Source of the DNA: Corynebacterium bouchesdurhonense
GTDB taxonomy: Bacteria > Actinomycetota > Actinomycetes > Mycobacteriales > Mycobacteriaceae
NCBI RefSeq assembly: GCF_900078305.2
Contig: NZ_LT546028.1
Span: 546,948-610,947, forward strand
DNA: 64,000 nt
Reading direction: 5' to 3'
Each line of letters opens with the position of its first letter. Position 1 is the stretch's first letter. Positions 1 through 64,000 of this stretch are shown here, one piece after another. The notes beneath the pieces are model-generated. The model worked only from the letters and a program-made list of their open reading frames with translations. It searched no databases and was not told where the DNA came from. A program made the position numbers and the translations under genes.

Positions 1-489
1 CGCGCTAAGTCCACCCTCGACGCCGCCGTGCGCGAGCTGGCGGGCGGGGAGCGGGTGCGTGACCCGGCGATCTTCGAGGCCGCGATGCTCTCCGAGCTGG
101 GCCGCCGCCGCCGCGAGGAGATCGAGCGGGGCACCACCCTGGTGGGCCCGCACCGCGACGACCTGGTGCTGATGTTGGGGGACGCGCCCGCGCGCGGGTA
201 CGCCTCCCACGGCGAGACCTGGTCCTACGCCCTGGCCCTGCACCTGGCGGAGTATCAGCTGTTGGCGGCGGCGGGGTCGGACCCGGTGCTGATTCTGGAC
301 GACGTCTTCGCCGAGCTGGACGCCAAGCGCCGCGAGCGCTTGGTGCACGTGGCGGAGGGTGCGGAGCAGGTCCTGATCACGGCTGCGGTGGGCGACGATT
401 TGCCCGGCAACCTGGATGATGCCGTGTCCGCCCGCTACCAGGTGCACATGGAGGAGGGGGTGAGCGGCATTGAGCGACTTGGTGCGTGA
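1..489 (+). CDS. recF: RecF, DNA replication and repair ATPase, C-terminal part
   Basis: The reading frame is open from the first base, so the 5' end lies outside the window. RecF is an SMC/Rad50-like ATPase that loads RecA at gaps through RecOR. The C-terminal ATPase half is visible: GPHRDD, the signature-like SHGE...[10 protein letters not shown] segment, and a Walker B/D-loop [11 protein letters not shown]. It ends at TGA 487-489 inside the next gene, an overlap of 20 bases that implies coupling. Position before the DUF721 gene and gyrB is the standard dnaA-dnaN-recF-dciA-gyrB order of actinobacteria. Confidence 0.95.
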
Positions 490-1051
490 CACCTTCGTTA
501 CGGTGCGCGACATGGCGCGCCGCCGCGGCCGCCTTCCTGACCTCTCCCGCCAGGGACGCCCGGTGACGCCGCTGCGCAGCGCCGCCAACGAGGTACGCGT
601 ACCGGGGCTTTCGCTTGTCGACGCACCCTCCACCGCCACCCCCCGCCCGCGCCGCGGCCGCCCGACCGGCCTGGACGGCCGGGCCCTGCCGCGCGGGTAC
701 AAGGTCGACTCCTTCGCCTCCCTAATGGGCAGGGAGATCCGTCGCCGCGACTGGACCGAGCACATGGCCTACGGCTGGGTGATGGGCAACTGGGAGACCC
801 TGGTGGGTGCCAAGATTGCCCAGCACACCACCGTGGAGATGATCAAGGAGGGCGAGGTACACGTCTCCTGCGATACCACCGCCTGGGCAACCCAGATGAA
901 GTACATGCAGGCCACGGTGCTCTCGGCCATCGCGGCGAAGGTGGGTCCGGACGTGGTGACCAAGCTGCACATCTACGGCCCGAAGACGAAGTCTTGGCGC
1001 TACGGCGCTCTCCACGTGAAGGGCCGCGGCCCCCGCGACACGTACGGGTAG
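470..1051 (+). CDS. DciA-like protein (DUF721)
   Basis: A 193-residue protein with a basic, low-complexity N-terminal arm (to about residue 75) and a DUF721/DciA domain (about 80-180; [19 protein letters not shown], then [18 protein letters not shown]). DciA proteins are the DnaB replicative helicase loader/operator in most bacteria lacking DnaC. The start is TTG 470, chosen because gaggaggggg at 451-460 is a good ribosome site about 10 bases upstream; GTG 482 is the alternative. It overlaps recF. The poorly conserved arm contains an exact copy of the dispersed motif (613-624, encoding LVDA). Family assignment is solid; the helicase-loading role is inferred from the family. Confidence 0.85.
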
Positions 1052-1142
1052 GCGAGTCGGGCGCGGGGGCCCGCACCGCGAAAACAGCGCGAGAAACGCC
1101 CTCTCGCTGCCTTTACCGCTGCGGTGTATGACCCCTCTGGGG

Positions 1143-1150
1143 TGTAAGAT
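1143..1150 (+). promoter_or_regulatory. candidate gyrB promoter (extended -10)
   Basis: TGTAAGAT gives an extended -10 (TG then TAAGAT) in the 170-base gap before gyrB. I see no convincing -35 at the usual spacing. Inference only. Confidence 0.35.
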
Positions 1151-1162
1151 GAAGCGGGTTAG

Positions 1163-3732
<2,570 letters not shown>

Positions 3733-3739
3733 GGGCGCA

Positions 3740-3775
3740 GTGTACGTCGCGGTGTACGTCGCAGTGTACGTCGCG
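3740..3775. repeat. three tandem 12-bp repeats
   Basis: Three consecutive units of GTGTACGTCGCR (3740-3751, 3752-3763, 3764-3775) just upstream of the 3298-3732 gene. Possible operator array or slippage-generated microsatellite. Confidence 0.8.
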
Positions 3776-3801
3776 GTGGGCGGGGCGGCCGGGGGGCATG
3801 A

Positions 3802-3828
3802 AAAAAGCGGCCCCGGGGGACCGCTTCG
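3802..3828 (-). terminator. rho-independent terminator of the 3901-4302 gene
   Basis: Read on the minus strand it is an AAGCGG/CCGCTT stem with inner CCCC/GGGG pairing, followed by a run of T. It lies about 75 bases after the stop of the minus-strand gene. Confidence 0.7.
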
Positions 3829-3900
3829 CGGCGTCGCGATTCTTCCACCACAGTCACACGAATCACACGAGCCACTGTAACCACAACGGGCACAACAGTA

Positions 3901-4302
3901 TCACGCGGTGCGCGGGAGCGCGACCGGGGGGAGTGGCAGGTTCCGCGCCGTCGCGAGGGCCTGGGCGGCCTGGGCGGCTAGCTGGTCCCTGGCCTCGCGC
4001 AGCGGCGGCGTGGCTTCCACCACCAAAAGGCCCGCCCCGGCGGTGAGAGCCAGCGCGATAGCGATGGTCAGCGGCGCACTGCCGGTGTACGCGCTGCCGA
4101 GTGCCGGCGGGGCAGGGACGTCGAGCGACTCGGGGTTGGGGTGCTCGGGCGCCGTCGAGCTGCCGCGGCTGGAGCCGGTGAGCAGCTCGCCGGCCGCGCT
4201 CTGCGCGTGGGCGGGGCCGGGGGCGGCGGTACAGGTCAGCGCGGCCGCGAGCGCGGCGGCGGTGATCGCGTGGGCGGTGCGGCGGGGGGCAGCGTAGGTC
4301 AT
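3901..4302 (-). CDS. small secreted/membrane-anchored protein, unknown function
   Basis: 133 residues from ATG 4302. It has a Sec-type signal sequence (MTYAAPRRTAHAITAAALAA, ending near AHAQS), a Ser/Pro-rich region, one hydrophobic segment (TIAIALALTAGAGLLVVEA) and a short helical tail. An in-frame ATG exists at 4338, but a TAAGAT -10 element lies at 4344-4339 on the minus strand. That would place the transcript start inside the longer reading and favours ATG 4302. No family recognised. Confidence 0.65.
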   Translation of the reverse strand: MTYAAPRRTAHAITAAALAAALTCTAAPGPAHAQSAAGELLTGSSRGSSTAPEHPNPESLDVPAPPALGSAYTGSAPLTIAIALALTAGAGLLVVEATPPLREARDQLAAQAAQALATARNLPLPPVALPRTA

Positions 4303-4373
4303 GGGAACCTCGGGGCGTCGGGGGACGAGAACACCCATATCTTATGCGAGCGGTACTGGGCGCGGGCGGGGCT

Positions 4374-4640
4374 TCACCCGTCGCACCAGCGCAGGTAGGT
4401 GTCCCGGAGTACGGCGGCGAAGGTTTGGTTGTGGTCGGTGAGGGGCTTGAGGCGCACGGTGGCGTCGAAAAGCAAGAAAGCCCCCTCCCGCGGCGAGCCA
4501 CACACCGGCACCCCGTGGATGCGCGCACCGGGCACGGCGGCGCAGGCGGCGAGGGCCCCAAACGATCGCACGTGTACACCGCGCGCGGCGCAGAACTCGT
4601 CCGCGACCGCGAGCACCTGCTCCGGGGTGAGCGGCCTCAT
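4374..4640 (-). CDS. degenerate Doc/Fic-fold protein of a putative toxin-antitoxin pair
   Basis: 88 residues. The N-terminus MRPLTPEQVLAV and the C-terminal segment align without gaps to Doc (death-on-curing) proteins, which AMPylate or phosphorylate targets through an HPFxDGNKR loop. Here that loop reads KPLTDHNQT: Pro, Asp and Asn remain but the catalytic His, the Gly and the Lys-Arg are gone. It is also shorter than usual Doc proteins (about 120 residues). Its ATG overlaps the stop of the upstream ribbon-helix-helix gene (ATGA), the classic antitoxin-toxin coupling. I infer an inactive or repurposed toxin. The dispersed motif (4462-4473) lies just before the loop. Confidence 0.6.
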   Translation of the reverse strand: MRPLTPEQVLAVADEFCAARGVHVRSFGALAACAAVPGARIHGVPVCGSPREGAFLLFDATVRLKPLTDHNQTFAAVLRDTYLRWCDG

Positions 4641-4849
4641 GCGCGGGCCTGCCGGATCCGGGCCTCAGTGGCGCGGTATTCGGGCACGATGTCGCGGGCG
4701 AGCGCCTGCACCTCGGCGGTGTCCAGCATGCGGGCGGCGGCTAAGACCACGGCGCGGCGGGCGGCCTCCTGCTTGGAGCAGCCCCACGCGGAGGCGAGCA
4801 GCACCAGCGCTTTGTCCTCGTCCGCGCTGAGGCGCAGCGTCATAGCCAT
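4637..4849 (-). CDS. ribbon-helix-helix (CopG-type) antitoxin/repressor
   Basis: 70 residues from ATG 4849. The N-terminal strand MTLRLSADEDKALVLLAS and helix GCSKQEAARRAVVLAAARM fit an RHH DNA-binding fold, followed by a helical tail that would contact the toxin. A perfect palindrome (4858-4876) starts 9 bases upstream, overlaps an extended -10 (TGGTATCGT on the minus strand) and fits autorepression. The transcript would begin at or next to the ATG, i.e. leaderless. A second ATG (4843) is in frame. It forms a two-gene operon with the Doc-like gene. Confidence 0.75.
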   Translation of the reverse strand: MAMTLRLSADEDKALVLLASAWGCSKQEAARRAVVLAAARMLDTAEVQALARDIVPEYRATEARIRQARA

Positions 4850-4857
4850 GGGAAAAA

Positions 4858-4876
4858 CGATACCAAAGTGGTATCG
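4858..4876. promoter_or_regulatory. operator palindrome of the RHH/Doc-like operon
   Basis: Perfect inverted repeat CGATACCA-AAG-TGGTATCG, 8-bp arms with a 3-bp spacer, overlapping the predicted extended -10 of the minus-strand operon. Confidence 0.7.
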
Positions 4877-4942
4877 CGGCGGGCAGCTTACCGACGCTCC
4901 CGGGCCGCTAGAATGGCCTGTGACTAACAAGAAAGGCAGCAC

Positions 4943-7594
4943 ATGAGCGACGACACGCTAGACGGCGAGGGCTTCGACCGCATCCAGCCCATCGACATCA
5001 ACGAGGAGATGCAGACCAGCTACATCGATTACGCCATGAGCGTGATCGTGGGCCGCGCGCTGCCGGACGTGCGCGACGGCATGAAACCGGTGCACCGCCG
5101 CATCATCTACGCGATGTACGACAACGGCTACCGCCCCGAGCGCTCGTACGTGAAGAGCGCGAAGCCGGTGGCGGACACGATGGGTAACTACCACCCGCAC
5201 GGCGACTCCGCCATTTACGACACCTTGGTGCGCATGGCCCAGCCGTGGTCCATGCGCTACCCGCTGGTGGACGGCCAGGGTAACTTCGGCTCCCCGGGCA
5301 ATGACGGCCCGGCCGCCATGCGTTACACGGAGTGCAAGATGACGCCGCTGGCCATGGAGATGGTGCGCGACATCCGCGAGAACTCTGTGGACTTCGCGCC
5401 GAACTACGACGGCAAGACCCAGGAGCCGGCCGTGCTGCCCTCGCGGGTGCCAAACTTGCTCATGAACGGCTCCAACGGGATCGCCGTGGGTATGGCCACC
5501 AACATCCCGCCGCACAACCTGAACGAGTTGGCGGAGGCGATCTACTGGATCCTGGACAACCACGAGGCGGACGAGCAGGCCACGCTCGACGCCGTGATGG
5601 AGCGCGTGAAGGGTCCCGATTTCCCCACCGCCGGCCTGATCGTGGGCGACCAGGGCATCAAGGACGCCTACACCACCGGCCGCGGCTCCATCCGCATGCG
5701 CGGCGTGACGGAGATTGAGGAGGTGGGCAACCGCCAGCTCATCGTCATCACCGAGCTGCCGTACCAGGTCAACCCGGACAACTTCATCCACTCCATCGCC
5801 GAGCAGGTCACCGCCGGCAAGATGGCCGGCATCTCCACCATCGAGGACGAGTCCTCGGACCGCGTGGGCATGCGCATCGTGGTCACGCTGAAGCGCGACG
5901 CCGTGCCGCGTGTGGTGCTGAACAACCTGTACAAGCACTCATCGCTGGAGACGAACTTCCCGGCCAACATGCTCTCCATCGTGGACGGCGTACCGCGCAC
6001 CCTGCGCCTCGATCAAATGCTGCGGTACTACGTCAAGCACCAGATCGAGGTCATCGTCCGGCGCACCCAGTACCGCCTGGACGAGGCCGAGAAGCGCGCC
6101 CACATCCTGCGCGGTTTGGTCAAGGCGCTCGACGCCCTCGACGAGGTCATCGCGCTCATCCGCAGCTCCGCCACCGTGGACGATGCGCGTCAGGGGCTCA
6201 TTGAGCTTCTCGACGTCGACGAGATCCAGGCCAACGAGATCCTGGCGATGCAGCTGCGCCGCCTCGCGGCCCTGGAGCGCCAGAAGATCGTGGACGACCT
6301 GGCCGAGATTGAGAAGCAGATCGCTGATTACAAGGACATCCTGGCCAAGCCCGAGCGGCAGCGGGAGATTGTGGGCAACGAGCTGCGCGAGATTGTGGAC
6401 AAGCACGGCGACGAGCGCCGCACCCGCATCGTGGCCGCCACCGGCGACGTGACCGAGGAGGACCTCATCGCCCGCGAGAACGTGGTGGTGACCATCACCT
6501 CCACCGGATACGCCAAGCGCACCAAGGTGGACGCGTACAAGAGCCAGAAACGCGGTGGCAAGGGCGTGCGCGGCGCCGAGCTGAAGCAGGACGACGTGGT
6601 GAAGAACTTCTTCATCTGCTCCACGCACGACTGGATCCTCTTCTTCACCAACTTCGGCCGCGTGTACCGCCTCAAGGCCTACGAGCTGCCGGAAGCGGGC
6701 CGCACCGCTCGCGGCCAGCACGTAGCCAACCTGCTGGAGTTCCAGCCGGAGGAGCGCATCGCGCAGGTAATCCAGATCAAGAGCTACACCGACGCGCCCT
6801 ACCTGGTGCTGGCCACACGTGACGGCCGCGTGAAGAAGTCCCGCCTGACCGACTACGAGTCCGCGCGCTCCGCCGGCCTGATTGCCATCAACCTCAACGA
6901 GGGCGACGCCCTGATCGGCGCGGCGCTCGCCGGCGACGAGGACGACCTGCTGTTGGTCTCCGAGCAGGGCCAGGCCATCCGCTTCACCGCGGACGACGAG
7001 CAGCTGCGCCCGATGGGCCGCGCCACCGCCGGCGTGAAGGGCATGCGCTTCCGCGACGATGACCAGCTGCTGGCCATGACCGTGGTGCAAGACGGCGACT
7101 TCATCCTGGTGGCCACCTCCGGCGGCTACGGCAAGCGCACCCCGATTGAGGAGTACAACCCGCAGGGCCGCGGCGGCATGGGCGTGATGACGTTCAAGTA
7201 CACTCCGAAGCGCGGCAAGCTCATCGGCGCGCTGGCCGTGTCCGAGGAGGACCAGATCTTTGCCATCACCTCCGCCGGCGGCGTGATCCGCACCGAGGTC
7301 AACCAGATCCGCCCGAGCTCGCGCGCCACCATGGGCGTGCGCCTGGTGGACCTTGGAGACGGCGTGGAGCTGCTGGCCATCGACCGCAACGTGGAGGACG
7401 AGGGCGAGGAGGAGGCTACCGCCGTGGCAACCGGCCAGAAGACCCTCGAGGAGGCCCGGTTGGGTGTCTCCGGCGAGCAGTGGAGCGACGACGACCCGAT
7501 CGAGTCCGGCATCACCGATGCGTCCGGCGCGGGCGACGCCGAGGCCGCCGACGGCGAGTCCGGGCCCGAGGCCGGCTCCGAGGATGAGGAGTAG
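4943..7594 (+). CDS. gyrA: DNA gyrase subunit A
   Basis: 883 residues; breakage-reunion subunit. The winged-helix domain carries the catalytic Tyr (AAMRYTE, Y128 by my count). The quinolone region reads [10 protein letters not shown] with Ser89 and Asp93 intact, i.e. the wild-type, drug-sensitive residues. The coiled-coil/DNA gate follows, then the C-terminal beta-pinwheel with the GyrA box region ([10 protein letters not shown]). It ends in a long acidic tail. ATG 4943 follows AGAAAGGCAG. The next gene starts 3 bases after the stop region, so they are co-transcribed. Confidence 0.97.
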
Positions 7595-7597
7595 CCC

Positions 7598-7942
7598 ATG
7601 GCTGCGCGGAAGGTAACGATCAAGCACGTTGGGGTGGGGTCGGTGTTCAAAATCGCCACCATCCTCGCCCTCATCGGCTTCGTGGCCTGGATGCTGGCGG
7701 CCACACTGATCTACTACGGCCTCGAGCGCGCCGGCGTGGTGGACTCGCTGAACTCGCTCATCGGCGGCGTGGGCGGCGACCAGGTCATCGACATGACCCT
7801 GGTGCTTTCCGTGGCCGGGCTCGTGGGCCTGATCGGTGTGGTCTTCACCGCGGTCATGGCGCCGCTGATGACGGTGATCTACAACTCCGTCGCCGACCTG
7901 GTGGGCGGCATCACGTTCACCATGTCCAACCGGGTGCGCTAG
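7598..7942 (+). CDS. DUF3566 transmembrane protein
   Basis: 114 residues with two membrane helices (IATILALIGFVAWMLAATLI; VLSVAGLVGLIGVVFTAVMA) and the typical glycine-rich ending of the DUF3566 family. Immediately after gyrA and before tRNA-Ile/tRNA-Ala, exactly the position of the mycobacterial Rv0007-type gene. Biochemical role unknown. Confidence 0.85.
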   Translation: MAARKVTIKHVGVGSVFKIATILALIGFVAWMLAATLIYYGLERAGVVDSLNSLIGGVGGDQVIDMTLVLSVAGLVGLIGVVFTAVMAPLMTVIYNSVADLVGGITFTMSNRVR

Positions 7943-7989
7943 GCGCGCACCGGGCCGAGATGGGCCGAGATAGGCGCTGACCTGGCGAT

Positions 7990-8018
7990 TTGGCGCACGC
8001 ACTGCCCCTGGGTAATGT
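7990..8018 (+). promoter_or_regulatory. promoter of tRNA-Ile/tRNA-Ala
   Basis: TTGGCG (7990-7995), 17-base spacer, TAATGT (8013-8018); start predicted near 8025, nine bases before the tRNA. The flank GGCGATTTGGCG is repeated at the tRNA-Leu promoter (36503-36514). Confidence 0.7.
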
Positions 8019-8033
8019 TCTATCTCGTTCCAA

Positions 8034-8107
8034 GGGCCTATAGCTCAGTCGGTTAGAGCGCATCGCTGATAACGATGAGGTCGCAGGTTCGATTCCTGCT
8101 AGGCCCA
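8034..8107 (+). tRNA. tRNA-Ile (GAT)
   Basis: Cloverleaf with acceptor GGGCCTA/TAGGCCC, D-arm TAGCTCAGTCGGTTAGAGC, anticodon loop CTGATAA and T-loop GTTCGATTC; discriminator A. CCA is not fully encoded. Confidence 0.97.
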
Positions 8108-8134
8108 CAATGTCCCCGCTTGCCGGGGCATTTT

Positions 8135-8207
8135 GGGGCATTAGCTCAGTTGGTAGAGCACCTGCTTTGCAAGCAGGATGTCAGGAGTTCGATTCTCCTA
8201 TGCTCCA
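8135..8207 (+). tRNA. tRNA-Ala (TGC)
   Basis: Acceptor GGGGCAT/ATGCTCC (one G-T pair), anticodon stem CCTGC/GCAGG around TTTGCAA giving anticodon TGC, T-loop GTTCGATTC. It is separated from tRNA-Ile by a short GTCCCCG/CGGGGCA hairpin and likely co-transcribed. Confidence 0.97.
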
Positions 8208-8215
8208 CAGGACAA

Positions 8216-8244
8216 ACCCGCAGATCTCAAGGTCTGCGGGTTTT
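8216..8244 (+). terminator. terminator after tRNA-Ala
   Basis: Nine-bp stem ACCCGCAGA/TCTGCGGGT with an 8-base loop followed by TTTT. Confidence 0.85.
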
Positions 8245-8350
8245 GTGCGTTGGGCGTTAGTATCCGGGGACAGCCACCGCCCTTAATACGTGATTGCGGT
8301 CCGTTGGTAGGCGCAAATCGGGTAGGCAACGCGAGGAGGAGTTTTCATCC

Positions 8351-8407
8351 ATGAAGTTCGAGGTTCTGATCGTTGGAGGGGTCGCATGGTTATGGGGCAA
8401 ACCGTGA
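8351..8407 (+). pseudogene. possible truncated gene start (18 codons)
   Basis: A strong ribosome site (GAGGAGGAG at 8332-8340) precedes ATG 8351, but the frame (MKFEVLIVGGVAWLWGKP) stops at TGA 8405-8407. Base composition turns AT-rich from there. This looks like the 5' stump of a resident gene cut by the arrival of the following island. A genuine small hydrophobic peptide cannot be excluded. Confidence 0.35.
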
Positions 8408-8503
8408 AACTGCTACTTATTTTGCACTTTAATTCGCAGTCTGGGTTTGAAACTATTAATGTCCAGGTAGAGAAAGTGTGAATGACGATCTAGACTAATC
8501 ATC

Positions 8504-10240
8504 ATGAGCTGGGATGCCGAACGTCTCGCCGAAACGATCAGGGAGCTGCGTGCTTTCGGGGACGATATGACTCTTGTTGAATGTAAAACTGCCGCCGGAG
8601 GTGTTCCGGAGAACCTCGGCGAGACTCTAAGCGCATTCGCTAATATGCCGCAGGCTGGCGCGATCATTCTTGGCGTTAGCGAGCGGAAAGGTTTTGAAGT
8701 CACCGGTATTGAAGATCCAGCAGCGATGCAGAAAGCGATCGCATCGGTCAATCGTTCTTCAGTGGATCCAGCCCCGCAGCTTGAGTTCTTCCATCACATG
8801 ATTGAGGACAAGCACGTTGTGGTTGTGGAAGTCACACCGTTGATGCCGACGGAGAAACCGGCAAGGTTCAAGAACAAGGCGTACCTGCGTCAAGCTGACG
8901 GGGACTACCAGATGAACGCCAACGATCTAAAGATGTTGGAGCTCTCTGCGCTCACAGCTAGTCAGCAAACGCACTTCGATTTCCAGATTGTTCATGGAAC
9001 GGATACCAGTGTGCTCGACAGCGAGGTGCTCGAGGATTTTGTCGGATCGGTGCGTCAGTCCAGAACTCGGCTATCTAGGATTAACGATGACTCACAACTG
9101 CTCCAAATTGCCAACGTAACCGACAACCGAGGCAATCTTCGTTTGGGGGGCCTATATGCGCTGGGTTACCTGCCTCAGTCAGTTGAACCTGCTCTCGGTG
9201 CAACTGTCGCGGTGAGATTGGCTCGCGGTGAGGGTGTAGGCCGCCATAAGAATCTCAAGGAGATTGAGGGGCCGCTGCCGGTCATGCTTGTTGAGATCAT
9301 GAATTGGGTCAGGCAAAACTCTGACACAGTGAGCAGATACACGGAGAGTGGGCATCTTGTAGATGAACCCGAGTTTCCGCCTTCAGCCATCCGAGAAGTG
9401 CTAGCGAATGCGCTGGTCCACCGGGATCTGGGGCCATCCGTAGAGGTGGGCAAGAAGGTGGAGGTCCGGATCACGGAGAAAATGCTTGTGGTGGTCAGCC
9501 CGGGTGGTTTGCGTGGATTATCAGTGTCCCAGCTGGAAAGCCCTGAGTTGACTAAAGCCCCTGTAAACAAGCGGCTTTATGAGATCGCACGGTATCTGAG
9601 GACGCCAGATGGCGAGCGCGTCATCGAGGGTGAGGGTGGAGGAATTCAGGAGATTCTCAGTGCTACGAGAGAGGCTCGTTTACCAAAGCCACAGTTCATC
9701 GATAATGGTGTCACGTTCAAAGTGCTTTTCCCCCGCGGATCACGTTTCAGTGACACCGAGAATCAGTGGCTAGAGGAACTACAACGGCAAAGAAAGCGGC
9801 GTCTTGTCCCGATTGAGGAGGATCTACTGGTCAACTTACGCAGCCAGGGCGGAGCGACGCTGCAGCGGATCGTGCAAATGTACACCCCCTTGGGTGAGAG
9901 AGCATGTAGGCGCATGCTCGATCGGTTGTCTGACACTGAATTTCTGAGTTATGAGGACGGGGTCTATTTCGCTGTCGGGGAGAACAATCGCTCTGAGGCT
10001 AGGGCGCGTCGCAAGAGCTCTGACGAGCGGATTTTACGTTCCTTGGGAAAGAACGTTCCGAGAGTTTATGAGGCCATTGGCTCCCACGGATCAGTGACGA
10101 TTAAGGAGTTGCAGGTGAGGACGGGCTTGTCGCCTGCCCAGGTCCGTTACGCACTCGATCCGCTCCTCGCCGAGGGGTACGTAGTCATGGTGGGGGGACA
10201 AGGGCGAAAGGCCACTGTGTACAGCCGCGCTTCGCGGTAG
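8504..10240 (+). CDS. Schlafen AlbA_2 domain / RecG-like ATPase, putative regulator or defence protein
   Basis: 578 residues. Residues about 10-150 form an AlbA_2 (Schlafen-type) domain (ECKTAAGGVPENLGETLSAF, GAIILGVSE, YLRQADGDY). Residues about 290-410 match the RecG_C/HATPase_c_4 module (REVLANALVHRD, VVVSPGGLRG, GEGGGIQEIL). The C-terminus has winged-helix regions. Such proteins are annotated as putative transcriptional regulators or helicase-related proteins and often sit in mobile and defence islands; the exact role is unknown. The gene is clearly lower in GC than its neighbours, uses codons they avoid, contains no copy of the dispersed motif and sits next to tRNA genes. I infer horizontal acquisition. 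ATG 8504 has no obvious ribosome site; the transcript may be leaderless. Confidence 0.75.
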   Translation: MSWDAERLAETIRELRAFGDDMTLVECKTAAGGVPENLGETLSAFANMPQAGAIILGVSERKGFEVTGIEDPAAMQKAIASVNRSSVDPAPQLEFFHHMIEDKHVVVVEVTPLMPTEKPARFKNKAYLRQADGDYQMNANDLKMLELSALTASQQTHFDFQIVHGTDTSVLDSEVLEDFVGSVRQSRTRLSRINDDSQLLQIANVTDNRGNLRLGGLYALGYLPQSVEPALGATVAVRLARGEGVGRHKNLKEIEGPLPVMLVEIMNWVRQNSDTVSRYTESGHLVDEPEFPPSAIREVLANALVHRDLGPSVEVGKKVEVRITEKMLVVVSPGGLRGLSVSQLESPELTKAPVNKRLYEIARYLRTPDGERVIEGEGGGIQEILSATREARLPKPQFIDNGVTFKVLFPRGSRFSDTENQWLEELQRQRKRRLVPIEEDLLVNLRSQGGATLQRIVQMYTPLGERACRRMLDRLSDTEFLSYEDGVYFAVGENNRSEARARRKSSDERILRSLGKNVPRVYEAIGSHGSVTIKELQVRTGLSPAQVRYALDPLLAEGYVVMVGGQGRKATVYSRASR

Positions 10241-10260
10241 GAACCCAAGTGCGGGTCTGG

Positions 10261-10347
10261 GGGGCTTTTGCTTTTCGACGCCCCCTTCTGAACGCAAGTG
10301 CCCCCGCGGAACGTTCGTCTACGGGGGCGTCGATAAGCAATAAAGCC
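10261..10347. repeat. inverted pair of the dispersed GCGTCGNNAAGC motif
   Basis: Two extended copies face each other: GCTTTTCGACGC at 10270-10281 and GCGTCGATAAGC at 10327-10338, each flanked by runs of G or C (GGGGC...GCCCCC; GGGGGC...GCCCC). The whole 87 bases can fold into a large stem. It lies 20-107 bases after the AlbA_2 gene at the right edge of the island. Confidence 0.8.
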
Positions 10348-10531
10348 CCTTGGTCGTGGATGCGGCGAATACCCCCAGAACACGGGGCGCCCGGCGGCAG
10401 AGAGACCTTTGACCAGCGGATATACCTTCGTACCGAGTCTGTGCGGAAGCGGCGATTTTGCTTGATTAGGCCTGCCTGCGGGCTTAACGTCTGTGCCACA
10501 CCACCCAACCACCACCTCAGGAGGGCACACC

Positions 10532-10888
10532 ATGAAGAAGTTCACCAACGCCGCAGCGGCATCCGTCCTGGCGGGCGCGATCGTCCTGGCCGGCACCCCG
10601 GCGCAGGCTGCGGAGACCGCCACCGCTACCGAGACCGCCGTGGCCACCACCGCGACGGCCACCGCCGCGAAGCCGACCAAGGAGAAGCTGAGCTGGCAGG
10701 AGCGCCAAGAGCGCGACCGCGCGCAGATCGACATCACCAGCCAGCGCCTGGACAACGCGAAGAAGGGTCTCGAGGTTACCGACGGCATCATCAACTCCGC
10801 CGCCGGTGTGAAGGACCTGTTCACCCCGCGCATCCTGAAGGATGGTGGGCTGTCCACGGTGCTGAAGATCATCGGCAAGCTGATCTAG
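10532..10888 (+). CDS. small secreted helical protein, unknown function
   Basis: 118 residues from ATG 10532, preceded by CAGGAGGGC. Signal peptide MKKFTNAAAASVLAGAIVLA cleaved near AQA-AET, then an Ala/Thr-rich stretch and an amphipathic helical domain (LSWQERQERDRAQIDITSQR; GLSTVLKIIGKLI at the end). No family recognised; similar small exported proteins are common in corynebacteria. A strong terminator follows, so it is monocistronic. Confidence 0.75.
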   Translation: MKKFTNAAAASVLAGAIVLAGTPAQAAETATATETAVATTATATAAKPTKEKLSWQERQERDRAQIDITSQRLDNAKKGLEVTDGIINSAAGVKDLFTPRILKDGGLSTVLKIIGKLI

Positions 10889-10970
10889 CCAGCCGCCGCG
10901 GGCGCGGGCCCGCAGCGAGGTAACGCGTTTGTTCCCCACCTCCAGGGGGAAGTTTCGGATCAAGGTTGCA

Positions 10971-10999
10971 AACACCGGCTCTGCGGGGCCGGTGTTTTT
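10971..10999 (+). terminator. terminator of the 10532-10888 gene
   Basis: AACACCGGC/GCCGGTGTT nine-bp stem, loop TCTGCGGG, then TTTTT. Confidence 0.85.
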
Positions 11000-11170
11000 G
11001 CGTTGGCGGGTGCGTGTCTGGGCGGTGGTTACCCCCGCCTAGGGGTGCGGGTACTTGGAAGATTCTTAGGCCACCCGGGGCCTCTAGCTGGGAACATGCG
11101 GACAAGGGGGCTCGGGACTGAGATACCCTGACGGCAGTATGAGTAAACATAAGAACACGCTCCGCGCGCG

Positions 11171-11200
11171 TTAAGGAAAAGTTTAGCTTAATCTCCTTAA
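11171..11200. promoter_or_regulatory. inverted repeat upstream of the surface protein gene
   Basis: TTAAGGA (11171-11177) and TCCTTAA (11194-11200), 16 bases apart, within an AT-rich stretch of the 370-base gap 10889-11258. Possible operator. Nothing else beyond the terminator is visible in the gap. Confidence 0.4.
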
Positions 11201-11258
11201 CGGTCTGTTTCCCGTCGCTGGCATCAGTACCGCTACAGGGGGGAAACACGCCAGATCC

Positions 11259-13880
11259 ATGCGTTTTTCACCTGCGCCGCGCCCGCGGCCCGTTTCTCTG
11301 GAGATCCCCGTGTTCCTATCTGATTCTCAGCAACGCCTCATTGCGGGCGCCACCGCGGCGGCCGTAGCATTCAGCGGCATCCTGCCCGCACAACCGTCCG
11401 CTGCCCAAGCGGTGGCGCAGGCGGCCCCCCAGTACTACCGCGCCGAGTACACCTACGTGCACAAGTACACCGCCACCTCCAACCACCTTGACGTGCCCAT
11501 CGCCGGGCAGTGGCGCTACACCGTCACCGAGGGCGGGCACCTGGCCACCGTGTCGCAGGAAGCCGGGAAGCTGGTTGTGGTGCCGCACGAGGGAGCGAAA
11601 GGCGACGTGGTGGTTGTGGTGACCGACTCGCTCGGCTCCACCTTCAAGTACACCGTGAGCGTGGATAACACCGCCCGCACCCCTTCGGGTCCGACCGCCA
11701 CCACCCACAACCTGGTGTGGAACTTCGACGGCAACGGCTCTGGCGTGATCCACGTACCCGCCGGCGGCCGGTGGTCCATCATCTCCGGCGGCGAGAACGT
11801 CTCCGCGCGCTTGGAGGGGGAGCGCCTCATCATCGCGCCGCTTCCCGACGCCAAAGCCCACACCACCGTCATCGACGTGGTGGACCCGAGCGGCAACACC
11901 GACCGCTTCTCCATCACCGTCAACGTGAAGACGAAAAAGGTCAACCGGCTCCTCAGCATCGACGACGGTGAGCAAATCACCCTCGACACCACCGGCACGT
12001 GGCAGTTGGTGAAGGGCCAGGACCTCGTCACCGTCCGCGAGGAGAACGGCGCGATCGTGGTGCGCGCGAGGGAGGGCGTCGGCGGCGAAGCCATCGTGGT
12101 GGTCAAAGACCCCGCCGGAACGGAATACCGCTACTCCATCTCCGTGGAGGACACCACGCCTGAGGTGGAGGAGCGGAGGGGCTTGCTTGTCGACGGAACT
12201 ATGTACTCGCAGGATTTTGAGGGGATGTCGACATATCGCACTGTGGCTGGTGTGGAGGTCATTAGCGTCACCCGTGCAGGGTCTGAATTGACGTTTCAGG
12301 GCAAATCCGGTGCCAACGGCACCGCCGTCGTCGAGATCCTCGACGCGCGAAACCGTGTCACCGCGCGCTACACCTACGACATCATCTCCACCGCGAAACC
12401 CCCGACGGCCCGGGTCGTCGACAAGCAGATGGGCGACCGCGATGAGTTGCGGGTGACAACGCGGAAGTCGGGCAATACGTTCACGATCGAGACGGGGGAG
12501 GGCCTCCTCGGCGGCACCGACCGGGTGGGCAACACCTTCACGCTGCACCCGAAGCAGGGCGCAGACGGCACGGTCGTGGTGTTGGAGAAGGACGAGAACG
12601 GCCAGGTGGTTGTCCGCTACAACGTCACCATCACGCCCGCCCCAGTCGAGCAGGTCACCTACACCATCACCAGCAAACAAACCGCCGCGGTGACCGGGTC
12701 GAACTTGGTGCTCATCAGCGGCGGTGAGTACGCGGAGCTGGTGAAAGACGGCGACACCTGGACGATTGTGCCGCGGGAGGGGGCAAACGGCACCGTCGTC
12801 GTCGAGGGGAGGGACGCAAGGGGCCGCACCCAGATCAGGTACACAGTCACCATCACGCCCGCGCCGGCGGAGAAGCCGGCCCCCAAGTCGATGCCGGTCA
12901 CTGTCGAGCACCGCTTCGAGCTGACAATAGAAGCCCGCCTCACCATCGGGGACGGCCACACCATCTGGATCAACCGCCCGGAGCTGGTGGTTGTCGATTG
13001 CGACGGCAGCGGCACCTGCGTGATCACCCCGGCACCGGGCGCAACCGGGGTCGTCATCATCGAGGAGCGTGACGGCAGCGGCAACGTGATTACCCGCTGG
13101 ACGCTGACCATCGCGGCCCCCGCACCAACCCCAGCACCCACGCCAGGTCAGATCGAGGTCATCCCCGGCCCCGGCGGCGGCGGGATCACGGTGCGCGTCC
13201 CCGGCAGCGGCGGCCAGCTCGTCGTCGTTGGCGGCGACGGCGAGTACACACTGCGAGACAACGGCGACGGCACCTGGACCATCACCCGCATCGACGGCAA
13301 ACCGGTTGCGGGCCCGCTGAACCTCGCGTGGACCGGCAACAACGGCGACACCGTCACCAACAACATCACCATCAACGCGCAGCTCACCGCGCCCACCCCC
13401 AGCCCGGGCACGGGCTCGAGCGACGGCAAGTGCGCCGCCTCGGTGGTCGGCGCGGCCTCCCCGCTGTTGTTGCTCATCCCGCTCGGGATCCTCACCCAGG
13501 TACGGATCCCGGGTCTCGAGGGGTTGCAGGTGCAGCTGAGCGACGCCATCCGGGAGACCAACGCTCACATCCAGGAAGGCCTCGGAATCTTCAACGAGGA
13601 CCGCGCCAACCGCGCTGCGAACGTCAACGACGCCCTGGCCATCGTGAACCCGGAGACCATCGGCCTCGCACTCGGCTCGCTGGCGCTGATCGCGGCGGGC
13701 CTCGTCGTGGGCGACGCGGTCATGCGCGCCTGCGGCCTGGAGGAGGCGACCTCCAGCCACGCCATCGCGAACGCAGACACGAAGGCAGACGGCGGCCGGG
13801 GCCTCAAGCTGGACAAGCTCCGCCGGCTCACCCCATCACCCCAGGCCACCCCGTCTTCCCAGCCCGCCGCGGCGCGCTAG
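11259..13880 (+). CDS. large repeat-containing cell-surface protein
   Basis: Up to 873 residues. A signal sequence (RLIAGATAAAVAFSGILP, ending near AAQA) is followed by about seven or eight repeats of 70-80 residues. Each has the pattern W/F..V.GGE....V...G..L.V.P..GA.G.VVV.V.D..G....Y.VTI, i.e. tandem beta-sandwich modules. A Pro/Ala linker follows near residues 625-640. The C-terminus has two hydrophobic segments (VVGAASPLLLLIPLGILTQV; IGLALGSLALIAAGLVVGDA) around an amphipathic helix, a tail I associate with corynebacterial surface proteins. There is no LPxTG motif. GTG 11310 with GGAG six bases upstream is a plausible alternative start. It stops within 4 bases of the convergent reductase gene. 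Likely an adhesin or envelope-anchored protein; ligand unknown. Confidence 0.75.
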   Translation: MRFSPAPRPRPVSLEIPVFLSDSQQRLIAGATAAAVAFSGILPAQPSAAQAVAQAAPQYYRAEYTYVHKYTATSNHLDVPIAGQWRYTVTEGGHLATVSQEAGKLVVVPHEGAKGDVVVVVTDSLGSTFKYTVSVDNTARTPSGPTATTHNLVWNFDGNGSGVIHVPAGGRWSIISGGENVSARLEGERLIIAPLPDAKAHTTVIDVVDPSGNTDRFSITVNVKTKKVNRLLSIDDGEQITLDTTGTWQLVKGQDLVTVREENGAIVVRAREGVGGEAIVVVKDPAGTEYRYSISVEDTTPEVEERRGLLVDGTMYSQDFEGMSTYRTVAGVEVISVTRAGSELTFQGKSGANGTAVVEILDARNRVTARYTYDIISTAKPPTARVVDKQMGDRDELRVTTRKSGNTFTIETGEGLLGGTDRVGNTFTLHPKQGADGTVVVLEKDENGQVVVRYNVTITPAPVEQVTYTITSKQTAAVTGSNLVLISGGEYAELVKDGDTWTIVPREGANGTVVVEGRDARGRTQIRYTVTITPAPAEKPAPKSMPVTVEHRFELTIEARLTIGDGHTIWINRPELVVVDCDGSGTCVITPAPGATGVVIIEERDGSGNVITRWTLTIAAPAPTPAPTPGQIEVIPGPGGGGITVRVPGSGGQLVVVGGDGEYTLRDNGDGTWTITRIDGKPVAGPLNLAWTGNNGDTVTNNITINAQLTAPTPSPGTGSSDGKCAASVVGAASPLLLLIPLGILTQVRIPGLEGLQVQLSDAIRETNAHIQEGLGIFNEDRANRAANVNDALAIVNPETIGLALGSLALIAAGLVVGDAVMRACGLEEATSSHAIANADTKADGGRGLKLDKLRRLTPSPQATPSSQPAAAR

Positions 13881-14791
13881 GGCAGGGGGTTGCCCGCCGC
13901 GCGGTAGAGGCTGTACCACTCCTCGCGGCTCAGCTCGACATCCGCGCCAGCGGCCGCCTCCCGCAGGTGCGCGGCGTTGGTCGTGCCGAGCACCGCCTGC
14001 ATCTTCGCGGGGTGCCGGGTGATCCACGCGATGGCCACCGCCGACGGCGCCACCCCACGCGCCGCGGCGATGCGCGAGAGTTCCGCATTCAGCTCGGGGT
14101 AGGCGGGGGATCCGATGAACGTGCCACCGTCGCCCTGCAGCGGGGACCACGCCTGCAGCGTCACGCCCTCCGCCCGCGCGTACTCCACCAGCCCGTCGCC
14201 GCGCCCAGCAAACCCGTCCGCAACCAACCGCGCCCGCGCGAGCGAGAATTGCACCTGGTTTGAGAGCAATTGCTTGTCGACGCCCCCTTGCAACAAACGC
14301 ATCTGCCCCACCGTGCAGTTAGACACACCGAACGCCCGCACCTTGCCCGCGGCGTGGAGGTGATCGAACGCCCTTCCCACCTCCTCGGGTTCCACGAGCG
14401 CATCGGGTCGGTGGAGCAGCAGCACGTCCAGGTAGTCCGTCTCCAAGGCCTCGAGGGAGGCCTCGGCCGCGGCCACGATGTGCCGGTAGGAGTGGTCGTA
14501 GCCCGGCGGGTCCGTCTGGATGCCCACCTTGGTCTGCAGGGTGATCTCCGAGCGCTCGGCGGGGGAGAGGCGCAGGGCCCGGGCGAAGCGCCGCTCGCAG
14601 TGGTGGGTGCCCGTCCCGCCCGGGTGGCCGAAGCCGTAGATGTCGGCGTGGTCGAAGAAGTCGATGCCCACCCCGCGGGCGGCGGTGTAGAGCTCCCGGA
14701 TCTCCGCGTCACTTGCGCCGGCGATGCGCATCATGCCGGCCGCGACGGCGGGGGCGTCCGCCCCCGCCGGGCCGAAGGGAATCCGCTGCAT
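13877..14791 (-). CDS. aldo/keto reductase
   Basis: 304 residues from ATG 14791. NADPH-dependent oxidoreductase with a TIM-barrel fold. Seen: FFDHADIYG (the catalytic Asp and Tyr), LQTKVGI (catalytic Lys), LDVLLLHRPD (catalytic His) and the cofactor end AWITRHPAKMQAVLGTTNAA. Close to the YdhF-type subgroup of oxidoreductases. Substrate unknown. The frame continues open upstream into the next gene, but homology starts at MQRIPFG. The dispersed motif (14272-14283) encodes GGVDKQ in a variable loop. Confidence 0.88.
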   Translation of the reverse strand: MQRIPFGPAGADAPAVAAGMMRIAGASDAEIRELYTAARGVGIDFFDHADIYGFGHPGGTGTHHCERRFARALRLSPAERSEITLQTKVGIQTDPPGYDHSYRHIVAAAEASLEALETDYLDVLLLHRPDALVEPEEVGRAFDHLHAAGKVRAFGVSNCTVGQMRLLQGGVDKQLLSNQVQFSLARARLVADGFAGRGDGLVEYARAEGVTLQAWSPLQGDGGTFIGSPAYPELNAELSRIAAARGVAPSAVAIAWITRHPAKMQAVLGTTNAAHLREAAAGADVELSREEWYSLYRAAGNPLP

Positions 14792-14796
14792 GTTTT

Positions 14797-16890
14797 CTAG
14801 ACGGAGATCTCCGGGTAGATGTCCTTCTCCGTCGGGCGGCGCAGGCGGCGCAGGCCGAAGCAGGCCACCAGCCAGGAGCCCACGGCCAGGCAAACCAGGA
14901 TCACCACAGCGCGGTGCATGCGCGGGTCGGACGCGGCCGTGCCGAACAGGGCGAAGCGGGTGAGGTCCACCACGTACGTCATCGGGTCTAGCCTGTGCAC
15001 CCACTGGATGAACTCGGGCTGCACCTCGGGCGGGTAGAGGCCGTTGGAGGCCACCAGCTGCAGCGACATCAGGGCCATGGTGATGAGGCGGCCCACCGAG
15101 ACGCCGAACAGGGTATTCAACGCGAAGATGGCGGTGATGAAGGCCCAGGAGGACACCGCCAGGACCAGGAAGAGCCAGCCCGGGTGGAGCGGGTTGATGT
15201 CCAGGACGAAGACCTGCACGATCCACAGGGCGATCACCTGCGCCAGGCCGATCAAGTAGGCAGGCACCAGGGTGTTCAGGGCCACGCGCGGGGTCGGCGC
15301 GCCCGAGTCGATGGCGCGACGCGACAGCGGGGGCAGGACCATGAACATGATCAGGCCGCCGAACCACAGGGACAGCGCCAGGAAGAAGGGGGACAGGCCG
15401 CGGCCGAAGAAGGTCACCTCGTCGCCCACCTGGTTCACCACCACCGGGTTGGAGGCGGACTTCACCGCCTTGTCCAGGCGGTCGCCCTCCCAGCGGGGCG
15501 CTTCCTTGGCTCCGTCGGAAAGCTTGAGCGAGAGCTCCCCGGTGCCGTCGGAAAGCTTGACCAAACCATCGTTAAGCTGGCCCAACCCCACAACGAGCTG
15601 GTTCGAGCCGTCGGCGAGCTTGGACGAGGCGTCCGAGGCCGTGTTCGCGGCGACCACCAGCTGAGAGGTGCCGTTCTTCAGCTCGGTCATGCCGGCGAGG
15701 AGGGTGCCGGAGCCGTCCTGCAGCTTGGCCAGACCGGCCGCCAGCTGCTGAGACGCCGCCGCTGCCTTGTCCACGCCGGAGCGGTACTTCGCCTCCGGGT
15801 TCTGCAGCTGGTTGGCCACCTCGTGCGCACCCTGCTGCAGCTTGACCAGCTGGCCCACGATGTCGTTATTGGCCAGCTGGTTCAGCGCGCTGTTGTTCAG
15901 CTGCCCGCGGATCGCGCGGGCCTGATCCGCCACCGGCTTGGTGCCCGGGATGGGCGACGCGTCCAGGTCCGCGATCACCTGGGCCAGGTTGGCGTCGATG
16001 TCCGCGATCGCCGTCTGCGCGGTGCCGATCGCCCCGGCCACGCCGGTGATCTTGTCCACGCCGCCGGCGACCTGCGCGGCGCCGCTACCCAGGGTGTCGG
16101 TGCCCTTCTGCAGCTCGCCCAGGCCGGAAGCGAGCTGCTTCGACCCGTCCGCCGCGGTGGTGATGCCGGTGGAGAGCTGCTGGGCGCCGTCCTGCAGCTT
16201 GCCCGCGCCCTCGTCCAGCTTGGTCGCCGCCGCCGGCATCTTCTGCAGCTGGGAGTTGAACTCCTGCATGCCGTTGTCCAGCTTGGTCGCGCCCTCATCG
16301 AGCTTCTCGCCGCCGTCCTTGGCGGTGTTCGCGCCCTCGTCGAGCTGGTTCGCGCCGTCCGCGGCCTTGTCCATGCCCTCGCCGATGGTGTTGAAGCCCA
16401 CGAAGAGCTGGTCAACCACCTCGGCGCCGATGGTGTTGGACACCGCCTCCGCAACCTGCGTGGTGGCCGTGTTGCCCAGCATGGTGGGGATGAAGCCGTT
16501 GGTCTCGTTCAGGGTGACGTTGATCTTGGCCTGGTGCGGGTCATCGTCCTTGACGCTGGTGGCGGCCGCTGTGAAGTCCGTGGGCAGCTCGAGCGCCAGG
16601 TAGTACTTGCCGCTCTCCACGCCCTCGCGGGCCTCCTCGGGGCTCACCACGTGGAAGTCCATCGGTGATTGCTCCACCAGCTCGTCCACCACTTGCTGGC
16701 CGGCCTCGCCCTCGTCGGAATTCACCAGGGCGACGGGCACCTTGTCAAAGTTGCCCAGCGGGTCGAAGTAGCTCCAAACGAAAAGGCCGCCGAAGAGCAG
16801 CGGCAGGAGCGAAATGGCGAGCAGCGCCAGCGGCGGGAGGGTGCCGTGGAAGAATTTCCGGAAGTTGGTTCCAATGTGCAGCCCGCTCAT
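14797..16890 (-). CDS. YhgE/Pip family membrane protein (ABC-2 type permease)
   Basis: 697 residues. N-terminal membrane helix (LLAISLLPLLFGGLFVWSYF) followed by the conserved Pip region (VPVALVNSDEGEAG), then a long extracellular rod built from short repeats of the type LDEGA..L.DG...L, and about five C-terminal membrane helices of the ABC-2 permease type. The family includes phage infection protein Pip and YhgE; some members export lipids or act in type VII secretion. It overlaps the ATPase-like gene upstream by 4 bases, so they form one operon with it. Confidence 0.85.
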   Translation of the reverse strand: MSGLHIGTNFRKFFHGTLPPLALLAISLLPLLFGGLFVWSYFDPLGNFDKVPVALVNSDEGEAGQQVVDELVEQSPMDFHVVSPEEAREGVESGKYYLALELPTDFTAAATSVKDDDPHQAKINVTLNETNGFIPTMLGNTATTQVAEAVSNTIGAEVVDQLFVGFNTIGEGMDKAADGANQLDEGANTAKDGGEKLDEGATKLDNGMQEFNSQLQKMPAAATKLDEGAGKLQDGAQQLSTGITTAADGSKQLASGLGELQKGTDTLGSGAAQVAGGVDKITGVAGAIGTAQTAIADIDANLAQVIADLDASPIPGTKPVADQARAIRGQLNNSALNQLANNDIVGQLVKLQQGAHEVANQLQNPEAKYRSGVDKAAAASQQLAAGLAKLQDGSGTLLAGMTELKNGTSQLVVAANTASDASSKLADGSNQLVVGLGQLNDGLVKLSDGTGELSLKLSDGAKEAPRWEGDRLDKAVKSASNPVVVNQVGDEVTFFGRGLSPFFLALSLWFGGLIMFMVLPPLSRRAIDSGAPTPRVALNTLVPAYLIGLAQVIALWIVQVFVLDINPLHPGWLFLVLAVSSWAFITAIFALNTLFGVSVGRLITMALMSLQLVASNGLYPPEVQPEFIQWVHRLDPMTYVVDLTRFALFGTAASDPRMHRAVVILVCLAVGSWLVACFGLRRLRRPTEKDIYPEISV

Positions 16891-17465
16891 AGCTCCTCGT
16901 TCACAGTTGTCGCGATGACGGGCACGTACCTCGCCACTTCCACCAGGTCATCCAGGATCTGCTGGCGAAGGGACATCTTCTTCACCGAGTCAATGTCGTC
17001 CACCACCAAAAGCTCCGCCTTCGGGCGCGACACGAGCGCCAGGAGGATGCGCAGGCGGAAGCGGTCCATCACGCCCAGATCGCCCACGCGGGCGTCTTGG
17101 TCCAGGTCCTCCAGCTGCAGCGGCGCGAGCCAGGGCTCGACCAGCTTGTGGTCCATGATCTTCTTCGGCACGGGCTTGTAGAAGGGCTGCGCCCAGGCCA
17201 CCTGCTCGCGGATGCATTCGCGAGCGGAGACCTGCCGTTCAAGGGTGTCAATGAAGTCGACGCCGGCGAGGGCGGTGCGCTTGAAGCCGGGGCCGTCGAC
17301 GGTGCCCGAGTAGGGCTTGAAGCGGTCGGCGAGCGCCATCGCGAGGGTAGATCCGCCCGTCTCCCGCTTGGTCTGCACGACGGTCAGCCCTTCCTCCGCC
17401 ACCAGGTTGACCGGGGTGCGCCCTTCGCGCACCACCAGGTCAGTTGTGGTGAGTACTACTGTCAT
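16887..17465 (-). CDS. degenerate ABC-type ATPase partner of the YhgE protein
   Basis: 192 residues from ATG 17465. It has an ABC-ATPase layout with a Walker B-like AELLVVDDIDSV and a signature-like VMDRFRLRILLALVSRP. The Walker A position reads KRETGGSTLAMALADR and lacks the GxxGxGKS/T lysine. I infer a non-hydrolysing or altered nucleotide-binding subunit that pairs with the downstream permease. It is divergent from the TetR gene with about 90 bases between starts. Confidence 0.7.
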   Translation of the reverse strand: MTVVLTTTDLVVREGRTPVNLVAEEGLTVVQTKRETGGSTLAMALADRFKPYSGTVDGPGFKRTALAGVDFIDTLERQVSARECIREQVAWAQPFYKPVPKKIMDHKLVEPWLAPLQLEDLDQDARVGDLGVMDRFRLRILLALVSRPKAELLVVDDIDSVKKMSLRQQILDDLVEVARYVPVIATTVNEEL

Positions 17466-17558
17466 TTTGACTCCAAACGGAGGGTTAGCTATCACTTAAA
17501 AACAGGTGCTATCATGCTCGCCCGCCCCACCCGTGTCAAAAGAAAGGGGGAGACGGCA

Positions 17559-18128
17559 ATGCGCGCTGACGCCCGGGCCAAACGGGCCCAAATCATCGCC
17601 GCCGCGATGGAGCAGTACCGCACTCGCCCCGCGTCCGCGGTGACCATGGAGGGCATCGCGTCCGATGCCGGCGTGGGCATCGCCACCGTCTACCGCCACT
17701 TTCCCTCGCGAGCGAAGCTGCGCGAGGCCTGCGCCATCGGCTTCATCGACCTGTTCGACGAGTTTCTCGCATCAACCATCGCCGCCTTCGACGCCGCGCC
17801 GGAAGAGCAGTGGGAGCAGTTTGTGTGGAGGCTGGTGGATTACGGCGTGGGCATGCTCGTTGCGGAGCTCGCCGCCGAGATCCCAGCCGCCACGGACGTG
17901 GAGGCGGCCGCCGCCCGCGAGCGCTTCTTCGCCCAGGTATCCGAGTTGCTGGAGAAGGCGGCCGCCCACGGGCTGGTGGATCCGGACCTCACGCCCGCAG
18001 AACTCGCTGCCGAGCTCATCGTGGTCACGCGCCCCATGGACGCGCAGTTCACCGAGCTCTTCCCAGACGTCCGCGGACGCCTAGTGCGCCACCTGCTCGC
18101 GGCGTGGCGCTGCGCCCCCGCGGTGTAG
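17559..18128 (+). CDS. TetR family transcriptional regulator
   Basis: 189 residues from ATG 17559 (ribosome site GAAAGGGGGAG). N-terminal HTH with VTMEGIASDAGVGIATVYRHFPSRAKL, variable ligand domain behind. Divergent from the ATPase/YhgE operon, which it probably represses; the intergenic region has an imperfect TATCAC...GTGCTA repeat at 17490-17512. ATG 17514 is in frame but lacks a ribosome site. Confidence 0.85.
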   Translation: MRADARAKRAQIIAAAMEQYRTRPASAVTMEGIASDAGVGIATVYRHFPSRAKLREACAIGFIDLFDEFLASTIAAFDAAPEEQWEQFVWRLVDYGVGMLVAELAAEIPAATDVEAAAARERFFAQVSELLEKAAAHGLVDPDLTPAELAAELIVVTRPMDAQFTELFPDVRGRLVRHLLAAWRCAPAV

Positions 18129-18131
18129 GGG

Positions 18132-18914
18132 CTAGCGGTTGTCCACCTCGCGGTCGGGGTTGAGCTCGTGCTTGCCGCCCTGCTCGTGGCGCGGCGCGGT
18201 CGCCTCGCGCTGATCATCATCCAGCGCGTCGAGGGTGGTCAGCTGCTCGTCGATGGAGGCCAGCAGCTCCTCGTCGCGCTGCGCCGGTTCCTCACCGAGC
18301 GGGCCAGCGGCGCCGCGCATGTCGGCGTTCGGGCGCATGTCGTTGTCCGGCTCGTTGCGCACCGTTGCTTCCGTTTCGTCCTCAGTGCGGGTGGAGTACA
18401 CCAGCGTGGAAGAGCCGCGGGAGTCGGTCTCCGTGCGGGTGGGGGCCGGCGAGGTGCGCTTGGTGGTTGTGGAGGAGTCGTCGTTTAGCCTGTCCTTCAG
18501 CCAGAACTCCCATACCGCCCAGCTCGCGGCGGCCGCGCCGGCGATGCCGAGCACGGTGGCGATGACCTTGCCGGCGCCCGAGCCCTTCTTCTCCTCCTGG
18601 AAGCGCAGGTCGTGCTTCAGCGCCTCCTGGCGGGCCTTGCGGTCCGGCGCGGCCGCGGCGAAGGCGGCGCGGCGGCGGTCCAGGCGGTTGTGGATGTCGC
18701 GGGTCACGTCGCCCGCCTCGCGGCGCGCGGTGCTGAAGAGCTCCTCCAGCTCGTCCTGGTTGGCGTTGTCTGCCAGGTCGTCGAGGTTGCCCTCGCGCAC
18801 GGCCTCGAGCAGCGAGTCGTAGATCTCGCGCTCCTTCTTCTTGCCGTTGTCGCGCAGGTAGTTCAGCGCGCTGTTGGCGCCCTTGACGGCCAGGCTCAGG
18901 GTAGAGAGGTTCAT
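18132..18914 (-). CDS. membrane-anchored protein of unknown function
   Basis: 260 residues from ATG 18914 (GGAGACCC upstream). A charged helical N-terminal part (EIYDSLLEAVREGNLDDLAD; RREAGDVTRDIHNRLDRRRA) precedes one membrane helix (VIATVLGIAGAAAASWAVWE) at about residues 120-140, then a Thr/Glu/Asp-rich disordered tail ending DREVDNR. No family recognised. It converges on the TetR gene with 3 bases between stops. Confidence 0.75.
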   Translation of the reverse strand: MNLSTLSLAVKGANSALNYLRDNGKKKEREIYDSLLEAVREGNLDDLADNANQDELEELFSTARREAGDVTRDIHNRLDRRRAAFAAAAPDRKARQEALKHDLRFQEEKKGSGAGKVIATVLGIAGAAAASWAVWEFWLKDRLNDDSSTTTKRTSPAPTRTETDSRGSSTLVYSTRTEDETEATVRNEPDNDMRPNADMRGAAGPLGEEPAQRDEELLASIDEQLTTLDALDDDQREATAPRHEQGGKHELNPDREVDNR

Positions 18915-19070
18915 GGTTGGGTCTCCTTCATCGGTTGGGTTCACAGCCAGGGTAGCGAAAATCTGCAGGTGCGAGGGCCGAGCCGCGACCCGCGCAAAAT
19001 GAACCAAGCTGTCCACCGAAGCGAAATATATTCACGCTGCGGAACCCCCCTCACCTGCGCCGGAGAAAAA

Positions 19071-19086
19071 TAGACCGAGAGGTACA
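19071..19086 (+). promoter_or_regulatory. weak McbR-type box upstream of metF
   Basis: TAGAC-CGAGAG-GTACA: the left half matches the corynebacterial McbR consensus TAGAC-N6-GTCTA exactly and the right half matches 3 of 5. Position before metF-metE, known McbR targets in C. glutamicum, makes it plausible. The rest of the 18915-19206 gap shows no gene. Confidence 0.4.
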
Positions 19087-19206
19087 TTGTGCCGTTTCGA
19101 GGCGGGCAATAAGTTTCACAGGCACCGTTGCAAAACGGTTTGAATAACGGTTGAACGTCACGTGCCGAGCCCGGCCAGACACTCACAAGTATCGAAAGGT
19201 TTTCTC

Positions 19207-20172
19207 ATGCGTGGGAATCCTGCTTCGACGCGGCTGTCTGCTTCGGCGCCCCTCGACAGCCCCGACGAAGCGGCTGGTAGCACCCCGGCCGCCCGCCGCC
19301 GCAGCACCCGAACGGCGCTGAGCTTCGAGCTGATCCCGCCGCGCAACTCCGCGGACACGGCAAAGCTCGACGAGCTGATCGCGGGCCTTGCTGCCTACCA
19401 CCCGGATTACGTTTCGGTCACCAGCTCCATGCGCAGCGACTGGCTGGAGGGCACCTCCGCCCTCATCGCCCGCGTTGCCAGCACGACGGATCTGCGCCCG
19501 ATCGCCCATCTGGCCTGCACCGCGGGCACGGCGGACGAGCTCGAGCGGTGGATTCGCCAGCTTATCGACGTCGGCGTGCGCGGCTTCCTCGCCCTCCGCG
19601 GCGACCTGCAGCCCGGGCAGACCAGGCTGCCCGACGGCTACCTGCCCTACGCCACCGACCTGCTCAACCTCATCAACGAGGTGCAGGAGGAGGAGGCGTT
19701 CCGCCTCGCGGCGGGCAAGCTGGCCCTGTCGGTGGCGTGCTACCCCTCCGGCCACGCCGAGTCGAAGAACTTCGACCACGACTTGGACGTGCTGCTGGCC
19801 AAGCAGCGCCTCGGCGCTGACTTCGCCATTACGCAGCTGTTCTTCGACGCCTCCGATTACCTCGAGTTTGTGGAGGTCGCCCGCCTGGCTGGCGTGCGCA
19901 TCCCGCTCATCCCCGGCATCATGCCCATCACCAGCCTGAGCAGGGCGAGGCGGATGGGTGAGCTCTCGGGGCTGGAGGTGCCGGGGAGCGTCGAAAAGCA
20001 ACTGGCGTCCGCTTCCTCCCCGGAGGAGGAATACGAGCGGGGCATGGAACTTTCCGCCGAGCTTGCGCGCACGATCCTCGATGCGGGCACGGGCGGACTG
20101 CACATTTACACGCACAACAACCTCGCCGTCACGCGCGATCTGCTCGGGCGCATCGGCATTTTCGCACCCTAG
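19207..20172 (+). CDS. metF: 5,10-methylenetetrahydrofolate reductase
   Basis: 321 residues from ATG 19207 (GAAAGG upstream). FAD enzyme that makes 5-methyl-THF, the methyl donor for MetE. Family motifs: LSFELIPPRN, YVSVTSSM, RPIAHLACT, FLALRGDLQ, ACYPSGHAES, GADFAITQLFFDA, IPLIPGIMPI. A 40-residue non-conserved N-terminal extension precedes the barrel. Starts of metF and metE are 20 bases from stop to start, indicating an operon. A dispersed motif copy (19988-19999) encodes SVEKQ near the C-terminus. Confidence 0.93.
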   Translation: MRGNPASTRLSASAPLDSPDEAAGSTPAARRRSTRTALSFELIPPRNSADTAKLDELIAGLAAYHPDYVSVTSSMRSDWLEGTSALIARVASTTDLRPIAHLACTAGTADELERWIRQLIDVGVRGFLALRGDLQPGQTRLPDGYLPYATDLLNLINEVQEEEAFRLAAGKLALSVACYPSGHAESKNFDHDLDVLLAKQRLGADFAITQLFFDASDYLEFVEVARLAGVRIPLIPGIMPITSLSRARRMGELSGLEVPGSVEKQLASASSPEEEYERGMELSAELARTILDAGTGGLHIYTHNNLAVTRDLLGRIGIFAP

Positions 20173-20191
20173 TAATAAATAAGGACAGGAC

Positions 20192-22459
20192 ATGACCGCA
20201 CCATTTCCCAAGGCAACGATCGAGGGCTACCCGCGCATCGGCGCCAACCGCGAGCTCAAGCGCGCGCTGGAGAGCTACTGGGCCGGCCGCATCGACGCCG
20301 ACACCTTCCGCTCCACCGCCCGCGCCCTGCGCATTGACACCTACAACCGCCTGCGCGACCTGGGCCTGGACGAGGATTACGCCATCCCGGCCGACGTTGC
20401 GTACTACGACCAGGTGCTCGAGACCGCGCTGACCGTCGGCCTCGTGCCGGGCGGCACCGACCTGGACGAGGAGTTCGCCCTCGCCCGCGGCAACGACACC
20501 CGCGTGCCGCTGGAGATGACCAAGTGGTTCGACACCAACTACCACTACCTCGTGCCCGAGGTTGCCGCCGGCCAGGACATCACCCCTGCGCCGGAGCGCA
20601 TCGTGCGCCTGGTGGAGGAGGCCCGCGAGGCCGGCCACACCGTGCGCCCCTACCTGGTCGGCCCGGTGACGTTGCTCGCGCTGTCCAAGCCGGCCGAGTG
20701 GTCCCTGCTGCCGCAGCTGGTCAAGGCGTACGCCGAGGTCTTCGCCGCGCTGAAGGACGCAGGCGTTGAGTGGGTCCAGGTTGCGGAGCCCGCCGTGGTG
20801 GCCGACCTGTCCACCCCGGACGCCGAGATCGCCGAGCACCTGCGCGAGGCGTGGACCGAGCTTTTGGCCGCCGACGCCCGCCCGAACGTGTACCTGACCA
20901 CCCCGTACGGCGCCGCCCGCGAGGCCCTGCCGGTGATCGCCTCCCTCGGCGCCGAGGCCGTGCAGGTGGACCTCGCCCCCTGGACGCTTGATGCGGACGC
21001 CGAGTACCCGCAGCGCGTTCGCGAGCTGCTTGTCGACGCCCCCGGGGAGACCACCGTAGTCGCCGGCCTGATCGACGGCCGCAACGTGTGGGCCGCCAAC
21101 CTGCGCCAGAAGCTCGAGCTGCTCGAGGCTCTCGGCATCGCCGACAACCCGCACGTGTCTACCTCCACCTCCCTGCAGCACGTGCCGCACACCCTCGAGG
21201 CCGAGAAGAACCTCCCGGTGGACGTGGCCAACTGGCTCTCCTTCGCCGACGAGAAGATCGGTGAGGTCCGCGCCCTCGTCGCCGGCCCGGAGGCAGCCGA
21301 GGAGGCCTTCGCCCGCTCCGACCGCGCCGTGCGCACCCGCAGCGAGTCCGAGCGCACCCACAACGCCCAGGTGGCCGAGCGCGTGTCCGCCCTGCCGGAG
21401 GGATCCGTGCAGCGCGAGCCGGCGTTCGCCGAGCGCAACGAGGTGCAGCGCGAGGCCCTGCGCCTGCCGCAGCTGCCCACCACCACCATCGGCTCCTTCC
21501 CGCAGACCCCGGAGATCCGCCAGGCGCGCGCCGACCACCGCGACGGCGTGCTCACCGACTCGGACTACGAGGAGGCCCTGCGCGAAGAGATCAAGAACGT
21601 GATCAAGCTGCAGGAGGAGATCGGCGTCGACGTGCTGGTGCACGGCGAGGCCGAGCGCAACGACATGGTGCAGTACTTCGCCGAGCTTCTCGACGGCTTC
21701 GTGGTCACCGAGAACGGCTGGGTCCAGTCCTACGGCTCCCGCTGCACCCGCCCGCCGATCGTGGTCGGCGACGTCTCCCGCCCGGCCCCGATGTCGGTGG
21801 AGTGGTCGTCCTACGCCCAGTCCCTGTCCGAGAAGCCCGTGAAGGGCATGCTCACCGGCCCGGTGACCATCCTGGCCTGGAGCTTCAAGCGAGACGACGT
21901 GCCCCTGGCCGTCTCCGCCGACCAGATCGCCCTGGCGCTCGCCGACGAGGTCCGCGACCTCGAGGAGGCCGGCATCAAGGTGATCCAGATCGACGAGCCG
22001 GCGCTGCGCGAGCTCCTGCCGCTGCGCAAGGACGACCGCCAGGCCTACCTGGACTGGGCGGTGCGCGCCTTCCGCCTGGTGGCCCTGGAGGCCCAGCCGG
22101 CGACTCAGATCCACACCCACCTGTGCTACTCCGAGTTCGGCCAGATCATCGACGCCGTGGCCGCCCTTGACGCGGACGTGACCTCCATCGAGGCCGCCCG
22201 CTCGAAGATGGAGCTGCTCGAGGACCTGGACGAGTCCTTCCACTCCGAGATCGGCCCGGGCGTGTGGGACATCCACTCCCCGCGCGTGCCCAGCCAGGAG
22301 GAGATCGTGGGCCTGATCGAGGCGGCCCTGGAGAACGTCCCGGCCGAGCGCCTCTGGGTGAACCCGGACTGCGGCCTGAAGACCCGCGGCTACGCCGAGG
22401 TGGATCCCTCGCTGCGTAACTTGGTGGCGGCGCGCGACGAGGTCGTCGGCAAGCAGTAG
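20192..22459 (+). CDS. metE: cobalamin-independent methionine synthase
   Basis: 755 residues. Transfers the methyl group of 5-methyl-THF(Glu)n to homocysteine. Two homologous barrels: the N-terminal one begins EGYPRIGANRELKRALESYW. The C-terminal catalytic one has zinc ligands in VLVHGEAERNDMVQYFAE, IHTHLCYSEF and VNPDCGLKTRG. Cotranscribed with metF. Its last 20 bases plus stop (from 22444) are duplicated about 1.15 kb downstream behind the nuclease gene. A motif copy (21028-21039) encodes LVDAP. Confidence 0.96.
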   Translation: MTAPFPKATIEGYPRIGANRELKRALESYWAGRIDADTFRSTARALRIDTYNRLRDLGLDEDYAIPADVAYYDQVLETALTVGLVPGGTDLDEEFALARGNDTRVPLEMTKWFDTNYHYLVPEVAAGQDITPAPERIVRLVEEAREAGHTVRPYLVGPVTLLALSKPAEWSLLPQLVKAYAEVFAALKDAGVEWVQVAEPAVVADLSTPDAEIAEHLREAWTELLAADARPNVYLTTPYGAAREALPVIASLGAEAVQVDLAPWTLDADAEYPQRVRELLVDAPGETTVVAGLIDGRNVWAANLRQKLELLEALGIADNPHVSTSTSLQHVPHTLEAEKNLPVDVANWLSFADEKIGEVRALVAGPEAAEEAFARSDRAVRTRSESERTHNAQVAERVSALPEGSVQREPAFAERNEVQREALRLPQLPTTTIGSFPQTPEIRQARADHRDGVLTDSDYEEALREEIKNVIKLQEEIGVDVLVHGEAERNDMVQYFAELLDGFVVTENGWVQSYGSRCTRPPIVVGDVSRPAPMSVEWSSYAQSLSEKPVKGMLTGPVTILAWSFKRDDVPLAVSADQIALALADEVRDLEEAGIKVIQIDEPALRELLPLRKDDRQAYLDWAVRAFRLVALEAQPATQIHTHLCYSEFGQIIDAVAALDADVTSIEAARSKMELLEDLDESFHSEIGPGVWDIHSPRVPSQEEIVGLIEAALENVPAERLWVNPDCGLKTRGYAEVDPSLRNLVAARDEVVGKQ

Positions 22460-22550
22460 CCCCCTGGCGGCGCCTCTCTTCTAAAACTCGAAAGTAGCAG
22501 CTCGTTATCGCCCGTTTGAGGGGCCATAACGAGCTGCTACTTTCGAGTTT
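22444..22550. repeat. left copy of flanking repeat with a 25-bp-arm hairpin
   Basis: CGTCGGCAAGCAGTAGCCCC (22444-22463, includes the metE stop) is followed by a perfect inverted repeat. Arm 1 is 22484-22508, loop CGCCCGTTTGAGGGGCC, arm 2 is 22526-22550. The same block recurs at 23592-23684. It may act as the metE terminator, although there is no long T-run. Confidence 0.9.
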
Positions 22551-22616
22551 CGCGCGTATCCGGACATTCCCCCGCGCGCCCGCTACGCTGTGGGGCAACG
22601 AATGATCGGGGGGTCA

Positions 22617-23579
22617 ATGGATAGAAGAGCACTCGTCGCGCGCCTTATCAGGCCGGGGCGGGCAGACGAGCAGGAGTGCAGGAGACTGTCCGCTACCAAA
22701 TTCATCGCGGAAGCGGATTGGCGGGTGCTGCGGGACCACGAGCGCGAATTCCTGCAGGCCTACGCGGTGGGCGTCGCGGCCCAGAAAGCGGTGCTCATCG
22801 GCCGGTCGGCGGCGAGCGTGCTGGGGATCTGGACCCTGCCCGCAGCCGGCGCGCCCGTTACGCTGGCGAATCCGGCCCACCCGGCACCGCGGCGGGCGCA
22901 GTGGCCCGCCGGGGTGGAGTACCGCTCGATGCGGATTCCGCCCGTGGACATCCAGAGGGTCGCCCACGGCCATGACGCCCTCCTCACCACCACGCGGGCC
23001 CGCACCGCCGTGGACATTGCCCGCATGCACGGCGTCCGCCACGGCGTGGTGGCAATGGACTCCCTTTTTGCACACAAGACCCTCGGTGAGCGCGAGATCG
23101 CGCGCGTGGAGCTCGAGGCGTGCATCCACCGGCTGGCGGGCAAGCCCGGCATTGCGCACGCCAGGAAAGCGTTGGAATGGAGCTCGACCCTCTCCGAGTC
23201 CCCGTACGAGTCGCTGCTGCGTGTCATCCTGCGGGAGCGCGGCATCACCGTGCAGGAACAGATGTGGATCGGCCGGTTCGCGCGCCCCGATCTGCTGTGG
23301 GGGCAGCTGGCCATTGAGATCGACGGCGACATCAAATTCGACGAAAACCCGAAGCAAGCCGCCCTCGAGCAGGTCACCCGCGAAAACTGGGTTCGCGTAC
23401 AGAACTACGAGTTCGCCCGCGTCCAGCCGTGGGAGATACTCAAGCGCGAGGCTGAGGTGGTGCAGCAGATCCTCGAGCTCAAAGAGCGCTCTTTGCTTCT
23501 CGACGCCCCCAAAGTGCCCGCCACCCCCAACCGCCCACAGCACGGCGAGGACTGGCGCCGGCGGAGAGGGGCTGGCTAG
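22617..23579 (+). CDS. DUF559/VSR-like endonuclease-domain protein with AbiEi-type N-terminus
   Basis: 320 residues from ATG 22617. The N-terminal half resembles the AbiEi/DUF559 leader found in actinobacteria (KAVLIGRSAASVLGIWTLP; TTTRARTAVDIARMHG). The C-terminal half has a PD-(D/E)XK-like nuclease core: SPYESLLRVILRERGI, RFARPDLLW, LAIEIDGDIKF, then a basic helix ending EILKREAEVVQQIL. Such genes are multicopy and often thought to be mobile or defensive. It is bracketed by the two hairpin repeats, so the gene plus one repeat looks like an inserted cassette. A motif copy lies near its end (23495-23506). Substrate unknown. Confidence 0.7.
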   Translation: MDRRALVARLIRPGRADEQECRRLSATKFIAEADWRVLRDHEREFLQAYAVGVAAQKAVLIGRSAASVLGIWTLPAAGAPVTLANPAHPAPRRAQWPAGVEYRSMRIPPVDIQRVAHGHDALLTTTRARTAVDIARMHGVRHGVVAMDSLFAHKTLGEREIARVELEACIHRLAGKPGIAHARKALEWSSTLSESPYESLLRVILRERGITVQEQMWIGRFARPDLLWGQLAIEIDGDIKFDENPKQAALEQVTRENWVRVQNYEFARVQPWEILKREAEVVQQILELKERSLLLDAPKVPATPNRPQHGEDWRRRRGAG

Positions 23580-23591
23580 GCGCCCACACCC

Positions 23592-23684
23592 CGTCGGCAA
23601 GCAGTAGCCCCCTTTGCAGAACTCGAAAGTAGCAGCTCGTTATCGCCCGTTTGAGGGGCCATAACGAGCTGCTACTTTCGAGTT
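23592..23684. repeat. right copy of flanking repeat with a 24-bp-arm hairpin
   Basis: CGTCGGCAAGCAGTAGCCCC at 23592-23611 repeats the 3' end of metE, followed by the same inverted repeat (arms 23620-23643 and 23661-23684, identical 17-base loop). The spacer between the two parts differs from the left copy. Confidence 0.9.
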
Positions 23685-23735
23685 TCACGGGAGTGGGGCG
23701 CCCCACGCAGCCGGTACCCGCGTACTCTGGGCACC

Positions 23736-24257
23736 ATGACTCAGAAGACGCAGACCATGACCCTGCACACGAACCACGGCGACATCGTCATCGACCTCTT
23801 CGGCAACCACGCGCCGAAGACGGTGGAGACCATCACCGGCCTGGCCACCGGCGAGCGCGAGTACTCCGCGCAGAACGCCTCCGGCACCAATGAGGGCCCG
23901 TTCTACAACGGCGCGATCTTCCACCGCATCATCCCGGGCTTCATGATCCAGGGCGGTGACCCGACCGGCACCGGCACCGGCGGCCCGGGCTTCCAGTTCG
24001 CGGACGAGTTCCACCCGGAGCTCTCCTTCGACCGCCCGTACCTGCTGGCCATGGCCAACGCCGGCCCGGGCACCAACGGCTCCCAGTTCTTCATCACCGT
24101 GGACGCCACCCCGTGGCTGAACAACCGCCACACCATCTTCGGCGAGGTCACCGACGAGGCCTCCAAGAAGGTCGTGGACGAGATCGCTAACGTTCCCACC
24201 GGCCGCATGGACCGCCCGGTGGAGGACGTGGTGATCGAGTCCGTCGAGATCGCCTAG
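23736..24257 (+). CDS. ppiA: peptidyl-prolyl cis-trans isomerase, cyclophilin type
   Basis: 173 residues, cytosolic (no signal peptide). Catalyses proline isomerisation in protein folding. Cyclophilin motifs: FYNGAIFHRIIPGFMIQGGD, LLAMANAGPGTNGSQFFI, LNNRHTIFGEV. Position near the crgA-pknB block matches mycobacteria. ATG 23757 is a possible shorter start. Confidence 0.95.
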   Translation: MTQKTQTMTLHTNHGDIVIDLFGNHAPKTVETITGLATGEREYSAQNASGTNEGPFYNGAIFHRIIPGFMIQGGDPTGTGTGGPGFQFADEFHPELSFDRPYLLAMANAGPGTNGSQFFITVDATPWLNNRHTIFGEVTDEASKKVVDEIANVPTGRMDRPVEDVVIESVEIA

Positions 24258-24270
24258 CGCTCCCCGCCCC

Positions 24271-24298
24271 AGCCCCCGCGTCGCTCGCGGGGGCTTTC
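24271..24298 (+). terminator. terminator of ppiA
   Basis: AGCCCCCGCG/CGCGGGGGCT ten-bp stem with loop TCGCT, then TTT. Confidence 0.85.
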
Positions 24299-24324
24299 GC
24301 GTGCCCGGGTTAGGCTGGGCCGCG

Positions 24325-25005
24325 ATGTCTCCGCTGCCCCCCGCCCTCAGAACCCAGTTCAGGGGCGCCCCCGCCACGGCCACCATCGCCGCCGTGTGCG
24401 TGCTCGTGTTCGCGGTCACCGCCGTGCAGGCGCGCTCGCTGACCAACGTCGTCTGGGACTCGCCGCTGGGCGCCGCGATGATCCTCTTCGGCCCGCTTGT
24501 GGAGGGCTGGGGGTTTGCGCGCCCCCTCACCGCCGGGTTCCTGCACTTGGACATCTCCCACCTCTTTGTCAACATGCTGATGCTGGTGTTCATCGGCCCG
24601 CAGATCGAGCGGTACGTGGGCACCGGCCCGTACGCGGTGGCGTATGCGGCGAGCGTGATTGGGTCGTCGGCAAGCGTGCTCGCGTTCAACTTCGCGGTGC
24701 CCACCGCGGGCGCGTCCGGAGCGCTCTTCGCGCTCATCGCTGTGTTGATCGCAGTTGCTTCTCGACGCTCCGTAGACCTCCGCGCCCCCATCGCCCTCCT
24801 CGTGGTCAACATCGCCTACACGTTCCTGGCAGCGAACGTGAGCTTCTGGGGCCACGCCGGCGGCCTGGTGTTCGGCGCCCTGATGGCGTGGCCGCTGACC
24901 TCCCCGCGCCCGCGCACCCGGTGGATCACCGCGGTGGTGGCCCTCGCCGCGGCTGTTGTGGCGGCCTGGGTCCCCACCATCCCGTTGTCCACGCCTATCT
25001 ACTAG
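24325..25005 (+). CDS. rhomboid family intramembrane serine protease
   Basis: 226 residues from ATG 24325, six predicted membrane helices. Rhomboid hallmarks: HLDISHLFVNML on TM2, catalytic Ser in AGASGALFAL, catalytic His in FWGHAGGLVFG. It cleaves membrane proteins within the bilayer; substrate unknown. A GTG at 24301 gives an alternative start eight codons upstream, but it lies against the ppiA terminator. A motif copy (24757-24768) sits between TM segments. The DnaA-box cluster begins at its stop. Confidence 0.88.
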   Translation: MSPLPPALRTQFRGAPATATIAAVCVLVFAVTAVQARSLTNVVWDSPLGAAMILFGPLVEGWGFARPLTAGFLHLDISHLFVNMLMLVFIGPQIERYVGTGPYAVAYAASVIGSSASVLAFNFAVPTAGASGALFALIAVLIAVASRRSVDLRAPIALLVVNIAYTFLAANVSFWGHAGGLVFGALMAWPLTSPRPRTRWITAVVALAAAVVAAWVPTIPLSTPIY

Positions 25006-25263
25006 TTATCCACGGCGTTGTCCCCAACACCACCCCTGTGGGGTTTACCCACAGACCTATCCACATTGTGGATAACTACAGCCGTGTCATTCCTCGAACA
25101 CCCGCTGAGCTGGAACCAAGAAATCCCAGCTCGCGTCGCTTTCGAACACCGCGCCCGGCGGCCCGGAAAAAGTAGTGCACAGCTTTATCCACAGGCTGTG
25201 GAAACACCAGCAACACCAGTACTTTCCACATCCTGTGGACAACCGTCCGATTCCTGTGGATAC
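25006..25263. other. cluster of DnaA-box-like 9-mers (datA/DARS-like or origin-like)
   Basis: Relative to TTATCCACA: perfect at 25185-25193 (+) and 25067-25075 (-). One mismatch at 25006-25014 (+), 25045-25053 (+), 25057-25065 (+), 25234-25242 (-) and 25255-25263 (-). Two mismatches at 24985-24993 (+), 25197-25205 (-) and 25222-25230 (+). This fills most of the 304-base gap between the rhomboid gene and crgA, where I see no gene. The normal oriC of these bacteria is at dnaA, outside the window. Confidence 0.75.
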
Positions 25264-25294
25264 AAAAAGGCCACCGGCGGCGTGCCGGTGGCCT
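25264..25294 (-). terminator. terminator of crgA and the pkn operon
   Basis: AGGCCACCGGC/GCCGGTGGCCT eleven-bp stem with a 5-base loop; followed on the minus strand by TTTTT. Confidence 0.85.
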
Positions 25295-25309
25295 GGGGGA
25301 GCGGGTGTT

Positions 25310-25585
25310 CTAGCGCCAGCCCATGGTCATGAGCAGGCCCGCGATGAGGCCGGCGAAGCCGATGGCGTAGTTCCAGGGGCCCAGCTCAGACAGGAGCGGG
25401 ATCTGGTCCCCGGCGACGTAGAAGACGATAAGCCACGCCAAGCCCAGGATCATCAGGCCGAACATGATCGCCTTGTACCAGGCCGGGGTGCCGCCGGTGT
25501 TGATCTTCACCGGCGTGCGGGAGGCCGACGTGGTGGTGCTGGATACCGGGCGCGCCGCGTCCTTGGTTACCTTTGCCTTGGGCAT
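25310..25585 (-). CDS. crgA: cell division protein CrgA
   Basis: 91 residues: a basic N-terminus ([10 protein letters not shown]...) and two membrane helices ([39 protein letters not shown]) around a short [13 protein letters not shown] loop, exactly the CrgA pattern. In mycobacteria CrgA joins FtsZ, FtsQ, FtsI and Wag31 at the septum. It lies 21 bases downstream of pknB. Confidence 0.93.
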
Positions 25586-25606
25586 TGTGGGTCCTTTCGC
25601 TTCGGG

Positions 25607-27733
25607 TTAGCGGTTCAGCGCCCGCTCCAGGTCACTCTGGATGCGGTCCTGCACGGTTCTTCCGGGCATCGTATCACCGGCTGCGTTGGGCTGGTTCCTC
25701 AGCGGATTGAGCACCGCAGCGTCGAACTTCCACGCGTTGTAGCCGATGGCCTGGTCCTTGCGGATGGTGTTGCCGGCGGGCACCTCCTGGTGGCCGATCA
25801 ACCCCTCGTCCACCAGTGCGCCGGTGGGCACGGTCGGGCCGGCCACCAGGCGGCCCGTCCAGCCCGCCTCGCGCAGAGCGCGGTCCGCGTCGCCCGGGGT
25901 CATGCGGGTGATCTCCGGCATGCTCATCAGCATGTTGTTGGACACGCGTAGCTCGACCGTGGTGCCGGTCTCCACCTCGGTGTTCGCGCCGGCCACGGCC
26001 AGCACCTCGCCGTCGGGGCGCTCCGAGTCCACGCGGGTGACGGTGGAACGCAGGTTGAGCTGGGACAGCGTCGCCGTAGCCTGGTTCACGTTGAGGCCCA
26101 CCAGGGAGGGGATGGTCACCCGCTCGCGGCCGGTGGAGACGGTGATGGTCACCTGCGAGCCCTTGGACAGCTGGGAACCGGCTGCCGGGTACTGGGAGAG
26201 GATGATGTCGGCCGGGATGTCGTCGGAGTGCTCGCGGCGCACGTCCGGGTTCAGCTCCAGGCCGGCCTCCTCCAGCACCCTGGCGGCGTCCTGGGCGGAG
26301 AGGTTGGTCACATCGGGAACGTCGGTAAGCTCGCGCCCCGAAGAAACCGAGAGGGTGATCAGCGCGCCCGGCGGCAGCTCGGAGCCGGCGACGGGGTTGG
26401 TGCCAATGACGTGCCCGCGGGGGATGTCCGGGCTCGGCTCGTCGGAGACCGCCACCTTCAGGCCCGCCTGCTGCAGCTCGTTCACCGCGTCCTGGCGGGA
26501 CTTGCCCGTCACGTCCGGCACCGCCACCATCTTCTCCTGCGTGGTGGTGGGGCCCGGGTCCTCGGAGAAGTAGTTGTAGGCGAACCAGCCGGCCGCGGCG
26601 AGCAGGATCACGCCGAGGACTGCCGCGAGCCACTTCATCCAGCTGGAGCTGGTCTTCTCGTTCGCGCGGCGGTGGTCGGCGTAGCGCGAGGCCTCGGCCG
26701 CCGCCTCGGCGCGGGGCGCGGGCGGCTCGGCGGGGGCCACGGGCTCCACGCGCACCGGCTCGCGGCGCGGCGGCTGCCCGTCGCCGACGGCGGTGGCCAC
26801 CGCGGTGGCGTCGTCCGCGCCCTCGAAGCGGGTGGACCCGCCGTAGTCTCGCTCCGCGGCCGCGAGGTGGTTGCGCGCCGCGTTGGTCACGCTGCCGCGC
26901 TCCAGAAGGGCCAGGTCAGCGCCCATCTCGGTGGCGGTCTGGTACCGGTCCGCCGGGTGCTTGGCCATGGCGGTGAGGATCACGGAGTCCACGTTCACGG
27001 CCTCGTTGGGGCTCAGCTCCGCCTCGATGCGCTCGCTGGGCGGAACCGGGTCCTCCTGCACGTGCTGGTAGGCCACGGCAAAGGGCGACTCACCCTCGAA
27101 GGGCGGCTGGCCGGTCACGGACTCGTACATGACGCAGCCGAGAGCGTAAATGTCGCTGCGCGCGTCGGCCGCCTTGCCCCGCGCCTGCTCCGGCGAGAGG
27201 TACTGCGCGGTGCCGATCACCGCGGAGGTCTGCGTCATCGCCGAGGTGGAGTCATCCAGCGCGCGGGCGATGCCGAAGTCCATCACCTTCACCACGCCGG
27301 TGTTGGTCACCATGATGTTGGCGGGCTTGATGTCGCGGTGGATGATGCCGGCGTCGTGGCTGGACTGCAGCGCGCGGGTGACGGGCTGCATGATGCCGGC
27401 CGCCTCGCGCGGGGTCAGGGGGCCCTCGGCGCGCACGATGTCGCGCAGGTTCCGCCCGATCACCCGCTCCATGACAATGAAGGGCACGTCCACGCCGCCC
27501 ACGTCCTGCGCGCCCGTGTCGTAGACCGCCACAATGTTGGGGTGGTTCAGGCGCGCGGAGTTCTTGGCCTCCTGGCGGAAGCGCTCGCGGAAGTTCTCGT
27601 CGCGCGCCATGTCCACCTTGAGCATCTTCACGGCCACATCGCGGCCGAGCACGGTGTCGGTCGCGGCGTACACGTCGGACATGCCACCGGTGCCGATGAT
27701 GTCACCGAGCTCGTAGCGGTCAGCGATCTTCAT
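25607..27733 (-). CDS. pknB: serine/threonine protein kinase PknB with PASTA domains
   Basis: 708 residues. Kinase domain at about 1-275: GTGGMSDVY, VAVKML, catalytic loop IHRDIKPANIMV, MDFGIA, PEQARG. Then a Glu/Ala/Pro-rich juxtamembrane region and one membrane helix (LAAVLGVILLAAAGWFAYNY, about 365-385). Four extracellular PASTA repeats follow (VPDVTGKSRQDAVNELQQAG; VPDVTNLSAQDAARVLEEAG; IPSLVGLNVNQATATLSQLN; MPEITRMTPGDADRALREAG) that bind muropeptides or lipid II. It regulates growth and division through FHA proteins and is reversed by PstP. The start is 4 bases from the pknA stop region. Confidence 0.96.
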   Translation of the reverse strand: MKIADRYELGDIIGTGGMSDVYAATDTVLGRDVAVKMLKVDMARDENFRERFRQEAKNSARLNHPNIVAVYDTGAQDVGGVDVPFIVMERVIGRNLRDIVRAEGPLTPREAAGIMQPVTRALQSSHDAGIIHRDIKPANIMVTNTGVVKVMDFGIARALDDSTSAMTQTSAVIGTAQYLSPEQARGKAADARSDIYALGCVMYESVTGQPPFEGESPFAVAYQHVQEDPVPPSERIEAELSPNEAVNVDSVILTAMAKHPADRYQTATEMGADLALLERGSVTNAARNHLAAAERDYGGSTRFEGADDATAVATAVGDGQPPRREPVRVEPVAPAEPPAPRAEAAAEASRYADHRRANEKTSSSWMKWLAAVLGVILLAAAGWFAYNYFSEDPGPTTTQEKMVAVPDVTGKSRQDAVNELQQAGLKVAVSDEPSPDIPRGHVIGTNPVAGSELPPGALITLSVSSGRELTDVPDVTNLSAQDAARVLEEAGLELNPDVRREHSDDIPADIILSQYPAAGSQLSKGSQVTITVSTGRERVTIPSLVGLNVNQATATLSQLNLRSTVTRVDSERPDGEVLAVAGANTEVETGTTVELRVSNNMLMSMPEITRMTPGDADRALREAGWTGRLVAGPTVPTGALVDEGLIGHQEVPAGNTIRKDQAIGYNAWKFDAAVLNPLRNQPNAAGDTMPGRTVQDRIQSDLERALNR

Positions 27734-27736
27734 GGG

Positions 27737-29246
27737 CTACGTGTCTCCTCCTGGGGCTGCTGAAACATCTGTTGAGTTTACTTCACCTTGCCCCTGGCCA
27801 GCGTGCCCGGACGCGCCGCCGGGCTGGGTGGCGGAGGGTTGCTCGCGCTGTGTGGCGGTGGCGGGTGCGGCGGGGGCGCTCGTCCGCGTTGGCGCGGACA
27901 CCGGCGTGCTGGCCTCGGTTTCGGGCTCGAACGTGATGGTGCCGGGCTCCTGCTGCGTCACGGTGGGGCGCTCGCGCACGGTCTCGCGAACCACGGTCTC
28001 AGTTTCCGGCTCCTCGGACACGGTCTCGGTCTGCGTGACCGTGGGCAGCGTCGGCGCGGGCGTCGGCGTGGGCGCCGCGGGTTTGCGCAGCCCGTCGAAC
28101 GCGCCGCTGGACCACGCCCACGCCCCGCCGCCGCCGAGCAGGGCCAGCGCCAGGAGGGCGGCGGCGATCGGCCACGCCTTCGAGGGCTTTTGCTTGTCGA
28201 CGCCCCCCTGCCCAGCCGGCGCCGGCTGGGGCGGGCGTTTCGCCGCGATGGCCCGGGCCGCCGAAGGCGGGTAGGCGCCGGTGGGCCGGGAGGTGCGGTT
28301 CTCGGTGACGTCGGCAAGCATTTGCGTCGACGCGGTCGGGGACGGCTCGGCCGCGATCACCTGCGTGCGGCCGCCCGGCTGCGCGGGGCGCGTGCCCTCG
28401 CGCACCTGTCGCACGGCGAGCTGCATCTCGTTGCCGTCTTGGAGCCTGGCCTGGATCCTTGCGCAGCCCGATCTCGATGAGCTCACGCGCCGGGGCGGTG
28501 ACCGTGATCGGCAGCGGCGGCGGCTCGTTGTTCACGTGCGCGAGCGCCACGGACACGGAGGAATCGCCCGTGAACGGACGGGTGCCCGAGAGCATCTCGT
28601 AGCCGACCACGGACAGGGAGTAGATGTCGGAGGCGGGCGTGACGGTAAAGCCTTGCGCCTGCTCCGGCGAGACGTACTGGGCGGTGCCCACCACCATGCC
28701 GGTGCGCGTCAGCGGCACCGCCGCGGCCGCCTTGGCGATGCCGAAGTCCGTGATTTTGACCTGCCCGTTCTGCGTGAGCATGAGGTTGCCCGGCTTGATG
28801 TCGCGGTGCACCAGACCCATCCGGTGGATCACGGCGAGGCCGTGCGCGGCCTGCTCCAGCACGTCGAGCGCCAGGGCTTCGTCCAGCTGCCCCTCGCGGG
28901 CAATGAGGTCCGCCAAGGACTCGCCGCGGATGTACTCCATCACGATGAAGCACATGGTGAAGCCCGCCGGGGTCTGCACCTCCCGGTAGTCGTACGTGGC
29001 CACCACGTTGGGGGAGTTGATGCCCTCCGCCGCCAGCGCCTCGTTGCGGAAGCGGGTGAGGAACTCCTCGTTGGAGGAGAACTCCGGGCGCAGCACCTTG
29101 ATGGCCACCTCGCGCTCGCCCGCCACGTCGTCTGCCAGCCAGACGGTGGACATGCCGCCGTGGCCGATCACCCACTGCAACTGGTAGTTGGAGCCCACGA
29201 GCCGCTGGAGCTCGTCGCGATTTTCAGTGTTCATCCCAGTGTTCAT
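27737..29246 (-). pseudogene. pknA: serine/threonine protein kinase PknA, frameshifted
   Basis: The kinase domain reads well from ATG 29246 (IGHGGMSTVWLADD, VAIKVL, VHRDIKPGNLML, TDFGIAKA) to RKDP near residue 263. There one extra base (around 28452; minus-strand GATCCAGGCCAGG where GATCCGGCCAGG is expected) shifts the frame. The expected continuation (LQDGNEMQLAVRQV..., a membrane helix AWPIAAALLALALLGGGGAW and an extracellular Pro/Thr-rich tail) follows in another frame to 27737. As written, translation would run on to 27999 as a 415-residue soluble kinase without membrane anchor. Either a sequencing error or a real mutation. The start overlaps pbpA (ATGA). The dispersed motif (28192-28203) is in the juxtamembrane linker. 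Confidence 0.8.
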
Positions 29247-30697
29247 CGTGCATCACCTTCACTTTCCGGCTCGGCGGCGGGTGCGGCCCGCAAGACGGCG
29301 CGCCCGATGGGGGACGAGACCTGGCCGCCGGTGGCGCCGGCGCCGAGGTGGCCGCCGTTCTTCACCACGACGGCCACGGCGACGTCCTTCGCCGGGTCGA
29401 ACGCCACGTACCACACGTGCGGGTCCGCGCCCTCCGCGTGCTCGGCGGTACCCGTCTTGGAGGCGAATCCGTTGCCGTCGTAGCCCCAGGTGTTGCGCTC
29501 GGACCCGTACATCAGTCCGGCCATGGTGGCCGCCTCGTCGGGGGTGAGCGCCTCGTTGAGCTGCCGCGGCTTGGTCCGAGACACCTCAGTCAAGTCCGGG
29601 CGCAACACCCGGCTGACCACGTAGGGCGCCATGCGCACCCCGTTATTGGCCACCACGCCCGCCATCACGGCGGCCTGCAGGGCGGTCATGGTCACGTCGC
29701 GCTGGCCGATGGCGGACTGCGCCACCTCCGCCCCGCCCGGCAGGTCACCGAGGGAGCCGGCGGCGGTGGGCAGGCCGAGGTCATACTTCTCGCCGATGCC
29801 GTAGGCCGCCGCTGCCTCCCGCAGCCCGTCAGCGCCCACCTGCAGCCCCATCTGCACAAACGCGGTGTTGCAGGACAGCGCGAACGCGGTGGCCAGCGTC
29901 ACCTGCCCGCCGCCCGCGCAGGGCAGCCCGCCGTAGTTGGTCAGGGGGATCTCGGTGCCCGGCAGGATGGTCTGCGCCTCGCCCGTGAGCATCGAATCGG
30001 GTGTGAAGCCCGCGCGCAGGCCGGCGGTGGCGGTGACAATCTTGAAGATCGAGCCTGGCGGCAGCTGCTCCTGCGTCGCGTGGTTGAGCAGCGGCTTGCC
30101 CGGGTTGTCGTTCACGTCGGCCCAGGCGCCCTCCGCGGTGGCCGGGTTGGAGATCAGGTTCGGGTCGTAGGAGGGCGTGGAGGCCATAGCCAGCACCTGG
30201 CCGGTGGAGGGGCGCAGAGCCACCACCGCGCCCTCGTAGCCTTGGGTGTCCAGCTGCTCGTAGGCGAAGGCCTGCAGGTTCGGGTCGATGGTCAGCTCCA
30301 CCGAATCGCCCTGCTGGTCCTCCTCCAGCCCGGTGCGCAAGAACCGCGAGGTGCCGCCCGCCACGTCCCCCGTCAGGGCGGCGTTGTAGCCGGCCTCCAG
30401 CTGGGAGGTGCCGAACTGGCTTGACACGTACCCCACCACCGGCGCGAACGAGTACGGCATGGTGGGGTACGTGCGCTGGTAGGTGCCTTCCTCGCCCTTG
30501 TGGGACTGGGCGAGAACCTGACCCCCGGCGGTGATTTGGCCGCGGTCGATCTGGTTCAGCTCGATGGTGTTGCGGGAGTTCCGCGGGTCCTGTGCGTATT
30601 TCTCCTCGCGGAGGCCCTGCACCACGGTGAAGTTCACCAGCAGCGCCACGATGAGCAGCAGTGCGAAGGACGCGCCGAGGCGGATCGACTTGTTCAT
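29243..30697 (-). CDS. pbpA: penicillin-binding protein A (class B transpeptidase)
   Basis: 484 residues. One N-terminal membrane anchor (ASFALLLIVALLVNFTVVQG), a dimerisation region, and a transpeptidase domain with active-site SxxK in PPGSIFKIV, SxN in LSCN and KTG in FASKTGTAEH. It cross-links peptidoglycan; in this operon it partners RodA and is controlled by PknA/PknB phosphorylation. It abuts rodA (1-base spacing) and overlaps pknA by 4 bases. Confidence 0.95.
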   Translation of the reverse strand: MNKSIRLGASFALLLIVALLVNFTVVQGLREEKYAQDPRNSRNTIELNQIDRGQITAGGQVLAQSHKGEEGTYQRTYPTMPYSFAPVVGYVSSQFGTSQLEAGYNAALTGDVAGGTSRFLRTGLEEDQQGDSVELTIDPNLQAFAYEQLDTQGYEGAVVALRPSTGQVLAMASTPSYDPNLISNPATAEGAWADVNDNPGKPLLNHATQEQLPPGSIFKIVTATAGLRAGFTPDSMLTGEAQTILPGTEIPLTNYGGLPCAGGGQVTLATAFALSCNTAFVQMGLQVGADGLREAAAAYGIGEKYDLGLPTAAGSLGDLPGGAEVAQSAIGQRDVTMTALQAAVMAGVVANNGVRMAPYVVSRVLRPDLTEVSRTKPRQLNEALTPDEAATMAGLMYGSERNTWGYDGNGFASKTGTAEHAEGADPHVWYVAFDPAKDVAVAVVVKNGGHLGAGATGGQVSSPIGRAVLRAAPAAEPESEGDAR

Positions 30698-32056
30698 CTA
30701 GCTCGCCACCTTCTCCCGGCGTCGCTGGGGGCCTTTGGACATGGTCTCCGCCCCGAACTCGGTGGGGCGGTTCGCGCTGTTGGACACGCGCAGGAGCAGG
30801 CCCAGCAGGATGTAGTTGGCCATGATGGAGGAACCACCGGCGGACATGAACGGCGTGGTCAGGCCCGTCATGGGAAGCATGGCGGAAATGCCGCCCGCCA
30901 CCACGAAGATTTGGATGGCCACGGTGGTGGCAAGCCCCGCCGCCAGCAGCTTGCCGTAGGTGTCGCGCACCTGCAGGGACGCGCGGAAGCCGGCAGTGAC
31001 CAGCATGGCAAAAAGCACCAGCACGCTGGCCACGCCCACAAGACCGAGCTCCTCGCCGATGGCGGCCAGGATGTAGTCGGAGTGCGCCACGGGCACCAGC
31101 TCCGGGTGGCCGTAGCCGAGGCCGGTGCCCGTCAGCCCGCCCCAGCTCAGGCCGAACAGGGCCTGGGAAGGCTGGTAGCCGGAGGTTTCGTAGTGCTCGA
31201 GGGGGTCAACGAAGTTGGCCACGCGGTCCTGGATCTTGGAGCTGACCTGGTACACGGCGTAGCCGCCCACGGCCACCAGGCCCGCGCCGATGAGCAGCCA
31301 GGAGGTGCGGCCGGTGGCGAAGTAGACCATGGCCAACACGGTGGCGAAGAGGATCAGGGCAGGGCCGAAGTCGTTGGAGACTGCCATGATGAGGATGGCG
31401 ATGGCCCACACCACCAGGATGGGCGCCAAGTCCCGCAGGCGCGGGAAGGTCAGGCCGAGAAAGCGCCGGCCCGCCACTGTGAACAGGGCGCGCTTCTGGG
31501 CCAGCAGCTGGGCGAAGAAGATCAGCAGCAGGATTTTGGAGAACTCGCCCGGCTGGATGGAAAAGGGCCCCAGCCACAGCCAGATGCGCGCGTCCTCGTA
31601 CCCGGGAGGCTGCGGCCACACCAGGGGCAGGGCGAGCAGCACGAGGCCCAGGAGGCCGAGGAGGTAGGAGTAGCGCGACAGCGACTTGTGGTCCCGCACC
31701 ACGGCTAGGGTGAGCACCATGAAGAGCACGCCCACTAGCGACCACAGCACCTGGCGCTGCGCCAGCGGGGCGAAGTCGGGCCGCTCCGCCAAGTCGAGAC
31801 GGTAGATCATCACCAGCCCGATGGCGTTGAGGGTGGACACCACGGGCAGCATCGTCTGGTCCGCGTACGGCGCGAGCAGGGCGATGGCCACGTGCGCGAT
31901 GGCGTACACCGCGGCGAAGCCGCCCACCAGGTAGAGCATCTCGCGGGTCAGGGCGCGGCCCTGGCTCATCTCCAGGCTGAAGAGCATCAGGAGGAGCAGG
32001 CCCGCGGAGGCGAGGAGGAGGGTGAGCTCACGGGTGCGTCGAAAAGCGCGCGTCAC
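30698..32056 (-). CDS. rodA: RodA/FtsW/SpoVE family peptidoglycan glycosyltransferase
   Basis: About 452 residues with 10-12 membrane helices. SEDS signature: GLVMIYRLD, PSQALFGLSWGG and the C-terminal MTGLTTPFMSAGGSS. It polymerises lipid II with PbpA. I chose GTG 32056 because it forms a GTGA overlap with the pstP stop; ATG 32098 gives 14 more residues but a 46-base overlap. A dispersed motif copy lies in the first codons (32036-32047). Confidence 0.94.
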   Translation of the reverse strand: MTRAFRRTRELTLLLASAGLLLLMLFSLEMSQGRALTREMLYLVGGFAAVYAIAHVAIALLAPYADQTMLPVVSTLNAIGLVMIYRLDLAERPDFAPLAQRQVLWSLVGVLFMVLTLAVVRDHKSLSRYSYLLGLLGLVLLALPLVWPQPPGYEDARIWLWLGPFSIQPGEFSKILLLIFFAQLLAQKRALFTVAGRRFLGLTFPRLRDLAPILVVWAIAILIMAVSNDFGPALILFATVLAMVYFATGRTSWLLIGAGLVAVGGYAVYQVSSKIQDRVANFVDPLEHYETSGYQPSQALFGLSWGGLTGTGLGYGHPELVPVAHSDYILAAIGEELGLVGVASVLVLFAMLVTAGFRASLQVRDTYGKLLAAGLATTVAIQIFVVAGGISAMLPMTGLTTPFMSAGGSSIMANYILLGLLLRVSNSANRPTEFGAETMSKGPQRRREKVAS

Positions 32057-33420
32057 TGCTCCACCTCCCGGCACGAGCTTGTCTTGGCGTCTACGCACAC
32101 GGGCAGGGCCTCTTCGGCAAGCCGGCTCAAAAGGCCCAGGACCTCGTCGTACGTGCCGCCCTCGGCGCGCTCCGCGCGCTCGACGGTCTCCTGCTGACTC
32201 TCGGGGAGGTCGGCGCGGCCGAACACGTGGCAGCTGGCGGCGGCGTCCTGCGAATCCACCTGCGAATCCACCGAGACGATGCGCAGCTTGTTGTGCTCGT
32301 CCAGGCAGGCGCGCTGCAACGGCTCGGAATCGGACTTGGAGCCGTGCTCGATCACGAACTCGCCCTGCTGGTCAACCTTGAGAAAGTACAGGTCGGCGCT
32401 CTTCCCGCGCACCCACATCGCGCCGGCGAACACCAGCACCGCGGCCAGCAGGAGCGCGCCCAGAACCCACGGCCACGCGCGGCGGCGCTTTAGGGGGCCC
32501 TCCGCATCGTCGCCGGCGGCGTCGGCCGGCTGGGTCTTCGCTCGGTTGTGGTCCGGCTCGATGGTCTCCGACCTGCGCAGCAGCGCCGCAGCCCGGCTGG
32601 CGGAGGAGTCCGGGTGCGATGTCTCGTAATCGGGCGCGAGTGCGCCGGCAACGAGCGGGGAGACGCTGCCGGGCGCGGCGGCCGCGCCGGCCTCCACGTC
32701 CGCGACCACCACGGTGATGTTGTCCGGCCCGCCCGAGCGCAGCGCGAGCTCGATCAGGCGCTGCGCCGCGATCTCAGGGGTGCCCTGGCCGAGCGCCACC
32801 GCGATGGTCTCGTCGGTGACCGGGTCCGTCAGCCCGTCGGAGCACAGCAGGACGCGGTCGCCCGCCCGCGCCTCCACCATCTCCAGGTGCGGCTCCACGG
32901 GGCGGCCGGTGTAGGCCTTGAGGATGAGGGATTTCTGCGGGTGCGTCGAGACGTCCTCGGGGTGCAGCTTGCCCTCGTTGACCAGGGATTGCACAAACGT
33001 GTCGTCGACGGTGAGGTGCTCCAAGGCGCCGTCGCGAAGCAAATAGCCCCTTGAATCGCCCACGTGGATCATGCCGAACTCGCGGCCGTTGAACATCAGC
33101 GCCGTGAGCGTGGTGCCCATGCCCTGCTGCTCCGGGTGCTCCGCAACGGACGCCTCGATGGCCGCGTTGCCGTCCTCCGCCGCCGCCCCGAGCAGGGCGA
33201 GCAGGTCCGCATCCCCCGGCTCCTTGTCCAGGTGCTCGAGGTGGGTGACCATGAGCTGGGAGGCGATCTCGCCGGCCGCGTGGCCGCCCATCCCGTCCGC
33301 CAGCGCCAACAGGTGCGGCCCCGCGTAGGCGGAATCCTCGTTGTTGCCGCGCACCAAGCCGCGGTCGGAAACGGCGACGAAGTTCAGGCGCAGCCGCGTA
33401 TCGGCGGTGTTCTCGGTCAT
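32053..33420 (-). CDS. pstP: PP2C-family Ser/Thr phosphatase PstP
   Basis: 455 residues from ATG 33420. Catalytic PPM domain (about 10-245): DRGLVRGNNEDSAY, ALADGMGGHAAGEIAS, HVGDSRGYLLR, LLCSDGLTDPV, SGGPDNITVVV supply the metal-binding aspartates. Then a linker, a membrane helix (VLGALLLAAVLVFAGAMWV) and an extracellular C-terminal part with a Cys pair (ACLDEHNK... SSCREVEQ). It dephosphorylates PknA/PknB and their targets. ATGA overlap with fhaB upstream. Confidence 0.94.
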   Translation of the reverse strand: MTENTADTRLRLNFVAVSDRGLVRGNNEDSAYAGPHLLALADGMGGHAAGEIASQLMVTHLEHLDKEPGDADLLALLGAAAEDGNAAIEASVAEHPEQQGMGTTLTALMFNGREFGMIHVGDSRGYLLRDGALEHLTVDDTFVQSLVNEGKLHPEDVSTHPQKSLILKAYTGRPVEPHLEMVEARAGDRVLLCSDGLTDPVTDETIAVALGQGTPEIAAQRLIELALRSGGPDNITVVVADVEAGAAAAPGSVSPLVAGALAPDYETSHPDSSASRAAALLRRSETIEPDHNRAKTQPADAAGDDAEGPLKRRRAWPWVLGALLLAAVLVFAGAMWVRGKSADLYFLKVDQQGEFVIEHGSKSDSEPLQRACLDEHNKLRIVSVDSQVDSQDAAASCHVFGRADLPESQQETVERAERAEGGTYDEVLGLLSRLAEEALPVCVDAKTSSCREVEQ

Positions 33421-33866
33421 GGCGTCAGCCTCACAATCGTGCGTCCCATCTTGATGTCGGTGCCCACGGCCACGCGCTCCGGTTGGTCGATGCGGATGCC
33501 CTGCACAAAGGTGCCGTTGCGGGAGTCCAGGTCCTCGATGAACCACTCACTGCCGCGCCGGAAGAGGCGGGCGTGCCGCGCGGATGAGAAATCGTCACCG
33601 AGTTGGAAGTCATTGTCCGGCCCGCGGCCGATGGTCACAGCCTCCAAGCTGGCAATTTCCATGTGCGAGCCCCGCAGCGGTCCCTCCACCACCGCCAGTT
33701 GGCGCGCTTTTTCGCGCTTCACGGGGGTTTGGGCAGTTGCTTGCCGACGCACACTGCCAGCCGCCCGCACCACATCCTTGCGCTGCACCCACATCACCAG
33801 CAGGATGAACAGCCACAGCAGGGCGAGCAGCCCGAACCGGGCGCTCAGAATCACCGTGGAGTCCAT
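33417..33866 (-). CDS. fhaB: FHA domain protein FhaB (FipA)
   Basis: 149 residues: N-terminal membrane helix (FGLLALLWLFILLVMWV), basic linker, FHA domain (about 60-148) with GRGPDNDFQL, SSARHARL and SRNGTFVQG, which reads phosphothreonine. It links kinase signalling to FtsZ/FtsQ in mycobacteria. The dispersed motif (33739-33750) is in the linker (RRQATAQ). Confidence 0.93.
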   Translation of the reverse strand: MDSTVILSARFGLLALLWLFILLVMWVQRKDVVRAAGSVRRQATAQTPVKREKARQLAVVEGPLRGSHMEIASLEAVTIGRGPDNDFQLGDDFSSARHARLFRRGSEWFIEDLDSRNGTFVQGIRIDQPERVAVGTDIKMGRTIVRLTP

Positions 33867-33919
33867 GGGCCGTACCTTTCAGTGTGGGTGGGTGGGTTCC
33901 TAGCGTAGGCGCACGCGGT

Positions 33920-34801
33920 CTAGGTGCGGAAGTACTCGGTGCCGGGGTGGCTGGAGGCGCTCTGGTAGAACGGCGCCTGGGACGGGGGGATCTCACCCTG
34001 GGCGGCGGGCGCGGCGGGCTCGCGGCCCTCCACGATGCGCACCTCGATGTTGGAGTGGCCCACCGTGATCACGTCGCCGTCTGCCAGGAGCCAGTTGTCC
34101 ACCGGCTCGTCGTTCACCGTGGTGCCGTTGGTGGACTGCAGGTCCACCAGCACCGCGACCTCGCCGTCCCAGGTGATCTCCGCGTGCTGGCGCGAGACCC
34201 CGGTGTCCGGCAGGCGCAGGTCCGCCTCGTTGGAGCGGCCGAGAATGTTGGAGCCCTCGTGCACGAGGTAGGTGCGCGAGGAGCCGTCCTGCAGCAGCAG
34301 GCTAACGGTGGGGGCGGCAGGCGCGCCGGTGGTTGGTTCAGGCATGTGATCCTCCTGGTTGTGCGGCCGCGCGGGGCGCGCGGGCTCGGCGAAGATGGCG
34401 TCGAACCCGCTGGCCACGTCGGGCACGGTATCAATGTACGACGACACGCGCAGCTGGCCCGTCCGAAGACCGGACTCCTCCGCGATGCGCACCACGGCGG
34501 GCCCGTCGAGGTACCAGCCCTGGTTGCGTACGAAGCGCATGAGCTGCTCGGCGAGGTCCACCGGAAGCTCACGCCGCTGCGACAGGTTCTCCAGGTCCTT
34601 GGAGGACACGCCCACCGCGTACACGTTGGGGGCGACAAACTCGTCCTTGTCCGTAACCACCACGGAGTCCTGGGCCTCCTGCTTGATCAGCTCCTCGATC
34701 TCCGCCGGCACAACCTTGCCGCCGAAGACGGCGGCCATGGAGTTGTCCATGCTCCGCTGGATCGAGCTGTCCAGCTTTGCCAGCCTGTCCATGATCGACA
34801 C
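33920..34801 (-). CDS. fhaA: FHA domain protein FhaA (DUF3662-FHA)
   Basis: 293 residues. DUF3662 N-terminal domain (MDRLAKLDSSIQRSMDNSM... PAEIEELIKQEAQD), a linker, and a C-terminal FHA domain (LGRSNEADLRLPDTGVSRQH; STNGTTVND). It binds phosphorylated kinase/MviN-type partners in cell-wall synthesis control. Start GTG 34801 chosen because GGGAGGTG lies about nine bases upstream; ATG 34792 is in frame. First gene of the operon that runs to crgA. Confidence 0.92.
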   Translation of the reverse strand: MSIMDRLAKLDSSIQRSMDNSMAAVFGGKVVPAEIEELIKQEAQDSVVVTDKDEFVAPNVYAVGVSSKDLENLSQRRELPVDLAEQLMRFVRNQGWYLDGPAVVRIAEESGLRTGQLRVSSYIDTVPDVASGFDAIFAEPARPARPHNQEDHMPEPTTGAPAAPTVSLLLQDGSSRTYLVHEGSNILGRSNEADLRLPDTGVSRQHAEITWDGEVAVLVDLQSTNGTTVNDEPVDNWLLADGDVITVGHSNIEVRIVEGREPAAPAAQGEIPPSQAPFYQSASSHPGTEYFRT

Positions 34802-34856
34802 TTCCCGCGCACCTCCCTTCCGGTTCTCGTCCTACTCATGCGCGTACAAATGAGCA

Positions 34857-34862
34857 AGTATA
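34857..34862 (-). promoter_or_regulatory. candidate -10 of the fhaA-crgA operon
   Basis: TATACT on the minus strand, 17 bases after TAGGTT as a possible -35, about 55 bases before the fhaA start. Inference only. Confidence 0.4.
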
Positions 34863-34990
34863 AATGTCGCTACGACACGAACCTAGAAACGAACCTAGAC
34901 GCCGCAGCGGTCCCGGAGCGCTCCCGCCCCAGCTGGGCTAGGATTTCGGGGTTGTTACCGGCCCCACCCTGACAGAAAGCGGGTCCATCC

Positions 34991-35521
34991 ATGCGGCCTT
35001 TTTCCGGCCGAGCGCTGCCCTGGGGCGCGCGCGGCGCAACGCGGGTGCAAACCCGCGCCTACCTGGCGGGACTTGCCGCCGGGACGCTCCTTCTCGCCGG
35101 CTGCGGGGCGTACCCCAAAGACGCCGCCGGCTCCTTCGAGCGCGCCGAGGGCGGCACGCTCGTGGTGGGTGTCTCCCCCCACGAGCCGTGGACGACCGTG
35201 GAGCCCGTCACGGGTGACGTGTCGGGCTCCGAGGCCGAGCTCGTGCGCGGCTTCGCGGACGAGATGGGCGCGGACGTGGATTGGCGCGTCGGCGCGGAGA
35301 GCGAGCTGGCGGAGTGGCTGAGCGACGGCGACATCGACGTGGCCATCGGCGGCTTCCAGGCGGACTCGCCGTGGACGGAGGAGATCGCCTTCACCCGCCC
35401 CTACGAAGAGGTGGAGGCGGAAGGCGGCACCCGCAAGATGGTGATGGGCGTGCGCCGCGGCGAGAACCGGATGCTGGTGGAGCTGGAACGCTACCTCAGC
35501 CGTGCAACGGGGGAGATCTAG
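34991..35521 (+). CDS. lipoprotein resembling ABC-transporter substrate-binding proteins (short)
   Basis: 176 residues. Signal peptide with lipobox LLLAGC (YLAGLAAGTLLLAGCG), then a segment typical of the N-terminal lobe of family 3 amino-acid-binding proteins (LVVGVSPHEPWTTVEP; SGSEAELVRGFADEMGADVDW; DGDIDVAIGGFQADSPWTEE). The second lobe is mostly missing (family length about 250-280), so it may be a half-protein or a redefined binding lipoprotein. The next gene's ATG directly follows its stop, suggesting linked function with the cation transporter. Confidence 0.7.
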   Translation: MRPFSGRALPWGARGATRVQTRAYLAGLAAGTLLLAGCGAYPKDAAGSFERAEGGTLVVGVSPHEPWTTVEPVTGDVSGSEAELVRGFADEMGADVDWRVGAESELAEWLSDGDIDVAIGGFQADSPWTEEIAFTRPYEEVEAEGGTRKMVMGVRRGENRMLVELERYLSRATGEI

Positions 35522-36499
35522 ATGGAAGCAAGTACCGGTTCCGGCACCGAGGCGCTGCCCCAGAAGCAGCGGGAGCTGATGCGCAAGGCGATCCGCCTCG
35601 AGTGGATTACGCTCGCCGTCAAGGTGGTCACCATCCCCCTAGTGGGCATCGTGGCTGGCCAATCCCAGGCGATGCGCACGGCGTGGTACGAGGACTGCCT
35701 CGAGCTGCTGCCGCCGATCGCGTTTCTGATCGCGGCGCGCACCATCCGCCGTCAACCGGGGGAGAAGCACCCCTACGGCCACCACCGCGGCATCAACGTC
35801 GGCCACCTCGTCTCCGCCACGGCGCTGTTGGCTATGGGTGTGTACCTGCTGGTGGACAGCTCGCTGAGCCTGGCTGGCGGCGAGCGCCCGCCGATCGGCA
35901 CCGTCGTCCTTCTCGGCCACAGCATCTGGCTGGGCTGGCTGATGATCGCCGTGATGGTCATCTCCGCCGCCGGCCCGGTGATCCTGGGCCGGTTGAAGCT
36001 GAAGCTGGTGGAGGACCTGCATGACAAGGTCCTCTACGCCGATGCGGACATGAACAAGGCCGACTGGATGACGGCGGTGGCCACCGTGATCGGCATCTTG
36101 GGCGTGGGCTACGGCTGGTGGTGGATGGACGCCGCGACCGCGATCGCCGTCTCCGCCTCCGTGATCCATGACGGCTGGTCCAACCTCCGCACCTCCGTCC
36201 GGGACCTCACCGACGCGCGCCCCACCGACATGGAGGGCAACGTCCACCCGCTCATGGCCAAGGCCGTCAACGCCGCCAACCACGAGCCGTGGGTGGCCGA
36301 GGCGGAGGGCCGCTTCCGGGACCTGGGGCACGTGCTGCACGCCGAGATCTTCGTGATGCCGCGCGCCGGCCACCAGGTGGACACGGCCGAGCTGTCCCAG
36401 CTGCGCGAGCGCCTCGAGGACATCGACTACCAGCTGCACGACGTGGTGGTAATCCCCGTCTCCGAGATCCCCACCTGCCTCACCAACGCACCCCGCTGA
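35522..36499 (+). CDS. cation diffusion facilitator (CDF) family transporter
   Basis: 325 residues, about six membrane helices and a cytosolic C-terminal domain. CDF features: HPYGHHRGINVGHL after TM2 and DADMNKADWMTAVAT on TM5 (DxxxD). The TM2 metal site reads YEDCLELLPP rather than the usual HxxxD/DxxxD pair, so metal choice is unclear. Exports divalent metal in exchange for protons by family inference. Confidence 0.8.
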   Translation: MEASTGSGTEALPQKQRELMRKAIRLEWITLAVKVVTIPLVGIVAGQSQAMRTAWYEDCLELLPPIAFLIAARTIRRQPGEKHPYGHHRGINVGHLVSATALLAMGVYLLVDSSLSLAGGERPPIGTVVLLGHSIWLGWLMIAVMVISAAGPVILGRLKLKLVEDLHDKVLYADADMNKADWMTAVATVIGILGVGYGWWWMDAATAIAVSASVIHDGWSNLRTSVRDLTDARPTDMEGNVHPLMAKAVNAANHEPWVAEAEGRFRDLGHVLHAEIFVMPRAGHQVDTAELSQLRERLEDIDYQLHDVVVIPVSEIPTCLTNAPR

Positions 36500-36508
36500 G
36501 CAGGCGAT

Positions 36509-36538
36509 TTGGCGTTCTAACCCGCAGCGTCTTATATT
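36509..36538 (+). promoter_or_regulatory. promoter of tRNA-Leu
   Basis: TTGGCG (36509-36514), 18-base spacer, TATATT (36533-36538); tRNA begins 16 bases later. Shares GGCGATTTGGCG with the tRNA-Ile promoter. Confidence 0.7.
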
Positions 36539-36553
36539 GGTCAAGTTCCACAC

Positions 36554-36637
36554 GCCCGGGTGGCGGAATTGGCAGACGCGCTGGCTTCAGGTGCCAGTGT
36601 TCGCAAGAACGTGGGGGTTCAAGTCCCCCCCCGGGCA
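36554..36637 (+). tRNA. tRNA-Leu (CAG)
   Basis: 84-nt class II tRNA with long variable arm; acceptor GCCCGGG/CCCGGGC, D-arm TGGCGGAATTGGCAGACGCG, anticodon CAG in CTTCAGGT, T-loop GTTCAAGTC. Same position after fhaA as in mycobacteria. Confidence 0.97.
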
Positions 36638-36642
36638 CAGAT

Positions 36643-36670
36643 GCTCCGTAGTTTAGACTGCGGAGCTTTT
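36643..36670 (+). terminator. terminator after tRNA-Leu
   Basis: GCTCCGTAGT...ACTGCGGAGC stem with one G-T pair, loop TTAG, then TTTT. Confidence 0.8.
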
Positions 36671-36762
36671 GCGTTGCCGCCCCCGCTATGGTGCTCTTGG
36701 TCTCGGAGTTGTGTATATGATACAGCCCCCACACCAGTTCCCAGCGCTGGGCCTTCTTCGCA

Positions 36763-38133
36763 GTGATCTCGCTCGGCCTGTTCATGGTCAGCCTGGACAA
36801 TTCCATCCTGTTCACGGCCCTGCCCGCCATCGAGGAGCAGCTGGGCACCACCCCGGGCCAGGCGCTGTGGATCATCAACGCCTACCCGCTGGTGCTCTCC
36901 GGGCTGCTGCTGGGCGCGGGCACGCTGGGGGACCGCATCGGCCACCGGCTCATGTTCATGGTGGGCTTGGTCCTGTTCGGGGTGGCGTCGCTGGCCGCCG
37001 CCTTCGCCCCCTCGGCCTGGGCGCTGGTGGCCGCCCGCGCCCTGCTCGGCGTCGGCGCGTCCAGCATGATGCCGGCCACCCTCGCCCTGATCCGCCTCAC
37101 GTTCCCGGACGAGCAGGAGCGCAACACCGCCATCGGCCTCTGGAGCTCCGTGGCCGTGGTGGGCGCGGCGCTGGGGCCCGTGGTCGGTGGCGCGATGCTG
37201 GAGGTGTTCTGGTGGGGGTCGATCTTCCTCATCAACGTGCCCGTGGTGGTTGTGGCCGTGGTGCTCACCGCCCTGCTCGCCCCGCCGAACCTGCCCAACC
37301 GCGCAAAGCGCTGGGACGCGACCTCCTCGCTCTACTCTCTGCTCGCCCTCACGGCGCTGACGCTAACTATCAAGGAGGCCGCGAACCCGCAGCGCCGCCC
37401 GGCCCTCCTCGCCGCCGCCGCGGCGGTGGCCCTGGTGGGGGGCGCGGCGTTCGCCCGCCGGCAGCGCCGCCTGGAGGACCCGCTGCTCACCCTGGACATC
37501 TTCCGGTCCCGCATTTTCACGGGCGGGGTGCTGGCGGCCATGGGCAGCATGTTCGTCATCACCGGCACCGAGCTGCAGACCACCCAGAAGCTGCAGCTTG
37601 TCGACGCCTTCTCGCCCCTCGCCGCCGGCACCGCCATCACCGCTATGGCGGTGGCCGCCTTCCCGGCCTCCGTCCTCGGTGGCGCCAATCTGCGCCGCGT
37701 CGGCTTCCTCCCGCTCATTGCCGGCGGCTTTGCGGGCGGCGCGGCGGGCGCGCTGCTTCTCGCAGCTGGGTCCCGCGCCGGGTCCTTCCCGCTCGAGCTG
37801 CTGGGGCTCGCCGTGGTGGGTGTCTCCGCCGGCGCGGTGATGAGCGTGTCCTCCATCGCCATCATCGGCGCAGCCCCCGCCCACCGCTCCGGCATGGCCG
37901 CCGGGGTGGAGGAGGTGTCCTACGAGTTCGGTTCGCTGATCACCGTGGCCGTCACCGGCTCCCTCTTCGGGCGCTGGCTCGCGATAGGCGACGGCCCCTA
38001 CGAGGCGGCCTACGCTTCCGCCTACCACAGCGTGCTGGGGCTGGTGGCTGCCGTAGCCGCGGCCCTCGCTCTAGTCACGTGGTGGTGCTTCCGCGACAAC
38101 CCGAAATCGGGCGTAACCTCGAGCTATGACTGA
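36763..38133 (+). CDS. MFS transporter (DHA2-like multidrug efflux family)
   Basis: At least 456 residues, 12-14 membrane helices. Motif-rich N-terminus (FMVSLDNSILFTALPAIEEQ; WIINAYPLVLSGLLLGAGTL; DRIGHRLMF, motif A), later GPVVGGAML (motif C). The frame stays open upstream to 36721 (...SSQRWAFFAVISLG, typical of MFS TM1) but holds no start codon before GTG 36763, and a TGA at 36718 closes it. The true start may be lost, or GTG 36763 may be used with a short TM1. Proton-driven drug export is the family inference. A motif copy lies at 37596-37607. Confidence 0.8.
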   Translation: MISLGLFMVSLDNSILFTALPAIEEQLGTTPGQALWIINAYPLVLSGLLLGAGTLGDRIGHRLMFMVGLVLFGVASLAAAFAPSAWALVAARALLGVGASSMMPATLALIRLTFPDEQERNTAIGLWSSVAVVGAALGPVVGGAMLEVFWWGSIFLINVPVVVVAVVLTALLAPPNLPNRAKRWDATSSLYSLLALTALTLTIKEAANPQRRPALLAAAAAVALVGGAAFARRQRRLEDPLLTLDIFRSRIFTGGVLAAMGSMFVITGTELQTTQKLQLVDAFSPLAAGTAITAMAVAAFPASVLGGANLRRVGFLPLIAGGFAGGAAGALLLAAGSRAGSFPLELLGLAVVGVSAGAVMSVSSIAIIGAAPAHRSGMAAGVEEVSYEFGSLITVAVTGSLFGRWLAIGDGPYEAAYASAYHSVLGLVAAVAAALALVTWWCFRDNPKSGVTSSYD

Positions 38134-39340
38134 CCTCAGCCCCCGCACCTGGCACCGCCGCGCGTCGCGGCCGGTGTCCGTTTGGATGGTCGTTTTCCTC
38201 CTCGCCGCGCTCGCTTCGCCGCTGATCAGCCAGCCGCGCTGGTTGCTGATGCACATCTTCACCTTGGGCATCCTCACCAACTCGGTGGTGCTGTGGAGCC
38301 AGAACCTCACCGAGCGCTTCCTTCAGCGCCGGCTGGATGACTCGGCGCGGCCGGCCCAGCTGACTCGCATCTACCTTCTTAACGCCGGCGTTATCACCGT
38401 GATCGCCGGCCAGTTGCTCGCCCCGGCGTGGGGCCGCCACTGGGTGGTGACGGGGGCCGGTGCCGCGCTGGTGGCCGCCGTTTTGGCCTGGCACGCCGCG
38501 GCGCTGGGTGGCCAGGTGCGCGCGGCAGGCCCGGGCAAGCGGCACCGCCCCGCCGTGCTGGGGTACGTCGCCGCCTCGCTCTTCCTGGTTGTGGGCGCGG
38601 TGCTCGGGGCCGCGCTGGCCGCTGGCCTGCCCGGTGCGTGGCAGGTGCGGGTGCTCCACGCGCACCTGCTGGCCAACGTGGGCGGGTTTGTGGGGTTGGC
38701 GGTGATGGCGTCGTTAAGCGTGCTCTTCCCCGCAATGTGGCGGGTGAACGGCGCGGGCGACCGGGACCGAATCAGCATCCCGCTCGCCGCCGCGGGGACG
38801 GCACTGGCCGTGGTGGGGTCGTTCGCCGGCCCCCGGGCGGCCGCGGCGGGCGTGCTGGTGTACACGGCGGCGTGGGCGTGGATGTTCCTGGGGTTCGTGG
38901 CAAACGTGGTCGCGGTGGCCCGCGACCCGCGCGGGCGCATCTCGTTCCCGGGGGTGAGCGTGTTCGCCGGCCTCATCTGGCTCCTGGCGTCCATGCTCTG
39001 GTACGCCGCACGCCTGTTCGCGGGGGCGCCCGAGCCACCGTCGCTGGCCCTGCTGATGGGGTTCGCGGCCCAGGTGTTGATCGGCACGATGAGCTACCTC
39101 ATCCCCACCACCATGGGCGGCGGCCCGGCGGCGGTGCGCGCCGGGCTCGCCGAGCTCGCGCGAGCGGGTTGGCTGCGCGTCATCGCCTTCAACGCCGGCC
39201 TGGCGGGCTGGTTGGCGGCGGACTCGCCCGCTGCCCAGGGGGTCTTTCGCATCATCGCTTTCGTCGCGCTCGTGTCCTTCCTGCCGTTGATGGCGCGCGC
39301 CGCGCGGGTGCAGGTGTCTGCTATCAAGGGTCTATCGTAA
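38126..39340 (+). CDS. multi-TM protein, NnrS/heme-copper-like, probably nitrosative-stress related
   Basis: 404 residues, about 12 membrane helices with repeated membrane histidines (LLMHIFTLGILTNS, VLHAHLLANVGGFVGLAV, MLWYAARLF, MSYLIPTTMGGGP). This resembles the membrane domain found fused to actinobacterial copper nitrite reductases and NnrS-type proteins. It overlaps the MFS gene by 8 bases and is followed after 5 bases by a Cys-rich regulator and a convergent flavohemoglobin. The context suggests NO or nitrite handling; no direct catalytic assignment. Confidence 0.6.
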   Translation: MTDLSPRTWHRRASRPVSVWMVVFLLAALASPLISQPRWLLMHIFTLGILTNSVVLWSQNLTERFLQRRLDDSARPAQLTRIYLLNAGVITVIAGQLLAPAWGRHWVVTGAGAALVAAVLAWHAAALGGQVRAAGPGKRHRPAVLGYVAASLFLVVGAVLGAALAAGLPGAWQVRVLHAHLLANVGGFVGLAVMASLSVLFPAMWRVNGAGDRDRISIPLAAAGTALAVVGSFAGPRAAAAGVLVYTAAWAWMFLGFVANVVAVARDPRGRISFPGVSVFAGLIWLLASMLWYAARLFAGAPEPPSLALLMGFAAQVLIGTMSYLIPTTMGGGPAAVRAGLAELARAGWLRVIAFNAGLAGWLAADSPAAQGVFRIIAFVALVSFLPLMARAARVQVSAIKGLS

Positions 39341-39345
39341 GACCT

Positions 39346-40017
39346 ATGCGCGACGACGACATTGTCCCACCGCGGTCAGCCTCCGAACTCGGCGGCGCCT
39401 TGGAGGGGTTGAGTGCCAAGCAGCGCGACGTACTCGCCGCTGTCAGGTCGCACCCCGACGGGGCGACCGTCACCGCCATTGCCAACCAGTTGGGTCTGCA
39501 CGTCAATTCGGTGCGCGGCCACCTGGATCAGCTGGTGGAAAAGGCCCTGGTCGGCTGGTCGCCGCTGCCCGCGGAGGGGCGCGGGCGGCCCACGCACATC
39601 TACTGGGCGCGCACCCCCAGCCGCGCCATGATCGCCGATGAGCAGGTCGCGCTCGTCGAGGTGCTCGTGGCGGCGGCGGTCGGGGAGGACGTTGAGGCCG
39701 CCCGCGCCCTCGGCCGGCAGTGGGCCCGGGCGCAGGCGGACCCCGGGGACGGGACGGCGTTCGCGGCCACCCGTGCGCTGGCGAACATGGGCTTTGATCC
39801 GGTTGCCCGCCCCGAGGAGGAGAGCGAAGGCGTGAGCGTCGTCGGCTTACGCGCCTGCCCGTTCATCACCCGTGACGGGGAGGCGCCGCCGCCCACCGTG
39901 TGCGCCATGCACGAGGGCTTCCTCGACGAGGCGGCCGGGCCGCTCAAGGTCGAGCTCATGCTCTTCGACCGCCCCGGCCAGTGCGGCGTCCGGTTCACGC
40001 GGGACGGGTCTAGTTGA
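39346..40017 (+). CDS. HTH regulator with probable Fe-S cluster (SufR/ArnR-like)
   Basis: 223 residues from ATG 39346. N-terminal winged HTH (LSAKQRDVLAAVRSHPDGAT; QLGLHVNSVRGHLDQLVEKA) and a C-terminal region with spaced cysteines (LRACPFI, PTVCAMHEGFLDEA, PGQCGVRF). The spacing follows the SufR-type pattern for a [4Fe-4S] cluster. C. glutamicum uses an Fe-S regulator, ArnR, to repress hmp in response to NO; this gene next to hmp could do the same. Whether it is ArnR itself I cannot tell. It overlaps the hmp stop by 8 bases. Confidence 0.7.
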   Translation: MRDDDIVPPRSASELGGALEGLSAKQRDVLAAVRSHPDGATVTAIANQLGLHVNSVRGHLDQLVEKALVGWSPLPAEGRGRPTHIYWARTPSRAMIADEQVALVEVLVAAAVGEDVEAARALGRQWARAQADPGDGTAFAATRALANMGFDPVARPEEESEGVSVVGLRACPFITRDGEAPPPTVCAMHEGFLDEAAGPLKVELMLFDRPGQCGVRFTRDGSS

Positions 40018-41182
40018 TCAGCCAGTCGTTCGGGCTGAAGAGCTCGTAGAAGACGTTCGCCGGCGCGTGGTCCGCCGGCAGCGCCGCGATGTCGTCGCGG
40101 ATGGCCTGCAAGAACCCGGGGCCGCCGCACAGGTAGACATCGGCGCCCGCGATGTCGTGCTCGGTGATATCCACCCGCTCGTCCCGGTCGCGGAAGGAGA
40201 GGTGGATGGAGGCGTCGGCAAGCGAGCTCACCAGCTCCCTGCTCTCCTGCGCCTGCGCCCAGGTGTCCTCGGAATCGTCAGAGTGGATGTACGTGACGCG
40301 GCGCGCGTCCCCGTGCTTGGCCAGGTGGCCCAGAATCCCCAGCATCGGGGTGGAGCCGATGCCCGAGGAGATCAACACAACCGGGTTCGAGCCCTCCCGC
40401 AGGACCAGGTCACCGGCGGCCAGCGTGACGTCCACGGTGTCGCCCTCCTCGACGCGGTCGCGGAGGAACATGGAAACCTCGCCGTCCGTCTGCACGGCGA
40501 TGCGGTAGTGCGACGCGTCGCCCTCCACGATCGAGTACTGGCGCAGCTGGCGCGCGCCGTCATCGAGCCTAACGCCCACGGAGGTGTACTGCCCGGGCCG
40601 CGGCTCGGAGAAGTTGCCCTCCAATACGTACGTGGTGACGGTTGGGGTGAGCTGCCGCTTCTCGGTGACGGTGCCCGTGCGGAAGACGTCGCCCGCGGCC
40701 ACGCCGTCCGACGCGTAGAGCGCTTCCTCGTGGCTGATCAACACGTCCGCCATGAGCCAGTAGACGGCATCCCAGGCCTCGGCGACTGCCGGCGTGACCG
40801 CGTCCCCGAGCACTTCGGCGATGGCGGCCATGAGGTTGTCGTGCACGATCTGGTACTGATCCCGCGTCACACCGAGCGAGACGTGCTTGTGGGCGATGCG
40901 GTCGAGCATCATGACCGGGTCCGGAGCCGATTCATCGACGAGCTGCGACGCGAACGTGGCCACCGACGCCGCGAGCGCCTTCTGCTGCGCCCCCTGCTTC
41001 TGGTTGCCGCGGTTGAACAGGTCCGCAATGAGCTCCGGGTGGGCGGCGAACATTCTGGAGTAGAAGGTGCGGGTGATGGTCTCGATGTTTGCCGCGACCG
41101 GTGCGAGGGTTGCGCGGATCGTCTCCGCGTGCGCGTCGCTGAGGTGGGCTTTCTTCGGGTCTGGGGTCTCAGGGAGGTACAT
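40010..41182 (-). CDS. hmp: flavohemoprotein (nitric oxide dioxygenase)
   Basis: 390 residues from ATG 41182. Globin domain with proximal His in RIAHKHVSLGV and the distal region FYSRMFAAHPEL. FAD domain with LRQYSIVEGD, NAD domain with LISSGIGSTPMLGIL and the C-terminal FYELFSP. Oxidises NO to nitrate. The start codon lies inside a perfect palindrome (41181-41206) that also holds TATACT as -10, so the mRNA is probably leaderless and repressed by occlusion. GTG 41188 is the alternative start. Confidence 0.93.
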   Translation of the reverse strand: MYLPETPDPKKAHLSDAHAETIRATLAPVAANIETITRTFYSRMFAAHPELIADLFNRGNQKQGAQQKALAASVATFASQLVDESAPDPVMMLDRIAHKHVSLGVTRDQYQIVHDNLMAAIAEVLGDAVTPAVAEAWDAVYWLMADVLISHEEALYASDGVAAGDVFRTGTVTEKRQLTPTVTTYVLEGNFSEPRPGQYTSVGVRLDDGARQLRQYSIVEGDASHYRIAVQTDGEVSMFLRDRVEEGDTVDVTLAAGDLVLREGSNPVVLISSGIGSTPMLGILGHLAKHGDARRVTYIHSDDSEDTWAQAQESRELVSSLADASIHLSFRDRDERVDITEHDIAGADVYLCGGPGFLQAIRDDIAALPADHAPANVFYELFSPNDWLIN

Positions 41183-41206
41183 AAACACGAGTATAACCGT
41201 GTTTAT
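41181..41206 (-). promoter_or_regulatory. hmp operator/promoter overlapping the start codon
   Basis: ATAAACACG-N8-CGTGTTTAT, 9-bp perfect arms. On the minus strand the spacer reads GTTATACT; its TATACT lies 7 bases before ATG 41182. Confidence 0.75.
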
Positions 41207-41212
41207 AAGGGG

Positions 41213-41224
41213 GCGTCGTCAAGC
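41213..41224 (-). repeat. intergenic copy of the dispersed motif
   Basis: GCGTCGTCAAGC within GGGGGCGTCGTCAAGCAAAC, between the hmp operator and the glutaminase start. Confidence 0.85.
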
Positions 41225-41251
41225 AAACGCTCCCTCCCTACACTGGGCGCC

Positions 41252-42931
41252 ATGCCTTCGCCCGTGCTGCAATACCTCAACGACATCCTCGACCGCGTGC
41301 GCGACCAGGACGCGGGCGCGAACGCTGATTACATCGAGAAGCTGAAGCGGGCCGACCCGGACAAGCTCGGCCTGGCCATCTGCACTACCGCCGGCCACAT
41401 CTATGCGGCAGGCGACTGCGACTACGAGTTTTCCATCCAGTCCATCTCCAAACCCTTCGTTTACGCCCTCGCCCTGGATATTTACGGCGCGGAGGAGGTG
41501 CACAAGCACGTCGGCGTGGAGGCCTCCGGGGACCCCTTCAATGAGCTTTCGCTTGACGACGAAACCGGCCGCCCCGCCAACCCCCTCATCAACGCCGGGG
41601 CCATCACCGTTAACCAGCTCATCGGCGGGCCGGACATCCCGGTTGAGGAGCGCATAGAGAAGATCCGCTCCTACTTCTCGCGCCTGGCCGGCCGCGACTT
41701 GTCCATCGACCAGGACATTTACGATTCCGAGATGGCGGGCGCCGACCGCAACCGCGCCATCACCTACATGCTGCGCGAGGTGGGCATGGTCACCGACGAG
41801 GCCGACGACGCCCTGGCCGGCTACATCAGCCAGTGCTCCGTGCTGGTCACCGTACGCGACCTGGCCGTGATGGCCGCAACCTTGGCCAACGGCGGCACCC
41901 AGCCCGTGACCGGCGAGAAAATCCTCTCCGCCGAGGCGTGCCGCGTGGCCCAGGCCGTGATGGTCTCCGCCGGCATGTACGACGCCTCCGGCCGCTGGAT
42001 GGTCAACGTGGGCATCCCCGCGAAGTCCGGGGTGGCCGGCGGGCTGATCGGCACCATGCCCGCGCAGATGGGCATCGCCTCCCTCAGCCCCCGCCTGGAC
42101 AAGCAGGGCAACTCCGTGCGCGGCGTGAAGATCTTCCACGAGCTCTCCAGCGGCCTGGGCCTGAATCTGCTGTCCTCCAACTTCTACGTCGCGCCGGGCA
42201 TCCGCGGCGTAGAGCGCCGGGGAGGCACCACCGTGGTGCGGCTGCAGGGCATGATCAACTTCGCCGCCGCCGAGAAGATCCTCTACGGCCTGGAGCAGCG
42301 CGACCTCGCGGGCCGCGTGGTGCTCGACGTTTCCCGCGTGACCTCCTTCAATAAAGCCGGCCGCGACCTGATCAAGGACGGCTTGATGCAGTACCGCGAC
42401 GCCGGCGTGGAGGTGGGCATCTACGACCCGGAGCACAACCTCTCCGACTGGAAGTTCTCCGACGGCACCACCGCCGAGGCCATCCGCGACTTCACCACCT
42501 CGTTCTCCGTGCCCGCCTCCCGCGAAGAGGTGTACAGCGCCATCACCCGCCCCGGAGAATGGTGGGGCTCCAAGGTGGAGGGCAACGCGGCTACCGAGGG
42601 CTCCGAGTTCTCCTCCGAATCCGACGACAGTTACATGGGTATGAAGGTGCAGGAGGCCGACGACGGCAAGCGCGTGGTCTGGCACGTGGAACCCCGCGGC
42701 ATGGAGAACGAGAACCCGGAGTGGAACGACACCTCCCTCATCTTTGACTTGCAGGACGACGATTCCGGCCAGACCAAGGTGAACTTCACCCACCGCGGCC
42801 TCTGGCCTCACGACCACGGCTACGACGAGGCCGCCAAGACCTGGCGCGACCGCCTGGCCAAGGGCCTGCAGCCGCTCCTGGACCGGATCGCCGGTGGGGA
42901 TGAGGAGGGGGCCCCGATTACCGTCGACTAG
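41252..42931 (+). CDS. glutaminase-STAS-SRPBCC fusion protein
   Basis: 559 residues from ATG 41252. Residues about 1-305 are a serine-dependent glutaminase (L-glutamine to glutamate and ammonia): SIQSISKPFVYALAL with SxxK, INAGAI, EMAGADRNRAITYML, GGIP-type GIPAKSGVAGG. Residues about 325-420 form a STAS domain (TTVVRLQGMINFAAAEKILY; RVVLDVSRVTSFNKAG). Residues about 430-555 form an SRPBCC/AHSA1-type domain (FTTSFSVPASREEVYSAITR; FTHRGLWP). Glutaminase-STAS fusions are known; the added SRPBCC lobe is unusual to my knowledge. No membrane segment. Confidence 0.85.
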   Translation: MPSPVLQYLNDILDRVRDQDAGANADYIEKLKRADPDKLGLAICTTAGHIYAAGDCDYEFSIQSISKPFVYALALDIYGAEEVHKHVGVEASGDPFNELSLDDETGRPANPLINAGAITVNQLIGGPDIPVEERIEKIRSYFSRLAGRDLSIDQDIYDSEMAGADRNRAITYMLREVGMVTDEADDALAGYISQCSVLVTVRDLAVMAATLANGGTQPVTGEKILSAEACRVAQAVMVSAGMYDASGRWMVNVGIPAKSGVAGGLIGTMPAQMGIASLSPRLDKQGNSVRGVKIFHELSSGLGLNLLSSNFYVAPGIRGVERRGGTTVVRLQGMINFAAAEKILYGLEQRDLAGRVVLDVSRVTSFNKAGRDLIKDGLMQYRDAGVEVGIYDPEHNLSDWKFSDGTTAEAIRDFTTSFSVPASREEVYSAITRPGEWWGSKVEGNAATEGSEFSSESDDSYMGMKVQEADDGKRVVWHVEPRGMENENPEWNDTSLIFDLQDDDSGQTKVNFTHRGLWPHDHGYDEAAKTWRDRLAKGLQPLLDRIAGGDEEGAPITVD

Positions 42932-42941
42932 CGGGCTCGCT

Positions 42942-42959
42942 CTATGCCGCGCATAGTGC
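42942..42959 (+). repeat. left 18-bp direct repeat flanking the DUF222-HNH module
   Basis: CTATGCCGCGCATAGTGC, identical to 44517-44534. Contains the near-palindrome TATGCCGCGCATA. Confidence 0.9.
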
Positions 42960-42962
42960 GCG

Positions 42963-44297
42963 CTACGCAAAGCAGAGGTCGCCCGCCTTGTGGTAGCCGA
43001 GGAGCGGGCCCTCGAAGTCGGTGGCGCGCCGGGGTAGGCAGCGGTTCTGCGTGCGGTACCGGGAGCCGTTGAGGAAGCGGAACTCGATCTCGCCGCCGAT
43101 GATCTCGATGTGTGCGAGGCCGTGCGTGACCTTGGAGTGGCAGCTCGAGCACAGCGGGATGAGGTTGTCGATGTCCGTCTCGCCCCCTTCAGCCCATTCG
43201 TGGATGTGGTGGATCTCGATGAATCTGCTGTGGGTGCAGCCGGGCATGGCGCACTGGTTGCCCCACACGGCCAACAGCGCCGCTACCTGGCCGTCCGTGG
43301 CGAGGCGCCGCTGCCTGCCCACGAACAGCGTGAGCCCCGTGGAGTCCAGCAGGTGCCCGCGCGCGATCGCGTTGGCCACGTACCCGCGGATCACGCGCGA
43401 CGGTGCCTGCGGGTTCTGCGGCATCCAAGCCCGGCCGTCCTCGGTGCAGACGATGGCCACGTTGGCGCCCGGGGCGCGCAGGGGGCTGGTGGGCGTGGCG
43501 CGCACCATGTTGACCAGCGTGATGAAGGCGTCGTACATCCGGTCCTTCAGCGGCGGGCCGAACCGGGAGGGCAGGTTCAGGATCTTCTCCACGGTCAGTT
43601 TCGAGTCCTCGCGCGGGCCCTCCACCATCATGGCCGGGCACGCCTCTTCCTCGGCCTCGGGTTCAGGGTCGAGCTCGGGGTCGAGCTCCTCGGGTTCCTC
43701 CTCGGTGATGCCGCTTGCGGCCAGCTCAGCGATCTTGAGGGCGGCGAGGAACTCCTCGCCGGCGACGGCGGGGAGCAGGAATTCGCCCTTGAGCATGCCG
43801 TCCTCGCGGGTGTGGGTGCGGAGGTAGGGCGTGTCGGGCTCGCTGTCGTCCTTGTCCTTGTCCTTGTCCTCCTTGTCCTCGGGATCGGCCCCGGCCAGGG
43901 CAAGCTTGAGCTCCGCGTGGCACAGCGTGGTGGCGAGCTCCACCAGCTCGGCCTCGTTCTCCGCCGTGAGGTAGCGGATCAGGTACCTCACCGTGGTGTA
44001 GTCGATCTTGCCCTCCTTAAATGCCTCGGCGAGCAGGGGGAACATGCGGAGCTTGCGTGCCACGCGCACGTACTCGTAGGCGGTAGGGTCCGGGTAGTTG
44101 AACTCCCGGGCCAGCCAGCTCGCGGTGCTGATGGCGCCGTAGCGCATGCAGAAGTCGTTCTCGTCGAAGACCGCGATCTGCTCGAGCAGGAGCGCCCGGG
44201 TGGTGTTGGTGTGGCGATGGTAGGCACGGATCTTCTCCTCCGTCTTGCGGGCCAGCTTGCTTGGCGGCGGAGTGAAGGTGGTGAGCAACTCGGACAT
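42963..44297 (-). CDS. DUF222 / HNH endonuclease (REP13E12-type)
   Basis: 444 residues. DUF222 region at about 20-300 (AYHRHTNTTRALLLEQIAVF; YEYVRVARKLRMFPLLAEAF) with an acidic insertion of Asp/Glu-rich residues near 150 and 215. C-terminal HNH nuclease with CAMPGCTHSRFIEIHHIHEW (zinc Cys pair and catalytic HH), TDIDNLIPLCSSCHSKV. Members are abundant in actinobacteria and belong to the REP13E12 repeat family in M. tuberculosis. Flanked by 18-bp direct repeats plus more palindromes, so it looks like an inserted module. Own function unproven. Confidence 0.88.
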   Translation of the reverse strand: MSELLTTFTPPPSKLARKTEEKIRAYHRHTNTTRALLLEQIAVFDENDFCMRYGAISTASWLAREFNYPDPTAYEYVRVARKLRMFPLLAEAFKEGKIDYTTVRYLIRYLTAENEAELVELATTLCHAELKLALAGADPEDKEDKDKDKDDSEPDTPYLRTHTREDGMLKGEFLLPAVAGEEFLAALKIAELAASGITEEEPEELDPELDPEPEAEEEACPAMMVEGPREDSKLTVEKILNLPSRFGPPLKDRMYDAFITLVNMVRATPTSPLRAPGANVAIVCTEDGRAWMPQNPQAPSRVIRGYVANAIARGHLLDSTGLTLFVGRQRRLATDGQVAALLAVWGNQCAMPGCTHSRFIEIHHIHEWAEGGETDIDNLIPLCSSCHSKVTHGLAHIEIIGGEIEFRFLNGSRYRTQNRCLPRRATDFEGPLLGYHKAGDLCFA

Positions 44298-44418
44298 CGG
44301 ATCCCCCTGTGGCGGTGTCGGTGGTTGGGTATGGGGAAGAATGTAGTGGGGGTGTCCTACACGGGTTTTCGAATATGGAACGCAGGTTCGAATGCGCAGG
44401 CTGTCGGTTCGAAATCTC

Positions 44419-44471
44419 TATGCCGCGCATAATCCAGCGCTGGAGCAGGCAGCGCAACTATGCGCGGCATA
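44419..44471. repeat. inverted pair of TATGCCGCGCATA elements
   Basis: TATGCCGCGCATA at 44419-44431 and its reverse complement at 44459-44471 face each other, with the palindrome CCAGCGCTGG between them. The block lies in the 246-base gap upstream of the HNH gene. Confidence 0.85.
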
Positions 44472-44516
44472 ATTCGCGGCGATAACGATCCCGCCACGGG
44501 GCAGCGCGCTGTTCGA

Positions 44517-44534
44517 CTATGCCGCGCATAGTGC
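44517..44534 (+). repeat. right 18-bp direct repeat flanking the DUF222-HNH module
   Basis: CTATGCCGCGCATAGTGC, identical to 42942-42959; ends 9 bases before the glycosidase start. Confidence 0.9.
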
Positions 44535-44543
44535 ACCGGTACA

Positions 44544-45719
44544 ATGATCGCCATGCTTGATCACGTCATCTGGTGGCACGTGTACCCCCTCGGCGCGACC
44601 GGGGCGCCGATCCGGGACCGGGGCGGGGACGACGCCGGCCACCGGCTGACTCAGCTCACGGGGTGGCTGGACTACCTCATCGAGCTGGGCTGCAACGGGC
44701 TGCTGCTGGGGCCGATCTTCGAGTCCGTCGGCCACGGATACGACACGCTCGACCACTACCGCATCGACGCGCGCCTGGGGGACGACGCGGACTTTGACCG
44801 CCTCATTGCCGAGTGCGATCAGCGCGGCATCAACGTCATGCTGGACGGCGTGTTCAACCACGTCGCGCGCACGCACTCGTGGGTGGCCGAGGGTCTGGCG
44901 GGGGACAAAGACTGGGAGGGCCACGGCGAGCTGGCCGCGCTGCACCACGCGGACGAGCGCGTGAAGGACGCGGTGGCGGACATCATGTGCCACTGGCTGC
45001 GTCGCGGCATCGCCGGCTGGCGCCTCGACGTGGCGTACGCCGTGCCGCCCGAGTTCTGGCGCGACGTGCTCGGCCGCGTGCGCGCCGAATTCCCGGACGC
45101 CATGTTCCTGGGCGAGGTCATCCACGGCGATTATGCCGCCATCGCCGCCGCCGGCACGCTCGACGCGGTGACCCAGTACGAGCTGTGGAAGGGCATTTGG
45201 AGCTCGCTTTTCGACGCAAACTTTTGGGAGCTCGCCCACTCCCTCGAGCGCCACAACGCGATCGCGGAGCGGGTGCTGCCGAACACGTTCATTGGCAACC
45301 ACGACGTGGACCGGATCGCGTCGAAGGTGGGGCAGCGAAAGGCGGTCCTCGCCTTGGCGGTGCTGATGTGCGTGCCCGGCATGCCCAGCATCTACTACGG
45401 GGACGAGCAGGGCTTCGAGGGCGAGCGCTCCGAGGGCTTTAGCGCCGACGACAGCGTGCGCCCGCCCCTGCCCGCCTCGCCTGAGGAGCTCTCGCCGCTG
45501 GGCGGGTGGGTCTTCACGGAGCACCAGAAGCTCATCGGGCTGCGGCGCCGGCACCCGTGGCTGACCCACGCGCAGGTTGAGGTGCTAGACAAGACGAACG
45601 GGACGATCTCGATCGAGGCGCGCGGCGGGGCGGGTGAGCGCCTCCAGCTCGACGCGTGGCTCGACCCGGAGCCGGGTGTGCGCGTGCACGCGGGCGGGGA
45701 GACGCTCTACGAGTTCTAG
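44544..45719 (+). CDS. alpha-amylase family (GH13) glycosidase
   Basis: 391 residues. TIM-barrel motifs of GH13: DGVFNHV (region I), GWRLDVAYA (nucleophile Asp), FLGEVI (acid/base Glu), IGNHDVDRI (transition-state Asp). No signal peptide, so cytosolic; shorter than most GH13 enzymes. Likely acts on malto-oligosaccharides or trehalose-type sugars; exact substrate unknown. ATG 44553 is an alternative start. A motif copy (45206-45217) encodes LFDA. Confidence 0.85.
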   Translation: MIAMLDHVIWWHVYPLGATGAPIRDRGGDDAGHRLTQLTGWLDYLIELGCNGLLLGPIFESVGHGYDTLDHYRIDARLGDDADFDRLIAECDQRGINVMLDGVFNHVARTHSWVAEGLAGDKDWEGHGELAALHHADERVKDAVADIMCHWLRRGIAGWRLDVAYAVPPEFWRDVLGRVRAEFPDAMFLGEVIHGDYAAIAAAGTLDAVTQYELWKGIWSSLFDANFWELAHSLERHNAIAERVLPNTFIGNHDVDRIASKVGQRKAVLALAVLMCVPGMPSIYYGDEQGFEGERSEGFSADDSVRPPLPASPEELSPLGGWVFTEHQKLIGLRRRHPWLTHAQVEVLDKTNGTISIEARGGAGERLQLDAWLDPEPGVRVHAGGETLYEF

Positions 45720-45738
45720 GCGCGCCGACTAAGCGCCA

Positions 45739-47061
45739 TCACGCCCCGACGAAGCGGCGCACTAGCGAGCGGTAGGCGCGGGCGGTGAGCTCGACGTCGG
45801 CGATTTCGACGTGCTCGTCGTGGGAGTGGAGCTCCTCGAGGACGCTGCCGAGGGTCTGTTCGCGGCGGTGCAGGGCGAAGCCGTAGCCGACGCCACCCTT
45901 GCGGCGGGCGAAGCGCAGGTCGGAGCCGCCGGCGGCGATGGGGGGTACCACGGCGGCGTCGGGGGAGAACTCGGCGTAGGTGTCCACGATGGCGTCGTAC
46001 AGCGGGCCCGAGGTGGGGGAGATGGTGGCGTCCTCGGTGATCAGGTGGGTGATTGTTACTTCGGGGGCGAGGTCTCCCAGGGCGTCGACAAGCAATGCGT
46101 CGATGTCCTCCTGGGTCTGGCCGGGCAGGGGGCGGATGTCCAGCTCGAGCCAGGCGGTGGAGGGCAGCACGTTGATGGCGCCGCCGGCGCGCAGCACGGT
46201 GGGCGAGATGGTGAGGTGGCTCATCGCGTGGCTGTAGCGGGCGAGGGGGCCGAGCGCCTCGTAGGAGGTGCCCTCCAGCAGCTGGCGCTCCGTGTCGGGG
46301 TCGAATTTGAAGGCGCGGACGTAGCCGGGCCAGGGCTCATCGCGGGTGACGGCGGGTTCGATGGCGGCCACGCGGCGGGCTACCTCGGCGATCTTGGCCA
46401 CGGCCAAGTCGCGGGCGTGGGGGGTGGAGCCGTGGCCGGCGTCGCCGTGCACGGTGAGGCGGCGCTGGCCCGCGCCCTTCTCGCCGACCACCACCACCAG
46501 GGCGTCGGAGCCGTCCGCGACCGGCAAGTGGGAGCCGCCCTCCTCGGAGAGGCAGTTGCGCCAGGAGAAGGCGTCCGCCGCGTGCTCGGCCAGCCACCCG
46601 GCGCCGAGGCCGCCGCGGGCCTCCTCGTCCGCGCAGCCCACAAAGGTGAGGGTGCCGCGGGGCCGGGTGCCGCTTTCGGCCACGTCGCGCACGGCGGCGG
46701 CCATGGCGGCGGTGATGTAGAGCATGTCGGTGGCGCCGCGGCCGTAGATGCGGCCGTCCACCTCCTCGGCTCCGAAAGGATCGCGGGTCCACTTGGCCTC
46801 GTCCACCGGCACCACGTCGGTGTGGCCGAGCAGGGTCAGGGGCTCCGCGTCCGGGTCGGTGCCGTCGATGGTGAAGGCGATGGAGACGCGGCCGGGGTGC
46901 GGCTCGAAGCGCTGGACGCGCACGCCGGGGGCGCCGGCGAAGAAGGCCTCCAGGGTGTCGGCGTTGCGGGCCTCGTTGCCGGAATCGGGGGTGAGATCAT
47001 TCACGCAGCCGTTGCGGATTAAGTCTTTGAGCAGGGCAATCGTGGCCTCGGCGGTACTCAT
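45739..47061 (-). CDS. M20/M25/M40 family metallopeptidase
   Basis: 440 residues from ATG 47061. Two-zinc amidohydrolase/peptidase: LLGHTDVVPVD, YGRGATDM, DEEARGGLGA (catalytic Glu pair), HGDAGHGSTPH in the dimerisation lid, GGSDLRFAR at the end. Closest to the M20 peptidase group used for di/tripeptides or acyl-amino acids. Divergent from the TetR gene. A motif copy (46082-46093) encodes LVDAL. Confidence 0.87.
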   Translation of the reverse strand: MSTAEATIALLKDLIRNGCVNDLTPDSGNEARNADTLEAFFAGAPGVRVQRFEPHPGRVSIAFTIDGTDPDAEPLTLLGHTDVVPVDEAKWTRDPFGAEEVDGRIYGRGATDMLYITAAMAAAVRDVAESGTRPRGTLTFVGCADEEARGGLGAGWLAEHAADAFSWRNCLSEEGGSHLPVADGSDALVVVVGEKGAGQRRLTVHGDAGHGSTPHARDLAVAKIAEVARRVAAIEPAVTRDEPWPGYVRAFKFDPDTERQLLEGTSYEALGPLARYSHAMSHLTISPTVLRAGGAINVLPSTAWLELDIRPLPGQTQEDIDALLVDALGDLAPEVTITHLITEDATISPTSGPLYDAIVDTYAEFSPDAAVVPPIAAGGSDLRFARRKGGVGYGFALHRREQTLGSVLEELHSHDEHVEIADVELTARAYRSLVRRFVGA

Positions 47062-47101
47062 GGGGCCCATCGTAGCGGGGCGGGGAGGCGGTGTAAGGTA
47101 G

Positions 47102-47118
47102 CGCGAATAAATATCGCG
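47102..47118. promoter_or_regulatory. candidate TetR operator
   Basis: CGCGAATAAATATCGCG: arms CGCGA/TCGCG around ATAAATA, directly after an extended -10 TGTAAGGT (47091-47098) and before the TetR ribosome site. Confidence 0.55.
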
Positions 47119-47136
47119 AACGGAGGAGGACAACCG

Positions 47137-47745
47137 ATGGCACGCCGTGAGGCGAGTACAGACCCGCGCGCGGTGCGCACGCGCCGGGCGCTCGTGGACG
47201 CAACGGTGGAGCTGTTGGCGGACCACCCGGCGCGGGAGCTGTCCGTCACCGCGATCGTTAAGCGGGCGGGCGTGAGCAGGCAGGTCTTCTACGAGCACTT
47301 CGCGGACCGCGGGTCGGTGCTCTTCGCCGCCGCGGAATCGATCCTGGGGCCCATCTACGCGGACTTCGTGGGGGGCTTCGATCCGGAGCACGGCTACGCG
47401 GAGCAGGTGGCCGGGCTGATTATGGGGATGAACGGGCGCGGCGCGGAGGTGCGCTCGCTCATGGATTCGAGCACCCAGGGCAAGGCCACCTCCTACCTTC
47501 TGGGCCAGCTCACCGGCGCGATCCGCCCGGATCTTCAGGCCCACCTCAAGGCGGCGGGCGTGGAGGCGGGCGAGGAGGCGGTGGCGGACACTGCGCGCTT
47601 CCTCGCCGCCGGCACGCAGGCGCTGCTCGTGTGCGGCTTCGCCGAGGGCGCGGAGCCGGAAGAGGTGGGTCGCCGGATGGAGGAGGTGCGGCGGACGCTG
47701 GCGGCTTTCTCTGTGGGAGCGTCGGAAAGCAAAAAGCCCAAGTAG
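47137..47745 (+). CDS. TetR family transcriptional regulator
   Basis: 202 residues; HTH near the N-terminus (LSVTAIVKRAGVSRQVFYEHFADRG region), helical ligand domain. GGAGGAGG precedes ATG 47137. Probably represses itself and the divergent M20 peptidase. A motif copy near the 3' end (47719-47730) encodes GASESK in another reading frame than usual. Confidence 0.88.
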   Translation: MARREASTDPRAVRTRRALVDATVELLADHPARELSVTAIVKRAGVSRQVFYEHFADRGSVLFAAAESILGPIYADFVGGFDPEHGYAEQVAGLIMGMNGRGAEVRSLMDSSTQGKATSYLLGQLTGAIRPDLQAHLKAAGVEAGEEAVADTARFLAAGTQALLVCGFAEGAEPEEVGRRMEEVRRTLAAFSVGASESKKPK

Positions 47746-47755
47746 GGTGGGCACC

Positions 47756-49150
47756 ATGCAACGAGTTGATGGAGCCCAGCAGGCCGTTGACGAGCTGATA
47801 TCGCTGTATGGCGCGTCGTGCGATCTGGCGCGGAGCGCGATCGCGGGCGGCGAGCTGGAGCGCTACCGCGACGTGCGCTACCCCAAGCTCACCGTGGAGG
47901 TGACGGACTGGCGGCCCATCGACCGCAACGAGCCGTTCGGCTACGTGGACGAGGCCGGGACCTACTCCGCCACGCTCTCCCGGCCGGACCTGATGCGCGG
48001 CTACCTCACGGCGCAGCTGGAGGCGCTGACCTCCAACTACGAGTGCGAGATCCGGGTCGGCTACTCGCAGACGCAGATCCCGCCCGAGTACGTCGCGGGG
48101 GTGGGGGACCTGAGCGAGGTGCGGGCCTCCACCAGCAAGGACGTGCCGCGGCCGAGCCTGGACGAGGTGGACGACGCGATTGTGGACGGCCACTGGGCGG
48201 CGTTCCACGGCGAGGAGAAGCCGCTGTTCCACTTCGGGCCCCAGCGCTTCGACCTGGCGCTAGCCAGGCTGGAGCACTACACGGGCATTGCGGTGGACTC
48301 GCTGCAGAAGTACATCCTCTTTACCAACTACGCCATGCACGTAACCGAGTTTGTGCGCTTCGGCGTGCGGGAGCTGTCGCGGGAGGGCTCGCGCTACACG
48401 GGGCTGGTGCTGCCGTCGGGGGAGACCGTGAGCGACACCGTGGCGGTGGAGGACTTGGAGCTGGGGTCAAAGTTCCAGATGCCGCGCTACGACCTGGTTA
48501 CCGCGGACGGGGACGGCATCACCCTGATCAACATCGGGGTGGGCCCCTCCAACGCCAAGACCATTACGGACTCGCTTGCGGTGCTGCGGCCCGAGGCGTG
48601 GATCATGATCGGCCACTGCGCGGGCCTGGACGCCCGCATGCGCATCGGGGACCTCATCCTGGGCAACGCGTACGAGCGCCACGACCACGTGCTGGATGAC
48701 CACATCCGGCGCGACCAGCCCATCCCCGCCGTGCCCGAGATCCAGCGCACGCTGGAGAAGGCAGTGTCCAAGGTGTACGGGGAGGACACCTCCCTCATGC
48801 GCACCGGCACCGTGCTGAGCACCGGCGACCGAAACTGGGAGTGGAAGTCCCCGCGCGATCTGTGGGACTGGCTGCGCGGCTCCACCGCGGCCGCGGTGGA
48901 CATGGAGTCCTGCACCCTGGCGGCCAACGGGTACCGCTACCGCGTGCCCTACGGCACCCTGCTGGCGGTCTCCGACCTGCCGCTGCACGCCGTGCCCAAA
49001 CTGCCGGCCGGCGCGCAGGCCTTCTATTCCAACTCGAAGGAGGCGCACGTGATGTGCGCGGTCCGCGCGATGGAGCGGCTGGCCAAGGACCCGCGCAAGC
49101 TGCGCACCCGCAAGCTGCGGCGCACGATCGGCGAGGTGCCGTTCCGCTGA
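47756..49150 (+). CDS. amn: AMP nucleosidase
   Basis: 464 residues from ATG 47756. Hydrolyses AMP to adenine and ribose 5-phosphate. N-terminal AMN domain and C-terminal phosphorylase-like domain with INIGVGPSNAKT, IGHCAGLDARMRIGDLILG and DMESCTLAANGYR. The sirtuin gene starts on its stop codon (TGATG), so the two are coupled. Confidence 0.92.
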   Translation: MQRVDGAQQAVDELISLYGASCDLARSAIAGGELERYRDVRYPKLTVEVTDWRPIDRNEPFGYVDEAGTYSATLSRPDLMRGYLTAQLEALTSNYECEIRVGYSQTQIPPEYVAGVGDLSEVRASTSKDVPRPSLDEVDDAIVDGHWAAFHGEEKPLFHFGPQRFDLALARLEHYTGIAVDSLQKYILFTNYAMHVTEFVRFGVRELSREGSRYTGLVLPSGETVSDTVAVEDLELGSKFQMPRYDLVTADGDGITLINIGVGPSNAKTITDSLAVLRPEAWIMIGHCAGLDARMRIGDLILGNAYERHDHVLDDHIRRDQPIPAVPEIQRTLEKAVSKVYGEDTSLMRTGTVLSTGDRNWEWKSPRDLWDWLRGSTAAAVDMESCTLAANGYRYRVPYGTLLAVSDLPLHAVPKLPAGAQAFYSNSKEAHVMCAVRAMERLAKDPRKLRTRKLRRTIGEVPFR

Positions 49151-50079
49151 TGTTTGAAGATCCGGCGGTGGCCATGGTGCACCGCAGCGCCGTGCGCTCG
49201 ATAGAGCGGGTGGTTCAGGAGACGGCCCAGCCGACAGACCCGGCAGAGGCGCGCGAGCGGGTGCTGGGCATGCTGCGGAACCCGCGGGTGCTGGTGGTCA
49301 CGGGTGCCGGCATGTCCACCGAGTCCGGCATCCCCGATTACCGCTCGCCTGGGGGCCGCCTGAGAACGGGCCGGCCCATGACCTACCAGGAGTTCGCGCA
49401 CTCGCCGGCGCAGGTGCGCCGTTACTGGGCCCGCGCCTTTGTGGGCATCCGGCACATGCGCGCCGCCGCGCCGAACCGCGCGCACTACGCGCTGGTGGAG
49501 CTGGAGCGCGCCGGGCTGATCCGCGGCATTGTCACCCAGAACGTGGACGGGCTGCACACCGAGGCCGGCTCCCGCGAGGTGATCGCCCTGCACGGGGACA
49601 TGGAGCGCGTGGTGTGCCTGGATTGCGGGGCGTTGCACGAGCGCTCGCTTATCGACGCATCCTTTGAGCAAGCCAACCCCCACTTCCTCGAGTCGGTGCG
49701 CGTCACCGGCTCCATGATCAACCCCGACGGCGACGTGGAGCTGAGCCCCGCGGACGTGGAGCGCTTCCGCATGATCCCCTGCCCGGTGTGCGGGGGCGAG
49801 CGGCTGAAGCCCAACGTGGTCTACTTCGGCGAGAACGTGCCGCGGGCGCGCCGGGCCGAGGCGGACCGTTGGCTCGCCGAGTCCACGTCCTTGCTGGCCA
49901 TCGGCACCTCGTTAGCCGTGATGAGCGGCTACAAGTTCGTGCTCGACGCGGTGAAGCAGGGCAAGCCGGTGGCGGTGATCAACGGCGGGCCCGGCCGCGG
50001 GGACGGCAAGGCGCAGACGGTGTGGCGCACCAGCGTGGGCGACGCGCTGGACGAGGTGCTGGACGGGCTGGACCTATGA
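49150..50079 (+). CDS. NAD-dependent protein deacylase, Sir2 family
   Basis: 309 residues. Rossmann NAD site GAGMSTESGIPDYRS, catalytic TQNVDGLH...LHGD, zinc finger CLDCG...CPVCGG, and GTSLAVMSGYKF. Removes acyl groups from lysines and releases nicotinamide. Overlaps amn by one base; next gene overlaps by 4 bases. A motif copy (49647-49658) encodes LIDA between the zinc Cys pairs. Confidence 0.93.
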   Translation: MFEDPAVAMVHRSAVRSIERVVQETAQPTDPAEARERVLGMLRNPRVLVVTGAGMSTESGIPDYRSPGGRLRTGRPMTYQEFAHSPAQVRRYWARAFVGIRHMRAAAPNRAHYALVELERAGLIRGIVTQNVDGLHTEAGSREVIALHGDMERVVCLDCGALHERSLIDASFEQANPHFLESVRVTGSMINPDGDVELSPADVERFRMIPCPVCGGERLKPNVVYFGENVPRARRAEADRWLAESTSLLAIGTSLAVMSGYKFVLDAVKQGKPVAVINGGPGRGDGKAQTVWRTSVGDALDEVLDGLDL

Positions 50080-51263
50080 GGAGGGCCTGGCCGGTGTGCA
50101 ACGCGCTCGGGCTGGTCGCGCTCATCGCCTTTGCGGTGTGGCGCTACCGGGTCAACGCCGGGGTGCTGGAGAACGCGTTCGGCGCCAAGGTGCCGTCGGA
50201 CCTGGAGGTGTACCTGCTGGGCGGGCAGCAAGTGGCCGCCCACCAGCCCCTCTACTCGGGTGACCTGCTGCCCGGGCTGCCGTTTACCTACCCGCCGTTC
50301 GCGGGCGTGGTGTTCTCCTGGTTCGGGGAGGCCACGCCGGCGCTCGGGGTGGCGTGGAAGGTGGCCACGGTGGTGGTGTTGGCGTTGGTGGTGAAGGGGG
50401 CGTCGGCAAGCAAAAGCCCCGTGCTGCTGCTCACGGCGTTCTTTGTGCTGTGTACGGAGCCCGTGCACGCGACCCTGTTTTTTGGGCAGATCAACGTGTT
50501 CCTGATGGGGCTGGTGTGCCTGGATTTTCTACCGCGGCGCTACCGGCTGCCGGGAATCGGGACGGGGCTGGCCGCCGGGATCAAGCTCACGCCGGCGTTC
50601 TTCCTGCTGCTCATGGTGCTGCAGCGGCGCTGGGGGGCGGTGTTTGTGGCGGCGTTCACTTTCCTGTGCACCGTGGCCACCGGGTTTGCCGAGGTGGTGG
50701 ACGCGAAGCGGTTCTGGACGGACGCCATGTTCAACTCGGACCGCGTGGGCTACGCCGACAACCCGGGCGCGCAGGCGCTGCGACAGGTGCTCGAGCGCGA
50801 GTTCGGCGTGGAGTCCACCGGCGTGTGGCTGGCGTGCGCGGTTGCGGTCACGCTGCTCGCGGCAGCGGCGGCGCTGGTTGCCCTCTCGCGCTCCCAGGTG
50901 CCCCTGGCCGTAGCCTTCATCGGCATGGCCGGCTGCCTGGTCAGCCCGTTTTCCTGGCACCACCACTGGGTGTGGATCGCCGTCTTCGGCACCGTGGTCT
51001 ACTGCGCGTGGGGCGTGGTGCCCATGGTGTTGCTCATGCTGCCGTACACGGCGTACAACGTGGCGCACGGTTATATCCCGGTGCCGGGCCTGCCGTTCAC
51101 GCTCGTGCCGGTGATCGCGATGGCGGCGTATGCGGCGTGGGGGTTATTCTTTGGGCGTCGTTTCCCTCCGCCCGAGAAAGGCTCTTATCGTGCGCACCCG
51201 CCTGCTCGCCGCCGCCGTCGCGGCCTCCGCAACCCTGACCCTCGCACCCGCCGCGCTGGCTGA
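50076..51263 (+). CDS. GT87 family polyprenyl-phosphomannose-dependent mannosyltransferase
   Basis: 395 residues, about 10 membrane helices. GT87/DUF2029 features: DLEVYLLGGQQVAAHQPLY in the first loop, TYPPFAGVVFSW, FFGQINVFLMGLV, GIKLTPAFFLL, SPFSWHHHWVW. Such enzymes add mannose to lipomannan or lipoarabinomannan in the periplasm. The C-terminal basic tail overlaps the next gene. A motif copy (50400-50411) encodes KGASASKS in a loop. Confidence 0.87.
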   Translation: MRRAWPVCNALGLVALIAFAVWRYRVNAGVLENAFGAKVPSDLEVYLLGGQQVAAHQPLYSGDLLPGLPFTYPPFAGVVFSWFGEATPALGVAWKVATVVVLALVVKGASASKSPVLLLTAFFVLCTEPVHATLFFGQINVFLMGLVCLDFLPRRYRLPGIGTGLAAGIKLTPAFFLLLMVLQRRWGAVFVAAFTFLCTVATGFAEVVDAKRFWTDAMFNSDRVGYADNPGAQALRQVLEREFGVESTGVWLACAVAVTLLAAAAALVALSRSQVPLAVAFIGMAGCLVSPFSWHHHWVWIAVFGTVVYCAWGVVPMVLLMLPYTAYNVAHGYIPVPGLPFTLVPVIAMAAYAAWGLFFGRRFPPPEKGSYRAHPPARRRRRGLRNPDPRTRRAG

Positions 51264-51447
51264 CCCGGCGCCGGCTCCCGCCTCCAGCGTGGCCGAGTCC
51301 ACCCCGCAGCAGCACTCGTCCAGCTCGCAGCGCAAGGAAGGCGGGGCGTCGCTGGAGGAGATCCAGGCCATCGCCGGCATCATCACCGCCGTGGTGTCCC
51401 TGATCACCGTGCTGGCCACGGTGGGGCACCAGATGGGCTTCTACTAA
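51190..51447 (+). CDS. small secreted protein with C-terminal hydrophobic helix
   Basis: 85 residues from GTG 51190 (AGAAAGG upstream). Signal peptide VRTRLLAAAVAASATLTLAP cleaved near ALA-DPA, Ser/Gln-rich middle, and a hydrophobic tail IAGIITAVVSLITVLATVG. It overlaps the GT87 gene by 74 bases and the stop of the convergent symporter by 4. Function unknown; similar small exported proteins occur in corynebacteria. Confidence 0.65.
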   Translation: MRTRLLAAAVAASATLTLAPAALADPAPAPASSVAESTPQQHSSSSQRKEGGASLEEIQAIAGIITAVVSLITVLATVGHQMGFY

Positions 51448-52757
51448 ACCGCGGCGGGCTCGGCGGGCTCGGGGTCCCGCTCGGTGCGCTCGGCGGCGTC
51501 CCAGACGTCCTGGTCGAGGATGCCCTCCCGCTTGGCCACCACGGTGACCACCAGGGCTTGGCCGGTGACGTTCACGGCGGTGCGGCCCATGTCGATGATC
51601 GGGTCGATGGCCAACAGCAGGCCCACGCCGGAGAGCGGAAGGCCGAGGGTGGACAGGGTCAGCGTGAGCATGACGGTCGCGCCGGTGGTGCCGGCCGTGG
51701 CCGCGGAGCCGAGCACGCTCACGACGGCGATCAGCACGTAATCACCGAAGCCGAGCGGCAGGCCGTAGAACTGGGCCACGAAGATGGCGGCGATGGCCGG
51801 GTAGATGGAGGCGCAGCCGTCCATCTTGGAGGTGGCGCCGAGGGGGATGGCAAAGGAGGCGTACTCGGTGGGCACGCCCATGGACTCCTCCGTGGTGCGC
51901 TGCGTGACGGGCATGACGCCCATGGAGGAGCGGGTGGCAAACCCGAGGGTGGTCACCGGCCAGACGCGCTTGAAGAAGCCGGCCACCGGCAGGCCGTTGA
52001 GGGCGAGCACAGCCGGGTAGAGCGCGAAGAGCACGAGCGCGAGGCCCAGGTAGATGGCAAAGACGAACTTGCCCAAAGAGCCCAGGGCTTCCCAGCCGTA
52101 GGACACCACGGCGTTGCCGATCAGGGCGGCGGTGCCGATGGGCGCGAGGCGGATGACCCACCACAGCACCTCCTGGACCACCTTGAGCAGGGAGGCGTTG
52201 AAGTTGATGAAGGGCTCCGCAGCCTTGCCCACCCGCACGGCGGCGATGCCGATCAGCAGGGAGATCACCAGGATCTGCAGCACGTTGAAGGACACGGAGA
52301 CGGAGCCGGTGTCGCTCACCTTCGCGCCGATGCCCAGGAAGTTGGCGGGCACCACGGAGTTGAGGAAGCCCATCCACGAGCCGGTGGAGGAGGGCTCGGC
52401 GGCGTTGGCGGCGTCCACGGTGGAGTTCACGCCCGGCTTGACCACCAGGCCGACCAGGATGCCGATCAGCACGGAGAAGAAGGACGTGATGGCGAACCAG
52501 ACAAGGGTCTGCACCGCGAGGCGGGCGGCGTTGGTGACCTTGCGCAGGTTGGCAATGGAGGTGACCACCGCGGTGAACACCAGCGGCGGGATGAGGAGCT
52601 TGAGCAGCTTGACGTAGGTGGAGCCCACCCAGTCAAGGGTGGAGGCGAGGAAGTTGCCGTCGCCCATGCCGGCGGCGGCGAAGCCGAGGAGGAGGCCGAT
52701 GATGAGGCCGGCGATCACTTGGGCGCCGAAGCCCGTGGCCCACTTGGGGAGGTGCAT
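51444..52757 (-). CDS. tcyP: cation symporter of the DAACS family, probable L-cystine importer TcyP
   Basis: 437 residues, eight membrane helices plus hairpins. DAACS motifs: LLKLLIPPLVFTAVVTSIAN, FATRSSMGVMPVT (the Ser-rich hairpin), GATSKMDGCA, LLAIDPIIDMGRTAVNV. The family carries dicarboxylates, glutamate or cystine. An exact McbR box lies 90 bases upstream. In C. glutamicum the McbR-controlled member of this family is the cystine importer TcyP, so I favour cystine over dicarboxylates. Substrate not proven by sequence. Confidence 0.75.
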   Translation of the reverse strand: MHLPKWATGFGAQVIAGLIIGLLLGFAAAGMGDGNFLASTLDWVGSTYVKLLKLLIPPLVFTAVVTSIANLRKVTNAARLAVQTLVWFAITSFFSVLIGILVGLVVKPGVNSTVDAANAAEPSSTGSWMGFLNSVVPANFLGIGAKVSDTGSVSVSFNVLQILVISLLIGIAAVRVGKAAEPFINFNASLLKVVQEVLWWVIRLAPIGTAALIGNAVVSYGWEALGSLGKFVFAIYLGLALVLFALYPAVLALNGLPVAGFFKRVWPVTTLGFATRSSMGVMPVTQRTTEESMGVPTEYASFAIPLGATSKMDGCASIYPAIAAIFVAQFYGLPLGFGDYVLIAVVSVLGSAATAGTTGATVMLTLTLSTLGLPLSGVGLLLAIDPIIDMGRTAVNVTGQALVVTVVAKREGILDQDVWDAAERTERDPEPAEPAAV

Positions 52758-52846
52758 GTGTCACGCTTTCTAGACAGGTTGGTTCACTATAAATGAGAAC
52801 AGAACGATAACCTACACCTACTCGCCGAAAAAGCAATAGGCCGAAG

Positions 52847-52862
52847 TAGACAGGACGGTCTA
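52847..52862. promoter_or_regulatory. exact McbR-type operator
   Basis: TAGAC-AGGACG-GTCTA matches the published C. glutamicum McbR consensus TAGAC-N6-GTCTA at all ten positions. It lies between the divergent symporter and carbonic anhydrase genes. Confidence 0.75.
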
Positions 52863-52869
52863 TAAGGGG

Positions 52870-52881
52870 GCGTCGAAAAGC
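52870..52881 (-). repeat. intergenic copy of the dispersed motif
   Basis: GCGTCGAAAAGC inside GGGGGCGTCGAAAAGCGAGA with AGCCCC after it; 22 bases before the carbonic anhydrase ATG. Confidence 0.85.
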
Positions 52882-52902
52882 GAGAGCCCCTACCATGGGC
52901 GC

Positions 52903-53430
52903 ATGATCTACGCATTCGAAGGCAAGGCCCCGCGCATCCACCCCACGGCGTACGTGGCGCCGGGCGCGACCGTGATCGGGGACGTGGAGCTGGGCGAGGA
53001 CGTGAGCGTGTGGCCGGGCGCGGTGCTGCGCGGGGACGTGGGGCGCATTGTGATCGGGGCGCGCTCCAACGTGCAGGACGGCAGCGTGATCCACGTGGAC
53101 ACCGGCGGCGAGACCGTGCTGGGCCAGGACGTGGTGGTGGGGCACATGGCCATGCTCCACTCGTGCGCGGTTGCGGACGCGTGCCTGGTGGGCATGTCGG
53201 CGTCAGTGCTCTCGGGCAGCTCGGTGGGCGAGGGGTCCATCGTCGCGGGCGGGGCGGTGGTGCTCCAGGGCCAAGAAATCCCGCCCTACTCGCTCGCGGC
53301 GGGCGTGCCGGCGCAGGTCAAGCGGGCGCTCGGGCCCGAGACGCGGGCGGACCGCGTGCGGCACGCGGCCGCGTACGTGGATCTCGCGCGGAGGCACCGC
53401 GAGGGGCTCACGCTTGTCGACGCCCCCTAG
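52903..53430 (+). CDS. gamma-class carbonic anhydrase / hexapeptide-repeat protein
   Basis: 175 residues, left-handed beta-helix of hexapeptide repeats: VAPGATVIGDVELGEDVSVW, VIHVDTGGETVLGQDVVVG, HMAMLHSC with the His ligands of gamma carbonic anhydrases. Likely zinc or iron enzyme hydrating CO2. The gene ends in an exact motif copy (53412-53423, encoding TLVDAP-stop). Confidence 0.85.
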   Translation: MIYAFEGKAPRIHPTAYVAPGATVIGDVELGEDVSVWPGAVLRGDVGRIVIGARSNVQDGSVIHVDTGGETVLGQDVVVGHMAMLHSCAVADACLVGMSASVLSGSSVGEGSIVAGGAVVLQGQEIPPYSLAAGVPAQVKRALGPETRADRVRHAAAYVDLARRHREGLTLVDAP

Positions 53431-53447
53431 ATAGCCCCCTAAGATAG

Positions 53448-54509
53448 CTAAGCGCTGCGGCGCACCACCACGGCGTCCAGGGGGTCGGTGAGGACGGGGT
53501 CGAGGGCGGCCGCGCGGGCGATGTCGCGCACCATCTCGCGGTGCGTGGGCAGCATGCGAAGCTCCACCTGGTCGCCCGCGACGCTGCGCGCGGCCTGGGC
53601 GAAGGGGCCGGGGGCCTGCGGGTCCTCGATGAAGGCGCTGCCAGCCACCACCACGGTGGCGGGGTGGTAGGTCTCCCACAGCTCCCCGGCCAGCTCACCG
53701 AGGCCCCGGGCGCGACGGTCTAGGGCGTCGCGCGCGTCCTCCCGTCGCACGGCGTCGGCCAGGCTGGCCACGGCGGGCTGGCCGATGTCCGCCAACAGGC
53801 CGCTGGTGGTCAGCTCGTCGCGGGTGACCTCCACCGGCACCACGCCGTCCTCGGTGGTCACGGCGCAGGCGATGGAGTCGTCGGCAAAGAGCGCGAGCAC
53901 GGACGGCACGTCCAAGTCCGCGCGGGACTGCATCTCCGAGCCGACGATGGCGGCGCTGACCGAGGTGACCTGCACGGGCACTGAGAACTGCTCGCGCAGC
54001 TGGCGGCCCAGGTTCACGTGGTTCCAGCCCAGGTTGGGGGCGGTGACGCAGCCATCCTCGGAGACCGTGCCGGAGGCCGTGACGCCCACGGTGGCCAGCC
54101 TGCGGTCCAGCCCGGCGGTGAGGCGGTTCAGGCCCGCCATGAGGTGCTGGATCACGTCGTCCTTGTCCAGCGACGCCACCGGTAGGTTCAGGTCCACGCT
54201 GCGCACGGTGCGGCCCTTGAGGTCAAACAGGGCGATGTACGTCTCCTCCGTGCCCATGGCGATGCCGGCGTGCACGGTGCCCGGATCCGCCAGCTCGAGG
54301 GGGATGGTGGGCCGGCCGCGGCCGTTCGACCTGGCCATATCCAGGCGCTCGGTGACGTAGCCGGCATCCACCAGCGCGGAGACGGCGCGGGTGATGGTGG
54401 GCTGGGAGAGGCCGGTTGCCTGGATGAGCTCGCTGCGGGACGTCAGCTCTCCCAGGCGCACAAGGTGCAAGCACTTGGCGGCCGGCGTGCGGGGGCGGGA
54501 GAAGGCCAT
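53448..54509 (-). CDS. ROK family transcriptional regulator
   Basis: 353 residues from ATG 54509. N-terminal winged HTH (LTSRSELIQATGLSQPTITR) and a ROK sugar-kinase-like domain (GIAMGTEETYIALFDLKGRT; VGVTASGTV). The usual zinc motif CxCGxxGC is absent, so this is a cysteine-less ROK. It may sense a sugar phosphate. A TAGAC-N6-GTCCA element (54531-54546) lies directly upstream. Confidence 0.85.
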   Translation of the reverse strand: MAFSRPRTPAAKCLHLVRLGELTSRSELIQATGLSQPTITRAVSALVDAGYVTERLDMARSNGRGRPTIPLELADPGTVHAGIAMGTEETYIALFDLKGRTVRSVDLNLPVASLDKDDVIQHLMAGLNRLTAGLDRRLATVGVTASGTVSEDGCVTAPNLGWNHVNLGRQLREQFSVPVQVTSVSAAIVGSEMQSRADLDVPSVLALFADDSIACAVTTEDGVVPVEVTRDELTTSGLLADIGQPAVASLADAVRREDARDALDRRARGLGELAGELWETYHPATVVVAGSAFIEDPQAPGPFAQAARSVAGDQVELRMLPTHREMVRDIARAAALDPVLTDPLDAVVVRRSA

Positions 54510-54530
54510 AGAAAGAGTAGTACCGCAAAC

Positions 54531-54546
54531 TAGACCGCATTGTCCA
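54531..54546. promoter_or_regulatory. near-consensus TAGAC-N6-GTCCA element
   Basis: TAGAC-CGCATT-GTCCA matches 9 of 10 McbR consensus positions, located between the divergent ROK and DUF885 genes. It could also be the ROK autoregulatory site. Confidence 0.4.
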
Positions 54547-54593
54547 AAACGATCCAAAACGAGCGTACGCCCGCTGGGATACAATGCCCACCC

Positions 54594-56303
54594 ATGACGC
54601 AACGCCCCGCCACCGCCGCCGTTCCGGCTGCGGTCCCCGCTTCCGAGACTGCGCCGCTGCGGGAGCCTTCGCTTCTCGACGCAACCTGCAACGCCTTCGC
54701 CGAGGACTTCGCCGCCCTGAGCCCCACCGACGCCACCGCGGCGGGCATCCCCGGCCACGACGGGGAGCTGCAGAACTTCTGCCCCGAGTACTTCAGCTCG
54801 GTGGCGGACCGGATCCGCGAGCTGGTGGCGGACGTGGAGGCGCTCAACGACACCACGGATGACTCGGACGACGACGAGGACTTCGACGACGTGGACCACC
54901 TCACCGCCACCATCGTGCGCGACCGCATGGCCTCCTACCTGGCCTTCCACCACCGGGGCGAGGACCTGCGCTGGCTGAACAACATCGACTCCCCGGTCCA
55001 GATCATCCGCGACTCCTTCGAGCTAATGCCCAAGGACACCCCGGAGGCCCTAGACGCCGTGGCGTCGCGCATGTCCAAGGTGCGCGAGGCGCTGCGCGGC
55101 TACGCCGAGTCCCTCGCCGAGGCTGCGTCCGCCGGCCGCGTGGCCGCGCGCCGCCAGGTAGAGGCCGTGATCGAGCAGTGCGAGGCGCTCGCGGGCGAGC
55201 ACTCCCAGCTGCAGGACCAGGGCCTGGACCCCGATTCCCAGGTGGTGGTGGGTGCCCGGGACGCCTTCGCCGAGTTCGCCGACTGGCTCTCCACCGAGCT
55301 GGCGCCGCTTGCCGGCACCGAAGACGCGGTGGGCCGGGACCGCTACGAGCTCTTCTCCGGCTACTTCCTGGGCCGCGAGGTTGACCTGGACCAGGCGTAC
55401 GCGTGGGCGCGCGAGGAGCTCGCCGTGACGGTGGAGGAGCAGAAGCAGCTGGCCCAGGCGCTGTACGGGGAGGGCACGGGCGTGCTCGAGGCCTACCGCA
55501 AGCTGGACCGCGAGCCGCGCTACCAGCTGCACGGTACCGAGGCGCTCATGGAGTGGATGGCCTCCGTGAACGAGGAGGTGCACCGCGAGTTGGGCGGGGT
55601 GGATTTCACCGTCCCCGAGGACATGCCCCAGGTGCAATGCGCGGTGGACCGGGCGGGCTCCGGCGGCATCTTCTACACCCCGCCGAGCGACGACTTCTCC
55701 CGCCCCGGCACCATGTGGTGGTCCGTGCCGAAGGGCCAAGAGACCTTCCACACCTGGCAGGAGCTGACCACCGTTTTCCATGAGGGCATGCCGGGCCACC
55801 ACCTGCAGCTGGCCACTTCCATGCTGCAGCGCCGCACCCTCAACCTGTGGCGCCGCACCATGTGCTGGAACGCGGCGCACGGCGAGGGCTGGGCCCTCTA
55901 CGCCGAGCACCTGATGGCGGACCACGGCTACTTCGAGGACCCGGGTTTTCGCATGGGCCTGCTCGACTCGCGGCGCTTAAGGCTCGCGCGCGTGATGGTG
56001 GACATCGGGGTGCACCTGAAGAAAGCCACCCCGGACGGCTCAGGCGTGTGGGACGCCCAGTACGCCAAGGCGTTCCTGCGCTCCAACTGCGCGATGGGGG
56101 ACGCGAACCTGGCCTTCGAGCTGGACCGCTACCTGGGCTGGCCGGGCCAGGCCCCCTCGTACGCGCTGGGGTACCGGGACTGGCTCACGCTGCGCGACAA
56201 AGCCGTCGCGCAGGGCATGGAGCTGCGCCGTTTCCACGACAAGGCGCTGCGCCTCGGCTCCATGCCCATGGATCTGCTGGCCAGCGAGGTGCTCAACCAC
56301 TAG
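54594..56303 (+). CDS. DUF885 family protein (putative metallopeptidase)
   Basis: 569 residues. Helical DUF885 protein with the zinc-type motif FHEGMPGHHLQ and later NAAHGEGWALYAEHLM, typical of M32-like metallopeptidases. No signal peptide. ATG 54594 has no ribosome site; a -10 TACAAT lies at 54580-54585, eight bases upstream, so the mRNA is probably leaderless. An acidic stretch (DDSDDDEDFDD) sits near residue 85. A motif copy (54671-54682) lies in the N-terminal arm. Confidence 0.82.
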   Translation: MTQRPATAAVPAAVPASETAPLREPSLLDATCNAFAEDFAALSPTDATAAGIPGHDGELQNFCPEYFSSVADRIRELVADVEALNDTTDDSDDDEDFDDVDHLTATIVRDRMASYLAFHHRGEDLRWLNNIDSPVQIIRDSFELMPKDTPEALDAVASRMSKVREALRGYAESLAEAASAGRVAARRQVEAVIEQCEALAGEHSQLQDQGLDPDSQVVVGARDAFAEFADWLSTELAPLAGTEDAVGRDRYELFSGYFLGREVDLDQAYAWAREELAVTVEEQKQLAQALYGEGTGVLEAYRKLDREPRYQLHGTEALMEWMASVNEEVHRELGGVDFTVPEDMPQVQCAVDRAGSGGIFYTPPSDDFSRPGTMWWSVPKGQETFHTWQELTTVFHEGMPGHHLQLATSMLQRRTLNLWRRTMCWNAAHGEGWALYAEHLMADHGYFEDPGFRMGLLDSRRLRLARVMVDIGVHLKKATPDGSGVWDAQYAKAFLRSNCAMGDANLAFELDRYLGWPGQAPSYALGYRDWLTLRDKAVAQGMELRRFHDKALRLGSMPMDLLASEVLNH

Positions 56304-57319
56304 CCGCGCTTGTCCAGCCGGCCCAGGATCTGCGGCAGGTAGGCGGCGAAGACCAGGATGCAGATCAGGCGGATCAGCTGCAGCGCGATCACGGCCGGGC
56401 CCGCGCCGCCCTCGGCGGACAGCGCCAGCACCGTCTCCAGCGCGCCGGGCGTGGTGGCCAGGTAGCCCTCGAAGAAGGTGATGCCCAGCCACGTGGACAC
56501 CACCCAGCCCACCCCGGCGCACGCGGCCATCAGCCCGAGGATGTACGCCACGGTGGCCGGCAGCATCCTGCTGAACTGCTTGAGCGCCGGCACGCTCAGG
56601 CCGCCGCCGGCGAGCCACCCGATGGTGATCAGGGCCGCGACGGAGAGCGGCTTCGGCGGCACGATTTGAACATCCATTACCGTGCCCGCCAGCACCGTGA
56701 CCAGCATCGGGCCGAACACGGACGAGTTGGGCAGGTGCAGGAACTTGCCCACCGGCAGGCCCACGGCCACCAGCAGGGGCACGAGCAGCCACATCCAGGG
56801 CGATGCCGCGTCCTCGGACACGGGCACCGCGGCCGGGGCGGCTAACAGCGACGCGACCACGGGCAGTGTGAAGGACACGGTGAGCAGGCGCAGGTACTGG
56901 GTCAGGGCCACGTAGCGCGCGTCCGCACCCACCTCCTCGGCGATGGCGGGCATCACCGACGCGCCGCCCGCGAGGAGGGAGAGCACGCCCGTTTCCCGTG
57001 AAACACCGTGGCGGGACAGCACGATGCCGCCGCCGAACGCCAGCGCGATGATGATCGCGGCGGAGCACAGCCCTGGGATGAGGAAGGGCGCGAGCTCGGC
57101 GGGCGGGATGCCCACCAGGGGCACGGCCGCCATCACGCCGATCACGCCGCGTGCCACCTTAAACAGGGTGCTGTTGAGCTTCAGCTCGCGGCCGCTGACA
57201 AGCGCCGCACCACCGGAGGCGATGATCGCGCCGAGGATCCAGGCCGCCGGCACGTGGAGGGCGCTCAGGCCCGCGCCGAGCGCGACCGACAGCGGCACCA
57301 CAAACACCCAGCGATTCAC
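56300..57319 (-). CDS. AbrB family membrane transporter-like protein
   Basis: 339 residues from GTG 57319, about 10 membrane helices in two repeats. AbrB/ammonia-monooxygenase-like family: PAAWILGAIIASGGAALVSG, LLAGGASVMPAIAEEVGADA, TPGALETVLALSAEGG. Substrate unknown. ATG 57346 is in frame but would overlap the divergent start and erase the promoter palindrome, so GTG 57319 is preferred. Probably leaderless. Confidence 0.8.
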   Translation of the reverse strand: MNRWVFVVPLSVALGAGLSALHVPAAWILGAIIASGGAALVSGRELKLNSTLFKVARGVIGVMAAVPLVGIPPAELAPFLIPGLCSAAIIIALAFGGGIVLSRHGVSRETGVLSLLAGGASVMPAIAEEVGADARYVALTQYLRLLTVSFTLPVVASLLAAPAAVPVSEDAASPWMWLLVPLLVAVGLPVGKFLHLPNSSVFGPMLVTVLAGTVMDVQIVPPKPLSVAALITIGWLAGGGLSVPALKQFSRMLPATVAYILGLMAACAGVGWVVSTWLGITFFEGYLATTPGALETVLALSAEGGAGPAVIALQLIRLICILVFAAYLPQILGRLDKRG

Positions 57320-57324
57320 GGCCC

Positions 57325-57338
57325 ACAGAGTACTCTGT
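57325..57338. promoter_or_regulatory. symmetric divergent promoter palindrome
   Basis: Perfect palindrome ACAGAGTACTCTGT. TACTCT (57331-57336) is a -10 for the plus gene (8 bases before ATG 57345). Its mirror (57332-57327) is a -10 for the minus gene (7 bases before GTG 57319). Confidence 0.6.
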
Positions 57339-57344
57339 TGGCCC

Positions 57345-58103
57345 ATGAGCCCTGTGACCGTCGCCATACTCGCAGCCGCGGCGGCGTTCGCGGGCTGGAT
57401 CGACGCGGTGATCGGCGGGGGCGGGCTCGTGCTCATCCCGGTACTCATGGGGGCGACGGGGCTGCCGGCCGCCTCCGTGCTGGCCACCAACAAGATCGCG
57501 GCGGTCACGGGCACGGCGTCTGCGGCCGTCACGCTGGTGCGGCGGGTGGGCGTCCCGCGCGTCACTTGGGCGCTGGCGGCAGCCGCGTTCGCCGCCTCCG
57601 CGTGCGGGGCGCGGGCCGTGTCGCTAGTGAGCGACGAGGTGGTGCGCCCGGTGATCATCGTGCTGCTGCTCGCTGTCGGCGCGTTCGTCGCCGCCCGCCC
57701 GGAGTTTGGTTCGGGTGGGGGGATGCGGGTGGAAAGTGGGCGTCGAAAAGCGATTGCTCTTAGCGCGGCGGGAGCGATCGGGCTTTACGACGGCATCTTC
57801 GGGCCCGGCACCGGCATGTTCCTGATCATGGCGCTGACCGCGATCTTCTCGCAGTCCTTCCTCGAATCCTCGGCGATGGCGAAGGTGATCAACACTGCGA
57901 CCAACCTCGGTGCGCTCAGCGTGTTCATCCTCGGCGGGTACGTGCAGTGGAAGCTCGCGCTGGGCCTAGCCGCGGCCAACCTTGTGGGCGCCCAGCTCGG
58001 CGCGCGCACGGTGCTTGCCGGCGGCTCGAAGCTGGTGCGCTATGCGCTGCTGGGGCTGGTAGTTGTGCTGAGCACGAAGCTGATGCTGGACGAGTTCGCC
58101 TAA
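57345..58103 (+). CDS. TauE/SafE (TSUP) family sulfite/sulfonate exporter-like protein
   Basis: 252 residues, about 8 membrane helices. Family motifs: GWIDAVIGGGGLVLIPVL, LATNKIAAVTGT, GLYDGIFGPGTGMFL. Family members move sulfite, sulfoacetate or other anions. A motif copy (57740-57751) is in the central cytosolic loop (SGRRKA). Confidence 0.85.
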   Translation: MSPVTVAILAAAAAFAGWIDAVIGGGGLVLIPVLMGATGLPAASVLATNKIAAVTGTASAAVTLVRRVGVPRVTWALAAAAFAASACGARAVSLVSDEVVRPVIIVLLLAVGAFVAARPEFGSGGGMRVESGRRKAIALSAAGAIGLYDGIFGPGTGMFLIMALTAIFSQSFLESSAMAKVINTATNLGALSVFILGGYVQWKLALGLAAANLVGAQLGARTVLAGGSKLVRYALLGLVVVLSTKLMLDEFA

Positions 58104-59545
58104 TCCAGCACGAGTGTGCCGTTGAGCAGCCCCACCAGGGCGAACGCGGCGCCGACCAGCACCAGGGCCACCACGAACCACTCGAAGCGGTTGAACAGCG
58201 CCTCGCCGCGGCGGCGCTTGTTCCACACGTACACCAGGATGCCCGGCACCACGATCAGGGCGCCCAGCAGCACGTACACCGGGTCCGCCGCGTAGATCAG
58301 CCACAGCGAGTACACCGAGGCCACCAGGCCGAGGATGAGGTGGCGGCGGTTCTCGCGGGCGCCCGGGCGCACCTCCACGGAGCGGGGGTTGGGTTCCGGG
58401 CGGGCACACAGCGTGACCAGGTAGATGGCCGAGAAAATGTAGGGCAGCAGGTACATGATGGTGGCCAGCTGCACCATGGCGTTGTAGGACGTCTCGTTGG
58501 CAAAGAACACGATGACGAAGAACTGGATCACCACGGTGGAGACTAGCTGGGCGGCGAACGGGGCACCGGCGTCGTTCACGCGGCCGAGGCTCTTGGGCAG
58601 CAGTCCGTCGCGCGCCATGAGCACGATCGGTTCCGCGCACAGCATCTGCCAGGACACGTAGGCGCCGAGCACCGACAGGCACAGGCCGACGGAGATGAGC
58701 AGGCCGCCCCACGGACCCACCACCGCTTCCAGCACCGCGGCCATGGAGTTGTCCGGCAGCGCGGCCAGCTCCTCCTGGGTGAGCACGCCGTAGGAGAGCG
58801 TGGACACCGCCACCAGGAGGAAGAGGATGGACAGGAAGCCGATGATGGTGGCGCGGCCCACGTCTCTGCGGGAGCGGGCCTGCTTGGAGTACACCGAGGC
58901 GCCCTCGATGCCGATGAACACCCACACCGTGTAGAGCATGATTCCCTTGAGCTGGGTGTTGAAGGCGGTGCCGGTGCCCTCGCCCCAGAAGTCCCCCGTG
59001 AAGGTGTCCCAGGAGAAGCCGAGGAACGCCACCAGCAGGATGAAGCACAGGATGGGCACCACCTTGGCCACGGTGACCACCAGGTTCATCACCGCCGCCT
59101 GCTTCACGCCGCGGGTGAGCGCGAAGAAGATCACCCAGGTGAGCACCGACACGGCCACCGCGAGCACCCACTGGTTCTGGAAGACGGGGAAGTAGTGGCC
59201 CACCGTGCCGAAGAAGAGGGTGGCGTAGCCCACCTGCGCCATTACCGAGCCCAGCCAGTAGCCCAGGCCGGAGGTGAAGCCGATGAAATCCCCCAATCCG
59301 GCGCGCACGTAGGAGTACACGCCCGAATCCAGCTCGGGTTTGCGTCGGGCCAGGATCTGGAAGACGAAGGCGATGGAGAGCATGCCCACCCCGGCGATGA
59401 GCCAGCCGGTGAGCATCGCGCCGGGACCGGCCACGGAGCCAATGTTCTGGGGCAGGGCGAAGATGCCGGAGCCGAGGGTGGAGCCGATGATGAGGGAGAC
59501 CAGCGTCCACACGGTCACGGTGGTCCTGCTCTGGGCAGTTGTCAT
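58100..59545 (-). CDS. APC family amino acid permease (arginine/ornithine antiporter-like)
   Basis: 481 residues from ATG 59545, 12-13 membrane helices. Opens with LVSLIIGSTLGSGIFALPQN (the APC GSGIF motif); ILARRKPELDSGVYSYVRAG and FIGIEGASVYSKQARSRRDV place it with basic amino acid/polyamine antiporters of the ArcD/YdgI kind. Convergent 4-base overlap with the TauE gene. Exact substrate uncertain. Confidence 0.85.
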   Translation of the reverse strand: MTTAQSRTTVTVWTLVSLIIGSTLGSGIFALPQNIGSVAGPGAMLTGWLIAGVGMLSIAFVFQILARRKPELDSGVYSYVRAGLGDFIGFTSGLGYWLGSVMAQVGYATLFFGTVGHYFPVFQNQWVLAVAVSVLTWVIFFALTRGVKQAAVMNLVVTVAKVVPILCFILLVAFLGFSWDTFTGDFWGEGTGTAFNTQLKGIMLYTVWVFIGIEGASVYSKQARSRRDVGRATIIGFLSILFLLVAVSTLSYGVLTQEELAALPDNSMAAVLEAVVGPWGGLLISVGLCLSVLGAYVSWQMLCAEPIVLMARDGLLPKSLGRVNDAGAPFAAQLVSTVVIQFFVIVFFANETSYNAMVQLATIMYLLPYIFSAIYLVTLCARPEPNPRSVEVRPGARENRRHLILGLVASVYSLWLIYAADPVYVLLGALIVVPGILVYVWNKRRRGEALFNRFEWFVVALVLVGAAFALVGLLNGTLVLD

Positions 59546-59556
59546 AAATGTCAAGT

Positions 59557-61791
59557 TTACTTGCGGCGGTTCGTCCTCGAGGTAGCGGTGGCGCTCCACG
59601 GGTCCTCGGGCCAGGGGTGCTTGGGGTAGCGGCCCCGCATCTCCTTGCGCACCTGCTGGTAGGGGCCGTCCCAGAAACTGCGCAGGTCATCCGTCACCGC
59701 CAGCTCGCGCCCAGCGGGGGAGAGCAGGTGGAACAGCACCGGCACGCCCGCCACCAGCGGGGAGGCGGCTAGGCCGAAGCACTCCTGCAGCTTCACGCGC
59801 ACCACGGGGCGGCCGGTGGCGTAGTCCACGCGCGGGTGCGAGCCGCTGGGCACCTCGAGGCGCTCGGGCGCGAGCTCGGCGAGCTGCCCGGCCTCGGGCC
59901 AGGGGAGGTTGCGCATGATCGCGCCGCGCATGTCGAGCTTGCTTATCGACGCCCCCTTGCACACCTGAAACACCTCCGGCGAGTAGTCGCCCCGGGCGAC
60001 GTCGGGCCACGGCTCGCCGAGCCGGTCTCGGAGGAAGTCCACGCGCTCCTTCAGCCGCTGCGCGTCGGCGTCCAGGGGGAAGTCGGCAAAGGTGAGGCCG
60101 GTGAGCACCTCAGCAGCCTCCTCGGGCGACAGCTTCACCGGGGTGCTCGACAGCTCGATGGCGCCAACTGCCTTGACGGCGCGGCCGCGCACCTTGCCGT
60201 CGGTAAGCGATGCCCTGATTTCTTCCCGCACGCGCTCTGCGGGCAGCTCCGTCGCGGCGGCGGCTCGGATCACGGCGCCGGCGCGGGTGCGCTGCACGTC
60301 CGCGGCCGCGAGCCACTCGGGGCGGCCCATGTCCACGCCGAGGGCGGCGCGGGTGCCGGACGCCAACAGGTACTCGTCGCCGCTGCGCCTGGCCACCCAC
60401 TGGGGGAAGGCGGCGGCCACCACCTGACCGGCCGCAACCGGGGGGCCGGGCGGGGCGAGGCGGGCCAGGCGCTCCACCTGGCGCTTCGGCGCTTGCGCGC
60501 GGGCGAGGTCCCCGCTTACGCCCTCAGCGATGGCGGCCACGGTGGGCGCGGCGCCCGCGCCGAAAGTGAGCAGTGCCGCACCCAGGCGAGGGTCCACGGG
60601 CATGGCGGCGAGGCGGGCGCCCAGCGGCGTGACCGCGCCCTGGGGGTCCACGGCGCCGAGGTCCGCCAGCGTCGCCTCGGCCTCGGCGAGGGCCGGTGCC
60701 GGGGGCGGGGTGAGCAGCGGCAGGTCCGGCGAGCCCCAGGCGCGCATGGCGAGCACGGCGCCGGTGAGGTCGCTGACCAGGATCTCGGGGGCTGTGTCGG
60801 GGCGGAAGTGCTGGTAATCCGCCTGCGAGTAGGCCCGGACCACGGCGCCGGGCCCGAGGCGGGCGGCGCGGCCCGCGCGCTGGTCGGCGCTGGCCTTGGA
60901 GGCGGAGACGGTGACCAGGCCCGTCATGCCGCGGGCGTCCCGGCGCGGCTCGCGCGACAGGCCCGCGTCCACCACGCGGCGCACGCCCGGCATGGTCAGG
61001 GAGGACTCCGCCAGCGCCGTGGAGACCACCACCGGGGCGTCGCCGGTCAGGGCCGCGTCCTGCTCCGCGCTGCTCAGGCGCCCGTGCAGGGGCACCGCGT
61101 GCGCGCCGACTAGGGAGCACACCAGGTCCACCTCCCGCGCGCCGGGCACGAACACCAGGGTGCGCCCCTGCGCGTGGCCGCCGGCACGCGCCAGCTCCGC
61201 CACGTGCGCGTAGAACTCCCGGGTGCCCTCCGCGCGCCCGGGGTGCGGGGCGTACTCGACCTCGAGCGGGTGGGTTTGCGCGCTGGTGGTGAGCACCGAG
61301 GCGCCCATGTGCTCGGCGATGGCGGCGGCGTCCAGGGTGGCGGACATGGCGGCGAGGTAGAAGTCCTCGCGCAGCACGGCGACCTCCATGCACATGGCCA
61401 GCACCAGGTCGGTGTCCAGCTGGCGCTCGTGCACCTCGTCGACCACCACGGCGCCCACGCCGTCCAGCCCCGGGTCTTTGAGCAGGCGGTTGAGCAGCAC
61501 GCCGGGGGTGACAAACTCCACCAGGCGCCCGCCGGTGTGCTCGCCGCGGATGGAGTAGCCGGTGAGGGAGGGGTCGTCGAGAAGCGAAAGCCTCCGCCAC
61601 GCGGAGCGCACCGCAACCCGGCGCGGGGCGGTGACCAGGGTTTTGCCGTGCGCGTTGGCGATGGCGGGCGGGATAAGCGTGGTCTTGCCGGTGCCCGGCG
61701 GCGCCTCCACCACGAGCGGGCCGGACTGGGGGAGCTGGTCGATCACGCGGGACACGGGCAGGCCGCGGCCGATTCGTTCCAGGTTAAACAT
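59557..61791 (-). CDS. hrpB: ATP-dependent RNA helicase HrpB
   Basis: 744 residues from ATG 61791. DEAH/RHA-type helicase: Walker A APPGTGKTT, VTAPRRVAV, VVVDEVHERQ (DEVH), MSATLD, STALAESSLTMPG, QRAGRAARLGPG. HrpB-specific C-terminal domain with EVPSGSHPRVDYATG. Role in RNA remodelling; phenotype in actinobacteria poorly known. Two motif-related sites (exact 59941-59952; 11/12 at 61574-61585). Confidence 0.92.
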   Translation of the reverse strand: MFNLERIGRGLPVSRVIDQLPQSGPLVVEAPPGTGKTTLIPPAIANAHGKTLVTAPRRVAVRSAWRRLSLLDDPSLTGYSIRGEHTGGRLVEFVTPGVLLNRLLKDPGLDGVGAVVVDEVHERQLDTDLVLAMCMEVAVLREDFYLAAMSATLDAAAIAEHMGASVLTTSAQTHPLEVEYAPHPGRAEGTREFYAHVAELARAGGHAQGRTLVFVPGAREVDLVCSLVGAHAVPLHGRLSSAEQDAALTGDAPVVVSTALAESSLTMPGVRRVVDAGLSREPRRDARGMTGLVTVSASKASADQRAGRAARLGPGAVVRAYSQADYQHFRPDTAPEILVSDLTGAVLAMRAWGSPDLPLLTPPPAPALAEAEATLADLGAVDPQGAVTPLGARLAAMPVDPRLGAALLTFGAGAAPTVAAIAEGVSGDLARAQAPKRQVERLARLAPPGPPVAAGQVVAAAFPQWVARRSGDEYLLASGTRAALGVDMGRPEWLAAADVQRTRAGAVIRAAAATELPAERVREEIRASLTDGKVRGRAVKAVGAIELSSTPVKLSPEEAAEVLTGLTFADFPLDADAQRLKERVDFLRDRLGEPWPDVARGDYSPEVFQVCKGASISKLDMRGAIMRNLPWPEAGQLAELAPERLEVPSGSHPRVDYATGRPVVRVKLQECFGLAASPLVAGVPVLFHLLSPAGRELAVTDDLRSFWDGPYQQVRKEMRGRYPKHPWPEDPWSATATSRTNRRK

Positions 61792-61799
61792 TGTGATCC

Positions 61800-61809
61800 A
61801 GGGTACCTT
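61800..61809. promoter_or_regulatory. symmetric divergent promoter (hrpB/thpR)
   Basis: AGGGTACCTT: TACCTT (61804-61809) is a -10 for thpR, 7 bases before ATG 61817. The reverse strand reads TACCCT (61805-61800), 8 bases before ATG 61791 of hrpB. Same TA-overlap geometry as at 57327-57336. Confidence 0.55.
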
Positions 61810-61816
61810 TGGGGGC

Positions 61817-62383
61817 ATGAGACGCCTGTTCGCAGCAATCGTCCCACCCGTCGAGGTTCGCGAGCACCTGATCACGGCGCTGCGCCCCATCCGCGACACG
61901 TTCGGCACCGAGTCGCGCTGGACCGACCCGGACAACTGGCACATCACCCTCGCCTTCTACGGCGCTCAACCCAATGACGCGGCGCTGGTCACGGACATTT
62001 TGGCGCAGGCGACCGCGTGGGCCCCGGCGCTGGAGCTGCAGCTGCGCGGGGCGGGGTGCTTCGACCGGCGGACGTTGTGGATCGGCGTGGGCGGCGACAA
62101 GCTGGGGCTGCGCGAGCTTATGGCGGACTCGCTGATTGAGCCGGATATGCGGGGGCGCCAGCGAGCCCACCTCACCGTCGCGCGCACCGGAACCCGGACG
62201 CGCGATTTTTGGCTTCTGGAGGACCACGCCCACGCCCTGTCGGTCTACCGCGGGCCACGCTGGGTGGTTGATGAGGTGCACCTCATGGAGTCCCACCTGG
62301 GCAAAGGGCGCTCCGGCGGGCCGAAGTACGAGGTGGTGGACACCTTCTACCTGCGTGGCCCGGCGCGGCGGCAGGCCAGCTAG
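61817..62383 (+). CDS. thpR: RNA 2',3'-cyclic phosphodiesterase
   Basis: 188 residues. 2H phosphoesterase with the two catalytic HxT motifs HITLAFYG and HLTVARTG about 120 residues apart. Opens 2',3'-cyclic phosphates (RNA ligase/CPDase family LigT). ATG 61817 has no ribosome site and a -10 seven bases upstream: probably leaderless. Confidence 0.92.
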   Translation: MRRLFAAIVPPVEVREHLITALRPIRDTFGTESRWTDPDNWHITLAFYGAQPNDAALVTDILAQATAWAPALELQLRGAGCFDRRTLWIGVGGDKLGLRELMADSLIEPDMRGRQRAHLTVARTGTRTRDFWLLEDHAHALSVYRGPRWVVDEVHLMESHLGKGRSGGPKYEVVDTFYLRGPARRQAS

Positions 62384-62463
62384 CCTCGGCTGTTGGCCAG
62401 GGCCTGGCGGTCTGCGATCGACTGCCAGCGGATGAGGTTCTCCTGATCCAGCGGGTGGCCCCG
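62380..62463 (-). pseudogene. C-terminal remnant of an unidentified gene
   Basis: A host-like, GC-rich 27-codon frame (RGHPLDQENLIRWQSIAD...ALANSRG-stop) with an in-frame TAA directly upstream and no start. It ends in a CTAG shared with the thpR stop, the usual spacing for a real convergent gene here. The sequence beyond 62463 changes composition. I infer a gene eroded from its 5' side. Confidence 0.4.
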
Positions 62464-62630
62464 TTACCGCGTGAGTTGGCCCGCCAGACTGGGGAAACTC
62501 GCGGTGCGGCAATAATGATACGGGAACAGGAGTTCGATAACTCGCTATTGCTAACACAATTTTGCCGATCCCACGTTGGATCGCTGTGCCAAAATTGAGT
62601 CAACAATGAAATCAGATTGGAGGTGCCAAA

Positions 62631-62819
62631 ATGACTGTTCCATCCTTGCGGCGGCTGACCGTCGTGGAGGCCCAGGCCGAGCTGGCAAGTCTTGAGCAGC
62701 GAGTGGAGGGGCCAATGGAGGAGTTTGAGCGCCGAGCCTACGACTACGAGCTCACGGCTCGAGAGCAAGGTCTCTGGCAGCGCATTAGCGAACTGCGGTG
62801 GATGCTCGCTCATGTCTAA
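62631..62819 (+). CDS. small protein, possible antitoxin-like partner
   Basis: 62 residues, helical and acidic (LTVVEAQAELASLEQRVEGP; YDYELTAREQGLWQRISELR). Good ribosome site (TTGGAGGTG) before ATG 62631. The surroundings (62464-62630) are AT-richer than the host. The next ATG overlaps its stop (ATGTCTAA), as in two-gene TA operons, but that partner is only 12 codons long. No family recognised. Confidence 0.6.
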   Translation: MTVPSLRRLTVVEAQAELASLEQRVEGPMEEFERRAYDYELTAREQGLWQRISELRWMLAHV

Positions 62820-62850
62820 TCAGGAGGATGCGGGCCACGAAACTAGCTAA
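62812..62850 (+). pseudogene. truncated downstream partner (12 codons)
   Basis: ATG 62812 overlaps the previous stop; the frame reads MSNQEDAGHETS then TAA where the convergent acetyltransferase gene ends. It looks like the 5' stump of a second operon gene lost at the junction. Confidence 0.35.
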
Positions 62851-63398
62851 AACCGCCGCTTCACCTGCGCGGGCACCCCGGCGGCGAGGCAATCCGACGG
62901 AATATCGCGCGTGACCACTGCGCCGGCCGCCACGACCACGCGGTCTCCCACGGTCACGCCGGGCATCACCATCGCGCCGGCGCCGAACCAGCAGTCCTCG
63001 CCGATGGTTATCGGCTTCGCAATTTCCCAGCCCTCGGCGCGCATGCGGTGATCATCAACCGGGTGGCCCACGGTGATGAGCCGGCAGCCGGGCCCGAACA
63101 ATGTCCGCGCCCCGACGGTTATCTCGGCGATGTCCAAGATGGTGCAGTTGAAGTTCATGAAACACCCCGGCCCGAAGCGGGTGTTCACGCCGAACTCCAC
63201 GTGGACCGGCCCCCAGATCTCGGGTACCTCGCCGCGGGGGAAGAGCTCGCGCAAAAGCTCGGCGGCGCGGCCCGGATCGGTGTTGCCGAGCTGGTTGAAC
63301 TCCCGCGTGAGCGCGAAACAGCGTGCGTGCGCCGCATCCGCCTCGGGGCCGCCGGGCAGGTACCACTGCCCCGAGCGCATGCGGTCCATTCCTTGCAT
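62847..63398 (-). CDS. maltose/galactoside-type O-acetyltransferase
   Basis: 183 residues. N-terminal Mac domain (MRSGQWYLPGGPEADAAHAR) and a left-handed beta-helix with hexapeptides ending in IGEDCWFGAGAMVMPGVTVG and GVPAQVKRRF; catalytic His in ITVGHPVDDHRMR. Transfers acetyl from acetyl-CoA to sugars. ATG 63389 is an alternative start. Divergent from alkB with 11 bases between. Confidence 0.87.
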   Translation of the reverse strand: MQGMDRMRSGQWYLPGGPEADAAHARCFALTREFNQLGNTDPGRAAELLRELFPRGEVPEIWGPVHVEFGVNTRFGPGCFMNFNCTILDIAEITVGARTLFGPGCRLITVGHPVDDHRMRAEGWEIAKPITIGEDCWFGAGAMVMPGVTVGDRVVVAAGAVVTRDIPSDCLAAGVPAQVKRRF

Positions 63399-63409
63399 AC
63401 TGGGAGCTT

Positions 63410-64000
63410 ATGCTTTTCGACGCCCTCCCGCGCGACCCCGCCAACCCCATCCCGGGCGTGGTACACCTGCCCGGCTTCTTGGCCCTCGGCGAGCAGGAAG
63501 CCCTGGTGGCGCAGGCGCGCGAGCTGGCCAGGTCCGTCCAGGGCACGCCGGTGGCCATGCGGCGGCCCGTGCTGAAGGCGGGGCAGATGCAGGCGTGGAT
63601 GCTCTCGCTGGGCTGGTACTGGGCCACCCAGCCGTACCGCATGCTCACCGAGGTGGACGGGTACCCGGTGCCGCCGGTGCCGGAGAACTACCAGGCGCTG
63701 GCGGAGCGCATCCTCGCGGCGGCGCGGGAGATCGACCCGCGGGTGGGGCCTACGCCGGCGGTGGAGACGGCGCTGGTGAACTTCTACCCGCCGGGCGCGG
63801 GCATGGGCATGCACGTGGACGCCGAGGAGGAATCCGCAAACGCCGTGGTCAGTCTGTCCATCGGGGAGGAGACGGTGTTCCGCATCGAGGGGCCGCAAGG
63901 CAACCGGGACCTGTTGCTCATGTCAGGCGACGCCCTGGTGTTCGGCGGGCCGGCGCGCCGGGCGCGGCACGGGGTGCTGGGCGCCAAGCCGGGGACGGGC
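63410..64000 (+). CDS. alkB: AlkB-type DNA oxidative demethylase, 3' end outside window
   Basis: At least 197 residues, cut by the window end. 2-oxoglutarate/Fe(II) dioxygenase that removes alkyl lesions from bases. Seen: QMQAWMLSLGWYW (substrate lid), VNFYPPGAGMGMHVDAEE with the HxD iron ligands, FRIEG, and ARRARHGV with the third His. ATG 63410 runs straight into a motif copy (63412-63423, encoding LFDA), so the motif starts inside the start codon. A -10 CATACT at 63396-63401 suggests a leaderless mRNA. Confidence 0.9.
   Translation, partial: MLFDALPRDPANPIPGVVHLPGFLALGEQEALVAQARELARSVQGTPVAMRRPVLKAGQMQAWMLSLGWYWATQPYRMLTEVDGYPVPPVPENYQALAERILAAAREIDPRVGPTPAVETALVNFYPPGAGMGMHVDAEEESANAVVSLSIGEETVFRIEGPQGNRDLLLMSGDALVFGGPARRARHGVLGAKPGTG

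What the first reader, a model, noticed from the sequence alone, without database searches (positions are those of the whole stretch)
24985..25263. Dense DnaA-box cluster far from dnaA
Ten TTATCCACA-like 9-mers in under 300 bases, two perfect and five with a single mismatch, on both strands, filling the gap between the rhomboid gene and crgA. The canonical origin is at dnaA, left of the window, so this is a second site roughly 25-30 kb away. It could titrate DnaA (datA-like), regenerate DnaA-ATP (DARS-like), or be part of a displaced or bipartite origin.
Basis: partly seen in the sequence, partly recalled or inferred. Interest (0 to 1): 0.75.

Follow-up and report, generated by a model that had tools for sequence, protein, structure and literature searches.

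The report
Conserved DnaA-binding site beside crgA
A dense cluster of predicted binding sites for the replication-starting protein DnaA, about 28 kb from the usual origin, looks like part of an ancient control site found just behind the cell-division gene crgA in many actinobacteria, at the same place as a site already shown to bind DnaA in the tuberculosis bacterium.

Summary
The cluster is real: 7 of the window's 10 DnaA boxes with at most one mismatch lie in 25006-25263, and 11 with at most two in 24985-25263. It fills the convergent gap between a rhomboid gene and crgA, about 28 kb right of dnaA. Its core is a ~50-bp module: two tandem boxes, an inverted box, then a palindrome (consensus AATTACA-N4-TGTAATT). 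DNA models of the module lead back to the 3' end of crgA in other genera, families and orders of its class (19 of 20, 18 of 20, 17 of 20 fetched hits). In 18 large genomes with weak or no model match, 18 have 2-6 boxes there. In Corynebacterium a second box group sits at distances locked to about one helical turn. The mycobacterial site at the same place (Rv0010c-Rv0011c; Rv0011c = crgA) binds DnaA, and its variants resemble dnaA variants (PMC7738170). Best reading: an ancient DnaA-assembly site that tunes DnaA itself; whether it activates or restrains is open. Local gene control is disfavoured; a second origin is unlikely but GC skew does not settle it.

The parts
24985..25263 (.). whole DnaA-box cluster (11 boxes within two mismatches)
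25043..25102 (+). core module: tandem boxes, inverted box and palindrome, as modelled
   Evidence: one of 70 aligned elements; R1 match G000:C18:571992-572048, E 5.9e-13 and R2 match E 9e-12; the window is a training row of both models. A profile that left the window out finds it at E 1.3e-12
25006..25014 (+). DnaA box TTATCCACG (1 mismatch)
25018..25026 (+). weak DnaA box TTGTCCCCA (2 mismatches)
25045..25053 (+). core box 1, TTACCCACA (1 mismatch)
25057..25065 (+). core box 2, CTATCCACA (1 mismatch), 12 bp after box 1 (13 in the consensus)
25067..25075 (-). core box 3, inverted, perfect TTATCCACA, 1 bp from box 2
25074..25091 (.). degenerate copy of the palindrome (AACTACA-N4-TGTCATT here; AATTACA-N4-TGTAATT in the consensus)
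25185..25193 (+). second group: perfect TTATCCACA, 118 bp from core box 3
25197..25205 (-). second group: weak inverted box (2 mismatches)
25222..25230 (+). third pair: weak box (2 mismatches)
25234..25242 (-). third pair: TTGTCCACA (1 mismatch)
25255..25263 (-). box GTATCCACA (1 mismatch), next to the crgA terminator
25264..25294 (-). terminator-like hairpin and U run behind crgA
25310..25585 (-). crgA, 91 aa
   Evidence: translation; matches in 150 of 151 genus genomes
   Evidence: ORF; a tblastn match lies near crgA in many regions
23736..24257 (+). ppiA-like gene (name recalled)
   Evidence: ORF; a tblastn match lies upstream of the rhomboid gene in many regions

Best explanation
The cluster is the corynebacterial form of an ancient extra-oriC DnaA-assembly site. 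DnaA binds the tandem and inverted boxes of the core. In Corynebacterium it also binds a second group about 10-13 helical turns away, and the two are held on one face of the helix as a compact or looped complex. The complex acts on DnaA itself (its nucleotide state or its availability to oriC), not on the neighbouring genes. The palindrome is either a pair of weak DnaA sites or the site of a partner protein. Shown here: conserved sequence, geometry, phasing and position. Shown by others, in mycobacteria: DnaA binding at the same place and dnaA-like variant phenotypes. Inferred: DnaA binding in Corynebacterium, the complex, and the action in trans. On direction I lean narrowly to reactivation, as at the E. 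coli DARS (about 0.4), over a datA-like or titrating brake (about 0.35). The stated confidence is for the site-level claim.
For: Density far above chance. At least 4 boxes in 300 bp within 12 kb on crgA's 3' side in 63 of 81 Corynebacterium regions (80 of 150 relatives, plus the window) and in 68 of 80 named loci (the sets overlap). Module beside crgA in 19 of 20, 18 of 20 and 17 of 20 fetched regions of other genera, families and orders, and 2-6 boxes past crgA in 18 of 18 large genomes with weak or no model match (12.4 against 0.31 boxes per kb, boxes within one mismatch of TTATCCACA or TTGTCCACA). Most box and palindrome columns hold about 1-2 bits, flanks at most 0.42. Second group at 105, 114-118, 123-129 or 137-139 bp in 65 of 70 elements (R 0.82; 0 of 5000 uniform random sets), with at least 11 changes of spacing class on a two-gene tree. 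The genes converge, no promoter-like site was found, and a terminator-like hairpin lies between crgA and the boxes. DnaA of M. tuberculosis binds Rv0010c-Rv0011c in vitro, the M. smegmatis homologue is bound in vivo, site variants resemble dnaA variants, and expression of the flanking genes is unchanged in dnaA mutants (PMC7738170). crgA = cg0055 = Rv0011c (PMC3989709). Opposed boxes in a three-box core also mark the E. coli DARS (PMC8682772).
Against: My searches showed no DnaA-binding data for Corynebacterium. No named mycobacterial sequence was fetched, so identity with the mycobacterial site rests on place and description. The site is missing or unrecognised in some lineages: 18 of 81 regions (G138 and G068 among them have it 19-21 kb from crgA); 55 of 151 genus genomes have no module match at E <= 1e-6 (my count). 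So it is dispensable. The 20-region sets were picked from hits. Being nearer to oriC than DARS fits a datA-like brake better, yet in five genomes of one family the site is 78-360 kb from dnaA. Mycobacterial variants left the initiation rate unchanged. In the five Corynebacterium genomes the palindrome at the crgA site is too degenerate to be found within one mismatch.
Confidence: 0.65

Rival explanations
1. A datA-like or titrating brake: the site doubles soon after initiation, soaks up or inactivates ATP-DnaA and so prevents re-initiation.
For: Median 29 kb from dnaA in 42 genomes, 35 of 42 within 60 kb, so it is usually copied early. E. coli datA is the control site found close to oriC, and its loss causes untimely initiation (PMC4585315, PMC10950094; passages). 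Recalled only: a Streptomyces DnaA-box cluster whose deletion raises initiation.
Against: Titration needs affinity, not the fixed geometry and helical phase seen. Mycobacterial site variants resemble dnaA variants, which the authors liken to reduced DnaA activity. Five genomes of one family keep the site 78-360 kb from dnaA.
Confidence: 0.35
2. Second, displaced or bipartite origin: DnaA opens DNA here.
For: In Corynebacterium the dnaA-dnaN gap holds a related module (best hit outside the element: G006 9e-4, G016 0.004, G098 0.006; weak in G117 and G000). Net skew between dnaA and the cluster is near zero in 5 of 5, and skew goes from low or negative in the 5 kb left of the cluster to higher on its right in 5 of 5, where gene direction also changes.
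Against: The lowest cumulative skew is not at the cluster in any of 5 stretches; it is within 12.4 kb of dnaA in 4 and at the stretch's edge in 1. The palindrome is absent by exact pattern from 20 of 20 stretches downstream of dnaA outside Corynebacterium. No run of DnaA-trio triplets beside the boxes (by eye, against the pattern).
Confidence: 0.1
3. Local control: DnaA or another regulator at this site controls crgA, the rhomboid gene or a small RNA.
For: Usually next to a cell-division gene. HigA2 of M. tuberculosis was reported to bind the same mycobacterial site and to affect Rv0010c (PMC11205783, passages).
Against: Both genes end here and no promoter-like site was found; only two sub-threshold Rfam matches; palindrome columns do not co-vary (83.3% paired against 85.1% shuffled); the element is inverted in some species; expression of the mycobacterial neighbours is unchanged in dnaA mutants.
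Confidence: 0.07
4. The palindrome is the site of a second, unidentified regulator that works with DnaA (compatible with the best explanation).
For: ACA, TGT and TT of the palindrome are at least 95% conserved in 41 aligned sites of one order. In five Corynebacterium genomes ATTACA-N4-TGTAAT within one mismatch occurs only 2-3 times, once in the dnaA-dnaN gap in 4 of 5.
Against: The mycobacterial authors read the palindrome of their site as two DnaA-box-like sequences. By eye it does not fit MtrA's direct repeat. The crgA-site copies in those five genomes are not among the hits.
Confidence: 0.4

Closest known systems
Rv0010c-Rv0011c DnaA-binding site of M. tuberculosis and its M. smegmatis homologue (Hicks et al. 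2020, PMC7738170)
   Same: Same place (3' side of crgA = Rv0011c); a cluster of DnaA-box-like sequences with a palindrome; one of five high-affinity DnaA regions.
   Different: Corynebacterium has a larger cluster with phased extra box groups and a rhomboid gene as neighbour. [quoted passage not shown] The sequences themselves were not compared here.
DARS1/DARS2 of E. coli
   Same: Three-box core with two boxes in opposing orientations; DARS2 also needs an accessory region at a defined distance (passages).
   Different: On the E. coli map DARS lie farther from oriC than datA does and DARS2 uses IHF and Fis; neither nucleotide exchange nor such partners are shown here.
datA of E. coli
   Same: Non-coding DnaA-box cluster, conserved in place; the E. 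coli control site nearest to oriC.
   Different: datA needs an IHF site and promotes hydrolysis of DnaA-ATP; neither is shown here. It is about 10 map minutes from oriC, the present site about 28 kb. Different neighbourhood.
Streptomyces DnaA-box clusters near oriC (Smulczyk-Krawczyszyn 2006; recalled, paper not held)
   Same: DnaA-box clusters near the origin that affect initiation frequency (recalled).
   Different: I could not check whether one of them is the crgA site. In one search the crgA site is present in 9 of 9 genomes of family f33, which I take to be Streptomyces from genome size only.

Membership tests
Rv0010c-Rv0011c / crgA-linked DnaA site | DnaA-box cluster on the 3' side of crgA | tested here: met
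   crgA = Rv0011c from PMC3989709
Rv0010c-Rv0011c / crgA-linked DnaA site | shared sequence module | tested here: inconclusive
Rv0010c-Rv0011c / crgA-linked DnaA site | binds DnaA | not testable with these tools
   shown by others for mycobacteria only
DARS | three-box core with opposed boxes | tested here: inconclusive
   an opposed pair plus one more box is present, but E. coli core sequence and spacing were not compared
DARS | promotes ADP release from DnaA | not testable with these tools
   biochemical
datA | IHF site among the boxes | not tested
   no IHF-consensus scan was run
datA | stimulates DnaA-ATP hydrolysis | not testable with these tools
   biochemical
oriC / basal unwinding system | GC-skew switch at the site | tested here: inconclusive
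   cumulative minimum not at the cluster in 5 of 5 stretches, but net skew from dnaA to the cluster is near zero
oriC / basal unwinding system | DnaA-trios next to tandem boxes | tested here: inconclusive
   judged by eye from the alignment and the pattern; the published program was not run
structured RNA | Rfam match or covarying pairs | tested here: not met
   (pairs tested in the palindrome only)

The most novel reading that the evidence does not exclude
One DnaA-regulating device, older than the split of the actinobacterial orders sampled, sits behind crgA across much of its class and is a main DnaA control of a group whose regulation of DnaA is poorly known. It works through a helically phased nucleoprotein complex; Corynebacterium has enlarged it and shares its palindrome with its own oriC.
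Probability: 0.4. Interest if true: 0.9.

Novelty: new variant of a known kind. Interest (0 to 1): 0.8.

Why it matters
How actinobacteria control DnaA after initiation is, to my knowledge, an open question. This gives a short DNA element, lost in some species and so probably dispensable, that can be tested in harmless laboratory species. It would make the isolated mycobacterial site of PMC7738170, whose variants are linked to isoniazid susceptibility, one case of a class-wide element whose conserved positions are now listed. The one-turn phasing gives a sharp, cheap prediction.

Tried and rejected
Duplicate of oriC: attractive while only Corynebacterium was in view. Withdrawn as a general reading, because the palindrome is absent by exact pattern from 20 of 20 stretches downstream of dnaA outside the genus (one has a lone TGTAATT). 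Against this withdrawal: the box part of the model does match some of those stretches (L330 E 1.4e-7, L314 2.7e-7, L316 4.5e-6).

Displaced origin by GC skew: I first read the skew as rising from dnaA to the cluster. An exact recount gives net +116, +268, +126, -22 and -19 over 24-39 kb, so the test is inconclusive, and I raised that rival from 0.06 to 0.1.

DnaA-trio unwinding element: compared by eye with the pattern in PMC8287927; the 4-bp spacer of the palindrome is variable, so no run of triplets is kept.

MtrA site: by eye, the direct repeat described in PMC6265350 does not fit an inverted repeat with N4.

RNA element: Rfam gave two sub-threshold snoRNA matches; no covariation.

A simple ungapped signature search missed the oriC relative, probably because of a length difference; a gapped profile found it.

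Failures, limits and dropped rows: one search stopped on a script error and was rerun. The 80 regions were picked for contiguity and, among the 30 loci already seen in part, mainly those without a visible cluster. From 97 elements with a high signature score 70 were kept after removing near-duplicates; 66 of these 70 had both genes for the tree and 62 had a spacing class. The order-wide alignment uses 35 of the 40 fetched sites plus 6 of Corynebacterium (L269-L273 left out). Of the f31-f33 genomes listed, 18 of 22 were examined. In one search the genome without a module (G009) was left out and the window's genome added. In one search one locus (L213) has only 112 bases on the relevant side and L190 3.3 kb; both count as misses.

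Full report
WHAT IS THERE. The window is from a Corynebacterium-type genome (its CrgA is 68-83% identical to the 29 best matches in other genus genomes; the named matches are all Corynebacterium), at G000:C18:546948-610947 of an 18-contig assembly. Between 24985 and 25263 lie 11 nine-mers within two mismatches of TTATCCACA, 7 of them within one and 2 perfect. The density is far above chance. dnaA is at C18:543.5 kb, so the cluster is about 28 kb to its right. Inverted pairs TCCACA-N1 to N3-TGTGGA occur three times in the genome, all three here; the two pairs upstream of dnaA use N14.

SURROUNDINGS. The rhomboid gene (24301-25005, +) and crgA (25310-25585, -) converge on the cluster. A terminator-like hairpin at 25264-25294 lies between crgA and the boxes, and no promoter-like site was found in 24900-25700. 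Rfam gives only two sub-threshold matches. Neither neighbour obviously needs a regulator binding here.

THE GENUS. CrgA was found in 150 of 151 genus genomes. For 80 of those 150 relatives I fetched 12 kb on crgA's 3' side; they were picked for contiguity and, among loci already seen in part, mainly where no cluster was visible. Together with the window, 63 of 81 have a 300-bp stretch with four or more boxes (at most one mismatch), and 18 have three or fewer. Among 80 named loci from another collection, 68 have four or more. The two sets share species and must not be added. Species with two or fewer include C. stercoris, C. glucuronolyticum (contig cut at 3.3 kb), C. dentalis, C. silvaticum, C. 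jeikeium and two of the kroppenstedtii group. The element is inverted relative to crgA in some species.

THE MODULE. Seventy dereplicated elements align over 60 columns: GTTATCCACAnnAGTTATCCACAnTGTGGATAACTACAnTCTTGTAATTTnCCGAAC. These were chosen by score on part of this motif, so identities inside the anchor are inflated. An anchor that stops before TGTAATT finds that heptamer in its place exactly in 41 of 63 elements and within one mismatch in 48. A model of the module (R1) matches 143 of 151 genus genomes at E <= 0.1; by my count 96 reach 1e-6 and 55 do not. Two genomes that looked negative near crgA (G138, G068) have it 19-21 kb from crgA.

BEYOND THE GENUS. R1 matches 137 of 151 family genomes, and 31 of 31 genera, at E <= 0.1. 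That cut is lenient, since about one chance match per ten genomes is expected. The stronger test is position: in 20 regions, one per genus and picked from good hits, a CrgA match lies within about 300 bp in 19, and the twentieth has no recognised gene. In the order, 73 of 121 genomes match at E <= 0.01; in 20 regions picked from hits in six other families CrgA lies within about 0.35 kb in 18 and is not found in 2. An order-wide alignment of 41 sites (35 of these 40 plus 6 of Corynebacterium) gives AGTTATCCACAGGAGTTATCCACAnTGGGGATGAATTACAnnnGTGTAATTC; most box and palindrome columns carry about 1-2 bits (two palindrome columns under 0.5), flanks at most 0.42. Its model R2 matches 114 of 148 class genomes at E <= 0.003. 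In 20 regions fetched from other orders a CrgA ORF lies within 0.61 kb in 17, at 1.7 kb in one, and is not found in two. The searches used only a 60-70-bp DNA module, so the return to crgA is independent evidence.

LARGE GENOMES. In three families with weak or no model match (f31, f32, f33; 18 of the 22 genomes listed; mostly of Streptomyces size), CrgA was found in 18 of 18. The 260 bp past its stop hold 2-6 boxes (within one mismatch of TTATCCACA or TTGTCCACA) in 18 of 18: 58 boxes in 4.7 kb against 17 in the other 54.5 kb of those loci.

WHERE IT LIES. In 42 genomes chosen for contiguity (G009, which has no module, left out; the window's genome added) the site, or crgA for five of the large genomes, is 9-360 kb from dnaA, median 29 kb, 35 of 42 within 60 kb (the window's value uses an approximate dnaA end). 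In five f4 genomes it is 78-360 kb away; in the three of them whose regions I fetched it is still beside crgA. In some Corynebacterium it has left crgA but stays near dnaA. Neither linkage is absolute.

PHASING. In Corynebacterium 66 of 70 elements have a further forward box 60-200 bp past the core's inverted box. For 65 of the 66 the distance is 105, 114-118, 123-129 or 137-139; 119-122 and 130-136 are empty. Circular statistics give R 0.82 near an 11-bp period, and 0 of 5000 uniform random sets reach it. The species are related, so this is not a clean probability, but a quick two-gene tree needs at least 11 changes of spacing class (62 labelled rows). Whole-turn jumps point to two groups that must face the same way.

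RELATION TO ORIC. In five Corynebacterium genomes the dnaA-dnaN gap carries TGTAATT motifs, and in at least three (G006, G016, G098) two tandem boxes stand just before such a motif. A profile that left these five genomes out finds that gap as its best hit outside the element, same strand and nearly full length, in G006, G016 and G098 (E 9e-4 to 6e-3), only weakly in G117 and the window's genome. In 20 stretches of 1.6 kb downstream of dnaA from other genera, families and orders the palindrome is absent by exact pattern, although the box part of the model matches some. The shared palindrome at oriC thus looks like a corynebacterial feature, and the site behind crgA is not simply a copy of oriC. 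GC skew does not decide whether DNA is opened here: net skew between dnaA and the cluster is +116, +268, +126, -22 and -19 bases in five stretches, and the cumulative minimum is never at the cluster.

WHAT IS KNOWN. Hicks et al. 2020 (PMC7738170; read: abstract, sections 9 and 12, passages) mapped DnaA binding for M. tuberculosis in vitro and M. smegmatis in vivo. [quoted passage not shown] Rv0011c is crgA, cg0055 in C. glutamicum (PMC3989709, passages). Their site has a palindrome in which recurrent clinical mutations fall; variants give longer cells and altered isoniazid susceptibility, like dnaA variants; expression of the two neighbours does not change in dnaA mutants. [quoted passage not shown] A later paper reports HigA2 binding at the same site (PMC11205783, passages). 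I fetched no named mycobacterial sequence; that the sites are the same rests on place, on the paper's description, and on the module beside crgA in 19 of 20 other genera of the family.

NOVELTY OF THE LINK. The listings of nine paper searches showed me no paper describing this site outside mycobacteria. The library lacks most subscription journals, and a Streptomyces study of DnaA-box clusters (recalled; not held) may cover the same site under another name.

MECHANISM. Shown here: sequence, geometry, phase, place, and the absence of promoter or RNA signals. Shown by others, in mycobacteria: DnaA binding and dnaA-like effects of variants. Inferred: DnaA assembles here in Corynebacterium and the complex feeds back on DnaA. 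For reactivation: opposed boxes in a three-box core, as at DARS (PMC8682772, passages), and variants that resemble low DnaA activity. For a brake: closeness to oriC, as with datA (PMC4585315, PMC10950094, passages). I put these at about 0.4 and 0.35. Pure titration explains the fixed geometry poorly.

Noticed in passing
L036 (G000:C16:58290-58456) and L045 (G000:C18:990572-990873): Apparent DnaA-box groups lie in stretches with Nextera-type adapter sequence; L045 also has a long G run followed by a C run. The assembly seems to carry sequencing-adapter artefacts (adapter identity recalled).
   Followed up: partly
L035 (G000:C18:454545-454832): Another group of five boxes (three perfect), apparently in a gap before an ATG, 88 kb left of dnaA; not checked in relatives.
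   Followed up: no
L175 (named Corynebacterium MAG contig JAUMZY010000002.1): Seventeen boxes within one mismatch in 300 bp, ten perfect, plus a second stretch with six: the densest of the 80 named loci.
   Followed up: no
G098: Seventeen forward matches to TCCACA-N1..3-TGTGGA, 13 of them TCCACACGTGTGGA, strung along the chromosome; the other 150 genus genomes have 0-6.
   Followed up: no
G000 C4 and C18, six places: Six equal-scoring weak matches to the DnaA ATPase family, each in a 276-aa frame: probably the ATPase of a multicopy insertion element.
   Followed up: no
family f4 genomes G365, G311, G377, G296, G383: The site lies 78-360 kb from dnaA; in the three whose regions were fetched (G365, G377, G296) it is still next to crgA, so linkage to crgA outlasts closeness to oriC there.
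   Followed up: partly
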